Shown: positions 1-64,000 of the stretch, in pieces
How positions within the stretch are numbered: the stretch's first letter is position 1
How the letters are laid out: the number at the start of each line of letters is the position of its first letter
Assembly: GCF_001025175.1 (NCBI RefSeq)
Contig: NZ_AP012324.1
Coordinates: 2,108,001 to 2,172,000 of the forward strand
DNA from: Bifidobacterium breve DSM 20213 = JCM 1192
GTDB lineage: Bacteria > Actinomycetota > Actinomycetes > Actinomycetales > Bifidobacteriaceae
Direction: 5' to 3'
Length of the DNA: 64,000 nt
Program-made: the position numbers and the translations under genes
The notes under the pieces: generated by a model
What the model saw: only the letters and a program-made list of their open reading frames with translations
Databases searched by the model: none
What the model was told of the DNA's origin: nothing

Positions 1-227
1 TTACCGACAATGCCGAAAAACTCACCTTGTTTGATATCAAAGGTGATGTCTTTCAGCACTTCCTGCGTACGGTACCCGCGAATGCCACGGAGCCAATTGA
101 ACAGCATGTTCTTCAGGCTGCCAGCACGTTCAACCGGAAGTTTGAAGTTCTTGGATACGTGCTCCACCTTGAGCGCCACCGGTCGGTCAGCGTTCTTCTG
201 CTCCATCGCTTTGTCCATCTTGTTCAT
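1..227 (-). CDS. Polysaccharide ABC exporter ATP-binding subunit, N-terminal part (Wzt/TagH type)
   Basis: The window edge cuts this gene, leaving about 75 N-terminal residues. The reading starts MNKMDKAMEQKN and continues into VALKVEHVSKNFKLP, the usual first strand of an ABC ATPase. It then reads EVLKDITFDIKQGEFFGIVG, which runs up to the Walker A loop at the edge. The ATG at 225-227 lies two bases after the stop of the permease at 230-1057, so the two genes are co-transcribed. A permease plus ATPase next to rhamnose-nucleotide genes is the standard layout of an ABC-2 exporter for lipid-linked surface polysaccharide. The C-terminal part, which would show whether a carbohydrate-binding domain is present, is outside the window. 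Confidence 0.85.
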   Translation of the reverse strand, partial: MNKMDKAMEQKNADRPVALKVEHVSKNFKLPVERAGSLKNMLFNWLRGIRGYRTQEVLKDITFDIKQGEFFGIVG

Positions 228-229
228 CG

Positions 230-1057
230 TCACACCAACTCCGCGAAGTACTGGGATTTAACGGTGAAATACTTCAAACCACCCAAGAAGATCAGTACAG
301 AAAGAATAATCGGCCAGCACTGCAGGAATGGGTTATCCACCCACTGCCAAATGGTCTGATTTGCAGGGCTAATCATCACATGACGCGCATCCTGAACGAT
401 TTGCGCCACTGGGTTGAGAATCAGATCGAGCCGGGCAAATATCGGACCATATTCGCCCGCCTTTGAAGTGATAAGGGAAATAGGGTAGATAATAGGCGTG
501 GCATAGAATCCAGCCTGCATTACCACTTCCCAGATGGGGTTCAAGTCACGCAGATTGACATACACGGCACTGAGGAAGAAAGCGATTCCCAACGACAGCA
601 TATACAACTCAAGCACCAGAGGAACCATCAGCAACCACGACCAGGTAAGACTGACGCCGTTAATCAGAGCAAATACCACCACCACAACAAAGTTGATGCC
701 GAAGTTAATCATGGCGCTCATGGATGAGGCAATGACAATCACATACTTCGAGAAGTGAATCTTGCGCAGCAGATCACCATGCCCCACAATCGACATCATG
801 CCGCCGGTAGTGGTTTCGTTGAAGAAATTCCACATGATGATGCCCAGCAAAAGCGCCACGGAGAAGTGAGGCACATCAGCACCGAACTTCAGGAACCGGA
901 CGAACACGAGATACATGATGGTGAACAGCATCAGTGGCTTGAGCACAGACCAGATGTATCCCAAGAAGGACTGCTGGTAACGAAGTTTGAAGTCGGTGCT
1001 AACCATCGCCTTCAGTAATAGGCGGTTCTTCCTGGTGAAGATTTCCGTGATGTTCAA
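230..1057 (-). CDS. ABC-2 polysaccharide export permease (Wzm/TagG type)
   Basis: This is a 275-residue integral membrane protein, the usual length for Wzm/TagG permeases. The N-terminus is short and cytoplasmic, followed by the family hallmark region LRYQQSFLGYIWSVLKPL (about residues 25-42). About six hydrophobic segments follow, with the conserved loop NLRDLNPIWEVVMQAGFYAT near residue 170. With the ATPase at 1-227 it would flip a lipid-linked polysaccharide across the membrane. The rmlA gene lies upstream, separated by a terminator-like hairpin at 1078-1123, so this gene pair may be partly uncoupled from rml transcription. The family is clear; the exported glycan is inferred from the neighbours. 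Confidence 0.9.
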   Translation of the reverse strand: MNITEIFTRKNRLLLKAMVSTDFKLRYQQSFLGYIWSVLKPLMLFTIMYLVFVRFLKFGADVPHFSVALLLGIIMWNFFNETTTGGMMSIVGHGDLLRKIHFSKYVIVIASSMSAMINFGINFVVVVVFALINGVSLTWSWLLMVPLVLELYMLSLGIAFFLSAVYVNLRDLNPIWEVVMQAGFYATPIIYPISLITSKAGEYGPIFARLDLILNPVAQIVQDARHVMISPANQTIWQWVDNPFLQCWPIILSVLIFLGGLKYFTVKSQYFAELV

Positions 1058-1077
1058 AATTGCTCCTCAAATACAAC

Positions 1078-1123
1078 AAACCCGCATATTTTATCAGCGC
1101 GGACTAACAATCTATGCGGGTTT
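1078..1123 (-). terminator. Hairpin between rmlA and wzm
   Basis: An 11-bp perfect stem (1078-1088 with 1113-1123) encloses a 24-nt loop. On the minus strand it is followed by a T-rich stretch (GTTGTATTTG). It would end or reduce transcription leaving rmlA. Confidence 0.6.
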
Positions 1124-1134
1124 TCAGTGAAGGT

Positions 1135-2028
1135 CTATCGATCCATCGGTTTGACGATGAACTTATTATCCGCCACATCCTTCAGATGCTTGCCATACGG
1201 GCTCTTGCCATACTTCACAGCGGCCTCCATCAGCTCATCACGAGTAATCCAACCGTTCTCAAAAGCGATTTCTTCGGCAACGGCGATCGGCAGGCCCTGA
1301 GCACGCTGCACGGTGCGCACGAATTCGCCTGCCTCATACAGGGAGTCCATGGTGCCGGTATCCAGCCAGGCATAGCCGCGGCCAAGCGTCTGCACATTGA
1401 GGGTGCCGTCTTCCAGATACATCTTGTTCAGATCGGTAATCTCCAGCTCGCCACGGGGGGACGGCCTGACCTGCTTGGCGAACTCGGTGACGCGTTCGTC
1501 GTAGAAGTACAGGCCGGTCACCGCATAGTTGCTGGCCGGGTGCTCCGGCTTCTCAACGATGGAGATGGCCTTCTTGTTCTCATCGAATTCGACCACGCCG
1601 TATCGCTCAGGATCGTCGACGTAGTAGCCGAACACTGTGGCACCATGTTCCACCGTGGCGGCCTTGCGCAGTGTCCTGCCCAAACCGTTGCCGTAGAAGA
1701 TGTTGTCGCCGAGCACCAGCGCGCACGGCTCACCATCGATGAACTCCTCGCCGAGGATGAATGCCTGGGCCAGGCCATCCGGGGAAGGCTGCACCTTGTA
1801 AGAGAAGCTCACGCCATACTGGGAGCCGTCTCCCAACAAACGCTCGAAGTTCGGCAGATCCTTCGGCGTGGAGATGATCAGAATGTCACGGATGCCCGCC
1901 ATCATCAGCACGCTCAACGGGTAGTAGATCATCGGCTTGTCATACACGGGAAGCAGCTGCTTCGAGGTCACCGTGGTCAGAGGGTACAGTCTCGTGCCCG
2001 AACCTCCAGCGAGAATGATGCCTTTCAT
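1135..2028 (-). CDS. rmlA: Glucose-1-phosphate thymidylyltransferase
   Basis: RmlA joins glucose-1-phosphate and dTTP to make dTDP-glucose, the first step of dTDP-L-rhamnose synthesis. The protein is 297 residues, normal for the family. It opens with [18 protein letters not shown], which contains the nucleotide-binding GGxGTRL signature, and later shows [12 protein letters not shown] (about residue 107) and an EKP motif. The start at 2028 is chosen because the family begins at this methionine; six further in-frame codons upstream are unlikely to be translated. The gene has its own gap from rmlCD, containing a strong terminator, so it probably has its own promoter. Confidence 0.96.
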
Positions 2029-2107
2029 GAAAAACCTGCTTTCCACAACGTTTTACTCATTATTCGTCTACAAACATATTCAGCTTAGCTAACTCTTATT
2101 CAAAATG

Positions 2108-2137
2108 AAAAACCACGCAGAGAGCCTGCGCGGTTTT
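2108..2137 (-). terminator. Rho-independent terminator after rmlCD
   Basis: A stem of about 11 bp (2108-2120 with 2126-2137, one wobble) has a short loop. On the minus strand it is followed by TTTTTCATTTT. It lies just downstream of the rmlCD stop and separates rmlBCD from rmlA. Confidence 0.75.
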
Positions 2138-2168
2138 ATCACTTGAAGTCAACTGTTATGAACAGCTA

Positions 2169-3620
2169 TCAGCCGAGTTCCTTCTGCACGTAGGTCTTGA
2201 GGGTCTCTTCCCAGTCAGCGGGCGCGTATCCGGCTTCACCGATCTTGGCAAGATCCAGTGCGGAGTTGACCGGACGCGGAGATACCGGGTTGGTCGCGTT
2301 CGCGAAGTACTCGGCGGTGCTGATGGGCTTGACCTTGCTGCCGTTGCCGTTCGTCAGGTCGAACACCTCGGCCGCGATATCAGCCCAGGACTTCACGGCG
2401 CCGGAACCGGTCAGGTTGTAGGTGCCGTAGGGGGCGTGGCTGTCAAGCAGGTGGAAGATCGCCTCGGCCATGTCGCGGGTGAAGGTCAGGCGACCGTACT
2501 GGTCGTCCACCACGGTGACCTGATTCAGCTTGTCGGCCGGGTCGGCGACCTTGTTGGACAGCATCATCATGGTCTTCACGAAGTTGCGCCCCTCGCCGAT
2601 CACCCAGCTGGAACGCAGGATGTAATGCTCGGGTGCGTTGGCCACGGCGATGTCGCCCGCAGCCTTGGTCTGGCCGTACACGCCAAGCGGGGCGAACGCC
2701 TCCGTCTCCGTGTGTTCCTTGGCGGTGCCGTCGAACACATAATCCGAACTCACGTGCACGAGGGTGATGTGGTGGTCCTTGGCCACCTTGGCCAGCAGAG
2801 CCGGACCCTGGGCATTCGCCTTCCACGCGATCGGACGGCCTTCAGCGGTCTCGGCCTTGTCGACGGCCGTGTAGGCACCGGCGTTGATGATCGTGCCGTA
2901 CAGGCTCCAATCGTATGCCTCGTATGCCTTCGGGTCGGAGAAGTCGAACTCGTCGATGTCCGTGTACTCGAAGCCCTCCAGACCATGCGCTTCCGCGTAG
3001 GCGCGAATCGCGTGGCCCAGCTGGCCGTTGCAGCCCGTCACCAGGGTGCGCTTGGGAGCCATGGGCTTGGCGTCCTTGAGCATCGGATGGTGCAGATCGG
3101 CCTCGCTGCGCTCGGACTCCTCCAGCGGAATCGGCCACTGGATGTTCAGTTCCGGATCCGCAAGGTTCACGAACGTGTAGGTTTTCTTCTGTTCGAGCGA
3201 CCAGTGCGCGTTCACCAGATACGTGTACACCGTGCCGTCCTGCAGTGCCTGGAAGCTGTTGCCCACGCCGCGAGGCACGTAGATTGCCTTGGACGGATCC
3301 AAACGGGTCGTGTACACCTGGCCGAAGCTCTCGCCCGGGCGCAGGTCAACCCATGCGCCGAAGACCTCGCCGGCCGCGATGCTGATGTACTTGTCCCACG
3401 GCTCCGCGTGAATGCCACGGGTGACGCCCTTGGTGGCGTTGTAGCTGATGTTGTTCTGCACCGGGCCGAAGTCCGGCAGACCCAGACCCATCATCTTGGC
3501 GCGCTGCCAGTTTTCCTTGAACCAGCCACGGTTGTCGCCATGCACCGGCAGGTCGAACACCAGAAGGCCCGGGATGTTCGTCTTCTCGACCTTCAGTTCC
3601 TTCTCGAATTCAAATGCCAT
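2169..3620 (-). CDS. rmlCD: Bifunctional dTDP-4-dehydrorhamnose 3,5-epimerase / dTDP-4-dehydrorhamnose reductase (RmlC-RmlD fusion)
   Basis: This 483-residue protein carries two consecutive enzymes of dTDP-rhamnose synthesis. Residues 1-190 resemble RmlC, the cupin epimerase, with the catalytic-type GIHAEPWDKYI and the barrel strand IYVPRGVGNSFQAL. Residues 200-483 resemble RmlD, an NAD(P)H-dependent reductase, with the Rossmann motif VTGCNGQLGHAI, the segment INAGAYTAVDKAE and a YGQTKAAGD catalytic Tyr-Lys pair. The start at 3620 gives MAFEFEKEL; the upstream in-frame extension overlaps rmlB and looks non-coding. Seven bases separate it from the rmlB stop, so the two genes share an mRNA. The fusion is typical of bifidobacteria, and no separate rmlC or rmlD is needed. 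Confidence 0.95.
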   Translation of the reverse strand: MAFEFEKELKVEKTNIPGLLVFDLPVHGDNRGWFKENWQRAKMMGLGLPDFGPVQNNISYNATKGVTRGIHAEPWDKYISIAAGEVFGAWVDLRPGESFGQVYTTRLDPSKAIYVPRGVGNSFQALQDGTVYTYLVNAHWSLEQKKTYTFVNLADPELNIQWPIPLEESERSEADLHHPMLKDAKPMAPKRTLVTGCNGQLGHAIRAYAEAHGLEGFEYTDIDEFDFSDPKAYEAYDWSLYGTIINAGAYTAVDKAETAEGRPIAWKANAQGPALLAKVAKDHHITLVHVSSDYVFDGTAKEHTETEAFAPLGVYGQTKAAGDIAVANAPEHYILRSSWVIGEGRNFVKTMMMLSNKVADPADKLNQVTVVDDQYGRLTFTRDMAEAIFHLLDSHAPYGTYNLTGSGAVKSWADIAAEVFDLTNGNGSKVKPISTAEYFANATNPVSPRPVNSALDLAKIGEAGYAPADWEETLKTYVQKELG

Positions 3621-3627
3621 GATCGGA

Positions 3628-4653
<1,026 letters not shown>

Positions 4654-4657
4654 CTAC

Positions 4658-4663
4658 AGCATA
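4658..4663 (-). promoter_or_regulatory. Candidate -10 element of rmlB, leaderless spacing
   Basis: On the minus strand the sequence reads TATGCT, then seven bases, then ATG. The hexamer fits TAnnnT, and transcription would start at or next to the start codon. No clear -35 box or Shine-Dalgarno sequence is visible. Confidence 0.35.
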
Positions 4664-4699
4664 CCGTCAGGCATACCGAGACGGCGAGAAAAGACATTG

Positions 4700-6904
4700 T
4701 TACTGGTGCTGAACAATCCGATATGGGGTTCGCCCATTAATCGTTTCGCCAATGCGCTCGAACGAATACCCATTGAACTGCATCGCATCCAGTTTCTGCG
4801 GAGAAAGCACATTGCTCACACCTAGCTTGCGCAATTGCTCCGGCGTGACATGCACGGTAAACGAATCAGGCGCGACTAATGTGAACACATCGGCCGACTC
4901 CTGTTCCACGACATTCACAGAAACAAATGCATACCGATTGTAGATTTCTTCCCATTGTCCATTGGGATCAAGCTTCTTCCATGTGGCAAGATCAGGAGTG
5001 ACTTCCAACGCATTCAATGTGTTTATTCCATTTGCCACTGCAAGATTCGCCAGCTGAGAGCCGAATGCATCATCTATTGCCCACATTCCTGGATTCTCAG
5101 ATTGCAGCGACTGCACTTGTTGTATCAGCGGCTGCTTAGTCACGGGCGCACTCCCATACTGCACAGGATTCACAGACAAACCTGATACCAACAGCCCAAC
5201 GGACACAATTGGCGCCACAACTGTGCGAGCAATTACGCCGTTATTCAGAACAGCGAAACTGAGCAAACCCGCTATGGCAAAACACACCACGACCAGCAGC
5301 CGCCCAATGTACGAGAGATACATCGCATGATTAGCCCATGCCAATATCGCGGCAAACACAAAAGTCACCAGTAATGACTGCTTCCAAGAAAGTTCGCCAT
5401 CGATAATGGCCGCCGCACGCACCAACACTGCGATATTCGCAACGCCCAAAACCACCACGCATCGGCCGCTAGTCACAGAAGTCAACATCATTATCTTAGA
5501 AAGCCAAAGCGGCATACCCACGCAGGCAAATACTGAGAACAACGTTATGACTGTAATAAGCCAGGCACTAAGCACATCCACTTTTTTGCGCTTTATCATG
5601 CCGAATACGGCAAGAATTATTCCGAGCGGGAATAGATCTACGAAACGTGATGCCTCAACCATATTTGTTGTTACAGAGTCAACGGCATAATCCTTGAACG
5701 GGAAAAAGAGAGTGCCCACGGATGATATCAGCGACAGAGGGGGCAGCCCTCCTCCGATGGATTGCCTTGCGCCCGGATATGCCGTGTGCAGCATGGATTG
5801 AATTGTGCCCCACGAAGTCACCACTGCAGAGCCAAGAATCACACAGAATAAGGCAATTTCGCCCACAAAAATCAGGGCGTCTTTCTGTGAAATTCGAATA
5901 TGTCCCCAATGCCGTATGACAATACAAAGAATCAGCACCGCAAGAAGATAACCCAGAGAGATTTGCCATGCGGGATACAAGGTCAGTGCAAACATCCCGG
6001 CGCATATCAGAATCACTGCGGCATATGCGGCCCTATGGCCAGACTCGGTATCGCCAAGATATCGATCAAAGCACACGATGGACACGAATATTGCGATAAG
6101 CATCTCAGGCAGTGCGTTGACTGCGAACCACCATTGCACCAACGGGGCACATGCAATGAGGATTGCACCAACGAACGCTACACCCTTGTGTTTCTCCTGC
6201 CGGCGATCATTGCTGATGCAGAGGAAGAACTCATATGCGGCCAAGAAAAGTACCACTAGGCGCGCAGACCAATAAAAAGCAAGTCCTCGGCTACTGCCGA
6301 AGAGGATATACCCCCAATGGAACGGCCTAAACAACTCGGCAAGAGCCAGCACAGGTGCATCCTTGACGATGAACATGTCCGCCGGTTTATTGCCAAACAA
6401 ATCATTAAAGTAGCTATACCCGGAGTAGCTTTGCGAAAAAGCCAGAGGAGTGCCCACCACATATTCGTCGGTTCGTATTATGCGAGGGGTTCCCCATACC
6501 ACGTCCGTAGACATGTCATGTCCCAGCCAGTAATTCCACATGCCTATGGATGAGCCGCTAATATTCAACAGCACGCAAGCCGCTATGACACTTGCTCCGA
6601 GTATGAAGCGATGGCGGTGCATCCACATACCCACCGGCTTCACGCCAAAAGCAATCATGGCGCCAATCACCAGCAGAGGCATCAATATCAGCAGGAACCG
6701 GATGCACAGCACCGGAACAGACTCCGTTGAAGCAACAGGAGCCAGCCGAAACAGACGTTCGCGAATGCTTGGATACGCCGACATAACCATGCTTGACGCC
6801 ACTGCTGCGCATATGAATACCGCTATCAGGCGGATAAGAAAACCTCGGGCAGCAAGAGGTGATGGCTTAGAGTAACGCGTCCCTTGCAGTCGCTTTGTTG
6901 CCAA
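4700..6904 (-). CDS. Large multi-pass membrane protein of unknown function
   Basis: This is a 734-residue protein. The first about 590 residues are dominated by roughly 13-15 hydrophobic segments. The remaining about 140 residues form a soluble C-terminal domain (from about NPVQYGSAPV onward), presumably on the outer face. The large loop after the third or fourth segment contains WNYWLGHD and RTDEYVVGTPLAFSQ, a layout seen in actinobacterial cell-envelope proteins related to GT-C glycosyltransferases. No experimental role is known to me for this family. It lies immediately upstream of rmlB on the same strand and diverges from a GT2 glycosyltransferase with only 54 bases between them, which suggests a part in surface polysaccharide assembly. 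That role is inference. Confidence 0.75.
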   Translation of the reverse strand: MATKRLQGTRYSKPSPLAARGFLIRLIAVFICAAVASSMVMSAYPSIRERLFRLAPVASTESVPVLCIRFLLILMPLLVIGAMIAFGVKPVGMWMHRHRFILGASVIAACVLLNISGSSIGMWNYWLGHDMSTDVVWGTPRIIRTDEYVVGTPLAFSQSYSGYSYFNDLFGNKPADMFIVKDAPVLALAELFRPFHWGYILFGSSRGLAFYWSARLVVLFLAAYEFFLCISNDRRQEKHKGVAFVGAILIACAPLVQWWFAVNALPEMLIAIFVSIVCFDRYLGDTESGHRAAYAAVILICAGMFALTLYPAWQISLGYLLAVLILCIVIRHWGHIRISQKDALIFVGEIALFCVILGSAVVTSWGTIQSMLHTAYPGARQSIGGGLPPLSLISSVGTLFFPFKDYAVDSVTTNMVEASRFVDLFPLGIILAVFGMIKRKKVDVLSAWLITVITLFSVFACVGMPLWLSKIMMLTSVTSGRCVVVLGVANIAVLVRAAAIIDGELSWKQSLLVTFVFAAILAWANHAMYLSYIGRLLVVVCFAIAGLLSFAVLNNGVIARTVVAPIVSVGLLVSGLSVNPVQYGSAPVTKQPLIQQVQSLQSENPGMWAIDDAFGSQLANLAVANGINTLNALEVTPDLATWKKLDPNGQWEEIYNRYAFVSVNVVEQESADVFTLVAPDSFTVHVTPEQLRKLGVSNVLSPQKLDAMQFNGYSFERIGETINGRTPYRIVQHQ

Positions 6905-6945
6905 AATACTTCCTTAAGTGTCGCACACGGGTACTGGCCAACAAG

Positions 6946-6951
6946 TATAGT
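6946..6951 (+). promoter_or_regulatory. Candidate -10 element of the GT2 gene, leaderless spacing
   Basis: TATAGT is followed by AACCACC and then the ATG at 6959. The seven-base gap puts the transcription start at the start codon, and no Shine-Dalgarno sequence is present. The -35 region is poor. Confidence 0.45.
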
Positions 6952-6958
6952 AACCACC

Positions 6959-7924
6959 ATGTTCGAGAATAATCAGCCTTCCGTTGCGGTGCTTCTTCCT
7001 TGTTTTAACGAGGAGGTCACGATCGGCAAGGTGGTGCGCAACTTCAAGGCCGCGCTGCCGGATGCTACGGTCTACGTGTACGACAACAACTCCACCGACC
7101 GCACCGCCGAGATCGCCGCAGCCGAGGGCGCCATCGTTCGCCGCGAGCCCCGCCAGGGCAAGGGCAACGTGATCCGGGCCATGTTCGAGGACATCGACGC
7201 GGACGTGTACGTCATGGCCGACGGCGACGACACCTACCCGGCCGACGCGGCACCCGCCATGGTGTCCAAGGTGCTCGACGGCTACGACATGGTCATCGGC
7301 GACCGGCTCTCCTCCACCTACTTCCAAGAGAACAAGCGGCCCTTCCACAACTTCGGCAACCGGCTGGTCCGCGGTTCCATCAACGGCCTGTTCAATGCGC
7401 ATGTCACCGACATCATGACCGGATACCGGGCGTTCAGCTTCACGTTCGTCAAGACCTATCCCGTGCTCTCGCGCGGCTTCGAAGTCGAGACCGAGATGAC
7501 CATCCACTCGCTGAACAACAACCTACGGCTCTACGAGATGCCCATCCAGTACCGGGACCGGCCCGCCGGATCAGTATCCAAGCTCGACACCGTGGGCGAC
7601 GGTATCAAGGTCATGAGCACCATATTCCGCATGATCCGCGAATACAAGCCCCTGCCCTTCTTCGGCACCATCGGCCTTCTCATCGGCGCCATCGGCATCC
7701 TGCTGTGCGGGGGGGTCACCTACGAGTTCACCAAGACCGGGCTCGTGGCCCGCTTCCCCACGCTCATCGGCGCCATCATGCTCGTCATCGTCGGCCTGCT
7801 GCTGTTCGCCACCGGCATCATCCTCGACGTCATCGCCAAGAACGACCGCAAGACCTTCATCACCGACACCAACCAATTCGCATACCTCAGGCGACACTTC
7901 ACTAAGCGTCAACGTTCTGAATAG
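6959..7924 (+). CDS. Membrane-anchored family 2 glycosyltransferase (polyprenyl-phosphate sugar transferase type)
   Basis: The 321-residue protein has a GT-A domain in residues 1-230: VAVLLPCFNEEVTIGKVV at the start, YDNNSTDRTAE around residue 38, the metal-binding DGDDTYPADAA around residue 87, and YRDRPAGSVSKL near 205. Two C-terminal membrane segments follow (about 243-265 and 278-305). This architecture matches dolichol- or polyprenyl-phosphate mannose/glucose transferases, which charge a lipid carrier with a sugar for export. The start at 6959 is preferred because the N-terminus then begins MFENNQPSVAVLLPCFNEE; the longer reading would overlap the divergent gene's 5' end. The sugar donor is not determined. 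Confidence 0.88.
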   Translation: MFENNQPSVAVLLPCFNEEVTIGKVVRNFKAALPDATVYVYDNNSTDRTAEIAAAEGAIVRREPRQGKGNVIRAMFEDIDADVYVMADGDDTYPADAAPAMVSKVLDGYDMVIGDRLSSTYFQENKRPFHNFGNRLVRGSINGLFNAHVTDIMTGYRAFSFTFVKTYPVLSRGFEVETEMTIHSLNNNLRLYEMPIQYRDRPAGSVSKLDTVGDGIKVMSTIFRMIREYKPLPFFGTIGLLIGAIGILLCGGVTYEFTKTGLVARFPTLIGAIMLVIVGLLLFATGIILDVIAKNDRKTFITDTNQFAYLRRHFTKRQRSE

Positions 7925-7950
7925 AGCATGGAAACGCTCTTATATACTGA

Positions 7951-7991
7951 TGAGCCGTCCGCAACTAGATTGACTTGTTGCGGACGGCTCA
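7951..7991. terminator. Shared hairpin between convergent genes
   Basis: A perfect 15-bp stem (7951-7965 with 7977-7991) with an 11-nt loop sits between the convergent GT2 gene and the secreted repeat protein. There is no strong T-run on either side, but position and stability suggest a bidirectional terminator. Confidence 0.65.
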
Positions 7992-8022
7992 TGAATGTGT
8001 AATCAGTGTCTATTGGTCACAC

Positions 8023-8739
8023 TCACTGCACTCGATACCAATGCGGTATTTTGTCACCAGGCTGATACGAGCACTGGTACAAATCTCCATCTTCGCTGCG
8101 CCCGTATTGGCCTGCTTCAATCTTCTTGCACCATGCACCAGGGGTAATGGCCCCGGGAACCGTTGCAGGGCCAGACGGCCGCGACGGAGTGGACGGCTGC
8201 GACTGAGCTGGCCCACCAAGCCCTAATGCATACCAAGCCAAACCTTCATCACGCCAACCCGCACGAACCAGTGCATCTCTCTCATTGCTATTCAACGTGT
8301 AGTTATGAGCGCCGGCTTTGGCATTCGGATTATATTGACGGTACAACGGGAATTCGTTCGTCGTATCGGCAGAATACCAGCCGATACCCTCATACCGCCA
8401 ACCCTTCGAGACGAGCATGTCCTTCTCGTAGCTGTTCATCGTGTAGTGGTGATCACCGGCATTGGAATTATATAGACGGTAAACCGGAACCGATGACGTC
8501 ACCGGAGCCACCCATCCGACACCTTCATAGTGCCAGCCAAGGCTTTTCAGATTATCCCGTTCATAGCTATTCGCCGTATAGAAATGCTCACCGGAATTCG
8601 GATTGTACATACGATACATCTCTTGGGAGCCCTCATCCGCATATGCCACATGCGCAGGGCCGGAGACTGCCATCGCTATAGATAGCACCATCATCAATCC
8701 CGAAATTACGGCACAAATTCGCTTCATTGTGATTCGCAT
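8023..8739 (-). CDS. Secreted DUF5648-type repeat protein
   Basis: The protein is about 238 residues with a signal peptide ending near HVAYADEGS. Three repeats of about 43 residues follow, each built around YRLYNxNxGxHxYTxNSxExD followed by GWxYEGIGW. A Ser/Pro linker and a C-terminal module with two cysteines (GAWCKK and LYQCSY) complete it, with no catalytic domain. The ATG at 8739 has AGGAG five bases upstream and is chosen over the GTG two codons earlier. The repeats are nearly identical to those of the next two genes, especially the L,D-transpeptidase. I infer that they attach the proteins to the wall or to a surface glycan; the function is unproven. Confidence 0.8.
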   Translation of the reverse strand: MRITMKRICAVISGLMMVLSIAMAVSGPAHVAYADEGSQEMYRMYNPNSGEHFYTANSYERDNLKSLGWHYEGVGWVAPVTSSVPVYRLYNSNAGDHHYTMNSYEKDMLVSKGWRYEGIGWYSADTTNEFPLYRQYNPNAKAGAHNYTLNSNERDALVRAGWRDEGLAWYALGLGGPAQSQPSTPSRPSGPATVPGAITPGAWCKKIEAGQYGRSEDGDLYQCSYQPGDKIPHWYRVQ

Positions 8740-8944
8740 AACCACTCCTCACTTCTATTAAGTTTTCCTCTCCCCACCAATGATAGATATGTGCCGCTGC
8801 CGACACACAGATGTATATCTGCCGACTATCCACGAAATATCAATAATCCTAATGCCAGCAAAAAGCCAACGACAATCATCAGTTGCACTAGTCCAACGGT
8901 ATCTGCCTATTGATCAGCATCAGCGGCACCGCGCATTCGCGACA

Positions 8945-9904
8945 TCAAAAAATATGCACCACGGTTCCACTCGGTAATTGCTGATAAAACCACTGAGCGT
9001 CCGGGATGCTCAAGCGAACACATCCGTGTGAGGCGGGCTGACCTAGCTTATAGCCTTCACTGACGATGTATTGACCACTCGAATTCGTGGGAACCGAATG
9101 GAAAAGATACGTATTGGTGGGTTCAAATGCAACCCAGTAATTGGCCCCCATACCCTCGCGTGCATTGTAGAAGGAGGAACCACGATTCCCGATACGGAAA
9201 GTTCCCCTAGGAGTTGCGTTGTTGACGCCCGTTGAAGCAATCAGCGTGTAGATAACGTTTGAACCACTTTTGACATATACACGTTGATCGGCAATCGATA
9301 CATTGATACTCAGGTTCGGCGTTACGCTCAGGTTCGGGTACGTGCCACCGGATGGCCGCTGATATTGCGGAACCGGCGCTCCTTCACCTGGACCGACACC
9401 ATACCAGGCCAATCCTTCATCATGCCAACCCGCGCGAACCAGCATGTCTTTCTCATTGCTGTTCAACGTGTAGTTATGAGCACCGGCTTTGGCATTCGGA
9501 TTGTACTGGCGGTACAGCGGATAGCTTCGATTAGTATCGGAGGAATACCAACCGATACCTTCATATCGCCAACCTTTCGAGACAAGCATGTCCCTCTCAT
9601 AACTGTTCAGCGTGTAATGGTGGTCACCGGCATTGGAGTTATACAAACGGTACACCGGAACAGACGATTGAACCGGTGCGCGCCAACCAATACCCTCGTA
9701 CACCCAGCCAACGCCAGTAAGATGATCGCGCTCGTTGCTGTCTGCCGTGTAGAAGTGCTCGCCGGAATTCGGATTGTAGAGACGGTACATGTCTCGCGAG
9801 CCCTCATCTGCTGAGGCCTGTGGAATAGGTGACAACAGCACTGCCATAAACGCCGCCATAACCGCTATTACGACGAATGCATGCTTAGTGATAGTCCTTC
9901 TCAT
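8945..9904 (-). CDS. Secreted L,D-transpeptidase with N-terminal DUF5648-type repeats
   Basis: The protein is 319 residues. The signal peptide (residues 1 to about 32) ends near PQASADEGS. Three wall-type repeats occupy about 38-165, and a YkuD L,D-transpeptidase domain occupies about 195-319. The catalytic signature SHGCVRLS is present with the nucleophilic Cys, together with TPRGTFRIGNR and a partner His in LFHSVPTNSSG. Such enzymes make 3-3 peptidoglycan crosslinks or attach proteins to stem peptides. A GAGAGGTGG ribosome site precedes the ATG. It lies between two other secreted proteins with the same repeats; nucleotide similarity to the gene at 8023 suggests recent duplication of the repeat part. 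Confidence 0.9.
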   Translation of the reverse strand: MRRTITKHAFVVIAVMAAFMAVLLSPIPQASADEGSRDMYRLYNPNSGEHFYTADSNERDHLTGVGWVYEGIGWRAPVQSSVPVYRLYNSNAGDHHYTLNSYERDMLVSKGWRYEGIGWYSSDTNRSYPLYRQYNPNAKAGAHNYTLNSNEKDMLVRAGWHDEGLAWYGVGPGEGAPVPQYQRPSGGTYPNLSVTPNLSINVSIADQRVYVKSGSNVIYTLIASTGVNNATPRGTFRIGNRGSSFYNAREGMGANYWVAFEPTNTYLFHSVPTNSSGQYIVSEGYKLGQPASHGCVRLSIPDAQWFYQQLPSGTVVHIF

Positions 9905-10000
9905 AGCGTTCCACCTCTCAAGTCTTCTCAGACTCCATCATAGAACGATATGAGTGCGAGCACACCGCTCACAGCAAGCAAACAGCTGAACACAAGACAA

Positions 10001-11794
10001 TCACAGAGATGTCCAGGCAACGCCTTCCTGATGCCATCCAGCCCTGCCAACAAGCACATACTCGCCATATTCCGTGGTGAAAACATGCTCACCATTGTTC
10101 GGGTTATACAAACGGTATACGTTAATGGATCCGCCGGAAGGCACGTACCAAGACACGCCTTCATCGTGCCACCCCAAACGAGCCAGATTGTCTCGCTCGT
10201 AACTATTCATCGTGAACAGATGGTTTCCGTCATTCGGATTGTAGACACGGTAGACAGGTATGCCGGATTGGCCCGCTCTAAAGGCGGTTTTCTCGTATCG
10301 CCACCCCTTACCAACCAGCATTATGACTTCGTTGTAATTCATCGTGTAATGGTGCAATCCGCTGTTGGGATTGTAGACACGGTAGACAGGAACGCTAGGA
10401 GCCGAGGACGTGGCAGTTTGATTACCAAACGCATTCAAATCCACGGTGCCGCTAATGCCGCTCACGCTGCCCCTGCTGGTGTACTGCCAGCCACGGTCGT
10501 TGGTGGGGAATGCCGTATAGCCCATCGAGGAACCATACTGCGCAACCCAACGGGTCTTAGAGTGGATATTGCCACTATTGAGCGCAGTATTCAGATAAGA
10601 AGTGTATGAATACACAGCAAGATTGTTGTATCCAGCGGATTGCAACCTGCCATACCAAGCATTGACAATGCCGTCATACGTCCCAGGGTCGTTGGGCACC
10701 TCATGACCCGTCCAGGTCCACCTCTCTAAGTCGTAATACACCGGATAGCCCAAATCGCTTGAGCTCACACCGGCTTTCTGCAGCAGGTTCACTAAACTGG
10801 ATCCCTCAGCAGCACCGGTATTGGCGTCATAAGCGTACGAATAGAGGTATATGCCAAACGGAATACCCAAACGCCTGCACTCGCTGATATTGCGAAGTGC
10901 CTGCTTGTCAAACCCGTTGTCCCACCCGTAGCCAATGCGAATGATTGCGCCTTCCACGCCTGAGTTTTTCACGGCCTGCCAGTTGATATTGCCCTGCCAG
11001 GCAGAAACATCAATCACACCTTTGGCCTGCTGGACAAACAGATTGTTTGACGCGTCGAAAAACGCTGCCGTACCGTTGTAGGAGCCCCAGTGAGCACCGT
11101 ATTCATTGTTCTGCAATGCGGCAAGTCGCACTGAACCCTTGGTAGTGGCCTTGGCCGCACCATTCGTAGCAGTTGCACTGTCCGAAGCGTTACCTATGGC
11201 TTCGCCGGAATCAGAAGTACTCGCAGAATCCGACGGGGCGGAGGAATCGGACTGATTGGGCTGTTCAGAGTCACTCGAATCATTAGGCCGGGGCTGCTCG
11301 GGCTGAGTATCAGGCGTGTCTGGGGCGGTCTGCGCATCAGCCGCTCCCGCATTCGCGTCGCCGCCGTTGGCCGCAACCTTCTGTTTGACCTCATCGGCTT
11401 GCACCGGAATAAACGATTCACCGTCAGTCTTGGCAAGCGGATCAGGCTGAGAATCCTGCGTACCCACAAGAGCAGGATCAGTCACGGTCTCACCGGTGGT
11501 GATGTTCTTCAGTTCGCCGTCGGCGGTAACGGCATGATCTTCGGAGACCACAGTTGCATCGTCAGGGATCGCAGCAGAAACCTGATCCGGCAAGGCAGCG
11601 TCCGGGTTATCCGGCATGGCATCAGCAGCGGTGTCATCGGAGATTGTCTGTGTCCTGAACGGATCCGTCGACGCATCTGCAAGCGCGTCCACGCTCACAT
11701 CGCTCAATGCACTAGCCGGTGCTGCGCACACCGCACTTACCAGCGTCATTGACGCAAGTACCGCAACCGCACTCATCATTCTCTTCGCTGACAT
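10001..11794 (-). CDS. Secreted GH25 lysozyme with C-terminal DUF5648-type repeats
   Basis: This is a 597-residue exported protein. The signal peptide (residues 1 to about 30) ends in ASALS. Residues 35-215 are acidic and rich in Asp, Ser, Ala and Pro, probably disordered wall-spanning sequence. Residues about 259-455 form a GH25 lysozyme, with GVIDVSAWQGNINW at the start and YYDLERW carrying the catalytic acidic residues. Residues about 468-597 are three wall-type repeats. GH25 enzymes cleave the MurNAc-GlcNAc bond of peptidoglycan. Together with the adjacent L,D-transpeptidase it suggests wall remodelling. The start is supported by AAGGGACG upstream of the ATG. Confidence 0.92.
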   Translation of the reverse strand: MSAKRMMSAVAVLASMTLVSAVCAAPASALSDVSVDALADASTDPFRTQTISDDTAADAMPDNPDAALPDQVSAAIPDDATVVSEDHAVTADGELKNITTGETVTDPALVGTQDSQPDPLAKTDGESFIPVQADEVKQKVAANGGDANAGAADAQTAPDTPDTQPEQPRPNDSSDSEQPNQSDSSAPSDSASTSDSGEAIGNASDSATATNGAAKATTKGSVRLAALQNNEYGAHWGSYNGTAAFFDASNNLFVQQAKGVIDVSAWQGNINWQAVKNSGVEGAIIRIGYGWDNGFDKQALRNISECRRLGIPFGIYLYSYAYDANTGAAEGSSLVNLLQKAGVSSSDLGYPVYYDLERWTWTGHEVPNDPGTYDGIVNAWYGRLQSAGYNNLAVYSYTSYLNTALNSGNIHSKTRWVAQYGSSMGYTAFPTNDRGWQYTSRGSVSGISGTVDLNAFGNQTATSSAPSVPVYRVYNPNSGLHHYTMNYNEVIMLVGKGWRYEKTAFRAGQSGIPVYRVYNPNDGNHLFTMNSYERDNLARLGWHDEGVSWYVPSGGSINVYRLYNPNNGEHVFTTEYGEYVLVGRAGWHQEGVAWTSL

Positions 11795-12069
11795 CAGCGT
11801 CCCTTACCGTTTCTTATTTTCGCACCGAGTATTTAGACATTCATACCAGCAATGCTCTATTTGCGTCCAGCAAGCACTTCGCTTGCCCGCACACCACAAT
11901 CAAGTCACCACCATACCCGGCACGTTGCATAAAACAGAACCAGTGACCTTGCCTCAACAAATTGCACGCAACTTTTCCCGCAATCGTTACGATTCGAGCG
12001 TGGCCAGCAAAGCACGGTGAGCCAGAACCTGAGGTTTGCCATGCGAGCTGTCAATAGTGTTAATAAGTG

Positions 12070-13476
12070 CTAGTAAGTCACACCGCAGTAGGTCACTTCG
12101 ATGTACCGGTTGTTCATACCAATGAACTGGCCAGTCACAGAACTGCGGATTGCTCCGGTCTCAGGATCGATGATGCCGCCGGTCTGGGCGTCAATCAAGG
12201 TACCGTCAGCCTGGGTGATCACGCCGATCTTTTCGTTGTAGGTGGAACTGTCGGTGACAGTTCCGTCAGCAGTGGTTCCATCGGCGGTCGCACCATCAGC
12301 GGTCGTACCGTCCGTAGTGGTAGTGCCATCAACGGTGGCCGCTGTCTCGGCCTTATCCACCAGCGGCTGCCCCTTGCGCAACTTCTCCCACACGGCATCT
12401 GCACCGTCGGCCAGCTGGCTGCGATTGGGATCTTCCACCCACGGGGTAATCGGAATCGTCATGGAATAAAGGTTATCCATGCTGAAGTTCTTCAAGCTAG
12501 TAGCCAGACCAGCCAATGTACCTACATTAGCCAGGCCTTCGCTCATCTGCACCGAGTCCAGCGCCGACTTTGCCAGCTGATACAGCTCGCTCGTCTGTGT
12601 GAAGTAGTTCTTAGACAATGCCGTCTTCACCAGCTGCCTGATCAGATACTGCTGCCTCGTGGTACGCATGGTGTCCGAGCCGTCCGTGCCCGTACCGTGG
12701 CGCATACGTGCATATTGTGTTGCCAGGCCACCGGTCAAATGCTGCATGCCTGGGGAAAGGTTCAATCCGGTGTAGACATCCGTCATCTGCGTAGGGATGC
12801 AGATATCCACACCTCCGATGGCATCAATCATGTTGACCAAGCCGCCGAAGTCAACCACCATGAAGTTCTGGATGTCCAGGCCGCTCAGATGGTTCACCTC
12901 GTTCATGGTGCAGCTGGCAGCCGAGGCCACGTCGCCGCCCTGCGAGTAGCCGTTGGCAAAAATGGAGTTGAACATCACCGAAGACTGCGCGGCAATCTCG
13001 CCGTTAGTGGTCTGGCAGCCCGGAGTGGAGACCATGAGATCGCGCGGTATCGATACCAGATTCATGCTCTTACGGTCTGCGGCGATCTGCAGAATCATCG
13101 TGGTATCGGAATTATGCAGATCCGCAACGTCGCTGCCGCTACCGCCAATCGCGGAGTTACCCGCACCATCACGCGTATCCTGACCAATCAACAGAATGTT
13201 GATTACCTTATTGGCATACGGATCCACCGGTGAGTCATCTACTTTCTTGGCACCCTTCTGCTGGATGACCTGCACCTTCTGGCTGCTGACCGCGCCAGAC
13301 ACATCGGCCCAAGTGGCAGCGGCGAACGTTCCCACAAACACCAGCACGGCAATAACAGCCATGGACACGGCTGCAGCGGCCTTGCGGCTCGTCCGGTATG
13401 CCATGATGTGATGGGGGCCGCGCACCTTCTGCCAACCAAAATTGGGCAGATTGTTCTGTGCGTGCCGGTTCGCCAT
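12070..13476 (-). CDS. LytR-CpsA-Psr (LCP) family wall-polymer ligase
   Basis: The 468-residue protein has a cytoplasmic N-terminus, one membrane segment (about residues 38-60) and an extracellular LCP domain. The domain shows NILLIGQDTRD, SDTTMILQI, the arginine-containing VSIPRDLMV and YARMRHGTGTDGSDTMRTTRQ. LCP proteins transfer lipid-linked polymers to peptidoglycan or protein, which fits a rhamnose-polysaccharide neighbourhood. Residues about 355-385 form a Thr/Asp/Gly repeat tract. The chosen ATG (13474-13476) has GGGAGG at 13485-13490; an upstream in-frame extension of 33 codons is rejected. The acceptor and donor are not known from the sequence. Confidence 0.92.
   Translation of the reverse strand: MANRHAQNNLPNFGWQKVRGPHHIMAYRTSRKAAAAVSMAVIAVLVFVGTFAAATWADVSGAVSSQKVQVIQQKGAKKVDDSPVDPYANKVINILLIGQDTRDGAGNSAIGGSGSDVADLHNSDTTMILQIAADRKSMNLVSIPRDLMVSTPGCQTTNGEIAAQSSVMFNSIFANGYSQGGDVASAASCTMNEVNHLSGLDIQNFMVVDFGGLVNMIDAIGGVDICIPTQMTDVYTGLNLSPGMQHLTGGLATQYARMRHGTGTDGSDTMRTTRQQYLIRQLVKTALSKNYFTQTSELYQLAKSALDSVQMSEGLANVGTLAGLATSLKNFSMDNLYSMTIPITPWVEDPNRSQLADGADAVWEKLRKGQPLVDKAETAATVDGTTTTDGTTADGATADGTTADGTVTDSSTYNEKIGVITQADGTLIDAQTGGIIDPETGAIRSSVTGQFIGMNNRYIEVTYCGVTY
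12237..12345 (-). repeat. Degenerate 15-bp coding repeats in the LCP gene
   Basis: The minus strand encodes iterated TTDGTTADGATADG-type units, visible in DNA as repeated variants of GGTCGTACCGTC and GGTTCCATCGGC. The units are multiples of three bases, so copy changes would lengthen or shorten the stalk without a frameshift. Confidence 0.6.
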
Positions 13477-13879
13477 ATCCTTTGCCTCCCTGTTTCGCAA
13501 GACGGATGCATCAGGCATGTGCTGCAACCGTCCAAGACGAGCTATGCTCTTGCCGATATCGAGGCCGTTCCGCACTGCGCGGCAGCCTCACAAGAGCACG
13601 TCGACTCTGCGAATAATAGGTGTTATACATCGTGGGTAAGTGTAACAGAATGCGATGAACCTATTCCTGATACGACGAATCGCAACAGAATTTCCATGTT
13701 CCGCGCGATTATGCGCAGTTTTTTGCATCGCTTTTACCCACATTGACCATGTTTGTTCCCAGCGCATTCCCAGACTTCATTGAGGGGTATAACAGTATTG
13801 CGCAAGAAAACGGTCACGAAGCGCAACAATAGTAGAGCCGTATTGATTTGTTCGGCTTAGGAGAACGGGAGAGGTACAC
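13477..13879. other. Divergent intergenic region, no gene seen
   Basis: About 400 bases separate the LCP gene and the FtsX-like permease, which are transcribed in opposite directions. The region must hold both promoters. GTATAAC-like boxes occur on each strand (about 13628 and 13786), and GGGAGAGG precedes the permease ATG. No coding sequence or RNA gene is recognised. Confidence 0.5.
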
Positions 13880-15340
13880 ATGTTCGTCCTCAGCAACGCC
13901 TGGCGGGCTTTGATGCGTTCCAAGGGACGCACCACCCTAACCGCGTTCATCACTCTGGCAGTCACGTTCGGCACGGTTGCCGGACTGGCCATTGTGCAGG
14001 AAAACACCACCGCACACACCACCACATACAATTCGCAGAAAGCCAATATGGCGATTCGCCCGAGCGCGGCCACCTGGAAGAAGGTCTCCGCCACCGACTC
14101 GGCCACCACCAAGCATTACATGACCTGGTCGTCGTACACCGATTACGCCTCGGCTATTCAGACCGCCGGTACCACGCTCGACTTCACCGTTACCGGAACA
14201 GTACCCGCCCGCGTGAGTGGCGATTTGAAAGCGCTCGATGGCGGCTCGCTCGGCTCCGCTTCCGACGATAAGACCGGCGGCCAGCTGGTTTGGCGCGCAT
14301 TCTGGACCAAGGACGCGGCCAAAGCAAGCGATCTTGGCACCTTTGAAATCGTGGACGGCAAGGGCCTGAGCTATAACAACAAATCCGCCAACCCAGACAC
14401 CACCGGCGCATTGGTCTCTGAAGCGTTTGCCAAGGCCAATAATCTTAAGGTGGGCGATACGTTCAAGGTAGCCACTGCCACCAGCGCATCAGACACCGCA
14501 GAGCTCAAGGTGCGCGGCATCTACAAGTACACCTCCGAATCCACCGTGGACAACCCGGTGGTTGCCGCCCGCAATCGCGAGAACGCGATCTTCACGAACT
14601 ACCAGACCTTCTCCAAGGCCGGACTCGACCCGCAGTACAGCAATGAAACCGCCTCCGGGTGGGAGCTGCCTGACCTGAACGTGGTGTTCAACGTCACGGA
14701 TTCTGCTACATATGATTCTCTGCTGAAAACGCTGAAGAAAGCCAAGCTGCCGGCCAAGGGCTACACCATCTCTTCCCCCTCGCTCGAGGCTTACACCAAG
14801 TCGCTTGAGCCGTTGGATACCTTGGCTGCTCGTGCCAAGACCGGCGTGATCGTGCTGCTCACCGTGGGTGGCGTGCTGTTGCTGGCCCTAGTGCTGCTGG
14901 CCGCGTGGACGCCGAAGCGCAATGATGAAATCGGCATGGCGCTGGTTTCCGGCGTAACTCGCGGCCGCCTTGGCTGGCAATTCATGCTTGAGGTGTTCTT
15001 CGCCACCCTGCCGTTCTATGTGATCGGCCTGGTCGGTGGCGCCTTTGCGGCAAAGCCCATCGGCGCGGCATTGATCTCCGGCCACACTACCGCAGTCACC
15101 TCTAGCCTGATTTGGCAGATGGTCTGGGGCGGGCTCGGCGCCATTTTAGCGCTGGCTATTCTTGCGGCCTTGCGACTTGCGTTCTTCAGCGCAGCCAAGC
15201 TCTTTGCCGCTGATGGCGACTGGGGCACAGTCAGCGAAATCGAGACCATTGAAGAGGCTGACGACGAGGTTGCCGAACTCGGCAAGGCTGTGACCACTAC
15301 CACGACTACGTCCAACGACGATGCGGAGGCGAAGGCATGA
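13880..15340 (+). CDS. FtsX/MacB-like ABC permease
   Basis: This is a 486-residue membrane protein with MacB topology. One N-terminal membrane segment (about 20-40) is followed by a large extracytoplasmic domain (about 45-310) and three C-terminal membrane segments (about 315-340, 365-395 and 405-435). A charged cytoplasmic tail rich in Glu/Asp/Thr follows. GGGAGAGG is upstream of the ATG. The stop overlaps the start of the next gene by four bases (ATGA), so the two subunits are translationally coupled. MacB/FtsX permeases usually move peptides, lipoproteins or act as mechanotransmitters. The paired ATPase-like subunit is degenerate, so ATP-driven transport is doubtful. Confidence 0.82.
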   Translation: MFVLSNAWRALMRSKGRTTLTAFITLAVTFGTVAGLAIVQENTTAHTTTYNSQKANMAIRPSAATWKKVSATDSATTKHYMTWSSYTDYASAIQTAGTTLDFTVTGTVPARVSGDLKALDGGSLGSASDDKTGGQLVWRAFWTKDAAKASDLGTFEIVDGKGLSYNNKSANPDTTGALVSEAFAKANNLKVGDTFKVATATSASDTAELKVRGIYKYTSESTVDNPVVAARNRENAIFTNYQTFSKAGLDPQYSNETASGWELPDLNVVFNVTDSATYDSLLKTLKKAKLPAKGYTISSPSLEAYTKSLEPLDTLAARAKTGVIVLLTVGGVLLLALVLLAAWTPKRNDEIGMALVSGVTRGRLGWQFMLEVFFATLPFYVIGLVGGAFAAKPIGAALISGHTTAVTSSLIWQMVWGGLGAILALAILAALRLAFFSAAKLFAADGDWGTVSEIETIEEADDEVAELGKAVTTTTTTSNDDAEAKA

Positions 15341-16521
15341 GCGAGAAGAACGAACAGGAACTCAGCAAGGACGAAGCCCTGAAGAACACGGCCGAATCGG
15401 CCATGGCATCCAAGGATGCCATCAAGCCCGCTCCGGCCGATTCCATCCAGTTCAGCGTCATCTTTGACGATGCGGATGGTCTCGACCTCGAGGGTGCGGA
15501 TGACGCCGACGACAATGCCTCCGGTGATATCTACAGCATCATGGCCAGCGCCGAAAGCGCCGCGGATGTCACTGAGGCCTCAGACGCCACCGCCGAGGAC
15601 AACGCGGGCGCAGAACTCAGCGAGGCAGAAGCGGACGCTCTGGCTTCCGCAGACACCTCCGCCGCAGCGACCAAGCGCAATGCGGACCGCGTCAACGAGA
15701 CGCTGAACCTGGCTAAATCTGGCGGCAAAGACGAATTGGTCGAACACGCAGCGCCGGCGGCCAAGGCCACCGAACCGACCATGACGCTCGCCTCGCGCAT
15801 CGATCGCGTGCTCGTGGGCGGCGGCGCGGATGACATCCTGCTCAAGACCTACCCGACCTTTGCGCTGAACAAAGTCACCGTTCCCGGCGCCAAAGGCAAG
15901 ATCAACGTACTCGACAGCGTGGAATTCGCCTGCTACGTGGGTCACGCCTACGCACTGCTCATCACCGACGACCCTGACTCGGGACTGACCGCAGACACCA
16001 AGCGCCGCGCGCTTATGGGCGTGATGAGCGGCCTTGTACAGCCGAAGTCCGGCACGGTGATGAATAAGAGCGCCAACATCGCCGAACTGGAGCCTGTGGA
16101 TCTGCGTGGTCACCGTCTGGGCATCGTACCGCAGCTGCACGCCGTGCAGCCCGATCTGGACGCCGAGCAGAACGTGCTCTATGCCATGAATGCCTCCAAC
16201 CGTAACTTCCTGAAGCCCAAGCCGGTGATCGCTCGTGAACTGCTGGCCAAGGTCGGCTTCTCGGAGGCGACCAGCGGCGTTGCCGTGAGCAAGCTACCCG
16301 TGGTGCAGCAGCGCTTGGTGGCCATTGCCCGCGCCATCAGCACGGAAGCGGAAGTGCTGATTCTCGACGAACCGACCCGCGGCTTGAACGTGGACGACAC
16401 AGTGACCGTGTTCGCCGCCCTTGCCAAGCTGGCGCATAGCGGCGACCCGAAGCACTGCATCATCGTGCTCACCGCCTCGCGCGAGATCGCCGAAGCCGCA
16501 GACCAGATGTTCGAGATCTGA
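15337..16521 (+). CDS. ABC ATPase-like subunit with degenerate nucleotide-binding motifs
   Basis: The 394-residue protein has an acidic N-terminal region (about 1-145, rich in Asp, Glu, Ala), unusual for this family, followed by an ABC fold. The fold is recognisable from LGIVPQLHAVQ (Q-loop-like), an intact Walker B AEVLILDEPTRGLN, and the surrounding order of elements. The Walker A position reads ITDDPDSGLTADTKRRAL and lacks GxxGxGK(S/T). The signature position reads SKLPVVQQRLVAIARAI instead of LSGGQ. The switch region reads VLTASREIAEAAD without the usual His. It overlaps the permease by four bases. I infer a non-hydrolysing structural or regulatory partner; frameshift decay is unlikely because the frame is fully open. 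Confidence 0.8.
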   Translation: MSEKNEQELSKDEALKNTAESAMASKDAIKPAPADSIQFSVIFDDADGLDLEGADDADDNASGDIYSIMASAESAADVTEASDATAEDNAGAELSEAEADALASADTSAAATKRNADRVNETLNLAKSGGKDELVEHAAPAAKATEPTMTLASRIDRVLVGGGADDILLKTYPTFALNKVTVPGAKGKINVLDSVEFACYVGHAYALLITDDPDSGLTADTKRRALMGVMSGLVQPKSGTVMNKSANIAELEPVDLRGHRLGIVPQLHAVQPDLDAEQNVLYAMNASNRNFLKPKPVIARELLAKVGFSEATSGVAVSKLPVVQQRLVAIARAISTEAEVLILDEPTRGLNVDDTVTVFAALAKLAHSGDPKHCIIVLTASREIAEAADQMFEI

Positions 16522-16537
16522 TTTCAAGTCGTCGAGG

Positions 16538-16576
16538 AGGCCCCTGCGATTCGGCAATATCGAATCGCAGGGGCCT
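16538..16576 (+). terminator. Terminator of the FtsX-like operon
   Basis: A perfect 16-bp stem (16538-16553 with 16561-16576) has a seven-base loop, 17 bases after the ATPase-like gene stop. The tail is TTCTCG, only partly T-rich. Confidence 0.75.
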
Positions 16577-16583
16577 TCTCGAC

Positions 16584-16769
16584 TTCAAGGGGCTGATTCG
16601 CGCATCTCGGGAAGTCTACTTCCGTTTCGAGGGGCTGGTCATTCAGTCAAACGCATGTAGAAACGGCTTGGCGCAACGCCATTTCGCCATTGTCGGACGT
16701 TGTCTACCTAGACACCAGCCCCTCGAGACGCAAGTAGATCTCCGGAGAAGATCGAATCAGCCCCTCGAA
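16584..16769. repeat. Palindromic intergenic element, family A copy 1
   Basis: Two arms of about 52 bp are inverted copies of each other. Each is bounded by TTCGAGGGGCT-type motifs and contains TCTACTTCCG or its variant. The arms enclose about 80 bases containing TAGAAACGGC and ATTTCGCC. A partial third arm (CGAAACGCAAGTAGACGTC) follows to 16784. A second copy of the same element lies at 36166-36373. The rest of the gap to 16881 holds only the promoter side of the HD gene. Confidence 0.75.
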
Positions 16770-16881
16770 ACGCAAGTAGACGTCAAACAAGGCCCAAATC
16801 TGTTCCCACTGACATCAACGTGGCTTATTCCCGAGCTAATCTAGGGATAATCCTGACCTTACGAAACGAAACTTGACGATC

Positions 16882-17646
16882 ATGACCGGATATATTCCCA
16901 CACTTGAGCAGATTGACGAGCTGCATCGCAAGATTGCGCCGTCCGAGGCGGCCTATGAGCTGGTTCACACGCATTGCGTGATTGTGGCGACCATCGGATG
17001 CCAGATTGTGCGACGGCAGAATGCACTGTTCACGCGTCGTTGCACGCTGCCGAAAGATGCACCCGAGTGGGGAAGCAATCGTCGCACAGAGAATACGGTA
17101 GATGCTGCTGTGTCGGCTACGCCCATGCCACCCACTGCGGGCGTCACGGGCGGCCAGGTGCCGCCACGCCTACTGGACGAGCATCTGGTGCTCATCGGCG
17201 GGCTGCTGCACGACATCGGCACATATCGCGTGTTCAAGCATGACGGTTCGGACGGCGAGCCGCTCAAGTTCAGCAAGAAGCGGTATATTCTGCACGGCCT
17301 TAAGGGTTACGAGTATTTGCTCGATGAGGGTGTGGACGAGTACATCGCCCAGTTCTGCCGCAACCATACCGGCGTGGGGCTCACGTGCGAGGACGTGGTG
17401 AAGCAGGAGCTTCCTCTGCCCCCGGCCGACTATGTGCCGATGAATCTCGAGCAGGAAGTGGTGATGTACGCCGATAAGTTCCACAGCAAGTCGGTGCCGC
17501 CGAAGTTCTTGCAAGTCGAGGCGTATACGGCTCGAGCCGAACGATTTGGCGAGGATAATAAGCGGCGTTGGCTAGATCTGGTGGCCAAATATGGCGTACC
17601 GGATATTCCGGTGTTGGCTGAGAAGTACGGGATGCGAGTGATCTGA
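16882..17646 (+). CDS. HD-domain metal-dependent phosphohydrolase
   Basis: The protein is 254 residues. The expected metal ligands are all visible: VHTHC near residue 30, GGLLHDIGTY near 113 (HD pair), the downstream histidines in ILHGLKGYEY and CRNHTGVGL, and VMYADKFHS (Asp) near 200. This is the HDIG-type arrangement found in nucleotide and phosphate-ester hydrolases. Residues 55-95, between the first His and the HD pair, are a low-complexity insertion. The ATG at 16882 is preferred over a TTG three codons upstream. It is monocistronic between palindromic elements. The substrate cannot be named. Confidence 0.85.
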   Translation: MTGYIPTLEQIDELHRKIAPSEAAYELVHTHCVIVATIGCQIVRRQNALFTRRCTLPKDAPEWGSNRRTENTVDAAVSATPMPPTAGVTGGQVPPRLLDEHLVLIGGLLHDIGTYRVFKHDGSDGEPLKFSKKRYILHGLKGYEYLLDEGVDEYIAQFCRNHTGVGLTCEDVVKQELPLPPADYVPMNLEQEVVMYADKFHSKSVPPKFLQVEAYTARAERFGEDNKRRWLDLVAKYGVPDIPVLAEKYGMRVI

Positions 17647-17754
17647 GCTCCCGCTGGCGGGGGCTGTCAGCGAAGCTGACTGGGGGTGGTTCGTTTCCAT
17701 CAATCAGACCACCCTCAGTCTCGCTTCGCGAGCCAGCTCCCGTCAGCGGGAGCC
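17647..17754. repeat. Palindromic GCTCCC element (family B)
   Basis: Left arm GCTCCCGCTGGCGGGGGCTG and a right arm ending CCGTCAGCGGGAGC are inverted copies. Inner arms read AGCGAAGCTGACTG and CAGTCTCGCTTCGC. It sits between the convergent HD and amidotransferase genes and could fold over about 100 bases, serving also as terminator. Related copies are at 24563, 41103, 44609, 46441 and 53605. Confidence 0.75.
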
Positions 17755-17775
17755 GAGGAACGGTCGAGGAACGGT

Positions 17776-18636
17776 TCAGATGGAACGCAGACGGTAGGTA
17801 CCGTTGCGGTTGGACGCGATGATCATCTGATCATTCTCCAGCACGTCCCAGCCTTCCTGCTCATAGCCGGAGGAAGACACCACTACACCGGCCGGATCGC
17901 CATTCTCGTCATTCAGTGCGTGGTAGCGCATCACACGGTAATCGGCGGCCTGCTCGCCACGGCCATACTCGTCGTAAATCTCCACAATGCGCGGGCTGGT
18001 CTTCTCGCGGCCGGCAGCGCACAGGGCTATCAGCTGATCCTCGGACTGGATCATGCAGTTGTAGCTGGACTTCGGGTATGCCTGGCGAAGCTCGCGCACC
18101 GCCTGAGCCACGGCCTCGTCAAGCGGGAATCCGAAGCCGACGTACTCCAGAATCACCGCGAAGAAGATGGCGGAGTCGGAGCGTCCGCCGGTGGACAGAA
18201 ACACGCTGTGATCCACGGGGTAGGAACGATTGGTCACAATGTTGCGGCCATTGGCGTCGGAAATATCGCCATTGTGAATAAAGCTCAAACCGTTGGCATA
18301 GAACGGGTGCTGGTTCTCCATAATGAGCGGCAGATTGGAGCTGGCCAGACGCAGATGCCAAATGGCGCCGCGAGCCGGCTCGCTAGCCAAAGCTTCAAAC
18401 GTGCTATCGGCGCGTGCGGCGATGGTGGACTTGTAGATTTTAGTGCCGGTTTCCGGAGTGGGCGCGCCACCGTCGCGCACGTATGGCGCCGACGCGGGAT
18501 CCGCGAGCTGGGCCACACCCCAGCCATCGTTGTGGATCTCGGACAATTCGCGGAAATCCTCGACATTGCCCTGACCCAACACGGCGTTAAGGCTCAGGTT
18601 GAACCCTGCCGTCGCGTATCCCAATAATCTGCACAT
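17776..18636 (-). CDS. Class II glutamine amidotransferase (YafJ/EgtC-like)
   Basis: The 286-residue protein starts MCRLLGYATAG, so Cys2 is the N-terminal nucleophile after methionine removal. Further class II Ntn-amidotransferase features are HNDGWGVAQL (about residue 36), HLRLASSN, NQHPFYANGLSFIHNGDI and GGRSDSAIFFAVI. The start is fixed by the need for Cys at position 2; an upstream in-frame extension of 18 codons is rejected. No ergothioneine genes are adjacent, so the EgtC role is not supported and the acceptor of the ammonia or gamma-glutamyl group is unknown. The gene is alone, between palindromic elements. Confidence 0.88.
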   Translation of the reverse strand: MCRLLGYATAGFNLSLNAVLGQGNVEDFRELSEIHNDGWGVAQLADPASAPYVRDGGAPTPETGTKIYKSTIAARADSTFEALASEPARGAIWHLRLASSNLPLIMENQHPFYANGLSFIHNGDISDANGRNIVTNRSYPVDHSVFLSTGGRSDSAIFFAVILEYVGFGFPLDEAVAQAVRELRQAYPKSSYNCMIQSEDQLIALCAAGREKTSPRIVEIYDEYGRGEQAADYRVMRYHALNDENGDPAGVVVSSSGYEQEGWDVLENDQMIIASNRNGTYRLRSI

Positions 18637-18729
18637 AGTCAGATAACTTACCCGAGCCATATTTCGACGTGCGGCCACCGTTATAGGCATTCTTTATAGA
18701 GCGCGTCAGGCTATACACGGCGGTAACTC

Positions 18730-18912
18730 GGTTGAAAAGGGCACATTGCGACTTCTGCAGAATGCTAACTGCTTTCAGCAGGGGTACCCGATATGGAAGA
18801 GCCCAAGTACAAACGGCAGAATAACGCCATTCATACTTGGGTTCTCAACACTTAGGCACCCCTCTGAAAGCAGTTATTATTCCGCAAGAGGGTTCGAGTA
18901 CCCCTTTCAACC
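18730..18912. repeat. Large imperfect inverted repeat (family C)
   Basis: The element starts GGTTGAAAAGGG and ends CCCCTTTCAACC. Arms of about 75-80 bp share AACTGCTTTCAG / CTGAAAGCAGTT and CCCAAGTA / TACTTGGG. The central loop of about 24 bases reads CAAACGGCAGAATAACGCCA. It lies just past the kup stop, upstream of the amidotransferase gene on the same strand. Confidence 0.75.
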
Positions 18913-18919
18913 GAGATAC

Positions 18920-21331
18920 CTACTTTTTCTCCTCTGCCGACATCGCGGCATCGAGTTCTTGGACCAAGCGGCTCAGGCCGGCGGTGGTATCCATGGGATC
19001 GGGAACAGCCGCAGGATCGGCCACGCTTCGAGTCGGGGTTGGCGCAGGAACCGTCTTGGTCCCATCCGTGCGCTTCAGACGCGGCGGGCGGCGGGTGGAG
19101 ACGAATAGCGGCTGCACTTCAATCAACGGGTTGTAGGGCGCCAAGCCGAACCACTTGACCGGAGAACCGGCCACATGGCGAATCGCGTACTTGGCTTGCA
19201 GCGAGAGCGCACCGCGAGCGGAGACCTTGGACTCCGGCATCAGCGCCTTGTGCACCAGCACGTAACGAACTGTGCCAATATCCGGGTCGGCGTCCACCCT
19301 GGGGTAGATCGACTTCTGCTTGGGCAGTTCTCCGGTCTTGGACAGGTCATGCATGATCTGGTGGATATACGCCGGAATGGACTGCGAGACCTTGAACCCC
19401 AGGCGGAACCGCACACGGAAGATGTAGTTGGTGCCGAAATTCTCCACCGAGTATTCGCGGGTGAACGGCTCATCGGTGGTCTCCACACTCACTGCCCACC
19501 ATGCGCGGGCGCGCTTGGGGTGGTCGGCGAAGATGGAGAAGAAGATATCCGTATCGAGTCGCTTGGTCTCCGAATCGGAAGTCAGGTAGACGATGTTGTC
19601 CGCAAAGTAGGGGATGCGGAAGTCTCCGTGCAGCTTGTCGAGTGCGGGCAGGAAGTCCTTGGGCCTCATGTGGCGACGCTGCGCACGCTCCAGCTTGGTG
19701 CCTTCATTCCACGTGTACATGACAAACAGAATCGCGATGGTGAGCAGGCAGGTGAACCAACCACCATGCAGGAACTTGGCCATAGAGGCGATGAAGAACA
19801 TGATCTGGATGGCCAGGAACAGCACGGTGAACACGATGGCGCCCACGCGCTTGCGGTCATACCAGAGATACACGCCGAGCAGCACAGTGGTGGTGATCAT
19901 GGTGATGGTCAGCGCCAAGCCGTATGCGGCGGAGATGTGCTCCGAATCCTTGAAGATGGCAAGCACGGCCAGAGTGGAGACGCACAGCACGCCGTTGACC
20001 ACCGGAATGTACAGCTGGCCGCGTGTACGGGCCGGGTAACGCACCTGCAGATGCGGCATCCAGTTGAGGCGGGTGGCCTCGGAAACCATGGTGAATGCGC
20101 CGGTGATCAGGGCCTGGGAGGCAATCACGCCGGCCGTGACGGAGAGAATCACCGCCAGATAGCGCACGTTCGGCGTCATCATCTGGAAGAACGGGTTCAG
20201 CGACTTCATAGTGTTGAACTGCGGGTTGCGGGCGTTGTTCAGCATCCACGCGCCTTGGCCGAAGTAGTTGAGCACCAGCGCAATCTTGATGAATGGCCAG
20301 GTGAAGTAGATGTTGCCACGGCCCACATGACCCATGTCGGAGTAGAGCGCCTCGGCACCGGTGGTGGAGAGGAACACCGTGCCCATCAGTGCGATACCGG
20401 CCGCGTTATGCGGGCTGAACAGGAATTTGACGCCGTACACCGGGTTAAGGGCGGCGAACACCGACCAGTCGTTGTTGAGATTCACCACGCCCACAACGGC
20501 GAGGAAGCTGAACCAGACCAGCACCATCGAGCCGAAGACCTTGCCGATGCTTTCGGTGCCACGAGACTGCACGGAGAACAGAATCACGATGATCACCACG
20601 GTGATCATGAGGGTCAGGCTCGGATTCTCGTCAAACAGCTGCTCGAGCGGCGGCAAAGTCTGCAGACCTTCGACTGCGGAGCTGATGGACACGGCCGGTG
20701 TGAGCACGGAATCGGCCAGGAAGGCCGCGCCGCCGAGCATAGCGGGAATGGCGAGCCAGGCTCCGTATTTGCGGATCAACGAGTAGAGTGCAAAGATGCC
20801 GCCTTCGCCGTTGTTATCGATACGCATGGCAATCAGCACATATTTGACGGTGGTAATCAGCGTAATCGACCAGAAGACCAGCGAGAGCATACCGAGCACG
20901 GCCTCGCGATCCACGTTGCCGAAGCCGCCTTGCCCGGCAAGGAAGGTCTGCGCGGTGTACAGAGGCGAGGTACCGATGTCGCCATAGACCACGCCAAGGG
21001 CCACGATCGCCATGCCCCACGTGACCTTATCCGGTCCGGATTGCAGGCGAGCCCACCAACGGCCAAGACGGCCTTTGGAAGAGGCGCTGGCGATTTTCTC
21101 GGCTTCTCGCGTCTCGGCCTCGCGCTGTTTGGCGATGGCCTCGCGCTCCTCCTTGGTGAGGGTGCGGCGGGAAACCTTGGGAGCGTTAGTGAAGGTGTCG
21201 GCCCTCAGCAGGGCTTCTTCTTCCTGCTTAGCCTTTGCCTTATTGGCACCAGCCTTGGCATTAGTTTTCTGGGCCTTTTGGGGCTTTGCCGCTTTTTGGG
21301 CACGTTCAGCCTGTTTATCTGACTCAGCCAT
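18920..21331 (-). CDS. kup: Kup-family potassium uptake protein
   Basis: The 803-residue protein has about 12 membrane segments between residues 115 and 545. It contains the Kup hallmark GVVYGDIGTSPLYT (about residue 113), NNGEGGIFALYSLI, and SVLTPAVSISSAVEGL, followed by a cytoplasmic C-terminal domain of about 250 residues. The family imports K+ with H+. The first about 100 residues are an added basic, Ala/Lys-rich tail (repeated KAQK and KAK tracts) absent from typical 620-650-residue Kup proteins. A good ribosome site (GGAGG) lies nine bases before the ATG. No c-di-AMP riboswitch could be recognised in the 198 bases upstream. Confidence 0.95.
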   Translation of the reverse strand: MAESDKQAERAQKAAKPQKAQKTNAKAGANKAKAKQEEEALLRADTFTNAPKVSRRTLTKEEREAIAKQREAETREAEKIASASSKGRLGRWWARLQSGPDKVTWGMAIVALGVVYGDIGTSPLYTAQTFLAGQGGFGNVDREAVLGMLSLVFWSITLITTVKYVLIAMRIDNNGEGGIFALYSLIRKYGAWLAIPAMLGGAAFLADSVLTPAVSISSAVEGLQTLPPLEQLFDENPSLTLMITVVIIVILFSVQSRGTESIGKVFGSMVLVWFSFLAVVGVVNLNNDWSVFAALNPVYGVKFLFSPHNAAGIALMGTVFLSTTGAEALYSDMGHVGRGNIYFTWPFIKIALVLNYFGQGAWMLNNARNPQFNTMKSLNPFFQMMTPNVRYLAVILSVTAGVIASQALITGAFTMVSEATRLNWMPHLQVRYPARTRGQLYIPVVNGVLCVSTLAVLAIFKDSEHISAAYGLALTITMITTTVLLGVYLWYDRKRVGAIVFTVLFLAIQIMFFIASMAKFLHGGWFTCLLTIAILFVMYTWNEGTKLERAQRRHMRPKDFLPALDKLHGDFRIPYFADNIVYLTSDSETKRLDTDIFFSIFADHPKRARAWWAVSVETTDEPFTREYSVENFGTNYIFRVRFRLGFKVSQSIPAYIHQIMHDLSKTGELPKQKSIYPRVDADPDIGTVRYVLVHKALMPESKVSARGALSLQAKYAIRHVAGSPVKWFGLAPYNPLIEVQPLFVSTRRPPRLKRTDGTKTVPAPTPTRSVADPAAVPDPMDTTAGLSRLVQELDAAMSAEEKK

Positions 21332-21529
21332 ACGTTCAGTCCTCCATTGAGGTGGAGATCCTCCCCCTCGCTTATGTCAAGCAACATATCGTAGACCTCG
21401 TTGGCGATTCTTACAAATTCTGCTCAATTCCAAGTCAACACATCGCCACAAAAGGGGCAAATCAACACGTCATTGCCCACTTCTGCGGCCTGCGCGGCGC
21501 ATCCCAAGGAATAATGACAGCGAGCTCGC

Positions 21530-22489
21530 TCACACCCCGTAGACCACACGGGTGGTGTTGCGGGTGCCGCGGGCCACATCGGCAATGGGCAGGTCAAGCG
21601 TATCGGCCATGGCACGCAGTGTGTAAGGGATCATGTAGGGTGCATTGGTGCGGCCACGGTACGGCATAGGCGTGAGGTACGGCGCATCGGTTTCCACCAT
21701 CGCGTGGTCCAGCCCCACAATGCGCATCGATTCGCGGATGCCATCGTTGCCCTTATAACTCACTGTGCCGGAGAAGCTCAGGTACCATCCATGCTCGCGC
21801 GCAATCTCACCCATCTCGCGGTCGCCGGAGTAGGAGTGGAACACGGTACGCTCGGGAGCGCCGTCGGCCAGCAGAGTCTCGATGACTTCGCGATGAGAGT
21901 CGCGGTCATGAATCTGCATGGGCAGGTTCAGTTCCTTGGCCAAAGCGATATGCGCGCGGAAAGCCTCACGTTGCAGCTCCTTAGCCCCCTCGCCGGTACG
22001 GAACAGGTCCATGCCGGTCTCCCCGATGGCCACCACCTGTTCGGGGTACGTGGTGGCAAGACGATGCACTTCAGCAAGAGCGTCCTCAAAGCTGGTGTCG
22101 TGGTACGGCTTGTATTTGAGCGGCAGCCCATCCGGCCCCGGCACACCGCGATGACCGTGGAGCACGGATTCGTTGGGATGTATTGCGAGCGCCGCGTGCA
22201 CATTACCTGGATGATCGAGGGCCATCTGGACGGCGGTCATCAGGTGCGGCAGCTCGCAACCGCAGTCGATAATACCCCCAATACCGACGGCTTGCGCCTG
22301 TGCAAGCAACTGGTCGACGTCGTACACCGGGACTTCGGGCTGCCCTTTTTCCTGTGCCTCGTGGCTCATGGCCCGCGCAAACGGTATGACGGAGGCCACG
22401 TGGGTGTGGTTGTCGATGGTCTGGGCGTCTTGCGGCAGCGGTTCAGGTGCCGGTGCCCAGCTACGGTCGCGATGGTGGTGCTTGCTCAT
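21530..22489 (-). CDS. TatD-family metal-dependent deoxyribonuclease
   Basis: The 319-residue TIM-barrel hydrolase has the expected ligands: DNHTHV near residue 26, IGETGMDLFR (Glu), MQIHDRDSHREV (His), VFHSYSGD (His) and MVETDAPYL (Asp). TatD enzymes are 3'-5' DNases, often near metG/rsmA/rsmI in actinobacteria; here they are 10 kb apart. It has a His-rich start (MSKHHHRDRS) and an extra loop (HGHRGVPGPDGL) near residue 110. GGGGAG directly precedes the ATG, and TACACT lies eight bases upstream, so translation may use a very short leader. It reads in the same direction as kup, with 198 bases between. Confidence 0.92.
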   Translation of the reverse strand: MSKHHHRDRSWAPAPEPLPQDAQTIDNHTHVASVIPFARAMSHEAQEKGQPEVPVYDVDQLLAQAQAVGIGGIIDCGCELPHLMTAVQMALDHPGNVHAALAIHPNESVLHGHRGVPGPDGLPLKYKPYHDTSFEDALAEVHRLATTYPEQVVAIGETGMDLFRTGEGAKELQREAFRAHIALAKELNLPMQIHDRDSHREVIETLLADGAPERTVFHSYSGDREMGEIAREHGWYLSFSGTVSYKGNDGIRESMRIVGLDHAMVETDAPYLTPMPYRGRTNAPYMIPYTLRAMADTLDLPIADVARGTRNTTRVVYGV

Positions 22490-22542
22490 AGCTCCCCAGT
22501 GTAGGCAGACACCCTACCGTGCCCATCACCACCTCGATGCCC

Positions 22543-22710
22543 TTCCCGAATATGTACCACTGACAACGTCGTAGCGTCACATATTCAGGAAACAACCCCA
22601 CACCTCCCGAATATGTACCACTGACGATCGCTAGACGTCACAAATTCGGGAACATCCCCATCTCCCGAATTCGTACTACTCAGTAACGGCCAGCAGTACA
22701 AATTCGGGAG
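22543..22710. repeat. Three tandem palindromic units (family D)
   Basis: Units at 22543-22592, 22604-22652 and 22663-22710 each begin CCCGAATATGTAC or the variant CCCGAATTCGTAC. Each ends with its inverse (GTCACATATTC, GTCACAAATTCGGGA, GTACAAATTCGGGA) around a different short loop. The units are about 60 bases apart and lie between the ABC exporter gene and tatD, both on the minus strand. Confidence 0.8.
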
Positions 22711-22742
22711 ATTTGGGATATGGGGCAGCTACGGGTGCCGAG

Positions 22743-24548
22743 CTACTCAGTAGCCCCGGTGGCCACGCGAATCATCGCGTATTGGGACTCGTAGAGGCGG
22801 TAGTACGCGCCCTTGGCCTCCAGCAGTTCGGCGTGCGTGCCGTGCTCCACGATCTGGCCGTGGTCGATATAGAAGATCTGGTCCGCGTTCTCGATGGTGG
22901 ACAGCCGGTGGGCGATGATGAAGCTCGTGCGACCCTTGAGCAGATGCCGCAAGCCGGCCTGCAACGCCTCCTCGGTGCGGGTGTCGATGTTCGAGGTCGC
23001 CTCGTCCAGAATCAGGATGCGCGGGTCGGCGAGCAGCACACGCGCGAACGCGATGAGCTGGCGCTGCCCGGCGGACAAGGTCGAGCCGCGCTCCTCCACC
23101 GTGGTGTCGTAGCCATCAGGCAGCTCCATGATGAACTCGTGCGCGTGCACGGCCTTCGCCGCCGCCTCGATCTCCTCGTCGGTGGCGTCGAGCTTGCCGT
23201 AGCGGATGTTGTCACGTACGTTGCCGGAGAAGATGAACGTGTCCTGCAGCATCACGCCCATCTGCCGGCGCAACGATTCAAGCGTCACGTCGCGCACGTC
23301 GTGGCCATCAATGGTCACCGAACCTTCCGACACGTCGTAGAACCGGGACAGCAGGCTCACGATGGTGGTCTTGCCGGCGCCGGTCGGGCCGACCAGGGCG
23401 ATGGTCTTGCCCGGGGTGACGTGGAAGTCGACCAAGTTCAGGATGTTACGGCCGTCGTCCTCGTACCGGAACACGACGTCGTTGAAATCGACCTTGCCTT
23501 GAATGGCGGGCAGCTCGGTGGCACCCGGCTTGTTCGCGATCTCGGGCTTGACGTCCAGCGTCTCGAAGATGCGTTCGAGGTAGGCGGAGCAGGTGACCAG
23601 CTGGTTGTAGAAGTTGCCGATGTTGATCACCGGGTTCCAGAAGTTGTTCGCGTAGCCCACGAACGCGATAAGCATACCGGTGGTCACGCTCACGCCGCCG
23701 AAGCCGGTGATGCCCACGAAGTAGATGAACGCGATGGTCATCACGGAGATGGTCTGCACGCCAGGCCACATCAGGAATTCAATGTGCTTGGCGGCCATCC
23801 AGGCGGTACGTACGTCGTCTTGCTGCTGCTGGAAGGTGTCGAACTGCTCCTTCTCGCGGGCGAAGGTCTGCGTGGTCTTCACGCCGGCGATTGACTCGTG
23901 GATGAAGGCGTTCAGATTGCTCTGCTTGTTGGACAGCACCTGATAAGCCTTGCGCTGGAAGTACTGCAGCACACGCACCCAGATGATGAGCACCGGGAAC
24001 AGTACGAGGCTCCACAATGCCAGCTGCCAGTCGATGGCGAACATGACGATCAGCGTCACGAAGAATGTGAAGATGTCGGAGAACACGTTGATCAGACCCG
24101 AGGAGAGCGTGTCCGAAAGGGTGTTCACATAGTTGACCACGCGGATCAGGATCTTGCCGTGCGGGCGCGAGTCAAAGTAGCTGAACGGCAGGGTCTGGAT
24201 GTATGTGAACAGATCGCGGCGCATGTCCTTGAGCATGAGCTGGCCCACGCGAGTAATGTCCACCGTGCGGTAGCGCAGCGCGAGTTCGTAGATCACGATC
24301 AGGCAGAACAGCCCGCCGGCCAGCATGGCCAGTTTGCCGAGATCCTTGTTCGGAATCGCGTCGTCAATCATAATCTTGGTCAGGTACGGGACGCTGACCA
24401 CGATGCAGCTCATCGAGACCACGACCGCCAGGATGCGCACAATGCGCGAAATGTACAGTTTGAGATATTTGCCGACGCGAGCGATGTCGTGGAGGTTGAT
24501 GGACTCCTCCAGCTCCTCATCCTCGCGGAATGTATTGCGTTGTGCCAT
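22743..24548 (-). CDS. Heterodimeric ABC exporter, ATPase-competent subunit
   Basis: The protein is 601 residues. Six membrane segments lie in residues about 35-320 and a nucleotide-binding domain in about 355-600. Walker A is GPTGAGKTTI, the signature is STLSAGQRQ, Walker B is RILILDEATSNID with catalytic Glu, and the switch is IAHR. The start at 24548 (MAQRNTF) is preferred over one five codons upstream. It is the partner of the gene at 24748-26658, whose own catalytic site is altered, the usual pattern in heterodimeric multidrug-type exporters. The two genes share a strand but are separated by a 200-base repeat. The substrate is unknown. Confidence 0.92.
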   Translation of the reverse strand: MAQRNTFREDEELEESINLHDIARVGKYLKLYISRIVRILAVVVSMSCIVVSVPYLTKIMIDDAIPNKDLGKLAMLAGGLFCLIVIYELALRYRTVDITRVGQLMLKDMRRDLFTYIQTLPFSYFDSRPHGKILIRVVNYVNTLSDTLSSGLINVFSDIFTFFVTLIVMFAIDWQLALWSLVLFPVLIIWVRVLQYFQRKAYQVLSNKQSNLNAFIHESIAGVKTTQTFAREKEQFDTFQQQQDDVRTAWMAAKHIEFLMWPGVQTISVMTIAFIYFVGITGFGGVSVTTGMLIAFVGYANNFWNPVINIGNFYNQLVTCSAYLERIFETLDVKPEIANKPGATELPAIQGKVDFNDVVFRYEDDGRNILNLVDFHVTPGKTIALVGPTGAGKTTIVSLLSRFYDVSEGSVTIDGHDVRDVTLESLRRQMGVMLQDTFIFSGNVRDNIRYGKLDATDEEIEAAAKAVHAHEFIMELPDGYDTTVEERGSTLSAGQRQLIAFARVLLADPRILILDEATSNIDTRTEEALQAGLRHLLKGRTSFIIAHRLSTIENADQIFYIDHGQIVEHGTHAELLEAKGAYYRLYESQYAMIRVATGATE

Positions 24549-24562
24549 AAGTCCTCTTCTCA

Positions 24563-24738
24563 AGCCCCCTCCGGCGAGGGGGCTGTCAGCGAAGCTGCCT
24601 GGGGGAGAGATATGTCGTCAAAATCTCTCCCTCCGTCATCGCTTCCTTTATTTATTGCTCACCTATCGGTTCGCCCTCGCCTAAAAACAGCCCACAGGGC
24701 TGTTTTCTTCACGGCTCAGCCCTCGTCAGAGGGAGGTT
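24563..24738. repeat. Family B palindromic element between two exporter genes
   Basis: The left arm contains GCCCCCTCCGGCGAGGGGGC and the right arm GCCCTCGTCAGAGGGAGG, with inner AGCGAAGCTGCCTGGGGGAG-like and CTCCCTCCGTCATCGCTTC inverse copies. A separate terminator hairpin lies inside it (24684-24706). Confidence 0.7.
24684..24706. terminator. Terminator-like hairpin inside the exporter operon
   Basis: A perfect 10-bp stem AAAACAGCCC / GGGCTGTTTT has a three-base loop. On the minus strand it is followed by a T-run, so it could lower expression of the downstream subunit (22743-24548) relative to the first. Confidence 0.65.
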
Positions 24739-24747
24739 GAACGACGG

Positions 24748-26658
24748 TTAAAACCCCTGTGCGGCGCCGGACTGGAGTCCGAGCTGCTTGTGGTAGATGC
24801 CCCAGTAGCGGCCGTGTGCGGCCACGAGTTCGGCGTGGGTGCCGCGTTCGACGATGCGTCCGTGTTCGAGTACCAGAATCAGGTCGGAATCCTTGACCGA
24901 CGAGATGCGGTGGGCGATGGTGACGATGGTCTTGCCGCTGTCCATCTCCTTGAGGTGCTTCTGGATTTCCGCCTCGGTCTCCATATCGACGGCCGAGGTC
25001 GTATCATCCATAATCAGGATCGACGGATCATCCGCGAGCGCGCGGGCCAGCGACAGGCGCTGTTTCTGCCCGCCGGACAGGCCCACGCCGCGTTCGCCCA
25101 CAACGGTGTCATAACCCTGCGGCATCGACCTGATGAAATTGTCCGCGCCGGCGATCTGGGCCATTTTCTGGATATATCGGTCGTCGCTATCATCGCTGGC
25201 ACCAAAGCCGATATTGCCACCGATGGTGTCGGAGAACAGGAAGGTGTCCTGCGCCACGATGCACACCTGCGAGCGCAAGGTGGCCAGCGGCCAGTCGCGT
25301 GCGTCGATGCCGTCGATGAGCACATGGCCCACGGTTGGGTCATAGAAGCGGGAGATGAGGCTGACGAGCGTGGACTTGCCGGCACCGGTCTCGCCGAGGA
25401 TGCCGAGTTTGGAGCCGGCAGGCACGGTGAAGTCGAGGTCTTTGAGGATCGGGGTTTCCGGGTCGTCCGGGAAGGCGAAACTGACGTGGGCAAAGCGGAT
25501 GTCGCCTTTGATGCGCAGCGGGCAGGACTTGCGTTCGGCGGACTGCCGGGCACCGTATGTTCCGGAAGCCCCGGGCGCTCCGGTAGCACCGGTAGCCTCA
25601 TCATCGCGCTTGACCTGCTCGACGATTGTGACCGCCTGCTTGACGGCTTCGGCCGCGTCGGGCTTCTCTACGATGCGCGGCTGTTCGGTGAGCAGCTTGC
25701 GAATCTTGATACAGCTGGCGTTGAATCGCTGCCAGTCGTTGATGAGCCAGCCGGAGGCACGCACCGGGCCGTCGATCATCCACAGGAAGGAGTTGAAGCT
25801 CACTAAGTTGCCAAGGGTCATGTAGCCCTTGATGACCAGGAAGCCGCCGAGGCCGAGCGTGATGAGCTGCAGCGAAAAGCCGAGGCCGTCCAGCCAGGGC
25901 ATGTACTTGCGCGAGTTGTAGGCCAGGGCCATGTTGCGCTGCATGTAGTCGTCGTTGTGTTCGTCGAACTTTTCGGTTTCGTACGGTTCGCGCACGAATG
26001 CCTTGACCACACGGTTGCCCTCGATGTTCTCCTCGACCATGGAGTTGAGGGAGGCCAGCGAGTTGCGGATGGCGAAGAACAGCGGGTGGGCGTGCGTGGA
26101 AAGGCCGCGCGTGAGCACAAAAATGAACGGCGTGACGCAGGCCAGGGCGAGCGCAAGTCGCCAGTCGATGGCAAACATCACACACAGGGCACCGATGAAC
26201 ATGACCACGCAGTCGGCGATCTGGTAGCTCACCCAACTCAGGCAGTGGCGGATCGCGTCGGTGTCGGAGGTCAGGCGGCTCATGATGTCGCCGGTGCGTG
26301 TGTGGTTGAAGTACGTGAAGTCGAGCTCGTGCAGCTTCTCGTATTCGTCGGAGACGAGGCGGTAGACCGAGTTCTGGCCGAAACGCTCCATCCACATCTG
26401 GTAGCCGTATCGCGCGCCCACGCGGATGATGGTCATGAGGATCATCAGTCCGCACAGACGTGGCAGTTCGTCGGTATGCCCGCCGACGATGACACGGTCC
26501 ACAATGATGCCGGACAGAATCGGAATGGTCAGGGCCATCGTGTTATTGACGATGAACAGTAGGAGCGCGCCTGCCACGCGGGGCAGGTCTGGTTTGCAGT
26601 ATGACAGCACCCATTTGAGGTTGCTTGCGCTGGTATTGATTCCCGGATCGACGTACAT
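24748..26658 (-). CDS. Heterodimeric ABC exporter, subunit with altered catalytic site
   Basis: This is a 636-residue exporter with six membrane segments (about 30-320), a Glu/Ala/Gly-rich linker (about 350-385) and a nucleotide-binding domain (about 395-625). Walker A GETGAGKSTLV and signature VGLSGGQKQ are intact. Walker B reads SILIMDDTTSAVD, with Asp where the catalytic Glu normally sits, so its site is probably the degenerate one of a heterodimer. The switch His (IAHR) is present. No Shine-Dalgarno sequence precedes the ATG. It is the first gene of the pair; the upstream 700 bases hold the promoter and a gene remnant. Confidence 0.9.
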   Translation of the reverse strand: MYVDPGINTSASNLKWVLSYCKPDLPRVAGALLLFIVNNTMALTIPILSGIIVDRVIVGGHTDELPRLCGLMILMTIIRVGARYGYQMWMERFGQNSVYRLVSDEYEKLHELDFTYFNHTRTGDIMSRLTSDTDAIRHCLSWVSYQIADCVVMFIGALCVMFAIDWRLALALACVTPFIFVLTRGLSTHAHPLFFAIRNSLASLNSMVEENIEGNRVVKAFVREPYETEKFDEHNDDYMQRNMALAYNSRKYMPWLDGLGFSLQLITLGLGGFLVIKGYMTLGNLVSFNSFLWMIDGPVRASGWLINDWQRFNASCIKIRKLLTEQPRIVEKPDAAEAVKQAVTIVEQVKRDDEATGATGAPGASGTYGARQSAERKSCPLRIKGDIRFAHVSFAFPDDPETPILKDLDFTVPAGSKLGILGETGAGKSTLVSLISRFYDPTVGHVLIDGIDARDWPLATLRSQVCIVAQDTFLFSDTIGGNIGFGASDDSDDRYIQKMAQIAGADNFIRSMPQGYDTVVGERGVGLSGGQKQRLSLARALADDPSILIMDDTTSAVDMETEAEIQKHLKEMDSGKTIVTIAHRISSVKDSDLILVLEHGRIVERGTHAELVAAHGRYWGIYHKQLGLQSGAAQGF

Positions 26659-27022
26659 GTGAGGAGATCACCGTTTCTTGGGGATTGTTTGCTTGTGGTA
26701 TGGTGCGGCATGCTCCTGCGCCGCACGCGGCAATCGTTGCCGCCACGATTCACGATCAGCCGTGCTTCGTACTGCGACAATCATTGGCGATTGGTCGCAC
26801 GACCGGAGCTCTCCTTCACCGGTCGAAGCACGTTCGACTTTCGTAAACGCGTACTAGTCTAGGCGGCTTGCGTCCAATCGCAACAGCCCACAACCCTGCG
26901 TGTTCCCCGCATTCGCAACGATACGCGGCTCTCTAAGCGCAATATTCCCCGGAATGCGTCGCGAAACGTTGCGCATGCGGCAATGCACGCTCGAGACCTG
27001 TTGCATACCAGTCGACCAAATT

Positions 27023-27055
27023 ATAGAATCATAATTAAGTAAATTACGATTCTAT
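27023..27055. promoter_or_regulatory. AT-rich palindrome, possible operator
   Basis: ATAGAATCATAATT and AAATTACGATTCTAT form an inverted repeat with one internal mismatch around AAGT. It is strikingly AT-rich compared with the surrounding DNA and immediately precedes the ATPase remnant, so it may have been that gene's operator or part of an inserted sequence. Confidence 0.4.
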
Positions 27056-27078
27056 TCTGCGAATGCAGATGGCGCAGC

Positions 27079-27249
27079 ATGCCATCCGGTCTGCAGCAGT
27101 TGGAAGTGCTGCGCAATCGCGCCAGACTGCTGCACCCCGAAACCAGCCATTACATGCTGTTCTCCAAATCAGGCTTCGACGAGCATGTCGCCGCCCGCGC
27201 GGCGCAAGACGGTACAGTGACGCTTGTCGATTTTGCGGATATGGATTAG
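27079..27249 (+). pseudogene. C-terminal remnant of an AAA-type ATPase (DUF234-like tail)
   Basis: In frame from 27079 to the TAG at 27247-27249 the DNA encodes about 56 residues including LEVLRNRARLLHP, HYMLFSKSGFDEHVAA and GTVTLVDFADMD. This ending is characteristic of prokaryotic AAA ATPases with a C-terminal nuclease-like DUF234 region. The Walker A/B part is missing, so it is a decayed fragment. An intact but different ATPase of the broader group lies just downstream on the opposite strand. Confidence 0.65.
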
Positions 27250-27365
27250 TCGGCTCACTCCATTGCGGACGGTAAGGGTGAAGTAACAGGCTGGGTCAAT
27301 GGACCGAACCGCTAGGCCGGGCAACAGACCCAATCAGCGACACGTTCCCGGGAAAGTGGCGCATG

Positions 27366-28682
27366 TCATATCACGCTCAAACAACCCAGCATGTATATGG
27401 GCAGGTATTCGGTTCGTCCAACAGTCTCCACGTTGCCATCATGGAACACGTAGGCATGGGCAAACCGATAATTGTCGGTATCCAGTAGGTTGTTCATGGC
27501 CCGATGCCGCGTATAGTCCTTGCCCGATTTGATTTCAACCAGTGAAATATCATCCAGACCTTGCTGCACTACAAAATCAACTTCACCAATACGGTTCTGG
27601 TTGAAGTAATGCAGTTCCAATCCCTGTGCAAACAGTTCCTGAGCCGCTGCATTCTCGAAAATCGACCCGTAATTCATACTGGATCGGTGATTCACAATCT
27701 CTAAGTCCACACTGCGCATCAAACGGGAGGTCAGCAAACCGACATCGTTCATGTACAGTTTAAACGTGTTCTCGTCGGCATGCTCCGTCAGCGGGTATTC
27801 AGGGTCTTGCACGCGCGAAGTAGGCAAGGCGATACCTGCGTTCGCCAACCAATCGAACGCCGTCTGCATATGAGCGAACCTGATATTCTTGCCCAACTTG
27901 GAGAACTTGAATCGTTTGTTTTCCGCATTGAGCTGACTTGGAATCGCCTCGTAAATGCTCTTGATATGACGACGTTCCACCAAATCGGAGACATATTTGG
28001 TGATGTCGTATTCATAGGTATCGAATATGGCTTGCTGAGTATTGCGGACCTTGACAATATCGGCAGAATCCACGAATGACTGCACTGCGTCGGGCATGCC
28101 ACCAATCAGCAGATACTTGTACCACAGGTCGGTGAGCCGTTCATGTAGATAATCGGGGACCTCCCGTCGATCCACATAACATTCACGCAACGTATCGAGA
28201 GCGAGCTGAGGCAGCCGGCATGCAGCGCAGAACTCATAGAAATTGAGCGGATACATACGCATCGTCTGCAGGAAGCCCACCGGGATCGAACGCACATTGA
28301 ACACATCAATGCCCAGCAGGGAGCCAGAAACGATGACGTCCAATCCTTTGGCGCCAGACAGGAATTTGGTCCACGTGAGCATGTCCTCACACGCTTGCAT
28401 CTCGTCAAGAAACAGCAGAGTCTTGCCCGGCGTAATTTCCGTGCCGGAAAGTACCGATAACCGCAGTATCAGGTCTTCGGTGTCCTTGGCCTTGCTTACC
28501 GTTTCGACCGCCTGAGGCATTTCGATGAAATTCACCTTAGCCACATGCTCATAATGGTCTGCACCGAACTGCTCAATCAGCGTGGTCTTGCCCACCTGCC
28601 GGGCACCCGTGATCAGCAAGCCCTGCTTGGTTTTACGGTTCTTCCAATTCAGCAACTGGTCATATGCATGGCGCTTGAGCAT
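27366..28682 (-). CDS. AAA ATPase with DUF4143 domain
   Basis: The 438-residue protein has an N-terminal ATPase domain with Walker A GARQVGKTTLIEQF (about residues 26-39), Walker B LLFLDEMQA (about 108-116) and sensor-like VSGSLLG. The C-terminal DUF4143 part (about 215-420) ends with a PD-(D/E)XK-like core: RIGEVDFVVQ and LVEIKSGKDY. These proteins are widespread, often horizontally mobile and of uncertain role; DNA handling or toxin-like roles have been suggested for the group. It stands alone amid decayed genes. The reading frame is complete and opens directly on the conserved N-terminus. Confidence 0.85.
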   Translation of the reverse strand: MLKRHAYDQLLNWKNRKTKQGLLITGARQVGKTTLIEQFGADHYEHVAKVNFIEMPQAVETVSKAKDTEDLILRLSVLSGTEITPGKTLLFLDEMQACEDMLTWTKFLSGAKGLDVIVSGSLLGIDVFNVRSIPVGFLQTMRMYPLNFYEFCAACRLPQLALDTLRECYVDRREVPDYLHERLTDLWYKYLLIGGMPDAVQSFVDSADIVKVRNTQQAIFDTYEYDITKYVSDLVERRHIKSIYEAIPSQLNAENKRFKFSKLGKNIRFAHMQTAFDWLANAGIALPTSRVQDPEYPLTEHADENTFKLYMNDVGLLTSRLMRSVDLEIVNHRSSMNYGSIFENAAAQELFAQGLELHYFNQNRIGEVDFVVQQGLDDISLVEIKSGKDYTRHRAMNNLLDTDNYRFAHAYVFHDGNVETVGRTEYLPIYMLGCLSVI

Positions 28683-29034
28683 ATTCCCCTCCTCTTTTGT
28701 GGAGAATGACTGAAAACACTCAGGTCATCACACAATCACATACTGATATCATCTTAGCATTCACGTTTTTACATATGCAAAACACACTCTGAGTCACAAA
28801 AAACATAAGAATAGTGAGTGGTTCATTCACGTTTTACGTATTGTGCGACGGAATCGGCATCTCCCGCAACACGTGAGATATGCAAAAGTGCCGCACGCTG
28901 AATGGCGATCAGCGTACGGCACTGCGCGAAACGCGTGAAATCCGCAGAACGCACGAAACTCACGAAACAGATAAAACGTACAAAACGCAAGCAAGGCGAA
29001 GACAACGAACAGACAGAGACAGACAGCCTACAGG
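28683..29034. other. Gap with terminator and repetitive GAAAC-rich tract
   Basis: Apart from the terminator at 28887-28923, bases 28925-29010 are a low-complexity tract on the plus strand built of degenerate CGAAAC / GCGTGAAAT / ACGCACGAAAC units. The promoter of the ATPase gene must lie in 28683-28800, where DNA is AT-rich. No gene is seen. Confidence 0.5.
28887..28923 (-). terminator. Terminator downstream of the GH43 remnant
   Basis: A 15-bp stem (28887-28901 with 28909-28923, one mismatch) has a seven-base loop. On the minus strand it is followed by TTTTGCATA. It would have terminated the decayed glycosidase gene. Confidence 0.75.
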
Positions 29035-29289
29035 TCAGAACGCCAGCGAACGCACGTAGGAACCAACTTGCGGGCGGACGGGAACCAGCGAGCCGTCAGG
29101 ATTGTAGTCAAGCGGCGCGAATACCACTCCGCGATGACAGCCATCGCCTCCAGCCCAGCGACCGGCCGGATTGTAGGCGAACCGGTGATACGCGATAATC
29201 CATTCGTCGGTGCCGGGAACGTTCACGATGTTGTGATGACCGGTGGCATACAGCTTGCGCGCCGGGTCTTGTTCAAGCAGCACGCACAT
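29035..29289 (-). pseudogene. C-terminal fragment of a GH43-type glycosidase
   Basis: The 84-residue open frame contains LYATGHHNIVNVPGTDEW, IIAYHRFAYN and GDGCHRGVVFAPLDYN. This is the pattern at the end of the five-bladed propeller of GH43 arabinofuranosidases or xylosidases, which are common in bifidobacteria. The catalytic Asp/Glu-containing N-terminal blades are absent and the upstream DNA is unrelated, so the gene is truncated. It fits lost arabinoxylan or arabinan use in this strain. Confidence 0.7.
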
Positions 29290-29702
29290 ATATCCTCATC
29301 GGCGAACAATGCAAAAATTCAACGCCGTCTGTTCAGCTACCGCGAATAAGCCGGACCCGTCAATCTACTACAGAATGCGACACACCCATTAATCGTGCGC
29401 CTGCGCGGGCAGCAAGGTGGACAAATCGTTGCTGGGGTGGAATCGCGGCAAGTACGCAAAAGCCTCCCGTTCGCGCGCGACGTATAAGCGCGCAAACGGG
29501 AGGCTTCCCAACCGCAGCATCATATGCAGAAATAAGGAGTGTAAGGCATATGCGGCTGCGGTCACACCCCGCCGGGAACCGCTGCAGGCCGCGTCCGGCA
29601 TCGAAAGCCATGCAGTCGATGCGTGCGGCCGACCGTTCCCGGCGCGGTGGCCATGTCAGTCAGACATCAGTCAGATGTCAATAGACATCCGATCAGACAT
29701 CA
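29290..29702. other. Gap between two gene remnants
   Basis: About 410 bases hold the terminator at 29460-29506. Near 29655-29700 there is a cluster of TCAGACATC / GATGTC direct and inverted repeats. No protein with family-like motifs is visible in any frame. Confidence 0.5.
29460..29506 (-). terminator. Terminator downstream of the binding-protein pseudogene
   Basis: A 19-bp stem (29460-29478 with 29488-29506, one mismatch) has a nine-base loop. On the minus strand a TTTT tail follows. It is oriented to end the transcript of the pseudogene at 29703. Confidence 0.8.
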
Positions 29703-30512
29703 TCACTTCTGCCAGCCGATGTCCTGCGGCAGGTTGCCAGCGAAGCCGGACGGGCCGTAGTTGGCCAGACCCTTCTTCGCGCCGAGGTACGAAGCCGGGT
29801 TGGAGACCGGGATAGTGCCATACAGCTTGAAGGCTTCCTTCTCGGCGGCGTTCACGGCCTTGGTCTGCTCGTCATAGTCGGAGAGGTTGCCAGCCTTCTT
29901 GACGAGTTCGTCGATCTTCTTGTTGCCTACATAGGAGAAGTTGGACGAGCCGTCGGAGGTGTACAGCTGCGGGGCGGACACCACGAAGGTCATGGCGCTC
30001 GTAGCCTGCCAAGCCATCGGCAGCACCTGGTAGTTGCCGGAAGACACGGTGTCGGAGAACTTGGACTCGGCCACGTTCACGACCTTGACCTTGATGCCGG
30101 CCTTCTTCATCATCGCCTGGTAGGCGTTGGCGAGGGCCTACTGGGTGGCGTCGTCACCGAAGAAAGTGAAGGAGATCTCAAGGGTCTTGCCGCCCTTGGC
30201 GTAGTAGCCGTCCTTGCCCATCTTGTAGCCGTCGGCCTCAAGGGTTTTCTTGGCGTTGTCCACGTTGTACTTGGCCTCGGCGGGCAGGTTGTTCTCGTAG
30301 CCCTTCTGGAACGGCAGCAGCAGCTCGGAGCCCGGCTGCTCGGCCTTCCAGTTCAGGCCCTGGAACTGCACATTGTTGTAGGTGTTCACGTCGAAGGCCT
30401 GAGTGATGGCCTTACGCACCTGCAGGTCGTCAAGCGGCTTGGACTTGCCGTTGTACTCCAGCACGCGGGTCTTGGTGCTGTAGCCGATGCGCAGCTGGGC
30501 GTCCTTGACGGA
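29703..30512 (-). pseudogene. Oligopeptide ABC transporter binding protein, truncated and interrupted
   Basis: About 270 C-terminal residues of a family 5 extracellular solute-binding protein can be read, including LDDLQVRKAITQAFDVN and DELVKKAGNLSDYDEQ. An in-frame TAG at 30138-30140 splits the reading between FTFFGDDATQ and ALANAYQAMMKKAG; the frame itself continues unchanged on both sides. The N-terminal half (signal peptide and first lobe) is missing, and at about 30512 the sequence switches to a PepC fragment on the other strand. It therefore cannot make a functional binding protein, and no opp permease genes are nearby. Confidence 0.85.
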
Positions 30513-30513
30513 T

Positions 30514-30981
30514 ATGGAGTTCGTCAACGTGCCGCTGGACGTGTTCAAGAAGGCCGCGCTTGACCAGCTCACCGCCGGTCACCCAATCTGGTTCGCCTGC
30601 GACTGCACGCAGTTCGCGCTGCGCAAGGATGGCTTCTTCGACCAGTCCGTGGTGCGCGTCGACCAGCTGTTCGGCACCGAATTCACCGGAGACAAGGCTC
30701 ACGGACTCGAATACGGCGACAGCCCGAGCAACCACGCCATGACCTTCACCGGCGTGAACCTCAGCGAGGACGGCAAGCCGAACCGCTGGAAGGTGGAGAA
30801 CAGCTGGGGCAAGGACGCCGGCAAAGACGGCTATTACGTGATGTCCGACGCCTGGTTCGACCGTTTCGTCACCGAACTCATCATCCGCAAGGAATATCTC
30901 GACGACGCCACCCGCGCCCTGCTCACCACCGAACCGGTCGAGCTCGACCCCTGGCTGCCGCTGACCCGCCGCTGCCGCTGA
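30514..30981 (+). pseudogene. C-terminal third of aminopeptidase C (PepC)
   Basis: About 155 residues match the end of the bleomycin-hydrolase/PepC cysteine peptidases. They include FVNVPLDVFKKAAL, GHPIWFACD, the catalytic His segment SNHAMTFTGV and the catalytic Asn segment VENSWGKDAGKDGYY. The catalytic Cys and the whole N-terminal two thirds are absent. The fragment begins exactly where the opposite-strand binding-protein fragment ends, indicating a recombination junction. Full-length PepC is about 440 residues. Confidence 0.88.
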
Positions 30982-30993
30982 CGTTTTCTCTTA

Positions 30994-31011
30994 GCTCCCG
31001 CTGGCGGGAGC
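30994..31011. repeat. Short GCTCCC hairpin
   Basis: GCTCCCGC and GCGGGAGC are separated by two bases. This resembles the outer arm of the family B elements and lies 13 bases after the PepC fragment stop. Confidence 0.5.
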
Positions 31012-31020
31012 ATATATTCG

Positions 31021-31056
31021 AATGCCCCTTCTCTCTGTTCAGAGAGAAGGGGCATT
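31021..31056. terminator. Bidirectional terminator
   Basis: A perfect 16-bp stem (31021-31036 with 31041-31056) has a four-base loop. It lies between the PepC fragment and the small gene ending at 31062, which converge here. Confidence 0.8.
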
Positions 31057-31061
31057 CACGT

Positions 31062-31355
31062 TTATTTACTGAGCTTTGGCGCCTCGTGCTTGGTGTAGCG
31101 GACCACGGCATCGGGAAATCCGGCGTGGATGTAGTCGGACAGCATCCGCAATAGTCGCTCGTCAAAGGTATTCTGTTCATCGTTGCTGGCGTCGACCAGG
31201 ATGAAATCCCATGAGTATTCGATGTCGCCGTCGTTGATGATGAGACCGCGGCCGGTGATCTTTGCGGCCAGCAACGCGGCAATCTGTATGGTGCCTCGCT
31301 TGACCAAGGCCGATTCCGCTTGAGTCAGGTTGCCCGGAAATGTGACGGAATACAT
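31062..31355 (-). CDS. Small protein of unknown function behind a leader/attenuator
   Basis: The 97-residue product begins MYSVTFPGNLTQAE and is soluble. It contains RGLIINDGDIEYSWDF and a C-terminal helix NTFDERLLRMLSDYI. I do not recognise a family. The start at 31355 is chosen because GAAGGGAAG lies just upstream of the ATG. The frame stays open for another 90 codons, so a longer form from a GTG or TTG cannot be excluded, but that part overlaps the terminator hairpin. Upstream lie a 13-codon leader ORF and a classic terminator, suggesting conditional expression. Confidence 0.55.
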   Translation of the reverse strand: MYSVTFPGNLTQAESALVKRGTIQIAALLAAKITGRGLIINDGDIEYSWDFILVDASNDEQNTFDERLLRMLSDYIHAGFPDAVVRYTKHEAPKLSK

Positions 31356-31448
31356 GGTCTTCCCTTCGTTCAATGAACGCAACAGTTCCTCACCATAGGT
31401 AGAAGAAAACTCCGCCACAATTCGGGTCTCATCATGCAACCAGCAGTC

Positions 31449-31482
31449 AAAAAGAAGAAACCCGGCGGAGGGGGCCGCCGGG
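31449..31482 (-). terminator. Attenuator-like intrinsic terminator
   Basis: An eight-bp all-G/C stem (31461-31468 with 31475-31482) is followed on the minus strand by TTTCTTCTTTTT. It is placed 28 bases after the leader ORF stop and about 95 bases before the small gene's ATG, so readthrough would be needed to express that gene. Confidence 0.8.
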
Positions 31483-31510
31483 TGAGAGAGAAGAGAGAAG
31501 AAGGGTTCAG

Positions 31511-31552
31511 TTATGGGGTTCGGAAGAACCTCGCCACCGGTATGAACTTCAT
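31511..31552 (-). CDS. Candidate 13-residue leader peptide
   Basis: An ATG at 31550-31552 opens MKFIPVARFFRTP and a TAA at 31511-31513 closes it. It lies between a -10-like TATATA and an intrinsic terminator, the usual position of a ribosome-sensing leader. The Phe-Phe-Arg run is the only codon cluster. The preceding ribosome site (CGGA) is weak. Translation is inferred from layout only. Confidence 0.4.
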   Translation of the reverse strand: MKFIPVARFFRTP

Positions 31553-31790
31553 TCCGTTGACATGTTCTATATAACCATCTCATTCTTGGGGATTCGATGT
31601 GCTTGTCTGGGAAAAGTCTTGGCAAACTGTGACGGGTTTGTAACGCTGCCTGACAACCGGCACAACTATGTCGGGTCTTACGCTCTGGGCATTCTCGTGC
31701 CCAAAGCCGAATGACACTATAAGCACAGGGGGGTACCCCGCTTCAAGAGCATGGACGCACAATGTGCCGGCCCCAATCGCACATAATGAA

Positions 31791-31840
31791 ACGGGCCGCA
31801 CCCCATCGCCACGCAATGCGGCGAAAGGAATGCGGCCCGT
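31791..31840 (-). terminator. Terminator of metG
   Basis: A 10-bp stem ACGGGCCGCA / TGCGGCCCGT (31791-31800 with 31831-31840) encloses a smaller hairpin. It is followed on the minus strand by TTCATTATG. It lies 25 bases past the metG stop. Confidence 0.7.
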
Positions 31841-31864
31841 CAGCTATGGACTAACGACGTCGAA

Positions 31865-33730
31865 TCACTCGGCGGCGAGCTTGGCCTTCTCGGCGGCCAG
31901 ACGTTCGGCCTCGACGGCGCGGCGAGCAGCCAACGCTTCATCGAAGCGAGCCAGCTCCTCTTTCACGGCCTCGGTCGGAATCTTGGCGAAGATCGGCGTG
32001 GGCTTAGGCACCACGGCGCCGACCTCGATCGCCTCGCTCTTCCACGGGTGCACGTTCACACCGAGCTCGTAGTTGCCGGTGATGATCGGGTACGTGAAGC
32101 CGGGCTTGTCGAGATCCTCGACTTCCTTGAGCTCGGGCAGCGGCGAGAACGTGCCGGCGCCGCCGAGCGCCTCCCACACTTTCTGCGCGGAATGCGGCAG
32201 GAACGGCGCGAGCAGATGGTTCGCGTCGGCCACGGCCTGAGCGGCCACGTGCAGCACGGTGCCGAGACGAGCCTGGTCGTCCTTAATCTTCCACGGTTCG
32301 GTGGCAGAAATGTACTTGTTGATGTCGCCGACCACGCGCATCGCCTCGGATAGGGCGTGCTTCTGGTGGTGGGTTTCGATGGAGGAGCCGACCACGTCGA
32401 ACGCGGCGGAAGTCTCTTCCAGAAGGCCACGGTCTTCGTTGGTCATCGAATCCTCGTCCAGCGGCGGAATCTCGCCGAAGTTCTTGTTGATGAGGTTGGC
32501 CACGCGGTTGACCAGGTTGCCCCAGGAGGAGGCGAGCTCCTCGTTGTTGTGGCGCACGAACTCGGCCCAGGTGAAGTCGGAATCAGAGGATTCGGGGCCG
32601 GCCACGGAAATGTAGTAGCGCACGGCGTCCACGGGGTAGCGGGCGAGGATGTCCTTGACGTAGATCACGATGCCGCGGGAGGAGCTGAACTTCTTGCCTT
32701 CCATGGTCATGAACTCGCTGGCCACCACCTGCTCAGGCAGGTTGAGCGGACCCATCGGGCCGGTTTCGCCGCCCTTGGAGCCCTTGCCGTTGTATGCGAG
32801 CATTTCGGACGGCCAGATCTGGGAGTGGAAGGTGATGTTGTCCTTGCCCATGAAGTAGTAGGCCGGGCACTTCGGGTCGTTCCACCATTCGCGCCACTTC
32901 TCCGGGTCGCCCTGGCGGCGGGCCCATTCGATGGAGGCCGACAGGTAGCCAATCACGGCGTCGAACCACACGTACAGCTTCTTGTTCGGGTTGTCGATCC
33001 AACCCTTGACCGGCACCGGAATACCCCAGTCGATGTCGCGGGTGATGGCGCGCGGCTTGACTTCCTTGAACAGGCCAAGCGAGAAATTGATGACGTTGGT
33101 ACGCCAGCCCTTGCGGGTCTCCAGCCAAGCCTTGTTGGCTTCGGCGAGCGCCGGCAGGTCGAGGAAGTAGTGTTCGGTCTGCTCAAAGCGCGGGGTTTCG
33201 CCGTTGATCTTGGAAACCGGGTTGATGAGCTCGTCCGGGTCGAGCTCGTTGCCGCAGGCGTCGCACTGGTCGCCTCGCGCGCCTTCGGCATGGCAGATCG
33301 GGCACTCGCCCTCGATGTAGCGGTCGGGCAGGGTACGGCCGGTGGAGGGGCTGATGGCCACCTGCTGGGTGCCCTTGTAGATGTAGCCGTTCTCCAAGCA
33401 CTGCTTGAACATCTCCTGCACCACGTGCTCGTGATTGCCGGTAGTGGTGCGGGTGAACAGGTCGTAGCTCAGGCCGAGGTCGCACAGGTCCTTGGCGATC
33501 ACACGGTTGTAGCGGTTGGCCAGCTCCTGGGCCGTGAGACCTTCCTTCTCCGCCTCAACGAGAATCGGGGTACCGTGCTCATCGGTGCCGGAGACCATGA
33601 GCACATCATTGCCTTTCATGCGCTCGTAACGCGCGTAAACGTCGGAGGGCACACCAAATCCTGCGACATGACCAATATGACGGGGGCCGTTAGCATACGG
33701 CCAAGCAACATTCACCAAAACATGACTCAT
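31865..33730 (-). CDS. metG: Methionyl-tRNA synthetase
   Basis: The 621-residue class I synthetase charges tRNA-Met. HIGH appears exactly at residues 18-21 ([10 protein letters not shown]). A zinc knuckle insert has [18 protein letters not shown] (about 145-162). The KMSKS equivalent is GKKFSSSRG near residue 350, followed by the anticodon-binding helical domain. The C-terminal EMAP-type tRNA-binding domain of longer MetG enzymes is absent; the protein ends in an Ala/Glu/Lys helix. GATAAT lies eight bases before the ATG with no ribosome site, consistent with a leaderless mRNA. It is transcribed alone. Confidence 0.97.
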
Positions 33731-33837
33731 AATGTTTGATTATCCGGCGCGGCGGGGACACGCCGGGCACACGCATAAGCAACGCGCGGAAAGCCCATCG
33801 AAATGCCGATGCACAGCACAAAGAGCATGCCTAAACA

Positions 33838-33932
33838 TGTGGATTACCGACCATTGCGCAGCCCCTCAACAAACCGCCCACAGCATTGTCCACAATCTCG
33901 GCGCGGCAGTCGGAATTATCCACTTATCCACC
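33838..33932. promoter_or_regulatory. Cluster of DnaA-box-like nonamers
   Basis: Four near-consensus sites fall within 95 bases: TGTGGATTA (33838-33846, inverted), TTGTCCACA (33886-33894), TTATCCACT (33916-33924) and TTATCCACC (33924-33932). The second equals the form preferred in high-G+C actinobacteria. They lie between divergent metG and the AbiEi-like gene. Confidence 0.45.
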
Positions 33933-33972
33933 GTTTTCGCCTATCCGGTAGCGCCCGAGCGCAAACTATGCG

Positions 33973-33978
33973 TATGGT
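33973..33978 (+). promoter_or_regulatory. Candidate -10 of the AbiEi-like gene, leaderless spacing
   Basis: TATGGT, seven bases, then the ATG at 33986. This supports the start at 33986 over two in-frame ATGs at 33968 and 33974. The DnaA-like boxes lie just upstream. Confidence 0.4.
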
Positions 33979-33985
33979 CGGGCAC

Positions 33986-34639
33986 ATGAATGCACCAAAT
34001 CGCTCGATGACGAGCACCATAGCCAACGCCGGCACCGCTCGGCACACCACCGTCAGCCTATCAGTGCCGCCCGTGCTGTTCACCAAAGATCTGCCCGGAC
34101 CGCTCAGCTTAAGCCGGCTGGAAACATTCGGCACCATACGAAAGTTCGACGAATCCGCTGGCTACTGGAACGAACACGCCAACACACTATATGGCCGCGC
34201 GATGATTGTCTCCACGGTCGCCCCGTTCGGAACCGTGGCGTGCGCGCTGACTGCCGCCTGGGTATGGCTCGGCGGCCCGGATTTTCCGAGAACCATTGAC
34301 GTGATTTCCACTTCGCATTTTCGTTCGACTTCCGCAGGCCGCCGCATCCGCGTATTCAGGCGGGTCACGTCGCCAGAGCACATTATTCGACTGGGCAATC
34401 TTCCTGTCACCACACCGCAGCGTACAGCCTGTGATCTGGTGATGGGCATGGACGATGCGCCGGACCCGTCCGCCATCAATACGTTGGTATGCCGCTTGAT
34501 GACCGCATACAGTTTCCGTGCCAGCGAATGCCTGCAGATCATCAAAGAGCACCGGCATCATAAGCATGCCGGTCGCGCACGGATATTTTTCGAATCATTA
34601 CAACGGGAGTCCGAACCGGCCTTAGGGCAATGCGCATAA
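33986..34639 (+). CDS. AbiEi-like antitoxin/regulator family protein, apparently shortened
   Basis: The 217-residue protein has a central region IVSTVAPFGTVACALTAAW, PRTIDVIS, IRVFRRVTSPEHIIRLG and VTTPQRTACDLV. This is the pattern of the AbiEi C-terminal domain in many actinobacterial proteins. Those relatives usually continue into a DUF559-type nuclease domain beginning around an ESLxR motif; here the protein stops at about that point (FFESLQRESEPAL). No AbiEii toxin lies next to it. The following LRV gene overlaps its end by ten bases. The family call is from motif pattern only; the function is uncertain. Confidence 0.6.
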   Translation: MNAPNRSMTSTIANAGTARHTTVSLSVPPVLFTKDLPGPLSLSRLETFGTIRKFDESAGYWNEHANTLYGRAMIVSTVAPFGTVACALTAAWVWLGGPDFPRTIDVISTSHFRSTSAGRRIRVFRRVTSPEHIIRLGNLPVTTPQRTACDLVMGMDDAPDPSAINTLVCRLMTAYSFRASECLQIIKEHRHHKHAGRARIFFESLQRESEPALGQCA

Positions 34640-34977
34640 CCAGCCGCCACGCTTCCCGGCGACTTGACCGTCTGCATCAAGCGCAGCGGCTACCGCGCGC
34701 TTCTGATATTCAATCGCATAGTCCACACGCGAGCGCTGCTGTCAATCATGATGCCCCACCATCGCCGCCAATCGCATTGACCCCATCCGTAGCCTGTTCG
34801 CCGGATACGCCAATCGAAGTGCTGTGGCATATCGCCCAGCATGCGCCCGAACTCAGGCGCTGGCTTATTGCCAATCCTCGGGCGGATGCGGCATTGTTGG
34901 AATTCATCTCGCAGGCGGGCGGACCAGGAGTGAAGCGGGCGCTGGCGGTTCTACTGGAATCGATGGAGGAGGAATAA
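34630..34977 (+). CDS. Leucine-rich-repeat-variant (LRV) domain protein
   Basis: The 115-residue product has a recognisable bifidobacterial LRV segment in its second half: IEVLWHIAQHAPELRRWL, then ANPRADAALLEFISQAGG and GVKRALAVLLESM. The first about 55 residues are Arg/His/Pro-rich and may not be translated, because the ATG at 34630 lies inside the preceding gene and has no ribosome site. No in-frame internal ATG exists before the domain. LRV proteins are thought to bind partners, but no role is established here. It may be the tail of a longer decayed gene. Confidence 0.55.
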   Translation: MRITSRHASRRLDRLHQAQRLPRASDIQSHSPHASAAVNHDAPPSPPIALTPSVACSPDTPIEVLWHIAQHAPELRRWLIANPRADAALLEFISQAGGPGVKRALAVLLESMEEE

Positions 34978-35096
34978 TGCTGCCGCAAGTCTCATCCCCC
35001 GGCAAATTACCGCGGAATCTCAATCATTACAGATGCCATCAATTATCCACGTCAATCGCAAGCGCCAACCAACGGCATCATGTAAATACGCGGATC

Positions 35097-36116
35097 CTAC
35101 CCCTTAATCTCCAACACCGCCGCATACACTTGCTTGCGATTGGCCAGCGAACCATCGGCCAACGGATGCTCCTGCACCACCTGCGCGATGGCGTCCTTGA
35201 TACGCAGGCCATCCTCCAACGCACGGTCGATAGCCAGCACGGCCATATCTTCCACGCTCAACGTGCTGGGCGCGGCGGCCTCGGCCTCTTCACTGGAAGC
35301 GCCGCCGATGACCAATACCATCTCGCCGCGCGGCGGATCGTCAATCACACTCTGGCGAATCTCTCCGATTGGACCTCGCCGGATTTGCTCATAATCCTTG
35401 GTGAGCTCCCGACACAGCGCCATCGGACGGTTCGGGCCGAATGCGTCAAGCAGATCATCCATCGAATCGGCGATGCGGTGAGGCGTCTCGTAAAACACAA
35501 TGGTGCGGCGTTCGCCCAACAGTGTGCGTAGATATTGCACTCGTTCGGCATGCTTGCGCGGCAGGAATCCCTCGTAGCAGAAGCGATCGGTGGGCAGGCC
35601 GGAAAGGGCAAGCGCGTCAAGCACGGCAGAGGGGCCAGGCGCGCAGGTGACGGGCAGGCCGCGTTCAATGGCGCGGCGCACAATGGCCAGGCCTGGATCG
35701 TTGATGGTGGGCATGCCGGCGTCGGAAACGACGAGCACGGTCGCACCGGTTTCGACCTGATCAAGCAAACCGTCGGCCTTGTCTCGCTCGTTGTGGTCAT
35801 GGTAGGCGACGACTCGGCCGTTCACATAGACGCCGAGGCGGCGAGCCAGGTCGAACAGGCGGCGGGTGTCTTCTGCGGCTACGATGTCGGCACGTTCCAA
35901 AAAAGCCACCAGACGAGCAGAAGCGTCGCCGACGTTGCCGATTGGGGTCGCAGCGAGTACCACAGTGCCAGCAGGAATAGTCACAGCCGACTCGCGAGTT
36001 TGGGAAGCGGCAGGTCCGCCGGCATCAATCCCATCATTCCCATCGTTGCGTTCAAACACTTGTGCGACGCTCTGTTCAGCGTCACGCTGTTCATTCAACT
36101 CATCTGCGCTTGTCAT
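35097..36116 (-). CDS. rsmI: 16S rRNA (cytidine1402-2'-O)-methyltransferase
   Basis: The protein is 339 residues. After a Glu/Gln-rich N-terminal tail of about 45 residues, the tetrapyrrole-methylase fold starts with GTVVLAATPIGNVGDASARL. It continues with EDTRRLFDLARRL, VVSDAGMPTINDPG, CAPGPSAVLDALALSGLP and FYETPHRI. The enzyme 2'-O-methylates C1402 in the decoding centre using SAM. The start at 36116 is an estimate: GGGAG lies immediately before it, and a TTG start ten codons upstream or a later start would also be possible. rsmI close to metG is common in actinobacteria. Confidence 0.94.
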   Translation of the reverse strand: MTSADELNEQRDAEQSVAQVFERNDGNDGIDAGGPAASQTRESAVTIPAGTVVLAATPIGNVGDASARLVAFLERADIVAAEDTRRLFDLARRLGVYVNGRVVAYHDHNERDKADGLLDQVETGATVLVVSDAGMPTINDPGLAIVRRAIERGLPVTCAPGPSAVLDALALSGLPTDRFCYEGFLPRKHAERVQYLRTLLGERRTIVFYETPHRIADSMDDLLDAFGPNRPMALCRELTKDYEQIRRGPIGEIRQSVIDDPPRGEMVLVIGGASSEEAEAAAPSTLSVEDMAVLAIDRALEDGLRIKDAIAQVVQEHPLADGSLANRKQVYAAVLEIKG

Positions 36117-36165
36117 ACTCCCAGTATTGCCCAAGCCAAAGAGCAATCTGCTGTGGGATCAGGAG

Positions 36166-36373
36166 CATTCTGCACTTCGAGGGGCTGATTTCACATGTTC
36201 CGGAGATCTACTTCCGTTTCGAGGGGGCTCCCCAAACGTCAAAACGTGAGTAGGAACGGCCTGCTATCAATGATATTTCGCCGTTTTGGAGACATGTCTG
36301 CTTAACGACCAGCCCCTTGAAACGGAGGTAGACCTCCAGCAAACACCAAATCAGCCCCTCGAAGTGCAGAATG
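36166..36373. repeat. Palindromic intergenic element, family A copy 2
   Basis: The 208-bp element has perfect 26-bp terminal inverted repeats (36166-36191 and 36348-36373) containing TTCGAGGGGCTGATTT. Inner arms read GATCTACTTCCGTTTC and its inverse. The central part holds TAGGAACGGC and ATTTCGCCGTTTTGGA, also found in the copy at 16584-16769. It lies upstream of rsmI and downstream of the tRNA. The remainder of this gap (36374-36435) shows nothing. Confidence 0.8.
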
Positions 36374-36435
36374 ACCCTTCACCAACGAGTTTTCTCTGCG
36401 CTTTGCATTTTTGAGGTCTACTTTCAAAATGAAAA

Positions 36436-36467
36436 GACCCTCTGCGGTGGAATGAATGCAGAGGGTC
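36436..36467 (-). terminator. Terminator of tRNA-Ala
   Basis: A perfect 10-bp stem GACCCTCTGC / GCAGAGGGTC is followed on the minus strand by TTTTCATTTTG. It lies four bases beyond the tRNA 3' end. Confidence 0.9.
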
Positions 36468-36470
36468 TCG

Positions 36471-36543
36471 TGGAGCTGACGGTAGTCGAAACCGCGACCT
36501 CTTCGATGCGAACGAAGCGCTCTACCAACTGAGCTACAGCCCC
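36471..36543 (-). tRNA. tRNA-Ala (anticodon CGC)
   Basis: The 73-nt cloverleaf has acceptor stem GGGGCTG / CAGCTCC with the G3:U70 pair that identifies alanine tRNAs. The D-arm is GCTCAGTTGGTAGAGC. The anticodon stem CTTCG / CGAAG holds loop TTCGCAT, giving anticodon CGC for GCG codons. The T-loop is GGTTTCGACTACC-like. CCA is not encoded. A strong terminator follows. Confidence 0.95.
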
Positions 36544-36776
36544 TTGGATGTTACTTTGCTCCGCAAAGCAACTCGCACAAATATAATACGGGGTGCAGTC
36601 AAACGCAATTCGGGCAAGGTGTCGGCAGACAGACTATTTTCCCAAAAATCTGGAAGAACGCACACTGAGCACACAGCAGTGCACATTTTCCAGACAAGAG
36701 CCGAAATAGTCTGAAAAACGTATGCCAGCTGGCTGGTCGAATCAATCAAGCCAATCTAGCCGCAACTGCACTATGC

Positions 36777-38195
36777 CTATGCCCCCAGCACGTGCAACAC
36801 CTTCTTCTCGTTATAGAACGCGAACACAATGCCGCCCAATCCACACAGCACAGCCGCGCACACGGCGGCGATACGGTAGCCCGCGCCGGATGCCATGCCG
36901 ATGGTGGACACTCCGGTGAACAGCAACATGGCCACGGACTGCCCCATTTTCATGGCAAAAGTACGAGCCGCGTAGAACATGCCCTGACGATCTTGGCCCG
37001 TGGTCTTGGAACTGGCATCGGCGATATTCGCCACGATGGCCTGCGGCAGGATGCCGAATGCAGCCATCGGAATCGCACCCACCACTGAAAGCGTCAGACC
37101 CTGGGCCATGGCCGGCATGAGGGCGAGTACACCGGAGCCGAGTGCACCGGCAAAGGCGAACGCGCAGGTGAAAATCACAAAAGCGATAAGCAACAAGCGC
37201 TTTTTGCCCACACGGTTAGCCAGGATATTGACCGGCAGATAGAACAGCACCGAGACGCCGGTCATGAGTACAAAGTAGATGGTCGTGGTGGTTTCCGGCA
37301 GTTTCAGCAGACTGGTCACGAAGAACGGCAGGCCGGTCTGGAACGTGGTGATGGCCACCCAGTAGACCACGTCGGAGCATACGAACTTGCGGAATTCACC
37401 GTCGGAAAAGGTCTGCTTCAGGGATTCAATGGTCGATTCGGAGGTGGGCTGCGAGTTGACGTAGTCCTTCTCGCGAATGGCCAGCGGCGGCACAAGCATG
37501 CAGGCGAACGCCACGGCAGCCATGATGGTAAAGGTCACGCGGATGGCGGTGATGCGCCCCATCATCGGCACGAATGCGCCCCAAATCACCGGCGCCACAT
37601 AGGCGATGGCGGTGCCGGCCACCCAGGTGAAGGAGATGGCGGTGGAGATGGTCAACTGCTGCTTGGAATCGTGACCGAGCTCGGCGATGAGCGCGTTGTA
37701 CGGCGTGCAGTAGAACGTGAGGGCAATGTAGTAGCCGATAACAGTGACGAACAGGAATGCCGCGTTGACCCAACTGGTGCCGTTGATCGGACTCCAGAAC
37801 ACGAGTACGGTGACCACGGCGAGCGGCAGGGCCGCGAATTTCAGGAAGGGCATGCGGCGGCCGGCTTTGGAATCGCAGCGGTCGGACAGGGAGGCCACGG
37901 CCGGGTCCACGAAAGCATCAAAGAATCGGGCGAATGCGGTGATGCCTCCCACCACGGTTACTAGCCCAAGCACCACGAGACCCTGCGGCACGAACACGGT
38001 CTGGCCTTGGGAGATGGTCTCCTGATCGGGCTGGTAGAAGTAGACGAGCCAGTTGGAGATGATGCCGGAAAGCAGCGCCCAGCCGAACTGGCCGACCGCG
38101 AAGGCCCACACTTTGGCAATGGGCAAATCCTTGATAGTCGATTGCAACGAGCCACCGGACACATTCGTTGCACTTACCGCTGTTGCATTGTCCAT
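36777..38195 (-). CDS. GPH-family (MelB-like) MFS sugar transporter
   Basis: The 472-residue protein has 12 membrane segments. Features of glycoside-pentoside-hexuronide:cation symporters are visible: FFDAFVDPAVASLSDR near residue 90, GRRMPFLKFAALPL near 113, and YCTPYNALIAELG near 165. It probably imports a sugar or glycoside with H+ or Na+. The ATG at 38195 has GGAGGG eight bases upstream and is preferred over the one two codons earlier. A perfect 15-bp palindrome (38218-38232) just upstream suggests control by a repressor. No glycosidase is adjacent, so the substrate is open. Confidence 0.85.
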   Translation of the reverse strand: MDNATAVSATNVSGGSLQSTIKDLPIAKVWAFAVGQFGWALLSGIISNWLVYFYQPDQETISQGQTVFVPQGLVVLGLVTVVGGITAFARFFDAFVDPAVASLSDRCDSKAGRRMPFLKFAALPLAVVTVLVFWSPINGTSWVNAAFLFVTVIGYYIALTFYCTPYNALIAELGHDSKQQLTISTAISFTWVAGTAIAYVAPVIWGAFVPMMGRITAIRVTFTIMAAVAFACMLVPPLAIREKDYVNSQPTSESTIESLKQTFSDGEFRKFVCSDVVYWVAITTFQTGLPFFVTSLLKLPETTTTIYFVLMTGVSVLFYLPVNILANRVGKKRLLLIAFVIFTCAFAFAGALGSGVLALMPAMAQGLTLSVVGAIPMAAFGILPQAIVANIADASSKTTGQDRQGMFYAARTFAMKMGQSVAMLLFTGVSTIGMASGAGYRIAAVCAAVLCGLGGIVFAFYNEKKVLHVLGA

Positions 38196-38217
38196 TCTCA
38201 TACCCTCCGAATCAACA

Positions 38218-38232
38218 TTGACACAGTGTCAA
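38218..38232. promoter_or_regulatory. Operator palindrome of the MFS transporter gene
   Basis: TTGACACAGTGTCAA is a perfect palindrome around one central base, 22 bases upstream of the ATG. On the minus strand a TATACT -10-like box lies seven bases before it, so a bound repressor would cover the transcription start. Confidence 0.55.
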
Positions 38233-38262
38233 GATTCAGTATACACCGCACAGCGCAGCGCC

Positions 38263-38292
38263 TTGCAGCCGCGCAGCCACACGCCCTACGAT
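38263..38292 (+). promoter_or_regulatory. Promoter of apbE, leaderless
   Basis: TTGCAG (38263-38268), an 18-base spacer and TACGAT (38287-38292) are followed by seven bases and the ATG at 38300. There is no Shine-Dalgarno sequence. This is the best-formed promoter among the leaderless candidates in the window. Confidence 0.5.
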
Positions 38293-38299
38293 AGTAGGC

Positions 38300-39241
38300 A
38301 TGACAGGCCTAACCGAGCAATTGCCGCACACCGCCGCATTCCCCAATGCCTTGGGAACCGGCCTGCTGTTGCATACCGCGAGCGCGCTGGGCGGTGACCT
38401 GCACCAGCACATCGAAGACCTCATTTCCGATTACGAAAACGTACTGTCTCGATTTAAAGGTGACTCGATTGTGGGTCAGATGCGCGTGGCCACGCACGGC
38501 GGCACATTCGATTTTCCTGACTGGACGCTGAATCTATTTGACCTGTATGACCACTTGTTTTCTGCTACCAATGGGGCGATTGACCCATGCGTGGGTGAAG
38601 ATCTGATTCGGCTGGGATATGACAAATCATATTCATCTGTGAACGAACCCAATGCCGATGAACACACAGGTGCGATTCATGGGCGGGCCACATGGGATCA
38701 CGCCATCGAGCACCATGGCACAACGTTGGTTACGCATGGCCCGGTCGCACTCGACTTCGGCGCATGTGGCAAGGGCTATCTGGTGGATCTGATTGCGGAA
38801 AGGCTGGGGGTGGCCCAGAGCGACCTCCGATATGTCATCGACGCCGGCGGCGATTTGCTGGTGCACACGAGCGAACCAATCACCATCGCCCTTGAAGATC
38901 CCTCCGACCCGGCTAACGCCGTCGGTGTGGCAGAGATCAGCCAAGGCGCGTTCTGCGCAAGCTCCCCCAGCCGCCGACACTGGACCGATGCCGCCGGCCA
39001 TCAACTCCACCATCTGCTCAACGCCATCGACGGTGTGCCGGTTAACAGCGTAGCCGCCACATGGGTTGCCGCTACGCCGCCATCTTTGGCTACCGCCCAA
39101 GCTGACGGCCTTGCCACCGCCCTCTTCACCTCCCCGGCCGCCCAGCTGCGCGCACACTTTCCATTCGAATGCGCCATCCTCACCGCCGACCGCTCCGCTG
39201 CCCAGTCTCCCGATTTTCCGGGCAGCTTTTTCATGCGATAG
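38300..39241 (+). CDS. apbE: ApbE-family FAD:protein FMN transferase
   Basis: The 313-residue protein has family motifs NALGTGLLLHT, YENVLSRFKGDS (the ES-R-F-type segment), TNGAIDPCVG, ALDFGACGKGYLVDLIAERL (about 155), VIDAGGDLLVH, and the C-terminal NSVAATWVAATPPSLATAQADGLATALF. ApbE enzymes covalently attach FMN to Thr/Ser of flavoproteins, using FAD. No signal peptide or lipobox is visible, so this may be a cytoplasmic form. No obvious flavin acceptor (Rnf, Nqr or fumarate reductase type) is in the window. It diverges from the MFS transporter. Confidence 0.9.
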   Translation: MTGLTEQLPHTAAFPNALGTGLLLHTASALGGDLHQHIEDLISDYENVLSRFKGDSIVGQMRVATHGGTFDFPDWTLNLFDLYDHLFSATNGAIDPCVGEDLIRLGYDKSYSSVNEPNADEHTGAIHGRATWDHAIEHHGTTLVTHGPVALDFGACGKGYLVDLIAERLGVAQSDLRYVIDAGGDLLVHTSEPITIALEDPSDPANAVGVAEISQGAFCASSPSRRHWTDAAGHQLHHLLNAIDGVPVNSVAATWVAATPPSLATAQADGLATALFTSPAAQLRAHFPFECAILTADRSAAQSPDFPGSFFMR

Positions 39242-39249
39242 TTCAGCCG

Positions 39250-41079
39250 TCAGCCCGCCAACGCGAACTGGCTGTTGTATAAATCAGCGTAGAAGCCACC
39301 AGCAGCCAGCAACTCCTCATGCGTGCCGCGTTCGATCACATCGCCATGATTCATGACGAGAATCATGTCGGCGTCGCGAATCGTGGAGAGGCGGTGCGCA
39401 ATCACGAAGGAGGTACGGTCCACGGTCAACGCGTCCATGGCCTTCTGAATCAACTCTTCAGTACGGGTATCGACCGAAGATGTGGCCTCATCGAGGATCA
39501 GAATCGGTGCGTCCTGTACCATTGCGCGGGCAATGGTGAGCAGCTGCTTCTGGCCGGCGGACAGCGACGAATTCTCGTCGAGCACGGTGTCGTAGCCGTT
39601 CGGCAGCGACATGATGTAGTGGTGCAATCCCACAGCTTTGCATGCGCTGATGATCTGCTCATCCGTAACGCCCGGCTTGGAGTAGGCGATGTTCTCGCGC
39701 ACAGTGTCATTAAAGATCCAGGTATCCTGCAGCACCATGGAGAACTGGTCGTGCACATTCCAGCGCGGCACGGACTTGGTGTCCACGCCGTCGATGGCGA
39801 TCGAGCCACCGGCAATCTCGTAGAAGCGCATAAGTAGGTTGACCATAGTGGTCTTACCGGCACCGGTCGGGCCCACAATAGCAACCTTCTGACCGGAGGA
39901 GACAGAAGCGGAGAAGTCGTTGATAATCGGCTTGCCGGCCTCATATTCAAAGCGCACGTGACTGAATTCCACATCGCCGTGCACCTCATGGCCTTGAGCG
40001 CCAAGCAGCACCTGCTTGCCGGATTCGTCAGCCATTTCCGACTCTTCGAGGAATCCGAATACGCGTTCGGATGCGGCGGCGCAACGCTGCAGGTTCTGGA
40101 ACGCCTGCGCAAACTGCGAGAGCGGCTGCGTAAACAGGCGGATATACATCATGAACGCCACGATCACGCCGAATTCGATCTGGCCGTCCATGGCGAGCGC
40201 GGCACCCACCACGCACACCACCACATAGCCGAAATTACCGACGAAGTTCATCAGCGGCATCATCAGACCAGACAAGAACTGCGACTTCCAGCCGGAATCG
40301 TACAGATCCGCGTTGTAGCGCTCGAACCGACGAATAGAATCCGCCTCGCCGTTGTATGCCTTGACGATGGTGTGACCGGCGTACATCTCCTCCACATGGC
40401 CGTTCACATCACCCAACGCGACCTGCTGGCGGGTGAAGTACTTTTGCGAGGCCTTCATAATGACCATCATGATGATCAGGCCGATGATGCTTGAACCGAT
40501 TGCGCACAGCGCCATGATCCAGTTGTTGTAGAACATCATGACCAATGCGCCCACGAACAGCGTCGCGGATGTGATCAGCGATCCGAGCGACTGGCCCAGC
40601 GTCTGGCCGATAGCGTCCACATCGTTGGTGATGCGGGAAAGCACGTCGCCGTAGCTGACTTTGTCGAAGTAACTGAGCGGCAGCTTGTTGATCTTCTTGC
40701 TGATCGACTCACGCAACTCCTGTGCAGTGCGCTGCGTAACGGTGGCCATCATCCAGCTTTGAATGTAGCTGAGCAACGCGTAGCCCACATACAGCACCAC
40801 AAGCAGCCAGCCGATACGAGCAACCGCGCCCATGTCGATCGAGTTGAGCACCGGCTTGCCGTGCACTACCGCAGGCAGACCTTTGGTGATCTCATTGGTC
40901 ATGTCCTTGAGCTTGTCCGGGCCGATAATCTGGCAGATGGTGCCAGCCGCGCCCAGCACAAGCGCGATGATGATGGCAGGAACGTATTTGCGGCAAAAGC
41001 GGACGAGTTTGCCCATGACTTTGCCGAAATCCTGTGGTTTTTCGACCGCACCTCCGCGGCCCATAGGTCCTCTTGGCAT
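39250..41079 (-). CDS. Heterodimeric ABC exporter, ATPase-competent subunit (MarR-linked)
   Basis: The 609-residue protein has six membrane segments in about 25-330 and a nucleotide-binding domain in about 360-605. Walker A is GPTGAGKTTMV, the signature is SSLSAGQKQ, Walker B is PILILDEATSSVD with catalytic Glu, and the switch is IAHR. It is the second gene after the partner at 41211-43079, separated by a family B repeat (41103-41204). The pair, preceded by a marR gene, resembles inducible multidrug or toxic-compound exporters. It starts MPRGPMGRGG, with the ribosome site weak. Confidence 0.93.
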   Translation of the reverse strand: MPRGPMGRGGAVEKPQDFGKVMGKLVRFCRKYVPAIIIALVLGAAGTICQIIGPDKLKDMTNEITKGLPAVVHGKPVLNSIDMGAVARIGWLLVVLYVGYALLSYIQSWMMATVTQRTAQELRESISKKINKLPLSYFDKVSYGDVLSRITNDVDAIGQTLGQSLGSLITSATLFVGALVMMFYNNWIMALCAIGSSIIGLIIMMVIMKASQKYFTRQQVALGDVNGHVEEMYAGHTIVKAYNGEADSIRRFERYNADLYDSGWKSQFLSGLMMPLMNFVGNFGYVVVCVVGAALAMDGQIEFGVIVAFMMYIRLFTQPLSQFAQAFQNLQRCAAASERVFGFLEESEMADESGKQVLLGAQGHEVHGDVEFSHVRFEYEAGKPIINDFSASVSSGQKVAIVGPTGAGKTTMVNLLMRFYEIAGGSIAIDGVDTKSVPRWNVHDQFSMVLQDTWIFNDTVRENIAYSKPGVTDEQIISACKAVGLHHYIMSLPNGYDTVLDENSSLSAGQKQLLTIARAMVQDAPILILDEATSSVDTRTEELIQKAMDALTVDRTSFVIAHRLSTIRDADMILVMNHGDVIERGTHEELLAAGGFYADLYNSQFALAG

Positions 41080-41102
41080 TGTTTCTTAAGTCCTTTGTCT
41101 CT

Positions 41103-41204
41103 TGGCTCCCCTCTGGAGGGGAGCTGTCACGAAGTGACTGAGAGGAGGCTTCAGAGACCACCCTCAGTCTCGCTATGCTCGACAGCTCCCGCCAGCGGGA
41201 GCCA
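41103..41204. repeat. Family B palindromic element between exporter genes
   Basis: Outer arms GGCTCCCCTCTGGAGGGGAG and CTCCCGCCAGCGGGAGCC and inner arms GTGACTGAGAGGAGG / CCACCCTCAGTCTCGC are inverted. It occupies nearly the whole 131-base gap between two co-directional exporter genes. Confidence 0.75.
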
Positions 41205-41210
41205 TATAAG

Positions 41211-43079
41211 TTACGCAGTCAGTTCCGATTCACTCAGCTGGGATTCGGCAATCTGTCGGTACACTTCGCAGTTCTCGAGCAGCTCCCTATGCGTGCCTTG
41301 GCCCACGACCTTGCCCTCGTCAAGCACCACGATGCGATCGGCGTTCATGATCGTGCCGATGCGCTGGGCCACGATGAGCTTGGTGGAATCCTTGGCTTCC
41401 TTGGCGAGCGCGTCTCGCACCGCACGGTCGGTTTTGAAGTCGAGCGCGGAGAACGAGTCATCGAAAATCAGGATTTCCGGATGACGGTAGACGGCGCGGG
41501 CGATGGACAGACGCTGTTTCTGGCCACCGGACACGTTCGAGCCGCCTTGTGCGATCGGCGAATCGAATCCGCCGTCCATGCGGTTGACGAATTCGCTGGC
41601 CTGGGCCACGTCGGCAGCGGCCTTGACACGGCTCATCTGTTCGTCTGTCAACTTGCCGTCGTTGGCGGCATCGGTGGCCAGCTGAAGCGCCTCGCGCTTG
41701 CGGCCGGCGGAAGTGGAAGTATCCGCCAGTTCGACCGCGTCGTTCTCTCCGGGCTTGTCGCCGTAGCTGATGTTGCCGGCCACGGTGCCCTTGAACAATA
41801 CGGAGCGCTGCGGTACATAGCCGATCTTGTCGCGTAGGGCGACCATGTCATAGTCGCGCACGTCCACACCGTCGACGAGCACTTGCCCGGCGGATACGTC
41901 GTAGAAGCGCGGCACGAGATTAATCAGCGACGACTTGCCCGAGCCGGTAGAGCCGATGAACGCCACGGTCTGGCCCTTCTCGGCTTTGAAATTGATATCC
42001 TGCAGCATAGCCTCGCGCGAATCCGGGTAGGTGAAGCTCACGTTCTTGAATTCCACGGTGCCGGTCTGCCCGGTCTTTGCGATGTCGGCCGCGCGCTTGG
42101 TGCCGTTTTTCACAATCGGCTCGGTGTTCAACACTTCCATCACGCGCTGTGCGGACACGTCGGCGCGCGGCCAAAGCACGAATACCATGCTCATCAGCAG
42201 GAAGCTCATAATCACCTGCACGGAGTAGCTGGAGAACACCACCATGTTGGAGAACACGGTGAGCTTGTCGGTAAGCTCGGCGGCCTCGATCAGGTAGGCG
42301 CCAATCCAGTAGACGGCGAGCATAAGGCCGTTCATCACCGTGTTCATCAGCGGCATCATGATGGCCATGGTGCGGTTGGTGAACAGCTGCGTATCGGTCA
42401 GATCCTTGTTGGCCTTGGTGAATTTGGACTCCTGGTAGTCCTCGGCGTTGTAGGCGCGCACCACCCGCAGACCAGTGAGATTCTCGCGGGCCACGAGGTT
42501 GATGTTATCGGTGAGCCTCTGCATGGCCTTGAACTTCGGCATGACCAGTGCCATGAGGATTACGACAGCGACCAGCAGAATCACGACCGCTATGGCCGTG
42601 GCGACCGTCCATTCGAAGCCCTCGCCGGCAATCTTGCAGACAGCCCACACGGCCATGATCGGCGACTTGACAATGAGCTGCAGACCCATGGTGATGAACA
42701 TCTGGATTTGCGTGATGTCGTTGGTGGAGCGGGTGATGAGGCTGGCCGTGGAGAACTTGCTCATTTCGGCCGGGCCGAAGGATTCGACCTTACGAAATTC
42801 GAGCGAGCGTAGGCGCTGGCCGAAGCTGGAGGCCACGCGCGCCGCGATATAGCCGGTGATGATGGCGCAGCAGACCGAGCCGAGCGAGACCAGCAGCATC
42901 TTGCCGCCGGCGACCCAGATGTCCGCCATTGCGCTGCCCGGCGTCTCGACCAGGGTGGTGATGTCTGACATATAATCGGGCAGTTCGAGGTCGAACCAGA
43001 TTTGCCCGACGATGGACACTAAGGCGATAAGCATCTGACCGATCTCCGCTTTGGAGAGGTATTTCATGATGCGAAACAT
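41211..43079 (-). CDS. Heterodimeric ABC exporter, subunit with degenerate catalytic site
   Basis: The 622-residue exporter has intact Walker A GSTGSGKSSLI and signature NVSGGQKQ. Walker B is EILIFDDSFSALD (Asp instead of catalytic Glu) and the switch position is VAQR (Gln instead of His). That combination marks the non-catalytic site of a heterodimer with the gene at 39250. Between Q-loop and signature there is an unusual insert of about 40 residues rich in Asp, Glu, Ala (around LADTSTSAGRKREAL). It is directly downstream of marR, and an operator-like palindrome lies at 43195-43207 in the gap. Confidence 0.92.
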   Translation of the reverse strand: MFRIMKYLSKAEIGQMLIALVSIVGQIWFDLELPDYMSDITTLVETPGSAMADIWVAGGKMLLVSLGSVCCAIITGYIAARVASSFGQRLRSLEFRKVESFGPAEMSKFSTASLITRSTNDITQIQMFITMGLQLIVKSPIMAVWAVCKIAGEGFEWTVATAIAVVILLVAVVILMALVMPKFKAMQRLTDNINLVARENLTGLRVVRAYNAEDYQESKFTKANKDLTDTQLFTNRTMAIMMPLMNTVMNGLMLAVYWIGAYLIEAAELTDKLTVFSNMVVFSSYSVQVIMSFLLMSMVFVLWPRADVSAQRVMEVLNTEPIVKNGTKRAADIAKTGQTGTVEFKNVSFTYPDSREAMLQDINFKAEKGQTVAFIGSTGSGKSSLINLVPRFYDVSAGQVLVDGVDVRDYDMVALRDKIGYVPQRSVLFKGTVAGNISYGDKPGENDAVELADTSTSAGRKREALQLATDAANDGKLTDEQMSRVKAAADVAQASEFVNRMDGGFDSPIAQGGSNVSGGQKQRLSIARAVYRHPEILIFDDSFSALDFKTDRAVRDALAKEAKDSTKLIVAQRIGTIMNADRIVVLDEGKVVGQGTHRELLENCEVYRQIAESQLSESELTA

Positions 43080-43194
43080 TGGTTTCCCCTTGTGTTGGTT
43101 GGTTATTGGGTTATTAACTATTTGATTTGTGGATTGATTGAGTTATCGATACTTATTGATTCACGATGTCTTAATAGTTTTCATTATTTGATTA

Positions 43195-43207
43195 CTTACA
43201 CCGTAAG
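43195..43207. promoter_or_regulatory. MarR operator candidate upstream of the exporter genes
   Basis: CTTACACCGTAAG is a palindrome (arms CTTAC / GTAAG) 115 bases before the exporter ATG. Nearly the same sequence occurs upstream of marR at 43847-43859. The surrounding 43080-43250 is very AT-rich and probably holds the promoter. Confidence 0.55.
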
Positions 43208-43262
43208 ATATTACGCGCAATTCTGCATGTTCGCTGCGAGCATCATCAATCATGCTTGCCGA

Positions 43263-43784
43263 TCAGCCCTCAGCATGTTTGGCCGCCATGTGCTCCGCCA
43301 CGCGCTTATCCCGCTCGGCAAACGCCCCCCGCACTTGCTCAGGAGTAGGACGCGGCTGGCCGGGATGGCAAATCGACATGTACGTGGTGAATTCCGAAAG
43401 CAAATCAACGAATTCGCGCGTGCGACGCTCCCCCATCTGCGAGAAGATCCAGCAGATTGCGGAACGCATCTCATCAATCATTCGACGAGACTCCTCACGC
43501 CCGGAATCAGTAAGGCTCACGCGGATGATGCGCCGATCATTAGAATCAATGTCGCGCGTAATCCAGCCCTTCTTTTCCAATGATGACAGCACGGTGGAGA
43601 TACGGCCTGAGCTGGCTTGAAGCGCAGTCGCCAACTGCGACGGCGTCTGGGTGCCCTTGAAGGACAACTCCCGAAGCACGAACTGCTCTCCATGGGCGCC
43701 GCGCGTGAATTCCCTCTGCATTTTCGAACGATTGCCCCATACGCTGGCATACAGCTCGCCGACCGCTTCCTGCTCGAATCCCAT
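43263..43784 (-). CDS. MarR-family transcriptional regulator
   Basis: The 173-residue protein has a winged helix-turn-helix in about 40-105: LRELSFKGTQTPSQLATAL, then SSGRISTVLSSLEKKGWI (recognition helix) and RDIDSNDRRIIRVSLTDSG (wing). These are the canonical MarR signatures. It is encoded directly upstream of two ABC exporter subunits on the same strand. Paired operator-like sites precede both marR and the exporters, so it probably represses itself and the exporter until a ligand binds. The ligand is unknown. The start lacks a strong ribosome site; a later methionine is possible. Confidence 0.9.
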   Translation of the reverse strand: MGFEQEAVGELYASVWGNRSKMQREFTRGAHGEQFVLRELSFKGTQTPSQLATALQASSGRISTVLSSLEKKGWITRDIDSNDRRIIRVSLTDSGREESRRMIDEMRSAICWIFSQMGERRTREFVDLLSEFTTYMSICHPGQPRPTPEQVRGAFAERDKRVAEHMAAKHAEG

Positions 43785-43846
43785 ATCGAAGCACCATCCA
43801 TTTCACGCACCATGCGGCAGTGCACCGCAAACATCCCAAAGAATAT

Positions 43847-43859
43847 CTCACACCGTAAA
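43847..43859. promoter_or_regulatory. MarR operator candidate upstream of marR
   Basis: CTCACACCGTAAA differs at two of 13 positions from the palindrome at 43195-43207 and lies 63 bases before the marR ATG. Both copies have ATAT adjacent. Confidence 0.55.
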
Positions 43860-44046
43860 CAATTCACCATTGAGAGTAATCTAGACAGATCCGTCGTCCC
43901 AGCTGTTCACGAGACCACAAAAACGATAGAGCACCTGTAAAAAACGAATCAATACACAGCACCTATACATTGCAACGATTCCGGGCTACATATGGAGTCA
44001 AGAAAGAGCTGGCACGGAAGCCAGACCACCGAGGGGGGCGGGAATC

Positions 44047-44190
44047 ATGATTCGAGGAATGAATCTATGCAGCATTGCTGGATGCACGCATGAGGCTGGG
44101 GAAGCGGGCATGTGCAGCATGCATTTCACATCGGCACTAGTGCACGGGGCATTGCGCTACCCTGGCAGCGGTCGTCCGTCGCATAGCTGA
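44047..44190 (+). CDS. Small Cys/His protein, zinc-knuckle-like
   Basis: A 47-residue ORF preceded by GAGGGGGGCGGG, a good ribosome site seven bases from the ATG. It contains LCSIAGCTHEAGEAGMCSMH, a C-x4-C-x9-C-x2-H pattern. This resembles the small zinc-binding segments of phage HNH-type proteins (CxxxxC ... GMCSMH), but the rest of an HNH nuclease is missing. It may be a stand-alone small protein or the start of a decayed gene. I do not know its function. Confidence 0.45.
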   Translation: MIRGMNLCSIAGCTHEAGEAGMCSMHFTSALVHGALRYPGSGRPSHS

Positions 44191-44339
44191 CCCATGCGCG
44201 ACGCCCTTCTCTAAGGCTGAGCCGTTGTTAGACGACTAAAGGGGAAATAGCGCCACAACTGAACCATCCATTGCGGCGCCACCCCCTTCGGCCGAATACC
44301 TGTATATCGATATCGTCTACTCCAGATCACGCGTGAAAT

Positions 44340-44588
44340 AGACCACGTCGGGACGCCTACATATTCTTCTCCGACGAGACGAGCGGCACCGAGACCGCCG
44401 GCATCGGCCGCATTTACGAATTGACGGCCGCGGATATCCTCACGCTGGACCATATTGACTTCAACTATGCGTTCAACTACCCGTGCGCGTTCAGCCTGTT
44501 CTGCACCTGCCCAATCCCATCCAAGCGCAACCATTTGCCGTTTGCGGTCACGGCCGGAGAGAAGACACCAAAGGAATATCAGTACTGA
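44340..44588 (+). pseudogene. C-terminal remnant of a DUF1684 protein
   Basis: The frame ending at the TGA 44586-44588 reads SDETSGTETAGIGR, then LDHIDFNYAFNYPCAF, CTCPIPSKRNHLP and VTAGEKTPKEY. This is the strongly conserved end of DUF1684 proteins, including the DFN-x-PCAF core. A stop at 44334-44336 closes the frame upstream, and the N-terminal half cannot be found, so the gene is broken. Confidence 0.75.
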
Positions 44589-44608
44589 TTTCAGCATTTG
44601 CTTGGCGC

Positions 44609-44718
44609 CTTCTGAAGAGGGGAGCTGTCTTCGTTAGACGACTGAGGGGAGTCCCGGTGCCACCGCGACTCCCCTCAGTCTCGCTACGCAATCCAGCTCC
44701 CCTCAGGGAGGGGGAGCC
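44609..44718. repeat. Family B palindromic element
   Basis: Left GAAGAGGGGAGCTGTC and ACGACTGAGGGGAGTC, right GACTCCCCTCAGTCTCGC and CCAGCTCCCCTCAGGGAG are inverted around a short GGTGCC-type centre. It separates the DUF1684 remnant from the convergent amino-acid permease. Confidence 0.75.
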
Positions 44719-44724
44719 AAAAAC

Positions 44725-46248
44725 CTACTCCTTATGCTCTAGCGCGGCCTTCAAATCACGACTGCGGTAACGCTCGCGCAACAGCGAGAAGCCACCGAAG
44801 CCAATCAACCACACCAAGCCGGCAATCGCGGAATTGCGCGTATCGTCCGCCAAGAACAGCGTCAGATAAATAAACACGAAGAACGCAATCGCCACTGTGT
44901 TCAGCACCTTCCATACAGGCATCACGAAACCGTCCGGGATGAAGTCGTCCGAACGACGGTACTTCCGGTGTGCCACCAGCGTCAGAATGTAAATAAATAG
45001 GAACACCGCGGAACTGGCAGACGAGAACAGCACGAATGCACCGGAAACACCTGGAATGGCGTTAACAATCGGCGAGAGCAGAATCAGCACTGCAGACACC
45101 AGAATTGCGCGCGCCGGCACTTTGCGATCGGAAACCTGACCGATCTTATTGAGCATCGGGCTCGGCGACTCTTCGGCCAGCTGGTACAGGTGACGACCGG
45201 CGGAATACAACAGCGAATTGAGCGACGAGGACGCGGCGGTGATCACCACGAAGAACACCAGGGCGGACGCCCAGTTCAGCCCGGCGTACTGGAACACCAT
45301 GATGAACGGGGAGGCGAAGGAGCCGTCCTCGTTCGGCTTGAACGAGGTCCACGGCACGATGCACATGATGGCCACGAGCGCGCCCACGTAGAAGATGAGC
45401 ACACGCACGATGATCTCGTTGACGGCTTTGGGCAGCACCTCACGAGGATTCTTGGTCTCGGAGACGGTGACGCCCACGAACTCGAGCAGCTCATAGGCGA
45501 AGAACACCATCTGGAAGCTCATGAGGAAGGCCATCCAGCCGTTCGGGGCGAACGAGAAGCCGGCGAACAGGTTGTCGAGTCCGGCGTGGCCCGCCGGGCT
45601 CACATGATCCACGCCATGAATCCGCGCGGCCGGGTACTGGTAGCCGATCACGATCATGACCACGGCGGTGACGATCATCGCGCCGATCAGCGTGATCTTG
45701 ATCATCGAGAACCAGAACTCCACCTCGCCGAACACCTTGACGGCGATCAGGTTGACGGACACCAGCGACACCAGGAAACACAGCTCGATCAGCCATTTCC
45801 AATGGGTCAGGTCGATGCCGAACGTGTCGAAGAAGGTGATGAAGTACGTGGAGACGGCCGTGATCTCGGTCATGCCCAGCAGCACGAGCGCGGCCCAATA
45901 CGTCCAGCCGGCGAAATGCCCCCATCCGTTGCCCAGGTAGCGGGTGATGAAATTGATGAAGGTGTGCTGGCTGGGGTCGCGGTACATCATCTCGCCGATG
46001 GCGCGCATCAGGAAGAACATGATGACGCCGACCAGGATATACACGAAGACGATCGAGGGGCCGGTCAGCGAGATCGATTTGCCGGAGCCCAGGAACAGGC
46101 CGGTGCCGATAGTGCCGCCGATGGCGATGAACTGTACATGGCGGTTGCTGAGGCCTCGTTCCATCGCATTGGTCTGATCAAGGCTCTCGACGGACTTGAG
46201 CTTGCTCCCGGACTGCTGCGCGTTACCGTTCGCATTCGTATCGGCCAT
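44725..46248 (-). CDS. APC-family amino acid permease
   Basis: The 507-residue protein has 12 membrane segments. The family signature in segment 1 reads FIAIGGTIGTGLFLGSGKSI (about residue 42). The conserved EFWFSMIKI, FFAYELLEFVGVTVSETKNP and SSLNSLLYSAGRHLY segments follow. It belongs to the amino-acid transporter group that includes CycA, AnsP and AroP; the amino acid carried cannot be told. The start at 46248 (MADTNANG) is preferred; the upstream frame is non-conserved. A family B half element lies upstream. Another member of the family is at 51453, 48% or so similar by eye in motifs only. Confidence 0.9.
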   Translation of the reverse strand: MADTNANGNAQQSGSKLKSVESLDQTNAMERGLSNRHVQFIAIGGTIGTGLFLGSGKSISLTGPSIVFVYILVGVIMFFLMRAIGEMMYRDPSQHTFINFITRYLGNGWGHFAGWTYWAALVLLGMTEITAVSTYFITFFDTFGIDLTHWKWLIELCFLVSLVSVNLIAVKVFGEVEFWFSMIKITLIGAMIVTAVVMIVIGYQYPAARIHGVDHVSPAGHAGLDNLFAGFSFAPNGWMAFLMSFQMVFFAYELLEFVGVTVSETKNPREVLPKAVNEIIVRVLIFYVGALVAIMCIVPWTSFKPNEDGSFASPFIMVFQYAGLNWASALVFFVVITAASSSLNSLLYSAGRHLYQLAEESPSPMLNKIGQVSDRKVPARAILVSAVLILLSPIVNAIPGVSGAFVLFSSASSAVFLFIYILTLVAHRKYRRSDDFIPDGFVMPVWKVLNTVAIAFFVFIYLTLFLADDTRNSAIAGLVWLIGFGGFSLLRERYRSRDLKAALEHKE

Positions 46249-46440
46249 ACTGATTTCATTTCTCTTCTCTGCCGCCCGGCCCTGTTCACGCCGACTACGG
46301 CACTCGTTCAATGCAAGTTCAAACTGTATCACCGATAGATGTCGCGAAAATCACCCAGCTCACGAACGCACGTGATGATACCGCGAACATTAGGCCAAAA
46401 AGTTCAATTCATCACCAAGAAATTGAACTTTCTCCATCTT

Positions 46441-46493
46441 GTCTTCTCTCCCCCCAGTCAGCTTCGCTGACAGCCCCTCATCAGAGGGGGCTC
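46441..46493. repeat. Half copy of a family B element
   Basis: The single arm CCCCAGTCAGCTTCGCTGAC followed by AGCCCCTCATCAGAGGGGGC matches the inverse of the left arm of the copy at 17647. The other arm is missing. It lies between the FtsX permease and the amino-acid permease. Confidence 0.65.
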
Positions 46494-46501
46494 AAGCAAG
46501 G

Positions 46502-49500
46502 TCATTCCACGGACTTGAGCGAACTGACCGGCTCAATCCGGTCAAGCACTGGGTTGGTGAACAGCTGCACCAGCAGCGCGAATGCCAACGTGACCGCCAC
46601 AGCAATCGCATAGCTGTACCAATGCACTTCCACTTCAAAGTACAGTGACGGCATATTCAGCGCAGCCGTCAGAAGCCCGCCAATCCAGCGACCGAGCGGC
46701 AATCCGACCACCACTCCCATGCCGGTCAGAATCATCATCTCGCGATTCACGTAGTTGTGCACTTCACGGTCATAGAAGCCCAGCACCTTAAGCGTGGCCA
46801 TCTCGCGTACGCGCTCGGATACGTTCGTGTTGGCCAGCGTAAACAGCACCACCAACGCCAATCCGCCGGCAAGCCCCACAATCAGCGCCACTACGGCGGC
46901 CATCAAATCGAATTTGAACGTAGCCTCCAGATGCGCACAACTCACGGCCTTCACCACCGATGATTCCTCACCCAGCCGATCCGCATACTCGGCCTGTTCC
47001 CCATCGGGACCCTTCAGTTTGGCAAGCATCGCGTTCCAAGTCAGAGTGGAAGACTCACCATCCGAGGCAGATGAGTCAATGTCATGTGCCGCAAATTTCT
47101 GGTCGTACAGCCGCTCACTGATGTACACATCAGATCCGATGAGGCTGCGCACCACCGCGGCGACCTTTATCTTAGCGCGGCTGCTACCGCCGTTGCTCAC
47201 GGTAACGGTATCGCCAGCGTGCACGCCCAACGAATTGGCAGCGGATTGCGCCACAATCACACCACTGTCATCCAGCGTCACAGTGCCGCCCCCTGATGCG
47301 CCGAAGAAGTTAGGCAGTCCAAACCATCCCTCATCGCCGGCCTCTTCCAAGGTGACCATATCGTTCAATTTGTTCAGCGAATTATTGGGTACCGCCATCA
47401 ACTGGATGGTTTCGCTTTCTTGAGCAGCATTGCTCATCTCCGCACTATCCACGCGCAAGTTCAACGTTTCGGTGGTCCGTCCATCCTTTTTGACCTGCTT
47501 GCGCATCACGGCCGCATCATCGTCATTCGACACCACCATCAAGTCGTATTGATAGATCTGCCCATACTGTTTGACGCCGATGGTGTCCACGGTGTCGTTA
47601 ATCGCAAATCCGCAGATAATCAGTGCAGTGCAGCCGGCCACACCACCCACGGTCATCAACAGGCGCGACTTGAACCGGAAGATATTGCGTGCGGTGACCT
47701 TGCCCAAGAAGCTCAGCCTGTTCCATACCGGCCTGATACGTTCCAGCAGAATACGGGCGCCGGCCTTTGGCGCTTTCGGTCGCATCAGCGCGGCAGGTGT
47801 GTGCCGAATTTCGCTACGACAGGCAAGTGCGGTGGCCACACCCACACCAACCACGAACAATAGGATGCCGGCGGTGCCGTACCCCCAGTCGTATTCAAGC
47901 CGCACGTCCGGCAATATATACAGCCCTTTAATCACAATCAGTAGGAATGCCGGGATACCAAGGAACCCGACCAGCAGGCCTATGCCACCACCGACTAGGC
48001 AAGCGAGCAACGCGAACAGCAAGTATCGCAGAGAAACGACCATGCCGCCATAGCCAAGACCCAGATACGTGCCGATAAGTCCGCGATCTTCTTCGACCAT
48101 GCGGGTCATGGTGGTCAAGCTCATCAGCACGGCGACCAGCAAGAACACCACCGGGAATGCGCGGCCTATGGACTCGATGGAGCTGACGTCTGACTTGAGC
48201 GAACTGAATCCATCGATTGAGGAACGCGTCTGCACGTACCAGCGCGCGTTGGCCACGTCGTCGATACAGCGCTGCTGTTTGGCGAACTCGCTCTCCGCCT
48301 CGCTGCGTTTCTCATCCAGCTCTTGTTGGGCATCCTCCAGCTGCTGTTTGCCGTCCTCAAGCTGCTGTTCTCCGTCTTTCAGCTGCTTTTCACCCTCTTC
48401 AAGCTGCTGTTTGCCGCCGGCCAGTTGCGCGGCCTGCGCTTCAAGCTGCGCCGACCGCGTTTCCAGTTGTGCGGCATTCGATTCGAGCTCGGCTAACTTG
48501 GCGTTGAGCTCCGCTTCTCCGGCTGCAGCTTCCTGTTCTTTGGCCGTTAACTGCGCATTCTGCTGGTCCAAGGTGTTCTGCGCGGGGGCAATCGTGCCAT
48601 CCAAGGTTTGCTGCAGTTCGGTTTTTTTCTTGATCGCGTCGCTGCGCTGCGATTGCAGTTCATTCTGTTTGGCATCTAACTGTTGTCTCAGCGAACTGAT
48701 GGACGGCACGTCGGGCACAGTGATTCCCAGACTGGTGAGCAGCTGTTTCACAGTCTGCCATGTGGATGAATCGATATCGATATTCGGATCGAGCTGGGAT
48801 AGCAGATCATCGGCTTGCTGGATAAGCTGCAGCATCTGGTCAAGTTGTGCCACACCTTGGTCGATTTGCGCAATGCCTTGTTCGACCTTGCTCCGGTTGG
48901 CGGTCAGCTCAGCCTGCGCGGCATCGAGTTGTTGCCTGGCGCTGGTGAGTTGGGCTTTGCCGGACTCGAGCTGTGCGCGTGCATCGGCTATCTGCTGCCG
49001 ACCTTGTGCAATCTGCTGACGCGCGGAAGCTATTTGCGCGCGGCCTTCGGCTATTTGCCGCTCGCCGTCAGTGATGGAGGCTTTGTTCTGTTCGAGTTGC
49101 GTTCGGCTCTCTGCGAGCTTCGTCTCGTTGGCCTCCAGCTCAGCACGATTACTGTCGATCTGCTGCTGGCCTTCGTCAAGCTGCTTGAGCGCATCAGCCT
49201 TGGCTGCATCGAGCGTGTTCTGAGCGCTTGTGACGATTTGTTGGCGGCGGGCTTTCTGCCGCTGGGTTTGTATCTGACTCTCGATGCGGTCAGCCACGGT
49301 TTTGATTGCGGCATCGTAGTCATCGGAGAACGTGTCATATTGGGACGCGCCTGCGACCGCAATGGATATTGCCGTGTATACATTGCCGGTCACGCCATCA
49401 CTGGGCGCAAAGAACACATAATCCTCGGACGAGGTGGACCGGAACGCGGTCATGCCGGAATAGCCGGCTGGATTGTTGAGGTCGCTTGGGTCAAGCACTA

Positions 49501-50260
49501 CTGCGGTAATGGTGAGTTCGGTGGGGAACTGCGGGGACTGCTCTTTTTCGTTGTTGCTCGTGGTGGCGTCTTCCGCAGCACCCACGGTGCCCGTATCTCC
49601 ATCAGAGCTTTTACTGGAGCCGCGGTTGCTCTTATCCTCTGCGCCCACCAGAACGGTTGAGGATGCGGACCGCGGCGTCACAGTGAGGTCATCGCCAATC
49701 TCAAGCCCGCTGTCGTTGAGGAATTGCTGCGTAACCGCCACTTCGCCGGCCTTGCTCGGCATATCCCCTTGCTGCAGATACGGCTGATCCAAACCTTCGG
49801 TACCGATTTCCTGCATGGTGACGGTCTTCTTCGTGCCTTTCACCGTAGCGGTCACCGTCTGCGAGCGCTCCGGCTGCACGGTTTCCACGCCTTCGACGCG
49901 ACGCAGCGCCGCCGCATCGTCACTGGTCAAACCGTAGGTGGACAGCACCTGCACATCGTGCAGTCCTTGCTGACCGTAAAAGCGGCTTGCAGCCAGAAAG
50001 GCATCACGGCAACCGGCGTAGATGCCGGTCAGCACGGCCACACCGAGTAGGGTGATGACGGCGATAGACACGAATCGTTTCCAGCTGCGCAGCCAACAAC
50101 GCAAGGCATCTTTGACAAACACGGCGGAGACGCTGGATCCGCGATCATCGGATTCAGATTGTTTCACGGGACGTTTCACAGATTGGCTTCTCTGTTTCAC
50201 GAGATGTTTCACAGGTCGGCCACCCGGGAAGCCGGTATGAGAATGCCTTGCCGTTGCCAT
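46502..50260 (-). CDS. Very large FtsX-type ABC permease with long coiled coil
   Basis: The 1252-residue protein has an N-terminal membrane segment at about 62-85 (VSIAVITLLGVAVLTGIYAG) and a first extracytoplasmic domain to about 340. About 340-690 is a long coiled coil built of repeated QIAEGRAQIASARQQI and QLEDGKQQLEDAQQEL units. A four-segment membrane block follows at about 715-880, a second extracytoplasmic domain, and three final segments (about 1120-1240). Two FtsX units in one chain fit a complete MacB-like transporter with one ATPase. The ATPase gene lies 9 bases upstream, co-transcribed. Similar proteins handle lipoproteins or wall-associated signals; the role here is unknown. Confidence 0.88.
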   Translation of the reverse strand: MATARHSHTGFPGGRPVKHLVKQRSQSVKRPVKQSESDDRGSSVSAVFVKDALRCWLRSWKRFVSIAVITLLGVAVLTGIYAGCRDAFLAASRFYGQQGLHDVQVLSTYGLTSDDAAALRRVEGVETVQPERSQTVTATVKGTKKTVTMQEIGTEGLDQPYLQQGDMPSKAGEVAVTQQFLNDSGLEIGDDLTVTPRSASSTVLVGAEDKSNRGSSKSSDGDTGTVGAAEDATTSNNEKEQSPQFPTELTITAVVLDPSDLNNPAGYSGMTAFRSTSSEDYVFFAPSDGVTGNVYTAISIAVAGASQYDTFSDDYDAAIKTVADRIESQIQTQRQKARRQQIVTSAQNTLDAAKADALKQLDEGQQQIDSNRAELEANETKLAESRTQLEQNKASITDGERQIAEGRAQIASARQQIAQGRQQIADARAQLESGKAQLTSARQQLDAAQAELTANRSKVEQGIAQIDQGVAQLDQMLQLIQQADDLLSQLDPNIDIDSSTWQTVKQLLTSLGITVPDVPSISSLRQQLDAKQNELQSQRSDAIKKKTELQQTLDGTIAPAQNTLDQQNAQLTAKEQEAAAGEAELNAKLAELESNAAQLETRSAQLEAQAAQLAGGKQQLEEGEKQLKDGEQQLEDGKQQLEDAQQELDEKRSEAESEFAKQQRCIDDVANARWYVQTRSSIDGFSSLKSDVSSIESIGRAFPVVFLLVAVLMSLTTMTRMVEEDRGLIGTYLGLGYGGMVVSLRYLLFALLACLVGGGIGLLVGFLGIPAFLLIVIKGLYILPDVRLEYDWGYGTAGILLFVVGVGVATALACRSEIRHTPAALMRPKAPKAGARILLERIRPVWNRLSFLGKVTARNIFRFKSRLLMTVGGVAGCTALIICGFAINDTVDTIGVKQYGQIYQYDLMVVSNDDDAAVMRKQVKKDGRTTETLNLRVDSAEMSNAAQESETIQLMAVPNNSLNKLNDMVTLEEAGDEGWFGLPNFFGASGGGTVTLDDSGVIVAQSAANSLGVHAGDTVTVSNGGSSRAKIKVAAVVRSLIGSDVYISERLYDQKFAAHDIDSSASDGESSTLTWNAMLAKLKGPDGEQAEYADRLGEESSVVKAVSCAHLEATFKFDLMAAVVALIVGLAGGLALVVLFTLANTNVSERVREMATLKVLGFYDREVHNYVNREMMILTGMGVVVGLPLGRWIGGLLTAALNMPSLYFEVEVHWYSYAIAVAVTLAFALLVQLFTNPVLDRIEPVSSLKSVE

Positions 50261-50269
50261 AAGAACCGC

Positions 50270-50971
50270 CTACCACTCGATGTCTGCGATGGGCTGCGGC
50301 GCAGTATTGATTTCCTCGCTGGTCACGGTTCCGGAACGGAAGTGAATCACCTTGTGAGCCATCGGCGCGAGCGCGGAATTATGGGTGATGATCATCACGG
50401 TCATTCCCTCGTCGCGGCAGATATCCTGCAATAGCTGCAACACTTCCTTGCCGGTCTCGTAATCAAGGGCGCCGGTCGGCTCATCGCACAACAGCAGCTT
50501 CGGCTTCTTGGCGATTGCGCGGGCGATGGAGACGCGCTGCTGCTCGCCGCCGGACAGCTGGCCCGGGAAGTTATTCATGCGCTCCCCCAGTCCGACTTTG
50601 CGCAGCGTTTCAGCCGGGTCGAAATGGTCGGGACAAATCTGCGAGGCGAGTTCCACGTTCTCCAGGGCGGTGAGATTTGGCACCAAGTTATAGAACTGGA
50701 ATACAAAGCCGACGTCGTTGCGGCGATACGTAATCAAGTCTCGCTTCCGCAAGCCCGTGATATCACGCTCGCCAACCACCACACGGCCGGAAGTCGCGGT
50801 ATCCATACCGCCCAAAATATTCAATGCCGTGGTTTTACCGGCACCGGATTGCCCAAGAATCACTGTCAGCTCGCCCTGATCGGCGGTGAAACTTGCCTCA
50901 TCAAGCGCGCGAATCGACGTGCCGCCAGACGGGTATTCCTTGACCACCTTGTCAAATTCGATATACGCCAT
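50270..50971 (-). CDS. MacB/LolD-type ABC ATPase
   Basis: The 233-residue ATPase has a complete set of motifs: Walker [13 protein letters not shown] (about 39-50), Q-loop VFQFYNL, LolD/MacB-type [12 protein letters not shown], signature [16 protein letters not shown], Walker [14 protein letters not shown] and switch ITHN. The start at 50971 has GGAGGTG eight bases upstream; a longer in-frame reading is rejected. It powers the permease at 46502-50260. It contrasts with the degenerate ATPase-like protein at 15337-16521. Confidence 0.95.
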
Positions 50972-51452
50972 CGAGCACCTCCAGCGATTTCGCCGCGTAT
51001 GGCCTGCAATCGCAGCCACCAAAATCCCGTCGTAGTATCCATTGTAAAACAATGCTTTTAGCCACTCACAGAATCCAATGGGAGTAAGAGCCCCACTCCC
51101 ACTACGTAACTGCCCAAAGCTGCGCAATGCTCCCTCAGCGAAGCACCCACCCACTCAACCGAAAAAACATCCCGTTCACGGCCCCTCAGCGAAGCAAATG
51201 TTCGAACAAATCGCGGTTTTGCCCCACTGAGAGCCCGTCAGCGAAGCAAATCCCCCAACCAATCGAAGAACCACCCCGTCCACGGACCCTCAACGGGGCA
51301 AATCCCCCAACCAACCGAAGAATCGCCCCGCTGATGCCAACTCAGCATGGTCTCCGCACGGTCTTGTGGAACCAATCGGCATACAATACCATCGTTGAGC
51401 ATAATCGCTGACGGACTACACCGCCGCCCGCGGCTTACGAGAGAAGAACAAC
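50972..51452. other. Divergent gap with tandem repeats
   Basis: About 480 bases between the divergent ATPase and amino-acid permease genes. They contain promoters for both (AT-rich patch near 51040-51060) and the tandem repeats at 51131-51340. No credible gene is seen; the open frame of 94 codons here is repeat-derived. Confidence 0.5.
51131..51340. repeat. Four degenerate tandem repeats of about 52 bp
   Basis: Units begin at about 51131, 51182, 51233 and 51287 with CCCTCAGCGAAGCA or variants (CCCGTCAGCGAAGCA, CCCTCAACGGGGCA). They continue with AATCCCCCAACCAATCGAAG and end near CCCCGTCCACGG. Units three and four are most alike. Confidence 0.65.
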
Positions 51453-52925
51453 ATGAGCACTACTGACGCGCCTAAGAAGCCGCGCGAAACCGACGATGTG
51501 CCGGTACCCGCGACCCTGCGCAAATCATTGAAAAATCGCCATATCCAGCTAATCGCCCTCGGCGGCGCCATCGGCACCGGCCTGTTTTACGGTTCCAGCG
51601 AATCCATCGCCCTAGCCGGCCCATCGATTCTGCTGGCCTACCTCATCGGCGGCTTCGCAATCTTCATGATTGTGCGTGCACTGAGCGAAATGTCCGTCGA
51701 GGACCCTAAGGCGGGCGCATTCAGCTACTATGCCACCCGCTACTGGTCCAAGCGCGCCGGCTTCATCTCCGGCTGGAACTACTGGTTCAACTACATTCTC
51801 GTTTCAATGGTGGAACTGGCCGTAGTTGGCAGCTTTGTGAACTACTGGTTCCCGGCAATCCCGACGTGGGTCTCCGCAGCCGTGTTCCTGGTGCTCATCA
51901 CCGCTGCAAACCTGCTGGGCGTCTCCAAATTTGGCGAGTTCGAGTTCTGGTTTGCCATTATCAAGATCGTGGCCGTAATCGCCATGATTATCGGTGGCCT
52001 CGCAGTCATCATCTTTGCCCTGCCTACCGCCTCCGGCATCAAGGCAAGCTTCGCCAACTGGTTCACCGTGGGCGGTGGTTTCTTCCCGAACGGACTCATG
52101 GGCCACACTGATAATGGGTGGACCGGCCTGCTGATGGCACTGGTCGTGGTGATGTTCAGCTTCGGCGGCACCGAACTCATCGGCATCACCGCCGGCGAAA
52201 CCGAAGATCCGAGGACCACGATTCCGCGTGCCACCAACGACATCATCTGGCGAATCCTCGTGTTCTACATCGGCGCTTTGGGCGTGATCATGGCTGTGGT
52301 GCCGTGGAACACCATCGACGGCAAATCCAGCCCGTTCGTGCAGATCTTCGACTCCGTGGGCATTCACGCGGCCGCCGGAATCCTCAACTTCGTGTGCCTG
52401 ACCGCCGTGATGAGCGTCTACAACTCCGGCCTGTACGCCAACTCACGCATGCTGTACTCGCTGGCCAAGCAGGGTAACGCCCCCGCATACCTCGGCAAGC
52501 TCAACTCCAAGGGCGTACCGGTGGCCGGCGTGCTGACTTCCGCCGTGATTACCGCCATCGCCGTGGTTGTGGTGTTCGTGTGGCCTGAGTTCGCGTTCAA
52601 TTATCTGATGTCGATTGCCACCATCGCCGGCATTATCAATTGGACGATGATTATGTTCACCGAGATGAAGTTCCGCAAGGTGGTGGAAGCCGGTGGCGCT
52701 CCGGAAGACTCCAACCTGGCCGGCAAGTCCGGGCAGGAGGCGCTCGACGCGATTCACTTCAAGCTGCCGTTTGCCAAGGTGACCCCATGGGTGGTGCTGG
52801 TATTCCTGGCACTGGTTGTGGTGTTGATGTGCTTCTCCGCCAGCTACCGCATCGCTGTTATCGCCGGCGTAATCTGGCTGGCCATCCTCTTCGTGGCATA
52901 CCAAATCACTCAGGCAAAGAAATAA
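51453..52925 (+). CDS. APC-family amino acid permease
   Basis: The 490-residue, 12-segment transporter has signature LIALGGAIGTGLFYGSSESI (about residue 32), conserved EFEFWFAIIKIVAVIAM, SFGGTELIGITAGETEDP and SVYNSGLYANSRMLYSLAKQ. It belongs to the same superfamily as the gene at 44725 but to the GABA/proline/lysine-like branch by motif style; the substrate is not assigned. It has a cytoplasmic charged N-terminus. GAGAGAAG precedes the ATG. A strong bidirectional terminator follows, so it is monocistronic. Confidence 0.9.
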   Translation: MSTTDAPKKPRETDDVPVPATLRKSLKNRHIQLIALGGAIGTGLFYGSSESIALAGPSILLAYLIGGFAIFMIVRALSEMSVEDPKAGAFSYYATRYWSKRAGFISGWNYWFNYILVSMVELAVVGSFVNYWFPAIPTWVSAAVFLVLITAANLLGVSKFGEFEFWFAIIKIVAVIAMIIGGLAVIIFALPTASGIKASFANWFTVGGGFFPNGLMGHTDNGWTGLLMALVVVMFSFGGTELIGITAGETEDPRTTIPRATNDIIWRILVFYIGALGVIMAVVPWNTIDGKSSPFVQIFDSVGIHAAAGILNFVCLTAVMSVYNSGLYANSRMLYSLAKQGNAPAYLGKLNSKGVPVAGVLTSAVITAIAVVVVFVWPEFAFNYLMSIATIAGIINWTMIMFTEMKFRKVVEAGGAPEDSNLAGKSGQEALDAIHFKLPFAKVTPWVVLVFLALVVVLMCFSASYRIAVIAGVIWLAILFVAYQITQAKK

Positions 52926-52940
52926 TCGCCCTATGGCAAT

Positions 52941-52978
52941 AAGAAAAGGCCGCTGTTCCTCCGCAGCGGCCTTTTCTT
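52941..52978. terminator. Bidirectional terminator
   Basis: A perfect 15-bp stem AAGAAAAGGCCGCTG with its inverse (52964-52978) and an eight-base loop has A- and T-runs in the stem ends. It serves the convergent permease and DUF624 genes and overlaps the last codon of the latter. Confidence 0.92.
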
Positions 52979-53582
52979 ATTGTTGAAGATACGGCTTGAA
53001 GACGCGCTCGGTAACGGGGATGTGGAGCATCAGCATGGTGCCGTAGCCGAGGATCACCAACAGGAACAAGCCTCCAGGCATATAGAACCAACTACCCACC
53101 AGCAACGCCACGAACACAGCGTCCACGACGACAAGCGCCGCGGTCATCGCGATATGGGAAATACCGAAAATAAAGGCGTTCTTCAGGGTACCGGCCACGG
53201 TGTTCTCAAACCGGGCCTGCAACGCGAATACCCACTCAAAGCCGATGAGCCAGATGATGGTAAGCGCGAACTTGATGATGAGCAGCGGGGTGAATTGCAG
53301 CACAATCCACGACCAGGCCAAAGCGATCAGCACCACCAGGAACGGCAGCCACAGCAATGTGGCCTTGACGAAATTAGCCTTGAATGAGCGGAAGTAGTTG
53401 GCTGTGACGCCTTTGCCCTCTCCCTCGATGGAGCGACGGCAAGCATCATGGCCGGCAGTCAGAGCCGCACCGATGGTGATAATCGGAATGGATGTGACCA
53501 GCATCAGAATATTGACCCATACGCCATCGATGAGATTGCTCCACGCGCGCATGAATTTCGAATCCGGTGCCAGCCAGTTCAT
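52977..53582 (-). CDS. DUF624 (YesL-like) membrane protein
   Basis: The 201-residue protein has about five membrane segments and family features WSNLIDGVWVNILMLVTSIP and TAGHDACRRSIEGEGKGV. DUF624/YesL proteins are nearly always encoded with carbohydrate ABC importers and carry LLWLPFLVVLIALAW-type helices, but their function is unknown. The ATG at 53582 has AGGAG upstream (AAGGAGTGAACTG) and is preferred to a start 20 codons earlier. It lies downstream of the two sugar permeases, separated by a family B element. Confidence 0.88.
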   Translation of the reverse strand: MNWLAPDSKFMRAWSNLIDGVWVNILMLVTSIPIITIGAALTAGHDACRRSIEGEGKGVTANYFRSFKANFVKATLLWLPFLVVLIALAWSWIVLQFTPLLIIKFALTIIWLIGFEWVFALQARFENTVAGTLKNAFIFGISHIAMTAALVVVDAVFVALLVGSWFYMPGGLFLLVILGYGTMLMLHIPVTERVFKPYLQQ

Positions 53583-53604
53583 CAGTTCACTCCTTGTGCC
53601 GCTC

Positions 53605-53720
53605 GGCTCCCCTCCCTGAGGGGAGCTGTCGGCGGAAGCCAACTGAGGGGAGTAACCTGCGCTTCATCAAGGCTCCCCTCAGTCATCTACGATGGCAGCT
53701 CCCCTCAAAGAGGGGAGCCA
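53605..53720. repeat. Family B palindromic element
   Basis: Outer arms GGCTCCCCTCCCTGAGGGGA and TCCCCTCAAAGAGGGGAGCC and inner arms CAACTGAGGGGAG / CTCCCCTCAGTCATC are inverted. It lies between the MalG-like permease and the DUF624 gene on the same transcript. Confidence 0.75.
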
Positions 53721-53732
53721 GATTGTTGGGAT

Positions 53733-54575
53733 TCAGCCTTTCACTGCGCCCGCCATAACTCCACTCACAATATACTTCTGGCATACCAGGTAGAAGACGA
53801 TGATGGGGATGATTGCCAGAACCAGGCAGGCCATCATGGCTCCCATATCCACAGAACCGTAACCGCCCTTGAGATACTGCACAGCCACCGAAATGGTCTT
53901 GTACTTACCTAGGTCGAGCGTCAGGTATGGCAGCAGGTAGTCGTTCCAGATCCACATGGCTTCGAGGATGGCCACCGAAACAATCGACGGCTTCATAATC
54001 GGCACCACAATCTGGAAGAAGATACGCGGAACGGAAGCGCCATCAATCATGGCGGATTCCTCAAGCTCGGCCGGAATGCCCTTGATCACACCGGTGAAGA
54101 TGAACACGGCCAGACCGGCGCCGAATCCGAGGTACACAATGCACAGACCCCATGGGGTATTGAGCTTCAGCATGTCAGCAATCTTGGAGAGGGTGAACAT
54201 CACCATCTGGAACGGCACAATCATGTTGAACAGGAATAGAGTGTAGAGAAGCTTGGCCGCCCAGTTGTTCACGCGCACGATCCACCACGCGCACATCGAA
54301 GTACACACCAGAATCAGGATTACCGAGCCAACCGTGATCAGCAGCGTCCAACCGAACGAGGCGAAGAACTGCGTAGTCTCAACACCGCGCACATAGTTTT
54401 CGAATCCCACGAACGCCTTGCCCGCCGGCAAAGAGAACGCATTCTTGGAGATGTACGCCTTTTGTTTGAAGGAGTTGATCAACACCAGAACAATCGGGAA
54501 GATCCAGAATAGAGAGACGACGGCGAACAGGACAGTCCACAACGCGCCGTGCTTCACAGGCTTGTTCTCGTTCAT
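53733..54575 (-). CDS. Sugar ABC importer permease (MalG type)
   Basis: The 280-residue protein has six membrane segments and the inner-membrane EAA motif ELEESAMIDGASVPRIFFQI with the conserved Gly (about residue 175), which contacts the ATPase. It starts one base before the end of the upstream permease (TGATG overlap), so the two are translationally coupled. It belongs to the carbohydrate CUT1 family. No ATP-binding subunit is encoded nearby, so a shared MsmK-type ATPase elsewhere is likely. Confidence 0.93.
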   Translation of the reverse strand: MNENKPVKHGALWTVLFAVVSLFWIFPIVLVLINSFKQKAYISKNAFSLPAGKAFVGFENYVRGVETTQFFASFGWTLLITVGSVILILVCTSMCAWWIVRVNNWAAKLLYTLFLFNMIVPFQMVMFTLSKIADMLKLNTPWGLCIVYLGFGAGLAVFIFTGVIKGIPAELEESAMIDGASVPRIFFQIVVPIMKPSIVSVAILEAMWIWNDYLLPYLTLDLGKYKTISVAVQYLKGGYGSVDMGAMMACLVLAIIPIIVFYLVCQKYIVSGVMAGAVKG

Positions 54576-55429
54576 CAGGCTGCCACCTCCTTGCTCGTGG
54601 TGAGCTTGTTCTGAATAAGGGCGATTACCGCAACCAGAATGAAGAACAGCACGGCCTTCGCCTGGCCGACGCCCTCCCAGCCCATACGGCCGTAGAAGGT
54701 GCGGGTGATGTTCAGCGCCAGGCCTTCAGACATATTGCTCGGCGCACCATTAGTCAATGCGAGGTTCTGATCGTACAGCTTGAAACCGTTGGTCACGGTC
54801 AGGAAGGAGCAGACCGTGATGGACGGCATCATCAACGGAATGATGATACGGAACATGGTCTGCCGTCCATTGGCACCATCCACGGCCGCCGCCTCCAGCA
54901 CATCGGTGGGCAGCGCCTGCAAGCCGGCGATATAGATGATCATCATGTAACCGATTTGCTGCCAGCACACCAGAATGACCAAACCCCAGAATCCGTAGGA
55001 TGCCTTATAGGTCAAGGCGCGGCCCCAGTGGGCCAGCACGCCGTTCAGCAGCAGCAGCCAGATGTAGCCCAAGATAATGCCGCCGATCAGGTTCGGCATA
55101 AAGAACACCGAGCGGAACAGCGTGGAGCCCTTGATCGCCTTGGTCAGCATATAGGCGATGGCGAAAGCGATCACGTTGATCACGATGGTGGTCACGATGG
55201 TGAATGCAGTGGAGAAACCCAATGCGTGCAGGAATTCCTTGTCCTTCAGCGCCTTGGTGTAGTTCTTGAGCCCTATCCATTCGCCATCGGTGACGGTGGT
55301 GAATTCGCAGAAGCTCAAGTAGACGCCCATGATGAAGGGCACCAAAAACCCGATGATGAATGCGGCAAACGTGGGTAGCGCAAACAGCGCCCACCACCGG
55401 CGTATTGCCTTGCCCGCCATGCTGATCAT
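54575..55429 (-). CDS. Sugar ABC importer permease (MalF type)
   Basis: The 284-residue protein has six membrane segments and an EAA loop VLEAAAVDGANGRQTMFRII (about residue 180). The ATG at 55429 follows GGAGGAAAG and is chosen over an earlier in-frame methionine. It is the first gene of the permease operon, diverging from the LacI-type regulator across a 370-base region with several operator-like sites. The binding protein of the system is probably the gene at 57024-58352. Confidence 0.93.
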   Translation of the reverse strand: MISMAGKAIRRWWALFALPTFAAFIIGFLVPFIMGVYLSFCEFTTVTDGEWIGLKNYTKALKDKEFLHALGFSTAFTIVTTIVINVIAFAIAYMLTKAIKGSTLFRSVFFMPNLIGGIILGYIWLLLLNGVLAHWGRALTYKASYGFWGLVILVCWQQIGYMMIIYIAGLQALPTDVLEAAAVDGANGRQTMFRIIIPLMMPSITVCSFLTVTNGFKLYDQNLALTNGAPSNMSEGLALNITRTFYGRMGWEGVGQAKAVLFFILVAVIALIQNKLTTSKEVAA

Positions 55430-55580
55430 GACTTTCCTCCTCCTTGAGTCCGCAACACTGCACTGCATCGTGCGCCGAGCGCGGAGTTCAACTCAATTCC
55501 AGCCCGTCAAGCAGAACACACGTTCGCGAATCCCGCCAATCAAGCCTAAGCTTCATGGTAAACACTCGACAACCATATGT

Positions 55581-55590
55581 CAAACGTTGT
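55581..55590. promoter_or_regulatory. LacI-type operator candidate
   Basis: CAAACGTTGT is a near-palindromic copy of the site at 55695, 152 bases before the MalF-type gene. A further half-site, CCAACGTTTCTG, is at 55664-55675. Confidence 0.45.
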
Positions 55591-55694
55591 CATTTACAGC
55601 GTTTCTACATGCAACTACATCTCATCAGAGCAATTATCTTTCACTTCACAAAATAGCTAAATTCCAACGTTTCTGCATAATAATAGACTATCTG

Positions 55695-55704
55695 CAAACG
55701 TTTG
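55695..55704. promoter_or_regulatory. LacI-type operator, perfect palindrome
   Basis: CAAACGTTTG is a perfect palindrome with the central CG typical of LacI-family sites, within TGCAAACGTTTGTA. Related TGCAAACGAT sequences occur upstream of the binding-protein gene (58465, 58652). Confidence 0.6.
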
Positions 55705-55799
55705 TAATACAATCGTTGTCATTGTGCAAATTGCCCAATCACCATGTACACTGGAGCCAGTTGTGTCCGCTTCGCGTTTTGCAAGGCAAAGGGGCTGTT

Positions 55800-56816
55800 A
55801 TGACCACAAGTATCCAAGATGTCGCCCAGAAGGCCGGCGTATCCATTTCCACTGTGTCACGCTCGTTCACCAGACCGGATCTGGTCTCGACTAAAACCCG
55901 CGAGCGCGTGCTTGCCATCGCCGACGAACTCAATTTTTCCCTGTTCCGTTCGGCAGCGGCCTTGAAATCAGGCCGATCACTGCGCATCGCGGTACTGATG
56001 AGTGGTCACATTCGCCTATGGTTCACCGCTTCAGTAATTGAGGGGCTCAACGAAGTGCTGCATGCTGCGGGATACGATATTTCGGTATTCCAAATCTCCA
56101 GCATCGAGGAACGCCGCGAATTCTTTGAAATGCTGCCAGTACGCCGCAACGCGGATGCCGTTATCGTGGTGTCTTTCGACATCGACAATAACGAAATCAC
56201 TCAGCTGGCCTCGGCGGATGTGCCGATCATCGGCATCAACTCGGTCGATCCTGAAGTGCGTGGGTTCACCGCCGCCGTCAACATCAACGATGTACAGGGC
56301 TCCACGCTAGCGGCTCGCCATCTGATCAACCTTGGCCACCGCGATATTGCATATATCAGCACCGACCGCGATGTGTCGCTCAACTTCTCCGTGCAAAACC
56401 GATTCGGCGCCTTCACGGAATGCTGCCGCAACGAGGGCATCGAACCGCAGGTCATCGTCTGCAAGGTGGATGATGCCGGCCGTTACCAAATCAGCGATGT
56501 GGTCACCCAACTGATGAGTCTGCCTAAGCTGCCCACTGCCATCGCCTGCCAGGAAGACGGCATTGCTCTGCCGCTCATGTTCCAGCTGGAGCGCAACGGT
56601 CTCTCCGTGCCGGGCGATGTATCGCTTATCGGCTATGACGACAGCTTCTACACCGACGACATCGGCCTGACCACGATTCGCCAGAATCCAGTAGGCATGG
56701 CCCGCAAAGCCGCGCACATGACGCTCGACCTCATCGAGGAAAAGCCCGTCGACGAACCGTACGTCGTGGCGCCAGCTCACCTTGTGGTTCGTTCCTCTAC
56801 CGCCAAGATCCGCTAG
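55800..56816 (+). CDS. LacI-family transcriptional regulator
   Basis: The 338-residue protein has helix-turn-helix SIQDVAQKAGVSISTVSRSF at residues 4-23, followed by the hinge helix FRSAAALKSGRS. A periplasmic-binding-like effector domain (about 62-335) contains GINSVDPEVRGF, NINDVQGSTLAARHLINLGH and VSLIGYDDSFYTDDIGLTTI. The ATG at 55800 is chosen because it places the helix-turn-helix at the N-terminus and has AAGGGG upstream; the open frame extends far upstream but is non-coding. It lies between the permeases and the binding protein and probably represses both in the absence of sugar. Confidence 0.95.
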   Translation: MTTSIQDVAQKAGVSISTVSRSFTRPDLVSTKTRERVLAIADELNFSLFRSAAALKSGRSLRIAVLMSGHIRLWFTASVIEGLNEVLHAAGYDISVFQISSIEERREFFEMLPVRRNADAVIVVSFDIDNNEITQLASADVPIIGINSVDPEVRGFTAAVNINDVQGSTLAARHLINLGHRDIAYISTDRDVSLNFSVQNRFGAFTECCRNEGIEPQVIVCKVDDAGRYQISDVVTQLMSLPKLPTAIACQEDGIALPLMFQLERNGLSVPGDVSLIGYDDSFYTDDIGLTTIRQNPVGMARKAAHMTLDLIEEKPVDEPYVVAPAHLVVRSSTAKIR

Positions 56817-56864
56817 CCAGAACCCGCTAGCACAACAGCCGGCCAGCAACCAAACGCCAAGCAA

Positions 56865-56904
56865 CACTGAAGGCCACCGCCCAAACGGACGGTGGCCTTC
56901 AGTG
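56865..56904. terminator. Terminator of the LacI-type regulator
   Basis: A perfect 15-bp stem (56865-56879 with 56890-56904) with a 10-base loop lies 48 bases after the regulator stop. The 3' side lacks a long T-run. Confidence 0.8.
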
Positions 56905-56946
56905 ATATAGGAAAGGAGACACACAAGGTGGAGTAGGGAGGTAAGC

Positions 56947-56983
56947 GCGGCGCCCCGGAGAAGGAAATTGGGTAGGGCGCCGC
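56947..56983 (-). terminator. Terminator of the sugar-binding protein gene
   Basis: A nine-bp G/C stem GCGGCGCCC / GGGCGCCGC (56947-56955 with 56975-56983) lies 40 bases beyond the binding-protein stop. On the minus strand it is followed by CTTACCTCCC, so the T-tail is poor. Confidence 0.6.
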
Positions 56984-57023
56984 AGATTCAGTTATCGAGG
57001 TTGATCACTGATGCCGACTGGAA

Positions 57024-58352
57024 TCAGTGGGACGCCTCGTACTCGGAAGCCCAGCCGTCCACAAAGGTGGCCTTGACGGCGTCCCAGTTGCCGGTGCCCT
57101 GAGCGTACTCGAGCAGGGCCTGACCGATCTTGTTCTTCCACTCTTCGGACGGCATCATGGTGAAGTTCCAAGAGACCTGGGTTTTACCGGACTTCTGATC
57201 CTCAACAGCGGCCTCGGTCAGCGGGTTGTCGCTCTTGACGTCATCGAAGGTCTTGAACGGCGTGGTGAAGCCCATGTCCTGAGAAAGGGCCTTCTTGCCG
57301 GCGTCGGAGGTAATCACCCAGGACAGGAAGTCCTCGGTGGCCTTCTTGTCGGCATCAGAAGCCTTGTCGTTGATGCACCAGTAGTTCTCGGAACCGGTGG
57401 CCAGACCCTGCTTCTCCTCGCCCTTGACACCGATGTAAATCGGCATCATACCCACGGATTCGGCCTTCATGCCGGCCTTCTGCAGGTCGGTCCAAGCCCA
57501 AGTACCGTTCTGGTAGAAGGCGGCCTCGCCGAGCGCGAACTCGGAGTTGGCGTCATCGCCGGTCTTGGCGCTGAGCTGAGTGGGCTCAGTGGTGGAATCA
57601 GTGATGTACAGGTCGAAGATCTTCTTGTAGTTCGGCAGGTAGGTGCCCTTGATCTTGGCCGGCTGCTCGGTGACGTTGTCATCCTTGAACTCGTAGTAAA
57701 GCGGCAGGTTGGCCAAGTGGGTCTTGAAACGCCAGTCAGAGCTGGAGTCAAAGCCGGCGGAGGTGAATGCACCCTTGATGCCGAGCTCGTCCTTGCGGGA
57801 CTGCATGTCGTCGGCAACTGCCTTCAGGGTATCGAAATTATCGATTTCGTCCATGGAAGTGGCCTTGGCTCCGTCGAGGGCGAAGTACTTGTTGAGGATG
57901 TCCTTGTTGTAGATCAGGCCGTAGGTTTCCATCACGTACGGCACACCGACAACCTTGTCGCCATCCTTGAGAGCCACATCCTGGTTGGTGAGCTCCTTGT
58001 ACACATCCGTTTTGGACATGTCGGCGGTGTACTTCTTCCAGTTCTGGTAACCGACCGGGCCGTTCACCTGGAACAGGGTCGGGGCCTCGGTCTTGGCAAT
58101 CTCAGACTTCAGGGTCTGCTCATAGGTGCCGGATGCCGCGGTCTGGACCTTGACCTCAACGCCCTTCTCCTTGGTGTATTCCTTGGCCAAGGCGGCCCAC
58201 TGATCAGCCGCCTCCGGCTTAAAGTTCAGGTAATAGACCTTGCCCTTGGAGTCGTCGCCGGAAGTGGAGCTTCCACAAGCGGCAAGGGTTCCGAGGGACA
58301 TTGCAGCGATGGCCGCCACTGCGACCGCTGACTTCACTGTACGATTCATCAT
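57024..58352 (-). CDS. Lipoprotein sugar-binding protein (family 1 extracellular solute-binding)
   Basis: The 442-residue protein has a lipoprotein signal ending in LGTLAACGSS, with Cys as the lipid-modified residue (about 27). The mature protein shows family 1 features such as VYYLNFKPEAADQWAALAKE, APTLFQVNGPVGYQNWK, GLIYNKDILNKYF, FALGEAAFYQNGTWAW and SENYWCINDKAS. GAAAGG precedes the double ATG at 58352/58349, and in-frame upstream codons are rejected. It is the capture subunit for the permeases at 53733-55429. A -35 (TTGCAA) and -10 (CACAAT) 17 bases apart lie at 58441-58469, overlapped by a LacI-type operator. Confidence 0.93.
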   Translation of the reverse strand: MMNRTVKSAVAVAAIAAMSLGTLAACGSSTSGDDSKGKVYYLNFKPEAADQWAALAKEYTKEKGVEVKVQTAASGTYEQTLKSEIAKTEAPTLFQVNGPVGYQNWKKYTADMSKTDVYKELTNQDVALKDGDKVVGVPYVMETYGLIYNKDILNKYFALDGAKATSMDEIDNFDTLKAVADDMQSRKDELGIKGAFTSAGFDSSSDWRFKTHLANLPLYYEFKDDNVTEQPAKIKGTYLPNYKKIFDLYITDSTTEPTQLSAKTGDDANSEFALGEAAFYQNGTWAWTDLQKAGMKAESVGMMPIYIGVKGEEKQGLATGSENYWCINDKASDADKKATEDFLSWVITSDAGKKALSQDMGFTTPFKTFDDVKSDNPLTEAAVEDQKSGKTQVSWNFTMMPSEEWKNKIGQALLEYAQGTGNWDAVKATFVDGWASEYEASH

Positions 58353-58464
58353 CGAACCTTTCTCTTTCATCGTCGACCCGCCCGATCTCCGGTCGGCCAG
58401 AGTGCCGTTAGCAGCACCCTCACGACTATCGACATGACCTATTGTGCAACGGTTCGCGCTTTTT

Positions 58465-58476
58465 TGCAAACGATGG
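58465..58476. promoter_or_regulatory. LacI-type operator over the -35 box
   Basis: TGCAAACGATGG overlaps the minus-strand -35 element TTGCAA of the binding-protein promoter, so binding would block RNA polymerase. It shares TGCAAACG with the palindrome at 55695. Confidence 0.55.
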
Positions 58477-58651
58477 CATTGTCGGCGCGCCAAAAAGTGC
58501 TACAGAAGCATGTGCAGTTGACCAATTTCCCGATAAATCAGTCGGTTTCCGCCGGCGGCAGCAATGCAAGCGTTGGCAACAATGAGAGCGCTAACATGCA
58601 AAATCCATACCTCATGCGCGGCCATTTACCCCGTTGCGCAACACGCCGAAG

Positions 58652-58664
58652 CTATCGTTTGCAG
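58652..58664. promoter_or_regulatory. Second LacI-type operator upstream of the binding protein
   Basis: CTATCGTTTGCAG is the inverse of CTGCAAACGATAG, matching 58465 in nine core positions, and lies about 190 bases further upstream. Two sites at this spacing could allow looping. Confidence 0.45.
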
Positions 58665-58772
58665 AGGTGATGACGCACACGCCCCGTCCGCTCACGGCTC
58701 AAAACAGAACGCAGTCACTGCATTTGCGCCAAAGAAACGTCAAAACGTCAAGCCTGCCCGCTACGGCTCAGC

Positions 58773-59486
58773 TCAGGCATTCCACCGTTCGATGACGTTA
58801 TCGCCCTTATACACGCTCAGCACCGAGTAATGCGCAGTATCCAATCGCAGCAGACGCGCGAATTGCGGATCCACGTTCAGCCATTGCGAGGTCAGGATAC
58901 GCAGAATATGGGCATGCGCAACCAATAGCACGTTCCGCCCCGACTGCAGCAACGGCGTCACTTCTTCGATGGCAGTCCTGGCCCGCGCCGCGACCTCGTC
59001 CAGTGTTTCTCCAGCTCCGGAATGCACATTGACCTGCTCACCATCCGGCAAAGTATCCACCCAATCGCCCTCCAGCGTGGGGGTTAGCGAGCGCGGGCCG
59101 TCACGCCACACATCCCAAGAGAACCCACTGGCTTCGCTCACCTGTTGACGGGTACGCCCTTCAGCACGGCCATAATCCCACTCGGCGATGCCGTCGAGTA
59201 TGCCATGCTGTGCAAAACCTGCGAGTTCCGCGGTCTGGCATGCGCGTTTCAACGGGCTGGAGAACACACACTCAGGGTCAAAACCTTCGGGGAAGGCCTC
59301 GCGCAATCGCGCCCCAGCATCCATAGCCTGCTGCCTGCCTACCTCAGTCAGAGGGATGTTCGTTCGCCCGGTATGCTGCCCGGATTCACTCCAAAAAGTT
59401 TGACCATGTCGCAGCAATACCAAGAACCCCGCCTTGCCGCAAGATGCATCAACAGCCACAGTGCCGTCCATGTGTTGTTCGCTCAT
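58773..59486 (-). CDS. Histidine phosphatase superfamily protein (phosphoglycerate-mutase-like)
   Basis: The 237-residue protein has VLLRHGQTFWSESGQHTGR near residue 24 (catalytic RHG), SSPLKRACQTAEL near 77, EWDYGRAEGRT near 100 and the second catalytic His in LLVAHAHILRIL near 190. The EWDYG and GxTxxQ pattern resembles broad-specificity acid phosphatases (CobC/YhfR group) more than glycolytic dPGM. GGAGG directly precedes the ATG, and TAGAGT lies six bases upstream. It diverges from the DUF4235 gene with only 71 bases between. Confidence 0.9.
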   Translation of the reverse strand: MSEQHMDGTVAVDASCGKAGFLVLLRHGQTFWSESGQHTGRTNIPLTEVGRQQAMDAGARLREAFPEGFDPECVFSSPLKRACQTAELAGFAQHGILDGIAEWDYGRAEGRTRQQVSEASGFSWDVWRDGPRSLTPTLEGDWVDTLPDGEQVNVHSGAGETLDEVAARARTAIEEVTPLLQSGRNVLLVAHAHILRILTSQWLNVDPQFARLLRLDTAHYSVLSVYKGDNVIERWNA

Positions 59487-59544
59487 GCCTCCACTCTAGT
59501 CTGCACAGCTTGGCAACTCCACCGAACATCCCATCTTTTGCGAT

Positions 59545-59550
59545 TAGACT
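59545..59550 (+). promoter_or_regulatory. Candidate -10 of the DUF4235 gene, leaderless spacing
   Basis: TAGACT, seven bases, then ATG at 59558. There is no Shine-Dalgarno sequence. The opposite gene has TAGAGT six bases before its ATG, making a compact divergent promoter pair. Confidence 0.4.
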
Positions 59551-59557
59551 GATAGTC

Positions 59558-59935
59558 ATGAGTGATGAAACGAGCACCGGTATTGCCTCTGACGCCGATC
59601 GCGTTGTCGAGGGACTGCACCGCATCGATCAGAAGGTGGACGACTTGCGCAACCAACGTCTCAACGACCCCGACTCTCTGGGCGACAAGCTCGTCAAGTC
59701 GGCAGTGCCGGCCTTGGCTGGTCTGGTTGCGGGCAAGCTGTTTCAGATAGCCTGGGACAAGGGCGCCGCGCGCCGCAATGTGATCAAAGGACTGGCTGCC
59801 GACGCACCGCAAGGCCTGGCCATGAGCTTGGCATTTGCCGCCATCTCAGCGGCATTCGGCGCAATAGTTTCGCAGTTGTCCAATCAGGGCTCTCAAGCGT
59901 TTGTCGAGCGACGCCACCGCAAGGCTTCTCGTTAA
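59558..59935 (+). CDS. DUF4235 family protein
   Basis: The 125-residue protein has a charged, helical N-terminal half (VVEGLHRIDQKVDDLRNQRL) followed by two short hydrophobic helices (VPALAGLVAGKLFQIAW and GLAMSLAFAAISAAFGAIVS) and a basic end RRHRKASR. DUF4235 proteins are small actinobacterial membrane proteins of unknown function, often single-copy in bifidobacteria. The start at 59558 is supported by the -10-like TAGACT and the conserved beginning. It is transcribed alone. Confidence 0.85.
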   Translation: MSDETSTGIASDADRVVEGLHRIDQKVDDLRNQRLNDPDSLGDKLVKSAVPALAGLVAGKLFQIAWDKGAARRNVIKGLAADAPQGLAMSLAFAAISAAFGAIVSQLSNQGSQAFVERRHRKASR

Positions 59936-60030
59936 GCGCCTGAACCGCTGGCACCAACGTCTCACTATGCATATTTCACTGTGAGACAACCGACATCCCC
60001 TATGCACACGAGCCGTGCGACAATACAGTC

Positions 60031-60798
60031 ATGGCTACCAATGCAACTATCGAAACCCTGCTGAATCGTCGTTCCATCCGCAAGTTCAAGGACGAGCCCA
60101 TTGACGACGACGCCACTGCCACTCTGGAAACCGTCGCACAGCACGCCGCTTCCAGCCAGTTCCTCAATGACTGGTCCGCCATCCGCGTCAGCGATCCGGC
60201 AATCAAGGCCCGCCTCGCCGAAATCGGCAACCAGCCGTATATCGCCACAGCCCCGCTGCTGTACGTGTTCGTCATCGACGAGCATCGCAACGCGCATATC
60301 GCCCAACGCAAGGGCATTGACCCGACCTCTGACGAATTCCATCTCAAGTACAGCTATCGCTTCACTCAGGCCCAGAACGACGCCGTGCTGGCTCTGCACG
60401 CCATGGAGACCGCGGCCTACTCGCTGGGTCTCGGCGGCGTGATTCTCGGCTCGCTGCTCAATGACATCCCCGCTCTGATCGATCTGCTCAACCTGCCGGA
60501 ATACACCTATCCGGTGCTGGGTCTGGCTCTCGGCAAGCCTGATCAGGAGCCCACGTTGAAGCCCCGCATGCCGCGCAGCATGCAGTTCTTTGACAACACC
60601 TATCCTGCCGACGACGATGGCATGCTCGAGCAATTGCCTGACTTCGACAACAAGGTGCACCAGTATTACGATTTGCGCCAGACCGATCGGCCCGTGGATG
60701 CGTTCAGCGATCAAATCGCCTCGGTGAGCCGTCAGGGCGTCAGCGGCAAAACACTGCTGGACAAGGCTGCAGCTCAAGGTTTCCAGCTGGATAAGTAA
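60031..60798 (+). CDS. Nitroreductase-family flavoprotein oxidoreductase
   Basis: The 255-residue protein has an FMN-binding N-terminus IETLLNRRSIRKFKDEPI, an AAPSSQ-type segment as HAASSQFLNDW, a central MLALHAMETAAYSLGLGG-like helix, and GLALGKPDQEPTLKPRMP. This layout matches NfsA/FRP-type NAD(P)H-dependent nitro- or flavin reductases, which act as dimers. The physiological electron acceptor is unknown. No Shine-Dalgarno sequence is visible; GACAAT lies six bases before the ATG. A strong terminator follows. Confidence 0.92.
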   Translation: MATNATIETLLNRRSIRKFKDEPIDDDATATLETVAQHAASSQFLNDWSAIRVSDPAIKARLAEIGNQPYIATAPLLYVFVIDEHRNAHIAQRKGIDPTSDEFHLKYSYRFTQAQNDAVLALHAMETAAYSLGLGGVILGSLLNDIPALIDLLNLPEYTYPVLGLALGKPDQEPTLKPRMPRSMQFFDNTYPADDDGMLEQLPDFDNKVHQYYDLRQTDRPVDAFSDQIASVSRQGVSGKTLLDKAAAQGFQLDK

Positions 60799-60808
60799 TG
60801 CCAGCACT

Positions 60809-60861
60809 ACCCAGTGTCCAGAACATGCATCCGCCATTCGGACACTGGGTGGCCGTTTTTT
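60809..60861 (+). terminator. Terminator of the nitroreductase gene
   Basis: A perfect 11-bp stem ACCCAGTGTCC / GGACACTGGGT (60809-60819 with 60840-60850) is followed by GGCCG and TTTTTT at 60856-60861. Confidence 0.9.
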
Positions 60862-60963
60862 CGCCTTGCAGCTGCGCTTTATCCGATAAATCACGAGCGG
60901 CCGGAATAGACTGCATTATGGCTGGATTGGAGCGCCGAGGACAAGAGACCGAGAGGGGGCTGG

Positions 60964-63711
60964 ATGCGCACGGTATGGCAAGTATTTCTGCGTGACTGCA
61001 AACGCATTCTCCGCAATCCCGTTGCCGCAGTGGTGACATTAGGTGTCGCAGTACTGCCTTCCCTGTATGCATGGTTCAACATCCTTGCCAACTGGGATCC
61101 TTATTCCGCCACCGGCAACCTGCAAGTCGCCGTCGCCAATGAGGACCGCGGCACCACCAATGATCTGGTTGGCCATCTCAATGCCGGCAAGCAGGTGGTC
61201 ATAAAGCTCAAACATAACGACCAACTCGGCTGGCGGTTTGTGAGCAACGAAGAGCAGGCCGTACAGGGCGTGCAAACCGGCGACTACTACGCGGCGATTG
61301 TGCTGCCAAAAGACTTCAGCGCCAGCCTGGTCGATTCGTTGACCGGCACCTCCAAACAACCGAAGATCAAGTACTACGTCAACGAGAAAAAGAACGCCAT
61401 TGCCCCGAAAATCACGGATACCGGTGCAACCACCATTGACGAGCAAATCAACTCCACATTCGTAACCACGGTGAGCAACACCGTTGCCGCCGCCATCTCT
61501 CAAGCGGGAGACGACCTCGACCAAGCCACCAATAGCACGCAAAACAATGTGGTCGCCGATCTCGGCAGTGTGCTCTCCACCATTGCCACGGTGCAGGACG
61601 CGCTCACGGATCTACGCACCACATTGGATCAGTCAGACACAGCTCTGGCCGACGCCCGCAGTACTACGGCCTCATTGCAGCGCAGCATCACCGCAGCGCA
61701 GCAAGCCTCCCAGCAATCCGGAGCGTTGCTGGCCGAGACACAGGACGGCTCGAAAGTATTCGCGGCCTCGCTGGTAAGCGCACTGGACACCAGCTCCGCA
61801 CAACTTTCCGGACTGACGGTGAACGTCAACAATGCAGCCGGTACCATCAATCAATCCTTCAACACTGCACAAAATTCCGTCGACACTATTACCAACGCCC
61901 TGAACAGTCCGCTCGACAAAACCGCCACTTCCCTCGACACGTTGAAAGACGCATTGAATAAGGCCGGCATCAGTGCAGACACCACTGATCCGACCGGCAA
62001 GCGCATCTGGGATCACATCAACGCGATCGATGACGCCATCAGCACGCAGCAAGCGAAAATCAACACCTTTCACGAAGACACCACCCGTTTCATCGACTCC
62101 GGCAAGAGCGCCACCACCAATCTTTCCGGTGCCATGAGCGGCACCGCCACCGGCGGCATTGCGGCGTTGAACACCGCACGGAGTTCGCTGACCGGCACAG
62201 TGATGCCGTCACTTACTTCATCGCTGAACAGTTTCGCCGCGCTAAACGGCACGCTAAACGGCACGCTGACCTCGCTCTCAGGCACTCTTGACCAGACCAA
62301 TGGCCTCTTCGACCAGCTGTCCAGCACCATCGCCCAGACCAGAACCACCATAGGCAGCGCGCAGGATTCCTTGAACCAGATCATCGATGACGTATCCACC
62401 GTGCGCACCGATGTTGCCACGCTTGATAGCTCCGCCGTCTACCAGAAGATCAGGGACACGATGCACTTGGACGATAAGGGATTCGGCGAATTCATGGGTT
62501 CGCCCGTCACCCTGACCACCAAGGTCGTGTACGCCATCGATAACTATGGCTCGGCCGTCACCCCGTTCTACACGAATCTGGCGCTCTGGGTAGGCGGCTT
62601 CGTGCTCATCGCCATCTATAAGCTTGAGGTCGACCGCGAAAGCATACGCCGGATCAACGCCAAGCAGGCCTACCTCGGCCGATGGATGCTTCTGGTCACC
62701 ATTGGTTTTCTGCAGGCCATCATTGCCACCGTGGGCGATTTGGTCCTCGGCATCCAGTGCGAGCACCCATTGCTGTTCATCTTGGCCGGCATATTCTGCT
62801 CGTTCATCTATATCAATATCATCTATGCGCTGGCCGTGGCATTCCGCCATATCGGTAAAGCCATCGCCGTGATTCTGGTTATTGTGCAGATTCCGGGAGC
62901 TTCTGGCCTCTACCCCATCGAAATGATGCCCGACTTCTTCCGCAAACTGCACCCGTGGCTGCCTTTCACCTACGGCATCAACGCGATGCGCGGGCCGATT
63001 GCCGGCACATACAGCAACCATTACTGGCTCGACATGCTGCACCTGTTCTGGTATCTGCCAGCAGCGCTGTTCGTAGGCCTTGTGGTGCGCCGTTATGCCA
63101 TGAATCTCAACGCATTGTTCGACCGCCGCTTGGGAGACACTGATCTGATGATCACCGAGCACAACAGCATGGTCAACGAACAGGTCAGCCTCGCATCCGT
63201 GTTCCGCACGGTTTCCGACAGCAAGGAACTCAAGGCCATCATCACCCGCCGTGCACACCGGTTCTTCGCCAGATACCCAATGATGATTGTTGCCGGCTTG
63301 GCACTGCTGACTATTCTTCCGTTCGTGTTCCTCATACTGCTGTTCGTCACACAGGAAAAAATCGCGATGCTTACGTCGTGGATTCTGTCAATCATTCTTA
63401 TCGACGCATACCTGATTGTGGTCGAATACACTCGCGAAAGCTACGCGATGCAACTGGGCGTCAGTGCGATGAACGCCGACGAATTCCGCGATGTGATGCT
63501 CAACGGCTATGTATGGCGCCGCTTCCGCTCCCATGGTCGGCATGAGGCAGCATCTGCGGAATCCGCTGTGGATACCGACCCGGATATCGGAGAGGTCACC
63601 GAGCAACTTACGCCGTTCGAGCGAACGGGCTCCACTGATTCATCGGATTCATCGAAATCATCGGAGTCCACCATCACCGACACAAACCCCGCACAGGGAG
63701 GTGCACGATGA
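60964..63711 (+). CDS. YhgE/Pip family membrane protein
   Basis: The 915-residue protein has an N-terminal membrane segment (about 18-38) in RNPVAAVVTLGVAVLPSLYA followed by the YhgE hallmark NILANWDPYSATGNLQVAVA. A long extracytoplasmic Ser/Thr/Ala-rich helical stalk runs to about 520. A C-terminal ABC-2-like membrane block (about 530-715) contains PGASGLYPIEMMPDFFRKLHPWLPFTYG, here quoted only in part by its start and end, and two further membrane segments near 770-840. An acidic tail ends it. GAGGGGG precedes the ATG. It overlaps the next YhgE/Pip gene by four bases (ATGA). Related proteins include phage receptor Pip and ESX-type accessory proteins; the role here is unknown. Confidence 0.9.
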   Translation: MRTVWQVFLRDCKRILRNPVAAVVTLGVAVLPSLYAWFNILANWDPYSATGNLQVAVANEDRGTTNDLVGHLNAGKQVVIKLKHNDQLGWRFVSNEEQAVQGVQTGDYYAAIVLPKDFSASLVDSLTGTSKQPKIKYYVNEKKNAIAPKITDTGATTIDEQINSTFVTTVSNTVAAAISQAGDDLDQATNSTQNNVVADLGSVLSTIATVQDALTDLRTTLDQSDTALADARSTTASLQRSITAAQQASQQSGALLAETQDGSKVFAASLVSALDTSSAQLSGLTVNVNNAAGTINQSFNTAQNSVDTITNALNSPLDKTATSLDTLKDALNKAGISADTTDPTGKRIWDHINAIDDAISTQQAKINTFHEDTTRFIDSGKSATTNLSGAMSGTATGGIAALNTARSSLTGTVMPSLTSSLNSFAALNGTLNGTLTSLSGTLDQTNGLFDQLSSTIAQTRTTIGSAQDSLNQIIDDVSTVRTDVATLDSSAVYQKIRDTMHLDDKGFGEFMGSPVTLTTKVVYAIDNYGSAVTPFYTNLALWVGGFVLIAIYKLEVDRESIRRINAKQAYLGRWMLLVTIGFLQAIIATVGDLVLGIQCEHPLLFILAGIFCSFIYINIIYALAVAFRHIGKAIAVILVIVQIPGASGLYPIEMMPDFFRKLHPWLPFTYGINAMRGPIAGTYSNHYWLDMLHLFWYLPAALFVGLVVRRYAMNLNALFDRRLGDTDLMITEHNSMVNEQVSLASVFRTVSDSKELKAIITRRAHRFFARYPMMIVAGLALLTILPFVFLILLFVTQEKIAMLTSWILSIILIDAYLIVVEYTRESYAMQLGVSAMNADEFRDVMLNGYVWRRFRSHGRHEAASAESAVDTDPDIGEVTEQLTPFERTGSTDSSDSSKSSESTITDTNPAQGGAR

Positions 63712-64000
63712 AGCTCATCTGGAAGATCTTCGCACGCGATGTGCGCCAATCCACGCGCAATGTAATCGCGGTAATCGTGGCCATGGGATTGGTGATCGTA
63801 CCGGCGCTGTATGCCTGGTACAACATCGCCGCCAGCTGGGATCCATACGGCAACACCAAGGCACTCAAAGTTGCCGTGGCGAACGTCGACAAGGGATATA
63901 AGTCCGATCTCATGCCAATCACCATCAACGTTGGCGAGACCGTCACCAATACCCTGCGCGCCAATCATGACCTCGACTGGCAGTTCGTGGACAAGGACGA
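63708..64000 (+). CDS. Second YhgE/Pip family protein, N-terminal part
   Basis: The window edge cuts this gene after about 97 codons. It begins MKLIWKIFARDVRQSTRN, followed by a membrane segment and YNIAASWDPYGNTKALKVAV, the same hallmark as the preceding protein. GGAGG lies eight bases before the ATG, and the start overlaps the previous stop (ATGA). The two paralogous proteins are therefore made together and could form a heteromer. Confidence 0.9.
   Translation, partial: MKLIWKIFARDVRQSTRNVIAVIVAMGLVIVPALYAWYNIAASWDPYGNTKALKVAVANVDKGYKSDLMPITINVGETVTNTLRANHDLDWQFVDKD

Follow-up and report, generated by a model that had tools for sequence, protein, structure and literature searches.

An ABC NBD is generally recognized by its ATPase motifs, and where degenerate sites are known, a working site is normally found beside them. 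The locus described here raises the question of what an FtsX/MacB-type permease does when its partner gene encodes an NBD homolog without most of these motifs. It is located in a window of 64,000 nucleotides (positions 2108001–2172000) of the Bifidobacterium breve DSM 20213 = JCM 1192 genome, which is a single contig of 2,269,415 bases. An earlier note, made from the sequence alone, had described two overlapping open frames at this locus, and we could confirm both: the 486-residue permease is encoded at 13880–15340 and the 394-residue ABC homolog (pseudo-NBD) at 15337–16521, both on the forward strand like the parts of the operon given with coordinates below, and the permease stop overlaps the pseudo-NBD start in the sequence ATGA (15337–15340). 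A perfect 16-bp stem-loop, read from the sequence just 3′ of the pseudo-NBD stop (16538–16576), is a probable terminator, and therefore the two genes look like a two-gene operon. The intergenic stretch that follows (16590–16790) contains short near-repeats of CAGCCCCTCGAnACGCAAGTAGA.

On the 5′ side, alignment of 12 related species revealed that the approximately 100 bases preceding the permease gene are strikingly conserved. This leader (13770–13879, with the ribosome-binding region at 13860–13874) is the likely promoter region, occurs only once in the genome and contains the inverted repeat TTGCGC-N17-GCGCAA (13798–13826). No consensus sigma-70 site was found in it. An Rfam search of the leader returned no family and its folding stability is not above expectation, which argues against a structured RNA. 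The leader with its inverted repeat is possibly an operator or an unusual promoter.

The C-terminal part of the pseudo-NBD (residues ~170–394) is an ABC domain by profile as well as by predicted structure. The Pfam profile ABC_tran matches with an E-value of 3.5e-13 and 50.8 bits (cut-off: 25), and this match begins at profile position 27, past the P-loop. AlphaFold predicts almost all of residues 171–394 with pLDDT >90, and the closest folds identified by Foldseek are the MacB ABC domain in first place, together with LolD, YbbA and FtsE. The family alignment and structure model that the earlier note had proposed thus confirmed a MacB/LolD/FtsE-type fold. The N-terminal region of about 145 residues that the note had called acidic (residues 1 to ~147) is predicted to be disordered save for two short helices.

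The ATP site of this domain is largely gone. In the window protein, residues 209–225 (15961–16011) form a loop in place of Walker A with R223 at the position of the lysine, the ABC signature (residues 319–327, 16291–16317) reads KLPVVQQRL instead of HLSGGEQQR, and the switch-histidine site (residues 379–381, 16471–16479) reads TAS with A380 at the critical position. With a census of 104 aligned pseudo-NBDs (genus: 90; sister genera: 14), we could establish that none contains a Walker A string (GxxGxGK[ST] or GxxxxGK[ST]), an LSGGQ signature or the GG pair of the signature, or the switch (H-loop) histidine. The position of the Walker A lysine is occupied by R (72 sequences), H (25), L (3), Q (2) or V (2), and the A-loop aromatic is missing from nearly all 104. 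R223 of the window protein sits in an acidic loop with an insertion of 8–10 residues that most orthologs lack. Another 14 loci, mostly from the asteroides group, display the same losses. Walker B is the exception. This motif (residues 340–345, VLILDE, 16354–16371) is part of an intact LILDEPT in the window, and the Asp-Glu pair of active ABC ATPases is kept in most sequences (D344: 100/104; E345: 85/104), as is the Q-loop glutamine (90/104). Both residual motifs erode further in single lineages, as expected for a domain predicted not to catalyze. Since the losses are family-wide, we can exclude damage in a single strain; orthologs with intact motifs, which the earlier note had named as a sign of such damage, were found only as a separate paralogous pair. 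Judged by its motifs, the pseudo-NBD is supported as an ATPase-dead ABC subunit.

The residues that remain could still have a function. In one alternative, the pseudo-NBD would use R/H223, D344 and the retained Q-loop for a new mode of nucleotide or anion binding, and would act as a ligand-gated switch without hydrolysis. The residue at position 223 is basic in 97/104 sequences, and all 97 contain D344. The only losses of Asp344 occur in the xylocopae/Bombiscardovia clade (L117–L120), where four sequences carry Q344, each with a non-basic residue 223. These frequencies leave room for anion or unusual nucleotide binding and count against a nucleotide-independent reading of the pair. However, the covariation arose only once, in a small clade, and could be no more than the trace of a structural salt bridge, so that we treat it as a lead. 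In addition, the glycine-rich loop that would hold the nucleotide is gone together with the A-loop aromatic and the signature. We therefore consider a ligand switch rather unlikely. That D344Q coincides with a non-basic residue 223 does hint that a salt bridge fills the pocket in other members of the family.

The evolutionary origin of the motif loss could be traced by phylogeny. In a maximum-likelihood tree, all 45 sampled pseudo-NBDs form one clade with a support of 100/100, apart from intact NBDs; the stem of this clade is long (1.3 changes per column). Removal of all motif columns leaves the support at 100/99, which excludes independent losses. This topology argues for a single old loss that was kept, and not for damage: as read from the tree, the motifs were lost once, in a separate copy, before the divergence of Bifidobacterium and its sister genera. 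The closest NBDs and permeases that we found belong to an intact paralogous pair of the Bifidobacteriaceae (L002, L123, L127–L143), which occurs in outlying genera of the family as well as in many genomes that contain the pseudo-NBD. Gene order is shared between the two pairs, and their permeases start with a similar motif (MFVxxNAW). The paralogous NBDs (~220–270 aa) contain GPSGAGKT, LSGGEQ, ADEPTGNLD and TH, whereas the pseudo-NBDs are devoid of Walker A, signature and switch histidine. The paralogous permeases are larger than the window permease and contain low-complexity loops. The intact-NBD sibling pair of the source genome (L002, G000:C1:396108-399749) encodes a permease of only 308 residues. 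This protein lacks the extracellular domain and TM2–TM3 through an in-frame gap flanked by two low-complexity Gly/Ser-rich loops; its relatives, in which these parts are present, measure ~560–640 residues. This shortening is either a real deletion or a collapsed assembly.

Within the genus, 99 of 112 genomes contain a pseudo-NBD match at E ≤ 1e-25. Both genes are absent from 12 genomes (G035, G057, G076, G077, G099 and G104–G110), which are all small (1.5–1.8 Mb) and probably represent the Gardnerella group. In G017 (L110, G017:C22:76524-83870), the pseudo-NBD frame is broken near the lost signature and the permease is intact. At each of the 90 genus loci examined, permease and pseudo-NBD are neighbors, and at least 39 loci share the four-base overlap, with start codons assigned by script. 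Beyond the family, ~270 genomes from the same order contained no permease relatives at E ≤ 1e-20. A scan of 84,980 GTDB species for YAMxASxRNF, which catches only sequences carrying this motif, returned confirmed relatives only from Bifidobacterium and Bombiscardovia.

The long stem, the 12 small genomes without the pair and the frame break in G017 could indicate a gene that is decaying on its way to loss. Selection analysis contradicts this reading. Compared with seven close species, dN/dS is 0.06–0.11 for the NBD, 0.14–0.21 for the permease and 0.16–0.27 for the tail (Nei–Gojobori; rough values, since dS of the NBD is 0.7–1.1). Within the pair, constraint is thus strongest on the dead NBD. 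Frames are open in about a hundred species, and novel positions have become conserved. These observations make decay very improbable and agree with the earlier note, which had taken the locus for a maintained pair.

What is maintained has shifted in place. Alignment columns at the A-loop, Walker A, signature and H-loop have gained 1.4 to 2.2 bits of entropy over their counterparts in the intact paralogs, whereas entropy in the helical subdomain is lower. The strongest conservation is found in the Q-loop and helical subdomain (residues 257–303, RGHRLGIVPQ...YAMNASNRNFLKPKPVIARELL, 16105–16245), where many positions are newly constrained in the clade: this segment holds 13 of the 25 positions that gained most constraint (5.2 expected, p = 2e-4). 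The Q-loop contacts the TMD in FtsE (PMC7468199), and residues 257–303 span through and past this loop. By these alignments, the focus of constraint is no longer the ATP site but the helical subdomain around the putative permease-contact groove.

The permease offers a matching surface. Its Pfam FtsX domain (5.2e-11) and an AlphaFold model with a mean pLDDT of 84.7 describe one N-terminal TM helix (TM1, residues ~15–51), an extracellular domain of ~260 residues (~52–309), three C-terminal TM helices (TM2–TM4, ~310–343, 361–398 and 408–434) and an acidic C-terminal tail, all within 13880–15340. The closest PDB folds are 5xu1, MacB and LolE. The cytosolic loop at residues 345–371 (14912–14992) contains the motif RxxEIGxALxxGVxxxRLGWQFMLE, in which R347, E350, G358, Q367 and E371 are invariant across 24 diverse sequences; by analogy with pneumococcal FtsX (PMC7468199), this loop would act as a coupling helix. 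With four TM helices, a large extracellular domain between TM1 and TM2, the FtsX domain and this motif, the protein has the features of a type VII (MacB/FtsX) permease. We propose that the pseudo-NBD docks on the coupling helices, because selection has preserved the interface, as predicted from conservation and homology, along with the helical subdomain next to it.

Known type VII exporters such as MacB, LolCDE and SP0785-SP0787 share with the pair the NBD fold (MacB ABC domain 5lj9 as best match; LolD), a four-helix permease whose extracellular domain is long (5xu1, MacB, LolE) and the coupling-helix motif. However, all of these systems hydrolyze ATP, whereas the pseudo-NBD is devoid of Walker A, signature, switch histidine and A-loop aromatic, and the acidic tail of ~145 residues is an addition. 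Scores from equivalog profiles are also far below their cut-offs (LolD: 60.9 vs 307.75; MacB: 59.6 vs 966). The earlier note had compared the pair to FtsEX-type systems. This comparison holds insofar as both combine a permease with a separate NBD of related fold and may relay a signal rather than transport a substrate. Membership in FtsEX can be excluded, since the FtsE equivalog score is only 43.4 bits (cut-off: 264.85) and the source genome encodes a canonical FtsE elsewhere (571658, 275 bits, above the curated cut-off) near a 308-residue FtsX-domain protein (573410). Furthermore, FtsEX depends on the ATPase activity of FtsE, in contrast to a pseudo-NBD without catalytic motifs other than Walker B. 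Degenerate sites that lost the Walker A lysine and carry a deviant signature are described for the second NBDs of RbsA and NupO (Stockner 2020, via PMC11466899). In such systems, one working site per complex remains; the sole NBD of the window operon is predicted to be dead except for Walker B. Among open-licence papers, we found no published description of the permease/pseudo-NBD pair. By these comparisons, the pair belongs to the type VII ABC systems as a family-wide variant that is predicted to be ATPase-dead.

The main rival to a complex that runs without nucleotide is the use of ATP in trans: another NBD, either the intact paralog or a promiscuous ATPase, would drive the permease, with the pseudo-NBD as a regulatory or asymmetric partner. 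The source genome (L002) and many relatives do contain an intact paralogous NBD with LSGG and P-loop, and one degenerate site is a frequent feature of ABC systems (PMC11466899). On the other hand, the window-type permease is the only profile match in 33 genus genomes, a few of which had some candidates unscored, so a paralogous pair is not available there. A mixed dimer would also break both composite sites, one by lacking the signature and the other by lacking Walker A. These two observations weaken the rival, and it is furthermore the pseudo-NBD, not the permease, that is most constrained. Borrowing from the intact paralog, as contemplated in the earlier note, is therefore unlikely as a rule, and we regard ATP use in trans in general as unlikely. 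Common ancestry and the similar permease start motif would also fit a copy that acts as a dominant-negative or decoy and dampens the intact pair through mixed complexes. This function is improbable, given that the pair is retained where the profile search detects no paralogous pair and that the paralog's own permease is truncated in the source genome.

We favor, with some reserve, the reading that the permease and pseudo-NBD form a nucleotide-independent type VII ABC complex of MacB/LolCDE/FtsEX fold, which would serve as a transmembrane scaffold or relay and not as a pump. The scaffold or sensor role without hydrolysis that the earlier note had suggested is supported to this extent. The sequences show that an ancestral permease–ATPase gene pair was duplicated in the Bifidobacteriaceae. 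The ATPase of one copy lost Walker A, signature, switch histidine and A-loop aromatic and has since remained under purifying selection, paired with its permease, across Bifidobacterium with the exception of the 12 small genomes. The docked pseudo-NBD may clamp, lock or shape the permease without an ATP cycle, and the extracellular MacB-like domain may bind an envelope partner. The acidic tail may recruit a cytosolic partner through a short conserved motif (IQFSVIFDD in the window, residues 37–45, 15445–15471): a regular-expression census located [VI]xFxVxFDD in 89 of 106 ortholog tails, compared to a mean of 0.09 in shuffled tails. The constraint shift, the invariant coupling-helix residues and this tail motif are marks of a docking adaptor, as far as alignments can tell. 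The broader proposal, that an entire family of ABC-type complexes runs without nucleotide and that its NBD is a pure adaptor connecting, across the membrane, a tail-bound cytosolic partner to an envelope-facing FtsX/MacB permease, has in our estimate somewhat less than an even chance. An NBD homolog without Walker A, signature and switch histidine, kept by most of a human gut genus as the best-conserved part of its operon, would be a natural case in which the mechanical and docking roles of an NBD are set apart from its use of fuel. The pair also makes it readily testable whether a type VII permease can signal in the absence of ATP, and the intact paralogous pair, which many of these genomes also contain, serves as a control.

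The earlier note had found a wall-associated role attractive, since the pair lies next to an LCP ligase and wall hydrolases. The LCP, GH25 and L,D-transpeptidase genes that adjoin the pair in the window are not conserved neighbors across the rest of the genus. LCP adjoins the pair in only one other locus examined (L040; many loci have short flanks), and GH25 with LdtA in one (L058). Since the wall-gene neighbors are local, the wall hypothesis has only the fold analogy to draw on. Genes for an HD-domain protein, an amidotransferase-like protein and Kup are the neighbors that are conserved, in most cases on the opposite strand. A link to Bbr_1890, an essential orphan ATP-binding gene of B. breve UCC2003 (PMC5514069), is excluded by position: about eight genes separate Bbr_1890 from nrdF (Bbr_1898), and nrdF is located at ~2.23 Mb in the present genome, while the pair is at 2.12 Mb. 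At 35 loci (L065, L072 and 33 others), though not at the window locus, a divergently transcribed frame of ~650–830 residues just upstream of the permease encodes a polytopic membrane protein with the motif QIDAPAHYYFIRKILD, which is a possible functional partner of the pair.
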